DNA from: Pigoraptor vietnamica
Taxonomy: Eukaryota; Opisthokonta; Filasterea
Length of the DNA stretch: 33,662 nt
Reading direction: 5' to 3'
NCBI GenBank assembly: GCA_943704525.1
Contig: CALSCQ010000390.1
Span: 1-33,662 of the forward strand
The notes under the pieces were generated by a model that saw nothing but the letters and a program-made list of their open reading frames with translations, was not told where the DNA came from and did not search any database. Every line of letters starts with the position of its first letter. Positions within the stretch are counted from its first letter, which is position 1. The translations under genes were made by a program, and so were the position numbers. Below, one piece after another: positions 1 to 33,662 of this stretch.

Positions 1-55
1 GGGGGCGGGGTGCGGGGTGCGGGTGGGGGCGATGGCTGACGATTGCCCTGGGCAG

Positions 56-2996
56 GTGCCTACGGCGTCGTGCTCAAGTGCCGGAACAAGGTATGCCAGT
101 TGAACGCGGTTGTGCTGCGTGCGTGTGCGTTGCGTGCGAATACAGCGACGTGACCAAAATGCGTGGCGCAGGAAACGAACGAAATTGTTGCGATCAAGAA
201 GTTTAAGGAGGGCGAAGGTGGGGTGAGGCGCCACGGATGCCGCCGCCCCTCTGGGCCGCACACCACTGACTTTGCCGCTGTGCAGATGACGAGGCCGTGC
301 GCAAAACGACTCTCCGCGAGCTCAAGGTGCTGCGCATGCTGAAGCAGGAGAACATTGTGAATCTGAAGGAGGCGTTCCGGCGGAAGGGCAAGCTGTACCT
401 CGTCTTTGAGTATGTCGAGAAGAACATGCTCGAGCTGCTCGAGGAGCGCCCGAACGGCGTCTCCATCGACCACGTGCGCCTGTACATTTATCAGCTTGTC
501 AAGGCCATCCACTGGTGCCACCAGAACGACGTCATTCACCGCGGTGGGTGTCGCGCATGCGTTTGTGTGTTGTGTGGGGGGAAGGAAGGGTCAAGCACGC
601 ACGCCCTTGCAGCTGTACTCACTGCACCGGGGCGTTGCGCAGACATCAAGCCGGAAAATCTCCTCATCAGCTCGGACTATGTGCTCAAGCTCTGCGACTT
701 TGGTGCGTCTCTCTGGAATCCGCGGCGTTCCTTGCAGCTACAGGAGGCTTGTCCCGGGACGTCACGCATGCGCCAGTTGCACGACATGCGTTGTGACACT
801 GCGTACCATCACAGGCTTTGCACGTACTCTAGCGCCCAAGGGGGGTGGTCGGTATACGGATTACGTGGCCACGCGGTGGTACCGGGCGCCGGAGCTTCTG
901 CTAGGGTGCGTTCCATGTGTGTTTGATGCGCGAGAACTGCGGCTGCCTTACATCGTTGCCGACTGTGGCCCCTGTGTGCGCGCCACTGCCATCTCTGTTC
1001 TTGTCCATTTCAGCGGTCGCGTGGTCCTAATCGGTGCCGTGTGGCCGTGAGGGCACCGGCGTTGGCTGTGGCGGTGTGAGAGCGGGTCTGACCTGAGTCC
1101 CTTGTCCCTTCCCCGCAGCGCCAAGTACGGCAAGGCGGTGGACATATGGAGCATCGGGTGCATTATGGGCGAGCTGACGGACGGCGAGCCCCTCTTCCCC
1201 GGCGAGAGCGAGATTGACCAGCTCTACACGATCCAGAGCGTGCTTGGGCCCCTCCCGCCGCACCAGATGGACCTCTTCCTCAAGAACCCGCGCTTCATGG
1301 GACTCAAGTTCCCAGACATGAGCGAGCCCGCGACCCTCGCCAAAAAGTACAAGGGGAAACTCGACGCCGTCGCCCTCGATTTCATGAGGGTGGGGGTTGT
1401 GAGCTGTGCGTGTGTGGTGTCTGTGTGTGCGTGTGTGCGTGTGTATGTGTGTATGTGTTTGGATGGGTGAATGGGTGTGTGTGAGTGTGTTGCTCACATT
1501 TGCCAAACGCAGGGCACGCTGCAAATGGACCCGAAGGAGCGCCTCACGAGCGAGGACTGCCTTGCCCACCCCTTTTTCGACCCCATTCGCAACGAAGAGC
1601 CCCACCAGCAGCTCCTCTATCTCGATTCCGCTGGAGACTCGCGCGCTGAGCGGGTCGACGCAGAGTCATCCGGGGCAGACCGGAGCGGTCTCACGTCGGC
1701 ACGATTGAAGAGTGCCGGCCGCAGCCGACCAACGTCCGCGCGGCCGCAGTCGTCGCGCTCGGTGCACAGGGTGCGTTGCCGTTGTGATCACGTGGTCTCT
1801 CTGTCTTCTCGTCCGCTGATGGCGTTTGCGCCGCGCAGGTGTCGTCAATTTCGTCGCTGGAGGGGCGCGGGTACAACCAGAGTTCCCCGGGCGAATCGGA
1901 CGAGGACGAGGCGCCCCCGCGGCACCGCCAGGGCGGCAAGCACGACGCGGGGTACCTGCCGACTGGCCTGGCACGTGCCAAGAAGGACGAGCGCGGGGGT
2001 CCGTTGGCGGGCCGTGGCGATGCAAGCACGTCCGGCGGGGAGGACTCTGGTGGCGATGACGACGACCGTACGGGCCGACACCACGGGCCTAAGGGCATTC
2101 CGAAGGCGCGCTCGAACGGAGCGTCATTTGTGCGCAATTCGGACGATTCGCCGACATCGAAGGGCAACGCGGGTAATTTCAGGCCAATGTCGGGGGAGCG
2201 CGATGATCGGGATGCTCACCGAGAACGCGAACGGGCGCGAGACCGTGACAGGGAAAGGGAGAGGGAGAGGGAGAGGGAGCGTGAAAGGGAGCGTGAGAGA
2301 GAGCGTGAGAGGGAGCGTGAGAGGGAAAGAGAGCGCGAAAGGGAGCGCGAGCGCGAAAGAGAGCGAGAACGGCGCGATACACGTGATAGGTACGAAGACC
2401 GGGAGACGACGTCGTCGATGGGTGCGCGCGAATATGGGTACGAGCGGCCTCAGTCTGTGGCGGATGGCGGGTATGACGGTGGGATTGGCGCTGCCGTGAG
2501 CCGTCTGGCATCGCGGCGAAACCCTGTGCCGGCGGAGACGCAGCGAGTGTATGCGGCGGCGCAGCCGCGGCAGCGCACGGGAGACGCTCGCAAGCGGGTT
2601 CGACCGCTGCCGGACTCCGTGCATGGGCAGCAACCGCAGGCGCAGAGCCGGGTGAGTAGGTCGCGTGGCGGTGCTTTGAGCGTGCGTCCGCTGACTGCCC
2701 TTCCTCCGTCTTGCAAAGCAGGACTTTGGACCGGTGGCTACCATGGGGTCGCAAAAGCTTCAACCTTACGGAAATGCGCGCACCATTGGACCTGCGCGCG
2801 TGGCCAAGGCATCGCCCTATGAGAAGGTTTGTACAAAGTGGACGTCCGACATGCGCACCCATGTGCTGATTATCTCGTGCAGCAGGGGCACGGTGGCGAT
2901 TTTGGGGCGCGTGGTCGATTGCCGAAGCAACTGCCGCAGCTGGGCCACGACCGTGGTGACTCACCAGACGGCCGCGGTGCGTACGGGCTGCGATAG
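56..2996 (+). CDS. CDKL5-type protein kinase, 5'-partial
   Basis: Ser/Thr kinase of the cyclin-dependent kinase-like (CDKL) family, about 683 residues in the window. The first exon (start codon and beginning of the Gly loop) lies upstream. Exons: <56-90, 172-217, 286-543, 643-702, 815-905, 1119-1389, 1513-1770, 1839-2651, 2722-2826, 2883-2996; all phases close and the frame ends at TAG. Visible motifs are GAYGVVLK (Gly loop), VAIKK (ATP lysine), HRDIKPEN (catalytic loop), [17 protein letters not shown] (activation loop) and GESEIDQ. The body ([29 protein letters not shown]) is closest to CDKL5, but the activation motif is TDY as in CDKL1-3, where CDKL5 has TEY. After the kinase fold comes a long Ser/Gly-rich tail with a Glu-Arg repeat. 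The family acts in cilium length control and microtubule-linked phosphorylation, so a flagellar role is inferred. The last two small exons are the least certain. Confidence 0.9.
1395..1495 (+). repeat. GU-rich intron interior
   Basis: Most of the kinase intron at 1390-1512 is an imperfect (TG)n/(TGCG)n run. Similar GU-rich tracts occur in other plus-strand introns of the window, in the transcribed sense. Confidence 0.8.
2250..2371 (+). repeat. Glu-Arg (GAG-CGN) coding repeat in kinase tail
   Basis: An imperfect six-base repeat of GAG/GAA alternating with CGN/AGG codons. It encodes roughly 40 alternating Glu and Arg residues in the C-terminal tail of the CDKL kinase. The repeat keeps the reading frame, and synonymous codons vary along it. 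It therefore looks selected at protein level and not like a fresh microsatellite. Alternating E/R tracts usually form charged single alpha-helices or RNA/nuclear-speckle-type interaction segments. Confidence 0.9.
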
Positions 2997-3549
2997 CGGA
3001 CGGCCTCAGCTGTCCCTTTTCTTTGACAAGGGTTCAGTCGCGTGTGACCACTACATTGAGTCTTCTGTCTCTTTCTTCGTCGACGTGTCGTTTGCCACTA
3101 TGCGTGCGTGCAGCGTGTGCGCGCAGCGTGCGTGCGTGCGTGCGGCGGCTGGCTGCGCACTTGTAAACTTTCACTGAAAGATAGGTCACGTGATCCGGGC
3201 TTGTCGAGCGATACTGGCCGTAGTCCGATTTGCACTAGAAATTTTGGGCCTGGCTCAAATTAGAGTGCGCGGTCGCACCCCCTCTCCCTCTGGACACGGA
3301 TCGGACTGCCCTTGTCACCCTTCAATGCGCTCGTTCTCACAAAGGCACTGCGACGAGGCACACGCCGCACTCGAAACGGGACGCGACTTCGCTCATTGCG
3401 CTCCTTTGCACAGGGTATTTTCGCTTTGGGTGGCAGCGCCCATAGGACGCGTGCGGCTTGTCGTGGCAGCGGGCGATGGCCAGTGCTGTGGGCCGCTGAA
3501 CGCGCGCTTCGGTGAAAGACAGCGGCCCGCCGTGGGACGGGCGGCGAAC
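2997..3549. other. Intergenic, kinase 3' to RhoGAP 5'
   Basis: I see no convincing gene in this 553-nt stretch. It holds a GTGC/TGCG-rich patch (about 3100-3155), the palindrome TCACGTGA at 3186-3193, and the presumed promoter and 5' UTR of the SAM-RhoGAP-START gene. Short open frames here lack splice or homology support. Confidence 0.6.
3186..3193. promoter_or_regulatory. TCACGTGA palindrome (E-box-like)
   Basis: Perfect 8-bp palindrome about 360 nt upstream of the RhoGAP start codon. The same octamer recurs in the intergenic spacers at 24601-24608 and 27378-27385, which suggests a bHLH-type promoter element. Function is inferred only. Confidence 0.4.
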
Positions 3550-6500
3550 ATGGCTCAGGCGGGCGGCGCGTCGGTGGGTGGCATGGCTGCATCCCGAATT
3601 CCCTCGGACTCGCCTGATTGCCTCGTGTCGAATGGTGTCACGCGCACTCGTCGCATGCTGTCGGTGCCGCACGAAGGCCCTCGCTCACTGCGTGCATTGT
3701 CCGCACTGTCTCTGCAGCCGGCGCCTGCCCATGAAGTCCCAGTCCATGCCCGCTCTTACTCGGAGGACTCGCCGTCCGCGACACCCCCGCGGCTCCGGCG
3801 GCCACATACGCCGTCACTCGACTCGAGCAGGGTGAGCGTCGCGGATGGAGCTTCTGTCCCGACCGCTTGCTCGCCGCTGATATCTGGGGAACTCCTTGCA
3901 GCAACCAACTCCCGGATCTCCGCGCGAGTTTAGGAAAATGTCTGCGCCAAATCTCTATCAAGAGGAAGAGGAAGACGATAATAATGTGCGCGCGGTGCTG
4001 TGTGCGTGCTGTGTGCGTGCTGCGTGCGTGCGTGTGCGTGTGTATGTGTGCACGTGTGCACATGTGTGTGTGCGTTTGCAGTGTCTTTATGCTGCTATCT
4101 CACTCTGTCGTCCCGCAGAGCTCGCGATCGAACCTGTCGGCGTCGCTCGAAGACATTGAGTTGCCTGGTATGTGCTCGCCCCCTGGCTGCGAGGCTCTCT
4201 GCGTGCGACCGTCACCCCTGTCTAACGTCACTCGACTGCGCAGGCAATCCCGAGGACGAAGTGCTGGAGGCATGCCGGTGGCTGGAGGAGGCTGGCTTTC
4301 CTCAGTACGCACAGTGCTACCGCGGTGGGTGGGAAGTGTTGAGAAATGCGAGGGGTCGCGTGATGTGCGACCGCCTTCGTGGCCGTTGCCTGGGCCTCAC
4401 GTGCTCCCCCCCCCCCCCCCCCCAAACACACACACACAGACCGCGTCGTGGTGAACCCCGCGCAGCTCAAGAACGACCACCAGTTTCTCAACGACCATCA
4501 GATTGAGGCCGTCACAAAGCGACTGCGCATCATCAACGAAGCGGTTGAGCGCGTGGGCGGCGATAAGGTGCGTCCTGTGTGCGCTGTGGCCCGGACTTGC
4601 GCCCGTGCTTACTGCTGGCGCTCTCCTCGCAGCGGCTGTCGGCCCCGTCGCCTTCAGAGGAAAGGGTGGGTCCGTCTTCGTCTCTGCTTGTCGCGCGCGT
4701 GCGATTCACATGCTCCGTGGCAATCCTGTCTGTGGAATCAATTGCGCGTGCGGTCGCTCACCGTGCGTCGTCGCACCTGCAGCGCGCGGAACTCGCGCCC
4801 CCCGAGGGTCCGATGAGGGAGCGCCTGACATCGGAGGTGGGTTTTCGGCATGGTTTCAGGCGCCATTGACTGCAGGGGTGGCAGGCACTCACGCGCGCTC
4901 ACTGGCACTCATTGGCATTGCCGATTTGCAGCCGCCGCCGAGTGCGCTCAGCGCTGCCTGGACCTTTCGCAAGGACAGTAACAAGTGGGCGCGCGCCCCG
5001 CCGGACCGCCAGGGGTCGTCGGGATCGCTGTCCAACTTTGGTTCGGTGGCCATCGCGAAGGTTGTGGGGCAGAAGTGGTACCAGTTTGTGCGGCAGCGGT
5101 CGCAGAAGCGCGACACGGACGACATTGACCTGTCGGACCTGTCGGCGCGAGAGGTGGCGCTCGTGCAGCGGCTGTCGCTGTCGCAGCTGACGGGCCTCCT
5201 CGAGCGGCACTCGGACCCCGCGCAGGGGAAGCGCTGGCGGCGCACCGTGGGCGGCCTCAAGCACCTGCTCACACCCAAGAAGCACATTGAGTATCCAGGT
5301 GAGGCCCCTTTCATTTCCGGCTGCGTGTGGGGCAGTAACCCTTTTCTGTGAGAGACGGGTTCAAATACCTTTCGAAACTGATGCCTCTTTACGTCGACAG
5401 AGAACGCCGTGTTTGGGGTGCCGCTGTCCGTTGTGATTGAGCGGACGGGGCGGCCGCTGCCGGACGTTATTTCTGCCGCGATTACGCACCTGAGCGAAAT
5501 TGGTGGGATGCGCGTTGCTGGTGCATACCTCCAGTTCGCCTTGCGCTCATCGCCCTGTTTCCGCCAGGTCCGGGGATAAAGGGCATCTTCCGAAAAGCAG
5601 GCGCCGCTGCGCGCACCCGCGAGCTCAAGGCGATATGCGAGGAGCGGCACACGCTCGACTTCAGCGACCTTCCCCCGCACGACGTCGCGGACCTCATCAA
5701 GCAGTACTTCCGCGAATTGCCCGAGCCACTGCTGACGGAAAAGCTGTCGCCGCAGTTTATCGCCTGCTCGAGTGGGTGATGGGTTTGGCGGCGTCGTTGT
5801 TGGGTGTGGCGTCGTATCGGTGCCTGCCAGTGTAGATATGTATGTGTTTTCGCTGGTAGTTGGTGGTGCGTGTGCCCTTGTCGGAGGAAGCTGTGGGCTC
5901 ATGCTCATTCTGGCTGTCCGCTGCTTTGCAGAATTGCCCGCGCCGCCTCTGTGCGTGCAAGCCCTTCGCCTCGCGGTATCACTCCTACCTGACGAAAATC
6001 GCGAGGTTCTGGGCGTCTTGCTTGGGCTCTTTGCAAAAATCGCGCGCGTATCGCGCACGGTTGGTCCCTACGAAGGCAACGAAATGGGCGCGTCGAACCT
6101 CGCGACGGTGTTTGCGCCGAATCTCTTCCACTTTCCCCCGACGAAGGGCAGCCTGTCGAAGCTCAGCGCGGGGCGCGAGGTCGGCATCCACGAGCTGAGC
6201 AACCGCTGCATGCAGCTGATGATCGAGCACTACGCCGTGCTGCTCTCCGTCTCCTCCGACATTTGCACGCAGATGTCCACGATCCTCGACGCGCAGAACC
6301 GCCAGTTGCCGGCCGACCGCCGCGTGTTTGACCGCCAGAACCTGAACCACATCCGCCTCTCGCTCCAGCGGCAGATCGAGGGCCTGCAGGCGGAGGCCCG
6401 CGTCCGCTTCCGCTCGTTTTCGCCGCACGCCAAGTACTGCGGGGTCAAAGTGTCCATGCGCCCGCCGGAGGAGGACGACGACGAGGAACTGGTCACGTGG

Positions 6501-7246
6501 CGCGGCGTAACTATCGTGCCTGCCTCGCCTGCGCGGGTCCTGGAGCGAATCTTGCGGCAGCGGTACGTGGGCTGATTTTTCCTCTCAAATGGAATTGGGA
6601 GGTCGGTGTATGCAATGAGGCCTCCTCTCATGCGGGCTGTTGTTTCCTCGTTGCAGCCACATGTGGGACAAGGACATTGTGCACGTGGACACGGTGGAGG
6701 AGGTCTCTGCCTCGATGGACGTGTACCGCTACACACACCGGGGATACGCGTCGATACCCGCCCGCGATTACTGCGTTGTGAGGTGCGTGCGAACTGAATA
6801 CCGCGTGTTTTGCCTGCCCTTCTTGACCTCTGGGCCCTTGCAGGACATGGCACGTGTCTGAGACGGGCGTGTGCCATCTCGTCGCCACTTCTGTCGACCA
6901 CGCATCGGCGCAGCCACTGACCGGTCACGTGCGTGCCGCCGTGAGCGAGATGAGCTTTCTTGTGGAGCCGCATTCGCCGACGTCGTCGTTGGGCCACCGC
7001 GACCATCACCACGACGGGCACCGGCCCCTGCAGGCGCAGTCGTCGATCGGCTCCCCTGTGCCGTCGTCTGGCACGTCGACCCCCGTCGCTTCGCGCGTGA
7101 CCCTCCTGTCCCGCGTGGACCTCAAAGGGCGCGCGCCGCAGTGGTACAACAAGGGCGGGGGTTCGCACGACGTTGTGCGCCTCGCCGAGCTGAGGCGCTC
7201 GTTTGAGCTGCCGGCGGACATTGTGAATGTCGAAACGAGCGTGTGA
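3550..7246 (+). CDS. SAM-RhoGAP-START protein (DLC1/STARD13-like)
   Basis: GTPase-activating protein for Rho-type GTPases, 847 aa. Exons: 3550-3831, 3902-3985, 4119-4167, 4244-4324, 4440-4567, 4633-4665, 4783-4836, 4932-5298, 5401-5502, 5568-5771, 5932-6562, 6657-6782, 6844-7246; coding length 2544 nt. Residues 1-138 are Ser/Pro-rich and disordered. A SAM domain follows at about 141-205 (ACRWLEEAGFPQYAQCY resembles the DLC SAM). RhoGAP spans about 360-560: FGVPLSVVIERTG, the arginine finger in GIFRKAG (R402), LPEPLLTEKL, LPDENREVL and NLATVFAPNLF. A START domain fills about 630-840 (YTHRGYASIPARDYCVVR, TWHVSETGVCHLVATSVDH), ending shortly before the stop. In animals this SAM-RhoGAP-START order defines DLC1-3, which inactivate RhoA at adhesions; START binds lipid. 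The small exons 4633-4665 and 4783-4836 are the weakest part. The start is the first ATG of the open exon. Confidence 0.88.
4406..4438 (+). repeat. C18 run plus CA repeat at an acceptor site
   Basis: Eighteen consecutive cytosines followed by AAA and a CA repeat end directly in the AG acceptor of the intron inside the SAM domain. The C-run probably serves as the polypyrimidine tract. Confidence 0.8.
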
Positions 7247-7495
7247 GAGAGAGTAAAAGGCTTCTGATGTAACGCGGTGTAACAGTTGGCGGGAAAAAGC
7301 GCTTGGTCAACAAAATTTGATTTCGCGGCTGTGCTGGGGGGAATTCAAAAACACAATCGCCATCCGCAGCCACGCACACGACGACTGGCCGCGCAGACGC
7401 ACGCGCCCGTCACAGTGGCCGACGGAGGCCTTTTCCAAAGCAGCCGCCAAGAGGACAGCGGTCGCTTGAGGATGCGCTGGTCCTAAGAGCGAAAC
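7247..7495. other. Intergenic, RhoGAP to DNA2
   Basis: A 249-nt spacer between tandem genes. It should contain the RhoGAP 3' end and the DNA2 promoter. I see no RNA gene or TATA box. Confidence 0.5.
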
Positions 7496-10400
7496 ATGCT
7501 CAAACTGCGGCGCAAGGGCGATGCGCCTGCCACCGCAGCCGCAACGCAGAAGGTGGTTGTGCGACGGACGTCTGCGGTGTGAGTGCAAGGACTCGTGCTG
7601 GGCTCTGTTTTCTGACATTGCCGTTGTGCCCCACAGCCCGCCACAGGGAAGCCGACAGACATCGCCTCGTTCTTCGGGCGGACTGCGCACAAGGCCGAGC
7701 CCACACTCCCCGCAGCGCACGGGTCGCAGAACGGCGCGCGCACGGGCGCGCTCAATGGCGCGTGTGATGCTGCGCCAGCCGCTCACACGGCAATTGAGAC
7801 GGGAGCTGCATCCGCATCTGCGCCGGTGACTGCGGCGGCGCCGTCGGACTTGCACGTCGTGCCACTCACGTCACCAACGGGAGCCGAGTGCGCGGAGCAC
7901 GTGACATGGCTCAAGTCGCCAACAAGCATCGCGCGGCGTGCTTCAGGTGTGTGTTGCCTGCGTTGCTCTGCGTTAATCGCCGTGCGTTCGCGGCTGTGTT
8001 ACACCGTGCGCAAGTGCCCCTCTCAATCCCTCAACCCGCAGCAAAGCGGAGAGAGCGCGACGCACCCGACCTTGAAATCCACAGCATTGCGCACATGCTC
8101 GGCAGCACGGACGGCGAAATGACGCAGAAGCGGCGCCGCTCGACGAGGGGCTCCAGTGAAAGTGTGGGTGCGCTGCTGTCGTGAAAGTGTGGGTGCGCCG
8201 CTGTCGCGAATGCATGAACCTGCCCGTCGCTCAATCTGAGTCCCCGCAGTGTCCACGCATGTCGCCCCCGTCAGCCTCACCGACCGATGTGGGGCGCTCC
8301 CTTGTGTCCCGGTGGCTGTCCTGCGACACTCCTGCGACGCCCCTAGACACCGCCGCGGAGATGCTCCCGCGCACTGCGGCCGACGGGCGCGTGGAGGGGC
8401 GCCCGGGCGGAGGTGCACGCCGCGCCAATCCCTTTCTGCGGCGAAGCGACGGATCGTCCTCTCGCAAGCGGTCATCGGCGGCGATTGTGTGCGCGCTGTC
8501 GTCCCTTGCGCGTGCGAGCCGGAAGGACGAGTGCGGCGAGAGCGCCCCGGTGGCCGCATGCAGCGAGGAGTCCCGCGCAGAGAGCGAAGGCGACGAGTTC
8601 AGCCACTGCGGACAGCCGGCCTCGGCACGCGGATCTCACGCGAGCGGTCTCTCCGGAGCGCAGGAAGACAACGCTTCGCTGTCATTCCCCCGCGAGCGCT
8701 GCGTGACGTCCCAAAGTGAAAAACAGGAGGAAGGCGGCGCACACGGCGAGGGGAATGGGGCAGCACTTGAATTGGGGACGCGCCGAGAAGACGAGAGCGA
8801 GAAGCACACAGGAGAGGGTGCGGACGATGAGTTTGGCGGCTGCGACGACCTCTGTGCCATTGACTCGGCGGCGTTCGATGCGATCGTGTGCGGGGCGGCG
8901 ACGCAGGCCGAGAGCGATGGCGACGACATGGACTGCGACTTTGCGTTGCTCGGGAGCGCCCTCGACGCCTTCGAGAGGTCCGCGTGCCCACAGCCCTTCG
9001 ACGCACGCCTGCGGTACGTCGTGACGTCGGTCGTCACGCAGGATTCGCCTTGCTTCCCCTTCCGCGAGCTGGTGGTGGGCATCGCGCCTGAGGAACCCGG
9101 GAAGTCCTTGCGCAGGCGCGAGAGCAGCGCCCGCTCGCCCGCTGCCGACGCCGCCGAGTCCGCCGCGGCGCACTCGTCTCCGCCGCTGCGCCTCGTCCTG
9201 CGTGGCCGATGGGCGTCCATGCCGGCGAAAGCGGGAGACATCGTGCGCGTCGACGGGCCCACGTGGGGCGCGTGTGCGTGCGGCGTGCCCACGTGGGTTG
9301 TGGACGACGAGGGGGGCGCGGTGATTGTGGCGCCAGACTGCCTCGTGTCGGGCACGCGCGTGGCCGAGTCGTTCACTTGCATTCGCCGCAGCGTGCTCAA
9401 CGAACGCTTCCGCGGCCCCGCCAACTCGGCCGCGCCCGCCATCCTCAACGGCAGCCTGCTCCACGAGGTCTTCCAGCGCGCCCTTGCCGCCCGCGACTTT
9501 TCCGAGTCGGCGCTCGCCGCCCACTGCGACGCGGCCGTCGTGCGGCACCTCGAGGACATATGCTGCCTGGGGGACTCGGAGGCAGCCGTGCGCGAGCGCG
9601 TGATGGAGGCCGCCGGTGCCCTGCGCCAGTGGGCGGAAGTGTTTGTGCGCGACAGCCCGTCGGCGGCCGCCGCGATTGCGTACGATGGCGCGTCCGACGC
9701 CCCCGTCGGCGGCGCAAGGCGGCGCATTTGTGTCCGGTCTATGGTGGACTGCGAGGAGAACTACTGGTCGCCGCGCTACGGCCTCAAGGGCAAGGTGGAC
9801 GCGACGGTCGAGATGGGCATTGAAGAGGACTCTGCGGACAGCACCCTCCCGAAGGCCCTCGGCGGGGCCGGGGTGTCCGGCGAGAAGGGTGTGCGGACAT
9901 GCGTCGTCCCACTGGAACTCAAGACCGGGCGCAGCGGGGGCGCGGCTGCGGCGGCCCATCGCGCGCAGCTGATACTGTACACGCTGCTAATGGCTGAACG
10001 GCACGCGTCGTCCGCTGGCGAGGGCGGCCTGCTGTTCTATCTGCGCGGGAGCGAGATGTCCGGGGTGAGTGCCACTCGCGCCGAAATACGGGAACTGCTT
10101 GCCGCCCGCAACGACCTCGCGAGCTATCTCGCCGTGGAAGACGTCCTGCCCCCCATGCTGCAGCAGGAGCACTCGTGCCGCGGGTGTTTCCAGGCGGACA
10201 CGTGCGCCATATACCACCGCGCCGTTGAGGCGGGAAATGCCGAGACGGCCAAGATGGGCCCTGCCTTCGCGGAGCACACGGCCCATCTCTCCGACACCCA
10301 CGCGGACTACTTCAGGCGCTGGATTCGCCTGATCGACCTCGAGGCGGGCGAGGCGCGCGGTGGGCGGCGCGAGATATGGACCATGTCGGCCGCAGAGCGC

Positions 10401-12487
10401 GAAGCACGCGGGCGCTGCTTTGCGCGCATGGCAGTCGCGAGCGGGCCCGAGGTGTCGGGCAGCTCGTTTCTGTACACGTTCCGCAGGGACGCGGCTGCGG
10501 ATGATGCGGCGCTCGGCGACGTGGGCCTCTCTGCGGGCGACCCCGTGGTTGTTGGCGTCGACGGTGGCGAGTGTGCCCTTGCGAGCGGCTTTTTGAGGGA
10601 CGTGCGCGCCCGCGTGGCCATCGTCTCTCTCGATCGTCGCTTGCCGGCACCCTATCGGTCCGAGAACGGGAGCGGCGCATCCGGGGCGGCGCCGCTGTTT
10701 CGAATTGACCGGGATGACTTTTCCGCGGGCATGGGCCTCGTGCGGTCGAACGTGGTGGGCCTGCTTCGACGGGGTGCGGACGTGCGCCGGCGGCAGCTGA
10801 TCGTGGACCTCGCGCCGCCCGCCTTCGCCGATGAGGAAGCTGCGGTGGCGCAGCTGCCGCCGGCGACCGTGGTCGGGCTGAACGGTGACCAGGTGCGTGC
10901 GATCGGCCGCATGCTGGCTGCGGAGGACTATGCGCTCGTGCTGGGGATGCCGGGCACGGGCAAGACGACGACGATTGCGCGCGCTGTGCGCCTGCTGGTG
11001 GAGAGCGGGCAGACGGTGCTTGTGGCGTCGTACACGCACACGGCCGTCGACACGATCTTGCTCAAGCTCCTCGAGGAGAACGTGCCCTTTGCGCGCCTCG
11101 GCAGCGCCGACAAGGTGCACCCGGCCGTGAAACCGCACACCCCGGAGGGCGCGGGGCCCTTCCAGACAGCCGCGGCGCTCGACGGCTTCTACCGGTCGCG
11201 GCCGGTGGTTGCAACGACCTGTCTGGGCATCTCCCACCCGCTGTTTGCGCGCCGCACCTTCGACGTGTGCATCGTGGACGAGGCGTCGCAGATCACGGAG
11301 CCCGTGTGCCTCGGCCCTCTGCGCCTCGCGCGCCGTTTTGTGCTCGTCGGCGACCACAACCAACTGCCGCCGCTGGTCGTGAACGTGCGCGCCCGCGAAG
11401 AAGGCCTCGCTGTGAGCCTCTTTCGTCGCCTGTACGATGCGCACCCGCGCGCCGTCGCCGCGCTCGAGCACCAGTACCGCATGAACGCGGACATTCTCCT
11501 GCTCACCAACACGCTCATCTACGACCACCGCCTGCGCTGCGGGACGGAGTCCGTCGCGCGCGCGTCGCTCGAGTTGCCTGTCCCCTCCGCACTCCCGCGG
11601 ACGGGCGCCGGCGGCGGGTGGCTGGCCGACATTGCCGATCCCGCGCGCCGCGTCGTGTTTGTGGACACGGACCTCGTCCCCGCCCCAGAGTCCAAATTTG
11701 GCGACTCTGTGCGCAACGACATTGAGGCCGTGCTCGTGGGGCAGCTGACGGCCGCCCTCGTCGCGTGCGGCGTGGCTGCGTCGTCCATAGGGATCATATC
11801 GCCGTACAGGGCGCAGCTGACGGCGATTCGCGCGTGCCTGCGGTCCGTGCGCGGTGCGGGCGGCGTCGAGGTGCACACAGTGGACAAATACCAGGGGCGC
11901 GACAAGGACTGCATCATCGTCTCGCTCGTGCGCGCCAACAGCGCTGGCAACGTGGGTGCTTGCGCCTCGTGTCTGTTTGCTGGTATATTGTTTGACATGT
12001 GCGTGCGTGTGCAGGTGGGTGATCTGATGAAGGACTGGCGGCGCGTCAACGTCGCCTTCACGCGTGCAAAGCGCAAGCTTGTCGTGTTTGGGTCGATGGG
12101 CACCTTCCGCCACGACGAGCTGTTTGCGCGGTTCCGCATTCTCCTCGAGGAAAACCGATGGATATCCGCCTGCATATGCACTTGCACTGCTGTCACTAGG
12201 AATTCGTGTGCGCCCGTTTACCCACGCTCGCAATGCCATTACACACACAACTGCCACTCGTCGCGTTTCCTTGACGGTCCCGTTGGCCCCACGTTTATCA
12301 GCTGCCCGCGGGTGCGCAGGAGGTGTTTGCGGGCTTCAACACGACGCAGACGACGCAGGCCACCCAGGGACCCAGCCCGCGCAAGGCCGACAGGGCGCCG
12401 GGCGATGGCAAGCGGCCGCGCGTGTTTGACGGCGGTCCGCGAGCGCATCTTGGCCCCATCGCCGTCAACGTCCTCGGGGGCATTTAA
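7496..12487 (+). CDS. DNA2: DNA2 nuclease/helicase
   Basis: DNA replication ATP-dependent nuclease/helicase that trims 5' flaps of Okazaki fragments and resects double-strand breaks; 1518 aa against about 1060 in human. Exons: 7496-7576, 7637-7946, 8042-8163, 8250-11951, 12015-12161, 12293-12487; 4557 coding nt. Residues 1 to about 370 are an acidic, Ser-rich extension with a PIP-like motif (IASFFG, about residues 36-41). The RecB-type nuclease shows LNGSLLHEVF, GLKGKVDATVEM and VPLELKTGRS. The iron-sulfur cysteines are CIRR near 547 and CRGCFQADTC near 815. The SF1B helicase carries GMPGTGKTTT (Walker A, about 1071), VDEASQ, GDHNQLPPLV, HQYRMN, VDKYQGRDKD and NVAFTRAKRKL. The intron at 11952-12014 is 63 nt with no stop, so its retention would stay in frame. 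The last intron appears to be AT-AC type. The N-terminal exons rest on splice signals and phase only. Confidence 0.93.
8156..8205 (+). repeat. 25-nt tandem duplication across a splice donor
   Basis: Two adjacent 25-nt units (8156-8180 and 8181-8205) differ at one base. They span the end of DNA2 exon 3 and its donor GTGGGTGCG, so a second identical donor lies 25 nt downstream at 8189. Use of the second donor would shift the frame. Confidence 0.85.
12162..12292 (+). other. Putative U12-type AT-AC intron in DNA2
   Basis: This 131-nt intron begins ATATCC and ends CCCAC. It contains TTCCTTGAC (12267-12275), an exact match to the minor-spliceosome branch-site consensus TTCCTTRAC. The branch A at 12274 lies 18 nt from the 3' end, within the usual U12 window. 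Splicing joins ...EENRW to VYQLPAG... in phase 0 and opens a 65-codon terminal exon ending in TAA. Positions +7/+8 of the donor (GC instead of TT) deviate from consensus. The best GT-AG alternative is 12192-12301 with a weak donor (GTCACT). Confidence 0.75.
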
Positions 12488-12548
12488 CTTAATATATATA
12501 GTCAGCACTGTCGCAGGACCTCGCCTTCACGGCACCCTGCTGCCGTGC

Positions 12549-14006
12549 TCACTCGGCCAATGCCGCACGGACGGCGTGCACCAAGTCGGCCCTCGCGGCG
12601 TCCCATTGGCGCCCGTCGCGGAGGTCCTTGAGCCTCACGCTGCCGCGCGCGAGTTCGTCGTCGCCAACCACGACGGCCAGGCGCGCGCCCTCTTTACACG
12701 CACGCGCAAACTGCCGGGACGCATTCCCCTCAAACTGCATCTGCGTGCGCAGGCCAGCCGCGCGCAGCTCTCTGCACAGGGCCACGCACGCGACGGACAG
12801 CGCGTCTCCCGAGGACATGCACGTCGCCGGCGGACCGCCCCGCACCTCGACCACAAACACGTCCGTGGGCACGCCGTCGTCCCCCGGTTGCGAGGACGGC
12901 GCCTCCCGCCCCGCGACCGCCGCGCGCAGCAGCACGAGGCGCTCGAGGCCCGCAGCCCAGCCAATCGCAGGCACGGCCGCCTGTCGCGCGCCCCCGATCG
13001 CCTGCGCAAGGCCGTCGTAGCGACCGCCGGCGAGGACGGTGCTCTGCGCCCCAAGGCGGTCCGTCGCAAACTCAAACACCGTGTCGCCATAGTAGTCCAG
13101 CCCGCGCACCAGCCGCCAGTCCACTTCCATCTCGCACGCAAGGGACATGCCGCGCACCGCCGCAAGCACAGCGTCAAACCGCGCGCGCGCTGCTTCCCCG
13201 ACAAAATCGAGCAGGCGTGGCGCCTCAGCCAGCACCTCCGCGTCTTGGGGCAGCTTGGAGTCCAGTATGCGGAGCACGTGACCCGCGGCCAGCCGCCGTT
13301 GCGACTCTTCCGAAAGCCGCTGCGGGCCCTGTGCTTGGAGGAATACGCCCAGAGCATCTGCGTACGTCCGCCGTGCCTCGGGCGCCCCGATCGTGTTGAT
13401 GTGCAGCCGCACGGCACCCAGCAGGCCGAGAGCCTCCAGAAAGTCTGCGCCAATGCCAACGGCCTCCGCATCCGCCGCAGGGCCGCGCGTGCCCAGCAAC
13501 TCGATGCCCAGCTGCGAAAACTCGCGGAAGCGGCCCAACTGAGGGCGCTCGCGGCGGAACATGGGGCCGCAGTAATACAGGCGCTGCGGGAGGTGTGCGT
13601 CGCGCGCTGTCGCCAGCACAGCTCGCATAACAGATGCCGTGCTCTCCGGGCGCAGACACAGCGCCTCGTCGCCGTCGGCAAGAGAGAACATCTCCTTCAT
13701 CACGACATCAGAGCCTTCGCCGAGCGTCCGCTGGAAGAGCGCCGCGTGCTCGAGGACGGGCGTGGCGACTTGGCCGCAGCACGCGCCCTCTGCCACAGCA
13801 ATGAACGCCTCAGCGACAGCGCGCCGCTCCGCGCATTCCCTCGGAAAGCGGTCGTGCGTGCCACGAACGGGCCGTGTCTTTGTGGGTCCGGATGGCGGCT
13901 GTGTTGCTCCTTTGGTGCCCTCTGCAGACGCGCGTGTTACAGACCCCGCGTGTAACAACCGCGCCCACCGCACGGCCGCAACCGGGCGGGTCCGTGCGAG
14001 CATCAT
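12549..14006 (-). CDS. Histidyl-tRNA synthetase, bacterial/mitochondrial type
   Basis: Class II aminoacyl-tRNA synthetase charging tRNA-His; 485 aa from the ATG at 14006, with an in-frame upstream ATG at 14048 (499 aa) as an alternative. It is a single uninterrupted exon. Motif 2 is visible as YYCGPMFRRERPQLGRFREF, the histidine-specific motif as LVRGLDYY, and motif 3 as AIGWAAGLERL; a C-terminal anticodon-binding domain follows (LRTQMQFEG, LAVVVGDDE). The N-terminus from 14006 (MMLARTRPVAAVRWARLLHA) is rich in Arg and Ala with no acidic residues, like a mitochondrial presequence, so a mitochondrial or dual location is inferred. The gene ends 62 nt from the converging DNA2 stop and is divergent from the carrier gene. 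It is the only clear protein gene in the window without introns. Confidence 0.93.
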   Translation of the reverse strand: MMLARTRPVAAVRWARLLHAGSVTRASAEGTKGATQPPSGPTKTRPVRGTHDRFPRECAERRAVAEAFIAVAEGACCGQVATPVLEHAALFQRTLGEGSDVVMKEMFSLADGDEALCLRPESTASVMRAVLATARDAHLPQRLYYCGPMFRRERPQLGRFREFSQLGIELLGTRGPAADAEAVGIGADFLEALGLLGAVRLHINTIGAPEARRTYADALGVFLQAQGPQRLSEESQRRLAAGHVLRILDSKLPQDAEVLAEAPRLLDFVGEAARARFDAVLAAVRGMSLACEMEVDWRLVRGLDYYGDTVFEFATDRLGAQSTVLAGGRYDGLAQAIGGARQAAVPAIGWAAGLERLVLLRAAVAGREAPSSQPGDDGVPTDVFVVEVRGGPPATCMSSGDALSVACVALCRELRAAGLRTQMQFEGNASRQFARACKEGARLAVVVGDDELARGSVRLKDLRDGRQWDAARADLVHAVRAALAE

Positions 14007-14464
14007 GGCGCAAAATGACTGCTGAGGCCCGTGCGCGCGACGTCGCATATAAACGCTGTGTCACTGCGGGCCGGTCTCGTAAAGACAGTCCGTGTGCACA
14101 CGTGCTGGCAACCGGCGCTGTGGGGGCAAAGGCTGAGGTATCGTTGGGATGATCCCAAAACATCAATTTCTATATATGGGCAGTAATTAGAAGAATTTCC
14201 TTATATGTATATTTTGTAAGCACAAATTCCTGATAAGAACAAAATTTTCCGCCAATCGTGCATGTAATCAACATCCGGGGCGCCGCACGTGTGCCCAATC
14301 GCGAAACAGCCACCGTCCGCTCCACATGCGCAGTGGACGCGAATCGCGAAGCGATTGCCTCGTCTTTATTGCTGCGAAGGGATCGCGCGTTACCGTCAAG
14401 TGCCCTCGCAAGCCGTACACTTTGTCGCATTTGTTCAACGCAAGAAGAGCAGAGTGGGTGAAAA
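14007..14464. promoter_or_regulatory. Divergent promoter region, HisRS / carrier
   Basis: A 458-nt spacer between two divergent genes for mitochondrial proteins, presumably a shared promoter. A strikingly AT-rich island lies at about 14158-14250 inside otherwise GC-rich DNA. CACGTG hexamers occur at 14099-14104 and 14286-14291. No RNA gene is seen. Confidence 0.5.
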
Positions 14465-15593
14465 ATGTCGTCGGAGCGTACGGAAAAGCCTCTCGCGGAC
14501 GTCCTCCGGGACGCCGGCAAGCGCGCGCTCGGCGGCGGCATTCCCGGCGCCGCTGCGATGGGCATCCAAGTGTTCTCGCTCATGTGGTTGCGTACGACCA
14601 TGAACTACCAATACCGCCACGGAACGACCACAAGTGAGTTGGGGGGGGGGGGGGGGGGGGGGGACGATCGACCATGGTTGTTTTTGTGGGCTTGTCGTGC
14701 TCGCAGGCTTCGCTCACGTGCCTGACACAATGGCCCCTTGTTTGCAGCCGTTGCCCTCAAGACACTGTACAGCCAGGGCGGCATTCTCCGCTTCTACCGC
14801 GGCGTGGGGCCTGCGCTGATCCAGGGACCCCTCTCGCGCTTTGGCGACACGGCGGCGAACGCGGGCATGCTGTCGCTCCTCAACCAGTACGACTCGACGC
14901 GCACCCTCCCCGTCGGCGTCAAGACCGCGTGCGCGTCGGTTGCTGCGGGCCTCTTCCGCATTGTGCTGACGCCCGTCGACACGGTCAAGACGATCATGCA
15001 GGTGGAGGGCAAGAACGGCATTCCCGCGCTCGCCGCCAAAATCCGCGCGAACGGACCGAGCGTCATGTTCCACGGTGCGATCGCGACGTCCCTTGCGACG
15101 ATGGTGGGGCACTTCCCGTGGTTCTTCACGCACAACCTGCTGGACGAGCGCATCCCGCGGCAGAAGGAGCTCCCGAAGAAGCTCCTGCGCAGCGCCTTCA
15201 TCGGCTTTGTGTCGTCGGTCGTCTCTGACACGTGCTCCAACTCGATTCGCGTCATCAAGACAACCAAGCAGACGAGCGTGACGGCCATTTCCTATCCTCA
15301 GGTGGGCAGTTGTTTTGTTTTTTATTTTTTGATTTTCATTTTTTTGCCCATTGTTGGGCAACGCGTCCTCGAGCAATCACTCGGCGAGCGCGTGTGTGGA
15401 GTGCGGCAGTACTGAGCGCTCACTCGAGCGGCGCCATTCACAGGCCGTCAAGATGGTCGTGGACTCGGAGGGCGTCCTCGGCCTCTTTGGGCGCGGTCTC
15501 AAGACGCGCATCCTCACAAACGGCCTGCAGGGTCTCCTCTTCACGGTCGCGTGGAAGCTGCTCGAGGAGCAGTACGCCAAGCGCGTCGGATAA
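14465..15593 (+). CDS. Divergent mitochondrial carrier (SLC25) protein
   Basis: Predicted inner-membrane transporter of 290 aa. Exons: 14465-14633, 14748-15301, 15444-15593 (873 coding nt). Only the second of three repeats keeps the carrier signature (TPVDTVKT, of form Px[DE]xx[KR]). In repeat 1 it is replaced by GIQVFSLMWLRTTMNYQY and in repeat 3 by SDTCSNSIRVIKT. Half-signature remnants remain, with Gly-rich turns such as GILRFYRGVGPALIQGPLSR and GVLGLFGRGLKTRI at the expected spacings. Length fits the family (about 300 aa). The substrate cannot be read from sequence. Its divergent partner is mitochondrial-type HisRS. The first intron contains a 23-G run a few bases after its donor. Confidence 0.85.
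14641..14663 (+). repeat. G23 homopolymer in carrier intron 1
   Basis: Twenty-three consecutive guanines on the sense strand start 7 nt after the GT donor. The run is a potential G-quadruplex and likely length-variable. Its exact length may be a sequencing estimate. Confidence 0.9.
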
Positions 15594-16220
15594 GGCGATG
15601 CGCCCTGTGTTTTGCGTCTGCATCGAGTGCGCGTTGTTGCTGAGAGCAATGTTGTGGTGGTCGGGGCGGTGTTCGGCAGCGTGTGTGCTGTGTGGGTGGG
15701 CTGGGACTGGCTAGGCGTCGGTCGCCGCCCACACCCTGCGCGGCTGCGTGTGTGTCCTGGCGATGCGTGCGGCCGCGCTTTGCGTTGCTGCGTGGCTTGC
15801 GTTTGGTTGGCCGTCGTTTGAGTCAGAGAGGGGGAAAATACAGCCCTGTTGCCTCAACACTCACCGGCCGCGACAGGAGATAGTCGAGCACAGCGTCCGG
15901 CAGGTTGAGGAGCGAGAGTGACGCTGCCATGGTGTGCATGCACACACAAAGAGCGATGTCTTCTGAAAAGCGCCGAACTGGACGATTGTGATTGCTGCGC
16001 CGCAATTGACTGTCTGGCCGGTGGTGGAACAAGGGCGCCCTTGCTAATAGTGCGTCTTGTCTGGACGTCACGTGCCAGCGCTAATGATGCAACTTCTTAC
16101 AGTTGCATTGAGTTGGTGCGATATTAGCCACGAGAAGAGAGTTTCAGCAGCGCGTGTCCTAGCACACCCCATTGCCGTTCTCCTTCTCGCAATTGCTTGC
16201 TCTCTGCGTGTGTCGCAACA
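15594..16220. other. Intergenic, carrier to cathepsin
   Basis: This 627-nt stretch holds no gene I can support fully. It has GTG-rich sequence on the left, a possible minus-strand first coding exon at 15865-15930, and CACGTG within GACGTCACGTGCC at 16069-16074, about 150 nt upstream of the cathepsin start. Confidence 0.5.
15865..15930 (-). other. Possible first exon, F-box-like (unsupported remainder)
   Basis: On the minus strand an ATG at 15930 opens 22 codons containing LPDAVLDYLLSRP, which resembles the start of an F-box (LPDEVL). It is followed directly by an excellent donor, GTGAGT. I cannot find the following exons before the carrier gene's 3' end. This may be a gene remnant, an overlapping gene or chance. 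Confidence 0.25.
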
Positions 16221-18155
16221 ATGGGCGGCACGAATGCGCTCGTGTTTGCTGTGGCGGTGTGCGCCCTCGCCTCGCTCGTCTCCGCGCACGGCCCAAGCGC
16301 CCCTCTTCCGCGGTTCATGATGCGTGTCAACGAAAGCGCAGAGGACGCGTTTGCCCGCTTCGTCTCGCACTTTTCAAAGCCATATCTGCCTGGCAGCGAC
16401 GAGTACGCCGTGCGCCTCGATAACTTTAAGGTGCGGCTGCCTGCCGTTGTTTGTCATACAATTGAGCGATTTCTAATGTCTGTGTGTGCGACTGTAGAGG
16501 AGTCTCGAGCGCCACGCGGCGATGAACGCACGTGAGGCGGCGGCGGGCGGCGGCGCAGTGTACGGCGTCAACTTCATGTCCGATCTCAGCGTGGACGAAT
16601 TTCGCGGTGTGTGTGGACCGAACGAGCAGTGTGGCACACTTATTGGCCTGACACCCCCACGCCTTCGCAGCGCGCTATCTGTCTCCCGTTCCCTTCTCCA
16701 AGCGGCCCTCGGACGTGCGTCGGTCGGCGCCGCAGGACATTCGGCTGCCTGAGGGCGCGCCGCAGTATTTCGACCTGTGAGTGCATTGTGCTCTGCGGCA
16801 GTTTTTGCGGTGCTGTGTCTGTCGTCGTGTGCCGCGCTGTCTCTTCGCTCATTTTGCGCTGCGTGCAGGCGCCTTTCGAATCCCTCGGTGCTTGGGCCCA
16901 TGCGCGACCAGCAGAAGGTGCGTCCATAACGTGTTGTTGTGCACTTGACATTTATGGTCTGACTCACCGATGCCGTGCTCCGCGACCTTTCGATCCCCGG
17001 ACATTGACAGTGTGGCGGCTGCTGGTGGGTTCTTGTGCCTTCAAGCCACGGCAGCACCTATCTCTCGCTCTCGAACTCTCTCGCTCTCGAACTCTCTCGC
17101 TCACAGTCGATGGACAACGTGTGCGATTCATGCTGACCCGACATGTCTCTCACTCTCTCCCGCTGTCTGCTGATCCACAACCACGCCGCTGTCATTTCCG
17201 CCGACCCACAGGGCCATCAGCACCGTCGAGGTCGTTGAGACGGCGTTTGCGCGCGCGGGACGCCCCCTCGTCCCCCTCAGCACGCAGCAGGTCATCTCGT
17301 GCGACTTGACGTCCTCGGGCTGCATTGGCGGACGCCCTGAGCGCGCCCTCGCCTACATGCAGAAGGTGTGCAGGCAATAAGCGCCGTCACACATAGTCGC
17401 TCTCCCCCTGACCTTGCCTTGTCTGGTGCATTGTGGCTGTGATGCTCATACTCAGTCGCTCTCCCTGACCTTGCCTTGTTACGTGCAGTACGGCGTCATG
17501 TCGGATGCGTCGTATCCCTTTGTGAGCGCCGCGGGCACCGCCCCTCCTTGTGCGTATGATGCGAACAAGGTCGTCTTGCGGCTCGATGGCACGACGTTTG
17601 GCGTCGCAAATGGAGAGGTCGACATGCTTGCGGCATTTATTGCGAACGGGACGCTTTCGGTCGCCGTCAATGCGGACACTTGGGGCGACTATGTCGGTGG
17701 GTCAGCGTTGAAGTGCGCATGTTTGTGGTTTTGTGTCTCGTGAGCCCTCGTCTCACGCGGCGGCGCTGCGCAGAGGGCACAATCCAACGCCACTGTGACG
17801 GCACGGTGACGAACCACGCCGTGCAAGTCGTCGGGTACAATCTCCTGAGTGGGTTTCGTTGTCTGCGGTGTGCTATGCCGACGCCCGTTGCTCACGCTCG
17901 ACACGACACGCGACAGGCACCCCCCCTGTGTGGATAATCAAGAACTCGTGGTCGATCAACTGGGGCATGGGCGGCTACCTCTACCTCGCCATGTACAAGG
18001 ACATGTGCCGTGGGTGCTGTCTGCGGCTGTTTTTCCACTCCCTCTTGTCCAACACAGCTGTTGCACAGTCGCTGGCTGTGCGCACATCAGCCTGACGCGC
18101 TGTGTCTGTTGCAGTTATTGGCGAGGGCGGCGGCTACTACCTTCGCATGGGCTGA
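16221..18155 (+). CDS. Cathepsin O-like papain-family cysteine protease
   Basis: Lysosomal-type C1A protease precursor, 352 aa. Exons: 16221-16430, 16498-16606, 16671-16776, 16869-16917, 17011-17024, 17212-17365, 17489-17696, 17774-17848, 17917-18009, 18115-18155 (1059 coding nt). A signal peptide covers about residues 1-22 (ALVFAVAVCALASLVSA). An I29-type propeptide follows (YGVNFMSDLSVDEFR). The catalytic set is oxyanion Gln156, Cys162 in CGGCWA, His298 in TNHAVQ and Asn318 in IIKNSW. CGGCWA in place of the usual CGSCWA, plus LSTQQVISC, the WGDYV segment, GTIQRHC and NHAV, match cathepsin O better than cathepsins B, L or Z. The catalytic cysteine sits in a 14-nt micro-exon. The C-terminus (GEGGGYYLRMG) is family-typical. 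Confidence 0.9.
17011..17024 (+). other. 14-nt micro-exon with the protease active site
   Basis: Flanked by introns of 93 and 187 nt with ACAG acceptor and GTGGGT donor. It encodes C-G-G-C plus two bases of Trp, completed by the G of the next exon. Skipping it would remove the catalytic Cys162 and shift the frame by two bases. Confidence 0.85.
17394..17480 (+). repeat. Duplicated segment inside a cathepsin intron
   Basis: A block of about 26 nt beginning AGTCGCTCTCC and continuing through CCTTGCCTTG occurs twice within the intron at 17366-17488, the second copy just before the acceptor. It looks like a local duplication of the polypyrimidine region. A separate short tandem of TCTCGCTCTCGAAC units lies at about 17062-17100 in the intron after the micro-exon. 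Confidence 0.75.
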
Positions 18156-18720
18156 GCCGTCCCAAGCGGCGCGTCTCTTTTTTCCGTCTCTCCCTCTCGT
18201 TTCTCAGAAGTATCGACGGGGTTCAACGACTGAGGCGTCTCTCTCATTCCTTCTCTCTCTCTCTCTCTTCTCTCCCATTGAGTCGATGGGGGTTCAACCT
18301 CTATGACTGCAACGAACTGAGGTCTTCTCTTCCATTTTCTTTGCCTTTGCGCTACTTTCGCCTTTCGGCTTCGCGTGTGGCGTCGCCGAGTGAAACGAGA
18401 CAGCGCCCGAATTGTGTATTGAAATGTCATGCACATTCGGCATGCGTTTTCATAAATGTTCAAATCAATTTGCCGACCATTGCCCATAGAGTTGCTACTC
18501 TGCGCCCGTGTTTACTGCCATCGCCTGGTGCATCCAAAAGTGTGACTGCACGCGCACTGGAGAGAGGCTGCATTTCTTCAGAGGCCAACAGGTGCGCTTG
18601 TTTGCGAGGGGCTGTTCGTGGCGCCTGGGCGTGCGTGAGACGGCATTGGTCTCTCGGCGGCTGAGCAAATGAGGGACTGAGCCGCGAGTGCCCCTGCGGC
18701 TGTGCGTGCGCCCCACACAC
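18156..18720. other. Intergenic, cathepsin to INPP4
   Basis: No gene is seen in this 565-nt stretch. It contains CT-rich microsatellite DNA (about 18235-18275) and two related segments with GGGGTTCAAC (about 18212-18237 and 18285-18322). A moderately AT-rich stretch runs from 18410 to 18490. The INPP4 promoter should lie in the right half. Confidence 0.5.
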
Positions 18721-18955
18721 ATGGTATCAAAGTTCGTGTGGAGTGCGCTCGGCAGCATGCGGTACAACGAGAAGGAGGTCGCGGCGTTCGCGATCACGCC
18801 GGCCATCTCCACGGACAAGAAGGGCTACCTGTGGAAGAAGGGCGAGTATGGCGGCGGCGGTTTCAAGCGCCGCTGGTTCACCCTCAAGGGCAACATGCTC
18901 TTCTACTTCAAGGCACCAAACGACGTGGGTCGCCTGTGCGTGTGTGCGTGCGTGC

Positions 18956-18995
<40 letters not shown>

Positions 18996-21900
18996 GTGCA
19001 TGCGTGTGTGGATTGGTGGGTAGGTGGTTGGGTATGTTGGTGCGCAGCGCGTGTACGCGTGTGCGTTTGCATATTGGTTATTGGAGTGATGCGTCAAGTG
19101 GAAAGAAGGGCAACCGGGACGCTTCTTTTGAGCTGCTGGGTTGCATTGGCAAATCGGCGCTGCTCTTCTGACGGCTGTGTTGCGCGAATGTGACAGCGGG
19201 AGGCGATTGGCTTCATTTTCCTCGAGGGCTGCGTGGTGGAGTCTGGCAAGGAGGCCGGGATGCCCCACGGCGTGCGCCTCATCTACGACGGACAGGGCAG
19301 CCGCACGTACATTCTGTGCGCAGACACGGAGGAGGTGCGTCACTGGAGGTGCCGTGTGTGTGTGTGTGTGTGCGAGTGTTGTGCATCCCATTGGCCCGTC
19401 ACTCGCTGTGATCCCTCCCACTCATGCCGCACTTGCGTTGTCGCTTCAGGAGCAAAAGTCGTGGATCACGGCGCTGCAGCGCAGCAGCTATCGCTACTTG
19501 CGCGCTCAGATTGCGCAGTTCATCCGCATTCACCCCGACCTCGCCGGCGCCGCCGACCCCCCTGCGGCGACGTCGGTGTCCGAGGGCGCCCTGCGGATGT
19601 CTCTTGAGCCCGGCCAGCACTTTGCCGACGTGCACCAAACGGCGGCGTCCCCGCGACGTGCGCGCGCAGCCACGGCCTCTGCGGTCGAGGCGCCCGCCGT
19701 CCCATCGCCGGGTGCAGTGCGGCTAGGAGTGCCGGGGAGTCAGGCGTCACCCCGCCTTGCTAAGGCCACGTCCACGCCGCCGCCGTCGCGCTCCGCTGGG
19801 CCGAGCGGGTCGCCGCCACGGACGCGCGTGGTGGCGGAGGAGGAAGGGGACGCCGATGCAATGTCGACGACATCGCGGCAGTCGCTTGAGGATCCGATCC
19901 TCGCGGCGGAGGACGGACTGCAGGAGAATTTGTCGGAGGGTGTGTCTTCTTGCACTAGTTGAATGTGCGGAATGCAGTGTCGCGTGGCTGGTGTGCTGGC
20001 GTGTGTGAGTGATAGGGGCAACTGGTGTCGAATGCTCTCGTGCGGGTGTCTTACTCCGACCCTCGCCTTTTGCCGCAGCCATCGAAGGCACCATCTCCAG
20101 TCCCAGCACACACCACTTCAGTCGCTCTGGCTTTGGGTCGCTGCGCAACGCCAGTGTGCGATCGCAAGCAGGTGCGTAGGTCCCATTGCACGGTGTTGTC
20201 GTCTGCCTAGAGTCATCATCCCGACGGGAGTGATCCCTGCCCGTCAGAAATCGATGCCGCTGATGGAGCTGACCCCTGACTCCCGATGCCCCGCAGGTCC
20301 CTCTGGCCAGGGCGGCGTCCCCGTGCGCGACGACACGTGGACGTGCGCGGAGGTGTCCATCGGGTGCCTCGGGCTGCCTCTCGAGCGCGAAGACCGCGCG
20401 CCCAGCACGCTCGTGGTCGTCCTCATTTCGCAGGCCGACGGCGGCGAGTGGACCGAGTGGGCGCGTTCCGAAATTGTCGAGGTGGGCGTCCTGTTGCTGT
20501 TGCGTGCAGTGGAATCGATGGGCGCACGTCTCTGACTTAAGCAGATTGTTGCGTGCGTTTGCCACGCGGCCACACTTTCACGCTCTTCTACCCGCGCGCA
20601 CTTGCGCCCTTTCACACGCACGCACTCATTCGCCACCTGACCGCATCCATCAGGAAACGGCGTCCCCAGAGTACGACGTGGCCGCCGTCTTTGGTCGCTC
20701 TGAGTTTGCCCTGTGCCCGCTGCCTGGCATGGCCGTTGCCGGGCCGCCTTCGGCTGCGTCGTCGCAACAGGCCGCACAGCTGTCGCAGGCGCTCGCCGTC
20801 GCGGCCGTGCCCCCAAGCCCCTTGGGTGGCGCGCCGTCGGACTGGCTCGCGGTGTCTGCCCTCGGATCGCCGGTGGACTACCCGCCGACCACATCGGCCG
20901 CCGCAAGTACGCTGCAGGTGCCCGGCGCAGCACCCGCCGCCGGTGCTGCCCCGCCGTGCACGCAGTACCGCGTGCGCTTTGAGATTCGCGTGGTGGAGGG
21001 AGGCGATGGCTCGCGGCTGCGACCGTGGTTCCACGCAGACTGCTGCCTTCACGAGCTTGCCGCGTCGGACGGGGTGTGCATGGACCTTGTCAGCACGGAG
21101 GGAAGGGTGTCCGCGCCGAAGATATCGCTCGCCGTTGTGCGGGTGAGTGTGCGTGCGTGCGTGTGCAGCGAGTGCTTTCTGTCGCATCTAATCGCTCTCC
21201 TCGTGTAGACCGCGGGAGACACGAGCTGCACCGGGCGCCGCGGCGGGATGCTCCGGTCGGGATCCACGTCAAAGCGAGTGAGTGCGCTGCGTCTTGCGAA
21301 TTTGGGCGCTGCCTGCGTGCGACTGTGATGGGTGTTTGAGTGCATGCGCGTGTGATGCGATTTGTTGTGACGACATCTCATGCGCTGCAATCGCCCCAGA
21401 GCCGCAAGGTGCGCAACGCCCTCGACATCAGCCGCTATCGGATTGCGACGGTCGACGGCCGTCGCATTGTTGTCGAGGAGCAGATGGAGGAGAGCCGCCA
21501 CGCGCTGCCCGTGCCCGTCCAGCTGCTGCGCGTGCTCATGGCCGAGGACACGCCGGGCCTTGTCGAGTTGGACGAAATGGGCGTGCTCGCGGGCGACTAC
21601 GAGGCCCTCCGGCAGCAGCTGCTGACCGAGCGCCGCACGGCCCTCGAGGCGTACAGGGACGCGCTTGCTTCACTCGACGCCTACCGCGAGACATCGTTCA
21701 AGCCGAGCACCGCGAAGAAATCGCGCGAGCTGCAGTTTGTGACAACAAATTGCCACGCGCAGCGCATTTGCGTACACACGGACAAGGGCGTCGGTACGTG
21801 CTTGTCGCGATTGGTGCTTGGAAGCTCTGCGCATTTGTGTGTCGTGCGTGCGAACACGGCGTGTTCACATGCACTACTCTGCCGCAGTTGAGTACGAAAC

Positions 21901-23915
21901 GGTCACGCTGGGCGCCCCGGCCGCCCACAGCCTCTCGTTCAAGAAGGGCGGCCTGAAGCGCCTCCTCTCTTCTGCGGGCGACGGCGGCGGCGCGGTGGGC
22001 GTGCTCGTGGATGTCCTGACGCGCGGTGTCGGGCCAACGGACTCTGCTGCGCTCGCCCTGCGCTTGCGGCGCAATCTCATCCAGGAGTGCCTCGTGGCTG
22101 TCGAGAAACACTGCGACGCGTTTGCCACAGCGCTCCTCGACGTCGACGTCGCCGCGGCGTTTCCGGCGGCGGAGGCGGTGCACAACAGTGTCATGCAGCT
22201 GTGCGAGCTCTGGGAGGACAAGGCGGTTGAGCATGCGACGCGTGTCGCGGCCGCCGCCGAGGCGAAGGTCGAGATGACGCGCACTCCGGAGAATTGCAAC
22301 AAGCTGTCGGACGGCAGCCAGCGCCTGTTACAGAAGGTGGGCATCGTGTGTGCGGTGGCCGTGGCTTTGATGACTGGTCACACACGTGGCTGCATTCGCC
22401 CTAATTGCTCTCGTCGCATTCTTGCGCTTCTGCATAAGCGTGTCGTGAAAGCTTGTGCGGCCTGTAGTTCGATTGTTGGTGTTGTCTTTGCGTCTCCAGT
22501 TCGATTTAAAAAATAGTTGAGGCCGTTGCGTGAGTTGCCGTTGTCGTCTCTAACAAACGTATTGCTGACAAATGGCGGCCGCGCCCTTCCCCGCTGCGCA
22601 GGTGCAGAACGGCGAGATTCAGACGCCCGAACAGCGCAGCGCCCTTCTGGAGGCCTTCGGGCACATACGCACGACGGTGCTCCGCATTTCGCGCGAGGTC
22701 ATCTCGATGCTGTCGATTGCGCTGATGCAGGAAGTCGCGCAGCAGCCGGGCGTGACAGAGCTCATCATGCGCCGCGACGTGTGCTTTGCCCAGGCCCTCT
22801 CCGCGCTGGTCACGTGCTTCTCGGGGTCGTGCGCCATCCGCCTCGGCAGCCCGCTGTTCCCCTTTTGGCCGCAGCAGATCGAGGCCGTCGGGTATCTCGC
22901 GCACTTTGAGAGCCTCCTCAGCACGATCGGTGACGAGCAGGGTATGCTCGAGGACATGGCCGTCGCCGTCGACGACCTCGCCGCCGTCAAGTTCAAGTTT
23001 GCGCTCGCATCCCCCGCCGCCCTCCCGCCCTCGTCCGGGGAGTGGTGCGCGGGAGTGTCTGGGTCGCGCGCGGCCATCGTCGTGACCCTGTCGCTCCCGC
23101 CCGCCCGCTTTGCGCAGCTGACCGACTCGTTGCGTCGCGGGCGGCTCGTGTCCGTGCGGCCGGTGCTCTTCACGCAGGGCGTCAACGAGGCGCAAACGTG
23201 GGCCAACAAGATGGGCGACACGACGCTGCAGGACTACACGAACAAGCACGCGTTTGTGCGCACCGAGGCGTACTGTCGCGACTACTTCAAGTGGGTGTTT
23301 GTTTGTGTGTGTGTGTGTGTGTGCATGTGTGTGTGTGCGTGCGCGCGTGTGTGTGTGTGCGTGTGTGTGCGCATGTGTGCGTGTGTGTGTATGTGTGTGG
23401 GCGTGCGTGCGTGGTGTGCATGCGCGTGCGTGCCTGCCCCGCTCCATCCCGCTCAATCGCACGCGCTGGCAAACACGTACAGGTTCTGCTTTCGCGTGTG
23501 CATTCCGGGCGGCTGCGACATGAGCCAGGAACTCCGCATGCTCGAGATACTCCTCGCGCAGCTGAAGCTCTGCGCGGAGGGCCAGCGGAAGGGGAAGAAC
23601 GTGGAGCTCCTCAAACTCAGCGAGGAACTCGCGCGCCGGATGAACGGCGGGCGGTTGACGTCGTGCAAGAGCGGCAAGGACCGGACGTCGATGGCGGTCA
23701 CGCTCGAGCAGTGCGTCATTCTGCAACAGCAGCACGGCATGGCGTCGTCGCACATGCAGGCGATCCTCGACGCGATGCGCAGGGACGGCACGCGGCGGCG
23801 CAACGTCGCAAAGAACATTGGCGAGAGCATGTATGCGTTCAACTCCCTGCAGATCATGACGCTGCCGAAGCTGTACCGCCCGCCCAAGGGCACCTTTGGA
23901 AGTGCGCAGAGCTGA
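18721..23915 (+). CDS. PH-domain inositol polyphosphate 4-phosphatase
   Basis: INPP4-family lipid phosphatase, 1210 aa, expected to remove the 4-phosphate of PI(3,4)P2 at membranes. Exons: 18721-18924, 19197-19334, 19450-19939, 20079-20171, 20297-20481, 20654-21142, 21209-21277, 21400-21793, 21888-22336, 22602-23290, 23483-23915 (3633 nt). A PH domain lies at about 34-125 (KGYLWKKGEYGGGGFKRRWF ... KSWITALQ). It is followed by a Ser/Pro/Ala linker and a C2-like region (about 320-550: CAEVSIGCLGLPL, YRVRFEIRVVEG). The long helical INPP4 body is RYRIATVDG, FKKGGLKRLL, VLFTQGVNEAQTWAN. The catalytic CX5R is CKSGKDRTS with C1128 and R1134, as in INPP4A/B (CKSAKDRT). Family members in animals have C2 but no N-terminal PH. 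Several introns are GU-rich. The second half is very secure; the linker exons rest on phase. Confidence 0.9.
18961..18990 (+). repeat. (TG)15 microsatellite in INPP4 intron 1
   Basis: Perfect TG dinucleotide run inside a wider GU-rich block (about 18936-19012) soon after the first donor. It is likely length-polymorphic. Confidence 0.9.
23291..23430 (+). repeat. GU-rich start of the last INPP4 intron
   Basis: About 130 nt of imperfect TG/TGCG repeat begins at the donor of the intron that separates the INPP4 body from the catalytic exon. Confidence 0.85.
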
Positions 23916-24097
23916 TGTATAAAAGAGCGTCGCAGCTTCTTCGAGCGAGTGCCGCGCCATGTGCCTGGCACACGGCTCTCACACACGGGCGTCACTCGCA
24001 CTATTATCGAGCGGACAGTGCATATCGCGGATGCCACTTGGCAGCGACGGAACGGCGAGTGAATTACACGCAGACAGAATTGACTAATCACGGCGCT

Positions 24098-24520
24098 TTA
24101 GTAGCCCTTGTTGCCGCGCATTCGATTTCGCATGTCAAGCTGCGCCAATTGCATATTGTCAGAATAACCGGGTCTTTTTTTGCTCGCACGCAGGCATCAC
24201 TTTTGCGCACATCGAAACACTCTATGAGTGGCCTAATTATATGTCGATCGCACTCACTAACGGCGGTGCCCACCATTCCGCGTTTGCACTCGAAGAAGGC
24301 GTTCTGTATCGCGCGACAGTCTGACGGCACAGACGCGTCGTTCTCTCTTCTGAGGCACAAAAAAGTGGCGTCGATCAGCAAAACTCAGCTTCGAACATGC
24401 ATGCACGGTATTCACCCACCGGAGGCACTCCTTGAATTTCTTGCCCTCCACGGCGAAGCAGTCGCTGGCGCGAATGCACTTGACAAGCTCCTCTCTCAGC
24501 CCACTGCACGACGACGACAT
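24098..24520 (-). CDS. COA5: COA5/PET191 cytochrome c oxidase assembly factor
   Basis: Small twin-Cys protein of the mitochondrial intermembrane space needed for complex IV assembly; 72 aa (human 74). Minus-strand exons: 24420-24520, 24274-24349, 24098-24139 (219 nt), with introns of 70 and 134 nt. The cysteine pattern matches the family: Cx9C in SCSGLREELVKC, Cx10C in DCFAVEGKKFKEC and Cx9C in DCRAIQNAFFEC. The end LDMRNRMRGNKGY parallels the RFRGRKGY ending of the human protein. None of the three exons is recognisable alone; joining them at GT-AG sites gives a full-length family member. It is divergent from the U6 gene. Confidence 0.95.
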
Positions 24521-24598
24521 GGCGCACGGCGCGCGCGCAGCCTTGCTCGCAAACTGTATGCACGATGCCGGAAGTCGTTTTTGAAACAGCTGTTACTA

Positions 24599-24610
24599 TA
24601 TCACGTGATA
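24599..24610. promoter_or_regulatory. 12-bp CACGTG palindrome between COA5 and U6
   Basis: Perfect palindrome with TCACGTGA at its core. It lies 79 nt upstream of the COA5 start (minus) and about 110-120 nt upstream of U6 (plus), where a distal element would sit for either gene. Confidence 0.45.
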
Positions 24611-24689
24611 ACTGTTACACGCACCCACTTTACCTAATAAGGCAATCAGGGGCGTCCCACAAGCGCGTGTATGGCCCAGCGGGGCGCGG

Positions 24690-24696
24690 TATAAAA
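24690..24696 (+). promoter_or_regulatory. U6 TATA box
   Basis: TATAAAA at -30 to -24 relative to the inferred U6 start at 24720, the position that directs RNA polymerase III at external (type 3) U6 promoters. Confidence 0.8.
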
Positions 24697-24719
24697 GGCG
24701 GTGCGTGGTGCAGTCTGCC

Positions 24720-24738
24720 GTACCTCCGAAAGGAGTGT

Positions 24739-24778
<40 letters not shown>

Positions 24779-24829
24779 GGCCCCTGCGCAAGGATGACAC
24801 GCAAAATCGTGGAAGCGTTCCTCTTTTTT
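24720..24829 (+). ncRNA. U6: U6 spliceosomal snRNA
   Basis: From ATATACTAAAAT onward the sequence is nearly identical to U6 of other eukaryotes: ACAGAGA box at 24762-24768 (pairs with the 5' splice site), AGC triad at 24774-24776, the internal stem-loop region CCCCTGCGCAAGGATGACAC, and a T6 terminator. The 5' stem-loop is diverged in sequence but pairs well (GUAC/GUAC and CUCC/GGAG around a GAAA loop), which sets the 5' end near 24720. It is the catalytic RNA of the major spliceosome, transcribed by RNA polymerase III. The U6 core and its TATA box make this a functional locus and not a pseudogene. Confidence 0.97.
24824..24829 (+). terminator. RNA polymerase III T6 terminator of U6
   Basis: Six T residues directly after the conserved GCGTTCC 3' end of U6. 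Confidence 0.85.
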
Positions 24830-24830
24830 G

Positions 24831-24872
24831 CCCTTTTGTCTCCCTTTTGTCTCCCTTTTCTCTCCCTTTGGG
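24831..24872 (+). repeat. CCCTTTTGTCT tandem repeat after U6
   Basis: About four imperfect copies of an 11-12 nt pyrimidine-rich unit immediately follow the U6 terminator. They contain further T4 runs that could serve as backup terminators. Confidence 0.7.
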
Positions 24873-25053
24873 CCTTTGTCGAAGTCGCCTGCCGTGGTCC
24901 ACCAATTCTGTCGCAGTGTAACAATGATCCCAATTAACAGACAACGTCTGCCGGAATGATTTTCACTGACGATTCGTTGCAAACCAACCACCGTTATGTT
25001 TGTTTACTGTTTATCAGCTTTGGGCACTTCTTCTTCACGCACAACCGTCTCGA

Positions 25054-27297
25054 TCAACGCACTGCTGCGTCCATGCGGGCTCTCACCCACTTGGAGAGGG
25101 CTTCGCAGCCAAAGGACCAAAACAGATACTCATAATGATGTCCTCCCTCGCATGGAGCCCGCCGTAGAAGAGGAATCTTGAAGTCGACGGCAGCCTGGAT
25201 GACACCGCGATCCACCATTGCCCAAGGGATGTGAGCGGCCTCACGCTTGCTCTCTTGTGAGCAATATGTTGGCAATAGGGCGCGCAACGAGATGGACGCT
25301 CAGGCGCCGCTCCAGCACAAACAGGTCGTACGAAAGGCGCACGGGCGGCCACACGTCGTTCTCTCGTATCACCTGCAGGTGGCGCGACAACACCTCGTAC
25401 CAAAACGACATGTCCCGCACAATCTTTAGCCGCGCCCAGATGCGAGGAATGCACCGTTCGACGACTGCCGGCTCGTTTTCCTCGAACCAGCGCACGTACT
25501 CGATCCGCCCCTTCTCCACGCACGCCAAGAATGCGCCGTCAAGCTCGCAATCGCGCTCCTCCGCACGCAGGCGCGCAAGCACAAATTGAAACAGCCTCCA
25601 ACGCCGCGAATGGCAGGCAGCCGCGAGTGGCACGTGCAGGCCCGCGGCGGTTGATCAGCCGCATTCCCCGCCCACACCGCAGTCGCCAGAGTGCCACTCA
25701 AGTCGAACGGGCATCTGCCCATGCACGTCCAACTAAACTCCTCCGACTGACGCAAGGCCTCTGAGCGCATCACGGGCTCCGTGCCGTCGTTCACGTCTGC
25801 CGTGAACGCGATCACGCCAACGTGGCCTCGCCGTGCCACAATGTTGGCAACATCCGCCGGATGCACGGTGCTGTGGATGCAACTCCAGACATAGGGATCC
25901 GTGCGCTGGCGCAGGTGGCGCAACAGAGCCACATTGCCCATCTGGGCGGCGTGCGTCAGCCAGTCGTACGCCTCCAGCCCAAGCGCAATTTCAACAGGCA
26001 GACTCAGACCCCATCTTTCCGCTCCGCGAATCTCGCGCGCCAGCTGCCACGCAAACTCCGCCCACTCGACCGTCACCGCCGACTCGACACCGGCCTGGCG
26101 GACTTCAAAGAGTTCGTGGAAGCATAACCACCCGTCGCGGCGTGCAACAACTTTAGCGCACCGTGCGCCCGAGCATCGACCAGGCGTCTCACCAAGCCAC
26201 AGTAGTCGACGTAGGTAATGGAAGCATGTTCTAGCACCAGCACCGCGGCGTCAGCCTTTTCTTCAAGAAGAACGCGCACGAGCGCATCCTCGCGGACACG
26301 ATTGGCTTGCTTGCTCAAGGCTTCGAGGTCGCAAAATGCGTACCAAAACACATTACTTTTCCCGTCCTCTCCGTCGAACTCGTGCGCCCGCAGCAAAGCA
26401 GCGGCTGATGCATCAAAGGCTTTGCTCGCATACGACATGCGCAAGTCCGCCAGTGGGATGGGCGACTGCTCGAGGGCCCGGCGAGCCATATCGACGGCTC
26501 TGCTTCCCGTGTGCGCAGTGGCAATGGAGAAGAGGCAGTGGGCCACTCCGACATTCGAAAAATGCCGGCGGCACTCGGCGACAATGGCCCTGAATCCGCC
26601 GGGACAGTCGTCATAGTGCTCGAACGACCAGCACAGCAAAGGCACGAGGCCATGCCTTGAATAGGCACTCCCGCTGAGGAGTCACGCGACGAGGTCAGTT
26701 CGCCGCGATGAAACGGCCCGCGAATCGCAAGGCCCGGAATCCCGCACGTATAGAGAAACCCAATCGCATCGTCAAACAAAAAGAGCACCTGCTCGCGGGA
26801 GAGGTCGTCCCACTTCCACCGGCAATGGTCCCTGTCGCTGCTATACGCGTCAAAGCCGGGCTTCAGCTCAACATCCAGCGCACGGTTGCGCACTAGAAAG
26901 GCAAACGCCTCCCAATTCTTGGTCCGCAACGCCGCGTCGAGTGCGTCGCCAGTGCACCGCACCACGCGCCCGTGCTTCACCTCGTCCTCGTGGAGCAGGC
27001 GAACGAGGTCCATGTGCCCGCACGTTATGGCACTGTCGATGTTCCAGTGGCCGTACGGGCGGTACTTAGACAGGTCGCCCTGCATGCACTCGATCGCATC
27101 GCTGCGAATGCGCCCAAAGACGTCACGCAGCGCTGTGCACGTGGCGCGAATATAGCCAATGTCGGTGAGCGTGAGGCGGCCGCAACGACGAGATGCACGA
27201 GCACTTCGTCAGACAGCAACAAGAGCAGAGGGACGTCCGCTTGTGCCATCTCCGGGTGGGCGTTCGCCAGGGTCAGAGCGGGTGCGGTAGAAAGCAT
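25054..27297 (-). pseudogene. F-box/ankyrin-like protein, frameshifted
   Basis: A minus-strand coding trace of about 740 codons from the ATG at 27297 to the TGA at 25054. The start looks like an F-box (LLLLLSDEVLVHLVV ... LTLTDIGYIRATCTALRDVF). Ankyrin-like, degenerate helical repeats follow (SAITCGHMDLVRLLHEDE, AAQMGNVALLRHLRQR, ACVEKGRIEYVRWFEENE). The reading frame must change near 27180, 26660, 26130, 25655 and 25245. Four shifts look like loss of one base and the last like loss of an AG in an AGAG run. The shift near 26660 could instead be an intron (GTGCGG to CTCAG, about 73 nt). No suitable GT-AG pairs fix the other four. Substrate-receptor F-box function would apply only to an intact copy. 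Alternative explanation: local sequencing error. Confidence 0.7.
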
Positions 27298-27333
27298 GCT
27301 GCGAATTGAGCTGTGTTGATTACGGCGTGTTCG

Positions 27334-27354
27334 TTTTTTTTTTTTTTTTTTTTT
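27334..27354 (+). repeat. T21 homopolymer upstream of membrane-EEP gene
   Basis: Twenty-one consecutive T residues in the divergent spacer 27298-27510. This is the kind of poly(dA:dT) tract that keeps promoters nucleosome-free. Confidence 0.85.
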
Positions 27355-27373
27355 GTGTGTGTCTGGGTAAGGG

Positions 27374-27389
27374 TCGATCACGTGATCGA
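27374..27389. promoter_or_regulatory. 16-bp perfect palindrome around CACGTG
   Basis: TCGATCACGTGATCGA is self-complementary over 16 bases and lies 122 nt upstream of the ATG at 27511. It is the longest of three intergenic palindromes in the window that share the TCACGTGA core. Confidence 0.5.
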
Positions 27390-27510
27390 TCTGCGTCACC
27401 ACCTGAAAGCACGCAGTCGCCATCTGCCCTACGCTGTTCCCGCGCACAGCCTCCCAGCATGCCTCTCAGCTAGAGGGGGGGCCGCTTTCGGCCGATCTGC
27501 TTGTTTCGTC

Positions 27511-30500
27511 ATGGCGGCCGCGCTGCTCTTCACGACGGTCGTCTGCGCCGTCCTCTTCTTTGCGCAACTGTTCCGCGGGGTGTACCTTCCGATGGTATGC
27601 ATGCACGCCCGCGCTTGCCCTGGATATACATGCGCACGCTTGTGTGTGCAGTTCTTCTCCCTTGGGTATACATGCGGGGTAGCGTGTGTGGTTGGAAGTG
27701 GGGAGGGGGCACATGGGGCTGCTTGTGGCCTCGTCGTGCACAAGAACGTTGCAAGCTCACACGCAGTACGCGCACGCACAGCACAGTAGTATGTAACAGG
27801 CACACACACGGACGCCTCGCGTGTTGTCAGTGTGTGGGTCTTGTTTTTTCCATTGATATGCGCCCATGTGCACACGGACGCCTCGCGTGTTGTCAGTGTG
27901 TGGGTCTTGCTCCTTCCATTGATATGCGCCCATGTGTTCGTATGATTACCGATTCCCTTTGCGCCCTTCCCCTCAGCTATGGTGGTACGTGAGGGAGTCG
28001 CTGCACTTCGCGGGGTTCGGCGGCGGTGTGATTGGCGCGTGCATTGCCCTCTATGCGGTGCTCCCCATTGCGGTCACGTGGGCCGCGCTTCGGGCCGCGT
28101 GCCGTGCAGGAGCAACGAATGGACCCCGCCTTATTCGCCTCTGCTGTGGGTGTTACGTTCGTGTGCTCTTTTCGATGTGTGAGCTCTGCACGTGTACGAT
28201 TCGATGTGATGTGTCGAAGGGGTTGGGGCTAAAAGTTGGGTTAATGTACGCATGTGGCGTCGTTGCGATTCGCTGTGTTGGCAGACGCTTGCAAGATAGC
28301 TGACCGACTTGTGTTCAGGCGCGGCACTGGCCTTCTGCCGCCTCATGGAGCAAGTCTCGCGGTCGCCTTTTGTGGATCTGCATGCCGCCGCTGTGGGCTC
28401 GGGGGTCGCCATCGCCCTCGTCGCCGTCGCCCTCTCGTGTGCCGGTGAGTCGGGGCGCCTTATTTCTGGCGTTGGCCACGTGCGTATGTGCGTGGTGCAG
28501 TGTGCGCCGATGTGCGGCAGTGGTGCGACGTCGGGCATTGGGTGCATGAGTGCATGGCGATTTGGTCGTTGTGTGTCAGGCACGTTTCCGCACCCGCCTC
28601 ACCCGGTTCGTTTGCAGCGGCGGAGGGGCCGTCGCAGCTCCTCCAGGCCTCCTTCGGAATCCCCGTCGGCCTTTACGCCGACTCGGCCGTTCGAGGGCTC
28701 TTTGACACGGTCGATCTCAGCGCACTCCGCGGGTTCTTCCCGGTCGCCTTCGTCCTCGTGGTCTCCGCCATGCTGTGGCAGATGGCCGTCTTCCTCGAGC
28801 GCTGGAACTTGCCCGTATCCCCTTCCCCGCCGGTGTCCCCCGCCGCGCCCCGTGTCGTTGCGGCGGTGGGCGCTGCGTGCGGGCTCGTCGTGTACGCCTC
28901 GTTCGCGTGCCTCCAGCTGCAGTCCTGGAGCTCTCTCAAGTCGGGCGGACAGTTTGATCCACGCGTCTCGCTCGTCATCGTCGCCGTCGCGTCGGCGCTG
29001 AGCGTTCCGGCCGCGTTCTGGACGCTCCCGCCGAGCTACCGGGGCCCAGCGCAGGTCGCTGGCGTCCCCGTGGCTGCCGTCAAGCGCGATCCGTCCGTGA
29101 TTGTGCTCGCGCCCCTTCTCGTGAGTGGCATCTGCGCAATGTTTCCGCCTGGGATTGCGGGCGCGGCGGCCGTCGCGCAACTCATCGTCGTGGCGGCATC
29201 GTCAGTCGTGTCGCTCTTCGCGTGCATTCGCCCCCTTCTTCTCTCGTCGGACGGCCTCCCATCGGCAGCGCCCGTCACGCTGGACGCGGATGCGCCGCTT
29301 CAGCACGTGCAGGGGTCGCTGCACTCGGCCCTCCGCTTCGCCGTTGCGTTTGTCGGCGCGGCGGTGTTCCTTGTGCTCGCCCACACGGCCGTTGTCCAGA
29401 CGGGTGCCGCCGTGAATCCCCATGTTTTCGTTGCCCTCGCGATCGCAGGCGCCTTCGCCGTCCGCTGTTGGGTCTGCAGCCACGGGGCCGACGCGGGGGC
29501 GACGGCGCCAGGCTTGCTGCGCACAATCCGCGCACCCTGGGCCGCTGTCGTCGTGTTCTGTGCCCTCGCGCTTGCGAATCCGTGGCTCGCGCGGCCGTTG
29601 CCCGCTGTCGTGAATAACGTCGGGCACCATCCAGCGGATGGGTCGCTGACGGTCGCCAGCTGGAATCTGCACATGGGCATCAGCTCGTCCTATCGCGTCG
29701 ACATCGACGACGTCGCGGCGGTGCTGCGAGACGCGGGCGCGGATGTGGTCGGTCTCCAGGAGGTATCGCGCGGCGAGCTGACCAACGGCGGCTGCGATGT
29801 GCTGTATGCGCTGTCCCGTCGCACGCGATATGCCGAGTACGTGTACGGTCCTTCGTACGAACTCACCGCCGGCGATGCCATTCTGTCGCGGCTGTCCTTC
29901 GCGCGCAGCGGACACCAGGTCATGCGTCGGACTGCGGGCACGCCGCGCGAATTTTCGTGGGCAGTGTTTGACGTGGACGGGCGGCCATTTCTGTTTGTGA
30001 CCACGCACCTACACCACTCGTCGGGCTCGGCCGGCGTCGCGCAGCGCTTGTCTCAGATTGAGGAGATATCTGCGTTTGTCGAGGGCGAGCTGCCCGGTGA
30101 GGGCGGCCTCCCCCGTGTCGTCGTGGGCGACATGAATTCTGCCGAGGGCGGTCCCGAGGGTGCGCTGTTCGGCGAAGTGGGGTTCCGGGACGCGTGGCTG
30201 ACATGCGCGAATGCAACGGCGGCGGAGCAGTCGGGCGGCGCCACTCACCCTGCGACGGTCCCCGCCGAGCGCCTCGACTGGGTCATGTACGCCGATGCCG
30301 CTTGCAGGCGCATGGAGGTATGAACTAGAGCAGCCCTTTGTTTCTTTGTCTGCGTGTCTCGTTGCCTCTGTCGCCTGTGCATTGGAGTCGATGGACACAC
30401 GTCTGTGATTAGGCTGGTCCGATATCTGTGCTGCAGTGGACATTCGCTGATGCGCTTGTCGTGCCATTTCGTGTCGCAGGTTGTGCCGACACTCGCGTCA

Positions 30501-30551
30501 GACCACCGGTTGGTCGTCGCTGTCTTTGACCTCCCTGCCAACAAGCATTAA
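27511..30551 (+). CDS. Multi-pass membrane EEP-domain protein (CWH43/PGAP2IP-like)
   Basis: About 727 aa. Exons: 27511-27594, 27977-28178, 28319-28444, 28618-30317, 30480-30551. The end of exon 2 could instead be 28145 (716 aa), as both donors keep phase. Roughly eleven hydrophobic helices fill residues 1-470 (for example LLFTTVVCAVLFFAQLF, FFPVAFVLVVSAMLWQ, VVAAVGAACGLVVYASF). A C-terminal endonuclease/exonuclease/phosphatase fold (about 480-727) carries SWNLHMG, LQEV, THLHH, GDMNS and SDHR, which are the metal-binding and catalytic motifs. The order of many membrane helices then EEP matches CWH43/PGAP2IP, which remodel GPI-anchor lipids to ceramide in the secretory pathway. Whether the substrate here is a GPI lipid or another phosphodiester is open. 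The last exon supplies the catalytic SDH. Confidence 0.8.
27805..27936 (+). repeat. 66-nt direct tandem repeat in intron 1
   Basis: Two head-to-tail copies (27805-27870 and 27871-27936), nearly identical, inside the 382-nt first intron of the membrane-EEP gene, the longest intron in the window. Confidence 0.9.
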
Positions 30552-30776
30552 AGGATTGTGGTTGGGCTGCAATGGGATCCACACGTGTAGTTGCGGCAGT
30601 GGCCTTCTCCTGCGCTGACAATTGACCATTTCGCTACGACGGCCACAGTTTCTAAAGTCTCTGTGCTGTGCCTGAAATCCTCGCATGTCCTACAACTGTC
30701 TTTGCACGACTTCACTTTAAGGCATCACCAACCACAAAGGAGGCAAACTTTCTTTTTTTTTTTTCATCAGTCACCT
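30552..30776. other. Convergent 3' spacer
   Basis: 225 nt between the stop codons of the membrane-EEP gene (+) and the kelch gene (-). It contains a T-rich run at about 30752-30764. No gene is seen. Confidence 0.5.
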
Positions 30777-32685
30777 TCAGTGCGTCACCGACGGCAACAC
30801 GGAGGACAAAGGCACGCTCTGCGCGCTCGGATAGAAGAAGTCGTTGTTGTCGCCGCCGCCAGAGACAAGAACGAACGGCTGCCCGTTGGAAGAGAACGTG
30901 CACGTGACATGGCCAGCTCGGGGTCGACGGAGGATTTCGCTCGCAGGGGACAGCTCAGTCCACGTCAGGGTATCTGCTTTTTTAAACAACGTGAGAAATA
31001 AAGGATGAGAGACTCCGTGCAGCAACCGAGCACCATTCAGTCGATTTGACGAAGCGGTAGAATGATACAACTACCGAATGCCGCCGATTCGACGAAGAAC
31101 AGGCGACCGGTGGATTAATACAACTGGTGAATCAGAATGCCGCCGCACTCACCTGTCGACAGAAGGAAGACGTCTGACATGGCATTCTCGCCGTCAAATC
31201 CGCCGTAGACGAGAATGTAGCCATCAGGAAGGGCGACGGCCGTGTGCCAGCTGCAGAGCGCCGGGTAGGGATTGCATGTAAACAGAATGCACGAAAGGCG
31301 ACGAAAAAATTCACCCGCGGAGATCATGATGGGACAAGAAAGGGAAAAAAAAAAAAAAGAAAAAAAAAAAAAAACAAAAACAAAAGGAGGCACATCCACG
31401 CACCTCCTTGGCGATGGCGGCGTTCCCTTTGCCTCCACTTGCGTAAACTCCATCATCACTGTCAAAAAATAGAATCGAATGAGTGCGACCGTGCAGCGCA
31501 GGGCACACAGAGTGACGCCAATACCGAGTCGCCGGACTGACACCCGACAGCAGATATGCACGGCTATCAATGGACTGATTGCGGCGCACCCATGTCAAGC
31601 ACAAAGAGGTCGTTGAAGCAGGTCGGCGAGTCCCATCCGCCGAAAATGAACAGCCGCTCGCCCACAAGCGTCGCGGTGTGTCTGCAACAAAGTGAGTTAG
31701 AGACAAATTAGACAAATAATCAGTTGCAAAGACAGAGAGCTGATGAGACCTCGTCGTAAGGCCGTGACCCACCCTGACCGCGGGCAAGGCTTGGCACCAG
31801 TCACGAGGGGCTCGTACCAGCTACTCGTCGCTACGCATGAGTGAAAATTGACTGTCAGACACTGTACCGCGCTCGCTGAGGCATAAAGTCGCATACGGAA
31901 ATAATCGGCCGGCGCACCTGGATTGAAGACATGGAGTGTGTTGCTGCACGTGTCGGGGATGTTTGCGGACATGTGGCCGTGCACGCCTCCGAAGAAATAG
32001 AGCTCGTCGCGGAAGAGGGTGCATGTGTGGTACGAGCACGTGGGCGGCTTGCCCTGGGGCTGCAACCGGCTAGCAGTGAGCTCATGAACTGTAAACCGAA
32101 ACGAACGTCTGTACGAAAACGACAAGCCGGCCCCAAACTCAAAACCCGCATGTTAAACAGGACTGACACATCAGCTCTCACGCGCATACCTTGACGAGTG
32201 TCCAGGCGCAGTCGCCGAGAGTGAGAGAGTACATGTCGCTGAACCACCGCATGTTTTTCGATCCGCCGAAAATGTACACGGCCTTGCGCTCCGGCACAAA
32301 TACGGCGCTTTGTCCCATGCGAAGGCCCGGGCCAGTGCCGACGAGCGTGGCCACAGAAGTCCACGAATCGGTCGCTGTTAAGGCAGAAGAAAAGATCAAC
32401 AACACGGCGGAATGGATCTGTCCATCGGCAGCGAACAGTGACTGCGAATCCCATTCTACCAACGGCTAAACGCGGACAGGCAAGCCCCGCGCTGTTACGT
32501 GCAATGGAGCCGTGCGCACCCGTGTCATACGTCCAAAGGCCGTCACGCGCGAGCTCCTGCTTTGCTCCCTGTCCGCCGTACATGAAGAAGCGACCGTCGA
32601 GGAGATCGACGAACGAGTGGCCCCACCGCGGGGAAGGCGTGGACGACTTGACTGCGCACACGAGCTCGAGTGAGTTATGGAGCAT
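30777..32685 (-). CDS. Kelch-repeat protein
   Basis: A 330-aa protein made almost wholly of kelch repeats, predicted to fold as a six-bladed beta-propeller used for protein binding. Minus-strand exons: 32520-32685, 32190-32374, 31918-32059, 31773-31830, 31590-31681, 31404-31458, 31153-31250, 30777-30973 (993 nt). The repeats are easy to see: PSPRWGHSFVDLLDG...FFMYGGQ; MGQSAVF...VYIFGGSKNMRWFSDMY; CSYHTCTLF...LYFFGGVHG; SGHTATLVGERLFIFGGWD; SWHTAVALPDGYILVYGGFDG; AGHVTCTF...FVLVSGGGDNNDFF. There is no BTB or F-box, so it resembles RABEPK/KLHDC-type propellers. It starts at the ATG at 32685, 75 nt after the preceding gene's stop. The introns are poorly conserved in length; one carries a long A tract (T on the sense strand). 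Confidence 0.88.
31345..31385 (+). repeat. A-rich tract (poly-T in sense of kelch intron)
   Basis: About 40 nt of almost pure A on the plus strand within the kelch intron 31251-31403, interrupted by single G or C. On the transcribed strand it is a U-rich tract near the donor, not at the acceptor. Confidence 0.85.
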
Positions 32686-32760
32686 GTGCTAAATGCAGCA
32701 GCAAACCAGGGTGAGCACGAACACAGGAGCAGCAGTTGAGTACAGCCGCAGTCAGGACAG

Positions 32761-33603
32761 TCAAGTTGGCCGTAGCAATTCCCCTCTGTTCGCAAGCCCA
32801 CCTTCGCCCGCATCCTCAACCGCGTCGTCCTCCGCCACCGATACGGATCGCCGCTTGTTCGGCCGCTGCGCAGCGCTGCCGTCTGCGCCGCGCTTGTTGC
32901 CCTTCGTTGCCTTGCGCTCACCCGTCGGCGACTTTGGTGCCGTGGGCGAGGGACCAGCCGGGCTGCTGAGCCCAGAGTCAGGGGCGTCCTCAGCGCCCCT
33001 CGCACTGCGCGGCGCAAAGGGCGACTGTTGCGAAAGCATGCCCGCACCCGCCGACACAACGGACGACGGCGACATGAGCAGCGCGCTCGCATCGGACGCT
33101 GACGGCGCCGACAGGCCCTCGGCACGCACGACAATCTTCGCGAGGCCGTCGCGTGCGGCCACTTCGGCGGCAACGCGGCTTTCGTCGTCGGACAAAGGAA
33201 GGTCTACGCACAGACACCTGCGACACATGATAATAGCAAACATTAGGCGGACCGCCACTGCGTCTGCGGGCGGCACGAGGGAGAGTGATGGCGTGCGCCA
33301 AACTCACCGCGTCTCCTTCCCAAATGTGCCCAGAGGACGAGCGGGGATTTCGCTGCCAATCGAAACAGACACGGCAAATTTGGCCGCATCCGAGAGGGCG
33401 TGAAGCTCACCGGAGACGAACACGACCTGTGGCGCCCCGTTGCGTTACATTACATTACAGAGTTGAGTGTTGGCACGCACAGCATGGACGTGATGCAGCA
33501 GGAACGCGCGCATGGCATGCAATTGTTATGCGCACAGCTGAGAGTGCTCACCAGCGCCTTCGGCAGCGGAAAACTGCAGAAGCCCGAGAAAAGGGTGCAC
33601 GCG
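32761..33603 (-). CDS. Unrecognised protein, 5'-partial
   Basis: The 3' end of a minus-strand gene whose start lies beyond the right edge. Exons in the window: 33552-33603, 33308-33426 and 32761-33217, joined by GTGAGC/GTGAGT donors and CAG acceptors with matching phases; about 209 residues are visible. The first part looks folded (SFPLPKALVVFVSGELHALS, AAKFAVSVSIG, RCLCVDLPLSDDESRVAAEV). The rest is disordered: Ser/Pro/Ala-rich, then basic (KATKGNKRGADG, RPNKRRS, a plausible nuclear localisation signal), then acidic (AEDDAVEDAGEG). I do not recognise the family. It could in principle splice into the kelch gene 75 nt downstream, but no strong phase-compatible donor exists, so two genes are preferred. 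Confidence 0.6.
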
Positions 33604-33662
33604 CTGTCGCAGAAAAGTGAATGAGCGTCGGTTCATCACATACATCAATGGCACCCCGATCG

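Follow-up and report, generated by a model that had tools for sequence, protein, structure and literature searches.

How is the reading frame of DNA2 carried from the helicase part to the last exon in Pigoraptor vietnamica, and what kind of intron separates the two? The window, that is, the whole stretch of 33,662 nucleotides analysed here, carries this gene on its plus strand. The upstream coding region lies within an open frame at 8160-11951; its helicase core aligns to the solved mouse DNA2 (5eax) with an E value of 3.4e-100, and the alignment ends before the 12161/12293 junction. An ordinary GT-AG intron of 63 bases follows (11952-12014), and its excision yields NVGDLMKDWRRVNVAFTRAK, which aligns to DNA2. 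The next exon (12015-12161) has ...LLEENRW as its C-terminal residues and is placed by its frame and its codon-usage score, as is the last exon (12293-12487), an open frame that reads VYQLPAGAQEVF...VLGGI and ends with a stop codon. Beyond it, a minus-strand open frame at 12549-14060, which by eye we take to resemble histidyl-tRNA synthetase, converges with DNA2, the two stops being about 60 bases apart.

The original prediction placed a U12-type AT-AC intron of phase 0 at 12162-12292, between the last two exons, and both the interval and its phase were borne out. ATATCCGCC begins at 12162, the acceptor CAC (12290-12292) ends at 12292, giving a length of 131 bases, and coding resumes in the new frame at 12293. 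The branch motif expected near the end of the intron is also there, TTCCTTGAC at 12267-12275, in a position to pair with the unchanged GUAAGGAA of U12; it is followed by 17 bases inside the intron and not by the 18 that had been counted. This is the sole exact TTCCTTRAC in the window, both strands included. When one mismatch is allowed, the motif is seen 6 times for 5.9 expected, which is the chance level, so that the motif alone is no proof of an intron. At 12162-12292, donor, branch site, acceptor and frame all coincide. A codon-usage score that took DNA2 (9000-11951) for training, and was applied to three intervals fixed by the proposed boundaries rather than as a blind scan, gave +0.31 bits per codon for the preceding exon in its own frame, values below zero for 12162-12292 in every frame (-0.45, -0.58 and -0.60), and +0.20 for 12293-12484 in the VYQLPAG frame, the remaining two frames being negative.

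We then considered other ways of closing the gap. Donors at 12100-12259 were combined with acceptors at 12190-12329, taking GT, GC and AT starts; GC-AG pairs and AT pairs other than ATATCC were tallied only. Forty-seven pairs shift the frame correctly. Six of these are GT-AG pairs, and an ordinary U2-type intron at 12192-12301, or a similar one, would thereby restore the frame; yet such introns would have to use the donor GTCACTAGG (12192) or GTTTACCCA (12216), both judged poor, in agreement with the earlier claim that no good GT-AG intron was available. Moreover, the extra stretch that they would add from 12162 falls in the interval that scores as non-coding, and RTATCCGC together with TTCCTTGAC is found again in seven genes whose junctions have homology support, as described below. 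We therefore regard a U2-type intron here as very improbable. The ATATCC donor is itself compatible in frame with four further ends, namely an AC at 12244, upstream of the branch motif, and AGs at 12301, 12319 and 12322. Joining 12162 to the AG at 12301 would make an AT-AG intron at the cost of the residues VYQ. Although the frame permits it, this acceptor would stand 26 bases past the branch motif, whereas the other 10 introns for which we chose an acceptor have 9 to 21, and the four other introns with an A donor were read with AC ends, two of them (LSG1 and PDE) with homology across the junction. An AT-AG intron thus seems improbable.

Homology searches of the DNA2 tail gave no relative among solved structures (PDB) when the tail was submitted alone; the NCBIfam match was confined to the helicase core, the tail being without a match, and an Rfam scan of window positions 12000-12500 returned no match. 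Since the mouse alignment stops short of the junction and the tail has no solved relative, the exact junction is unproved by homology; it is placed, putatively, by the reading frame, the coding score and the splice motifs. At the level of sequence, these features confirmed 12162-12292 as a genuine U12-type AT-AC intron of DNA2. The intron indeed has RTATCC at +1 to +6, AT-AC termini and TTCCTTRAC near the acceptor, which are features of U12-type introns. The donor had been described as ATATCC, which holds for +1 to +6, but a departure at +7/+8 had been overlooked: the donor (12162-12169) is ATATCCGC and not ATATCCTT, with GC in place of the usual TT.

Is this donor an isolated variant? The genome (32.5 Mb, 1395 contigs) was searched with a pattern made of TATCC, a gap of 27 to 119 bases, TTCCTTRAC, 6 to 16 bases, and AC or AG, so that the pattern imposed +2 to +6 as well as the branch motif but left +1, +7 and +8 open. 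Three such searches gave 8, 5 and 10 matches at 7, 4 and 8 places, or 19 places altogether, and the reversed-pattern controls gave 2, 6 and 2 matches, the control exceeding the matches in the second search (6 against 5). A search with an ATAT donor gave 6 matches at 6 places, with 4 in its reversed control; this set was examined without C1150, and two of its members, on C420 (L022) and C1174 (L023), were set aside because they lack TATCC. As these controls are not low, part of the places are chance matches; it is the letters at +1, +7 and +8, along with homology, that carry the argument, and not the raw counts. In this respect, 12 of the 19 places have GC at +7/+8, hence RTATCCGC, and none has RTATCCTT; the binomial probability of at least 12 such places is about 1.6e-8 when G and C are set at 31% each. 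At +1, which the pattern left open, every one of the 12 has a purine (A or G). The other seven places, on C55, C1115, C1268, C1333, C296, C424 and C764, show between them CC, AG, TG, GT, CC, CG and AC at +7/+8; they were not accepted as introns after a frame check, which does not disprove them.

One could imagine that +7 and +8, being loosely constrained, simply became GC by GC-rich drift with no molecule reading them, and the 63% G+C of the window agrees with such a drift. However, composition would be expected to yield CG, CC and GG about as often as GC, which is nonetheless the pair found in 12 of the 19 places left open, and from +9 onwards the letters are mixed, +9 itself being C in 6 introns, T in 3, G in 2 and A in 1. 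We consider drift without a reader quite improbable. Donor conservation in the 12 introns stops at +8, the same point at which the changed bases of U6atac stop. The R of the branch motif is G in all 12, as well as in the seven other TATCC places. The acceptors were picked by us from donor type, frame and homology; AC or AG ends could be assigned in 11 of the 12 introns, with a distance of 9 to 21 bases from the branch motif, which was itself part of the search pattern.

Homology continues across the spliced junction in seven of the 12 introns, two of them AT-AC and five GT-AG. Pfam homology runs through the junction in urocanase (L005), SHQ1 (L008) and PDE (L009; A donor and AC end), and PDB alignments are ungapped at the junction in AP-1 mu (L011), for which Pfam gave no match, CSL4/EXOSC1 (L012), IMP3 (L010) and LSG1 (L007; A donor and AC end). 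Pfam covered 10 of the 12 spliced peptides, plus L006. Three further introns keep the frame open across the junction without firm homology support: L004 (AT-AC) and L006 (GT-AG), both without a Pfam match, and L014 (AT-AC), with one weak Pfam match under its cut-off. DNA2 is the twelfth of the set. The remaining one, L013 (C1078:7040-8169), has the donor GTATCCGC and the branch site TTCCTTGAC in a gene that we take by eye to resemble TRAPPC11, but no clear acceptor: only two ends bring back the frame, an AC 16 bases further on and an AG at a large distance from the branch motif, and L013 is possibly a GT-AC minor intron, a mixed intron or a chance occurrence.

The original prediction held that this organism keeps a working minor spliceosome. 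The snRNA genes give it support, together with the 11 further intron candidates and the seven among them that have homology through the junction. The snRNA search that had been suggested succeeded for U12 (C1296:18536-18696, 73.8 bits), U6atac (C932:8234-8352, minus strand, 81.4 bits) and U4atac (C1072:23302-23426, minus strand, 64 bits), each a single genome match above its Rfam gathering score, in the same genome as the DNA2 intron; it failed for U11. U4atac and U6atac form a continuous stem I duplex of 16 pairs, although the U6atac strand, CGAUAAGGA, departs from the consensus UGACAAGGA; an intact stem I despite these changed letters is a sign of function for both genes. The window also holds a major U6 gene (24720-24829, plus strand, 99.1 bits) with an unchanged ACAGAGA box. 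Upstream of it lies the promoter element GTCCCACAAG (24654-24663, plus strand), which is common to U1, U2, U5, U12, U4atac and U6atac; a TATA-like TATAAAAG accompanies the two (24654-24829, plus strand). Searching the genome for GTCCCAYAAG gave 78 matches, against 49 in the reversed control. Four of these 78 loci carry U6, U6atac, U4atac and U12, and an Rfam scan of the other 74 added U1 (L064), U2 (L051) and U5 (L055). In all seven snRNAs the element begins 66 to 73 bases upstream of the 5' end, as computed by hand from the coordinates. Because minor and major snRNAs have this element in common, the genes of the minor snRNAs appear to be functional in this organism.

Some loci are mentioned here as side observations. 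L039 (C284) and L082 (C1110) are similar to each other and combine the promoter element with TATATAAGGC; L039 matches the nematode sRNA family RF01656 with 41.4 bits, L082 has no Rfam match, and by eye we presume both to be reminiscent of Y/stem-bulge RNA. L028 (C120, positions 63-279, minus strand) matches the Aspergillus fumigatus sRNA Afu_182 with 36 bits, under the cut-off of 65 (E value 0.0008), and this match begins 61 bases from the promoter element, compared with 66 to 73 in the snRNAs. The contigs of L047, L048, L050 and L096 have the round sizes 25000, 12500, 15000 and 10000, which is odd for an assembly.

If the donor has changed, which of its readers has followed? In U12, GUAAGGAA is unchanged, and the branch motif is unchanged too, except for the constant G before AC. 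U6atac begins with GUGUUGUAUGAGCCGAGAGAAGGUUAGCA, compared with the Rfam consensus GUGUUGUAUGAAAGGAGAGAAGGUUAGCA. In its first 29 bases, 26 equal the consensus and the only changes are at 12 to 14, from AAG to GCC, so that bases 12 to 16 read GCCGA instead of the AAGGA of the canonical donor box. The register reportedly worked out by Incorvaia and Padgett in 1998 sets donor positions +4 to +8 against U6atac bases 16 to 12. G12 and C13 then fit the new donor letters exactly, as complements of +8 C and +7 G, while C14 stands unpaired opposite +6 C. The probability that all three changes in the first 29 bases would hit the five donor-pairing bases is 0.0027 if they were random. On the other side, two matching letters out of two carry little weight, being expected by chance in about 1 case in 9. 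The U6atac change is likely to be compensatory to the shift at +7/+8; its location, the fit of both +7/+8 letters and the stop of donor conservation at +8 speak for it. Altogether, the DNA2 intron is very probably a real minor AT-AC intron, one of about a dozen with the donor RTATCCGC instead of RTATCCTT, and this donor would be read by the changed U6atac.

Because of the mismatch between C14 and +6 C, the computed pairing of U6atac with the donor is not stronger overall: the DNA2 donor gives -2.5 kcal/mol with its own U6atac, whereas a canonical U6atac would give -3.3, and a donor matched in full, UCGGC, would reach -9.7. The introns could also be real and the GC read by U11 alone, the change in U6atac being incidental drift that weakened its pairing. 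Two points speak for such a drift: the canonical box would pair with the donor at least as well overall, and the +6 C is retained even though C14 abolishes its pair. Against it, the three changes are confined to the donor box, within 29 bases that otherwise equal the consensus, and the bases facing +7/+8 are exact complements of the new letters. We consider incidental drift unlikely, although it deserves to be weighed. The fully complementary donor expected from the U6atac box, RTATCGGC, was sought by also opening +6, for gaps of 90 to 120 bases only, which gave 12 matches against 11 in the reversed control; among the 10 places found, 8 have TATCC, of which 6 are TATCCGC, and none has TATCG. 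A search for other U6atac genes with the box left open gave 0 matches in viral_contigs and genome_contigs, neither of which is a eukaryote collection.

How could a compensatory change in U6atac be reconciled with its weak duplex? In the accepted model, U11 pairs with the donor first, leaving the first three intron bases unpaired, and is then replaced by U6atac (PMC3584512). In the simplest scheme, U11 would cover CCGC, +6 included, through a predicted 5' end containing GCGG, and the GCCGA of U6atac would cover +4, +5, +7 and +8, with G12 on +8 C, C13 on +7 G, G15 on +5 C and A16 on +4 U, leaving +6 C unpaired by C14; U12 would read the unchanged branch site TTCCTTGAC. Reading of CCGC by U11 would account for the conservation of +6 C. 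According to this proposal, the donor would have been recoded from UCCUU to UCCGC, matched by the change of U6atac A12A13 to G12C13 and by a predicted U11 GCGG, with +6 checked by U11 only; we give this detailed scheme an even chance. We infer that these introns are spliced in this manner.

The U11 gene itself escaped detection. The RF00548 profile gave no U11 match in the genome at an E value of 0.001 or 10, and a pattern combining the promoter element, GCGG and an Sm site matched 9 times, the reversed control 16 times; from their letters, none of the 9 was judged to be U11. Rfam returned no U11 from the 74 promoter-element loci at the gathering score, nor from 20 of the 74 at E values up to 10. 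The start regions of all 74 were inspected, nine loci in full, and none was accepted; in L032, GCGGAT stands close to where U11 would be expected to begin, but no Sm site is visible and the locus apparently overlaps a protein gene. We take this failure to reflect divergence or a missed match rather than the absence of U11.

To our knowledge, the minor-intron donor and the U6atac box are regarded as all but invariant in eukaryotes. Incorvaia and Padgett are said to have engineered donor-U6atac pairing in mammalian cells, by means of a hand-made reporter and in the same register; here, the change is natural and one position is left unpaired. Usual U12-type introns have the donor RTATCCTT(T) and the branch motif TCCTTAAC (PMC2846911). 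The introns described here likewise have AT-AC and GT-AG subtypes, a branch motif, a short distance from branch to acceptor, and U12, U4atac and U6atac; they differ by GC instead of TT at +7/+8, by G before the branch AC in 12 of 12, and by GCCGA instead of AAGGA in U6atac. The rule described by Bartschat and Samuelsson in 2010 asks for RTATCCTT and tolerates a single C-to-T change (PMC2846911). As the rule is worded there, all 19 places, that of DNA2 included, fall outside it, and we therefore class these introns as a U12-type variant and not as standard members. There is a likeness, one of description only, to Acanthamoeba castellanii, which also has few minor introns and an AT-AC donor outside this rule. 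In that species, the table of the same paper counts one AT-AC intron, none following the rule, and, by two methods, 1 GT-AG intron (1 following it) or 3 (0 following it), and a C-rich stretch downstream of the minor donor is described as seemingly species-specific (PMC2846911). In contrast to the dozen found here by a strict search, Physarum polycephalum (Larue, Elias and Roy 2021) is reported to have a very high density of minor introns (PMC10639083).

The minor spliceosome is said to have been lost at least 23 times (Vosseberg and colleagues; PMC9887622). A pan-eukaryotic survey treats animal and plant introns whose termini are non-canonical, and suggests that the machinery of Cyanophora may be transformed, because only U11 was found (PMC10639083). 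Among the titles and abstract openings of the literature, no report appeared of a donor shift at +7/+8 together with a changed U6atac box, which falls short of establishing novelty. In the intronIC classifier, human matrices serve to score the donor over positions -3 to +9 (PMC7367187); introns of this kind would be at a disadvantage there, and lineages that carry them may as a consequence be undercounted or called empty. The shift at +7/+8 is the more interesting part of these results. With RTATCCGC in all the homology-supported examples and U6atac changed at the matching bases, this genome would document a natural co-change of a splice-site code and its reader, and the minor 5' splice-site code of this lineage appears to have been rewritten. 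The system also makes testable the question of whether the donor letters read by U11 have to be those read by U6atac as well.
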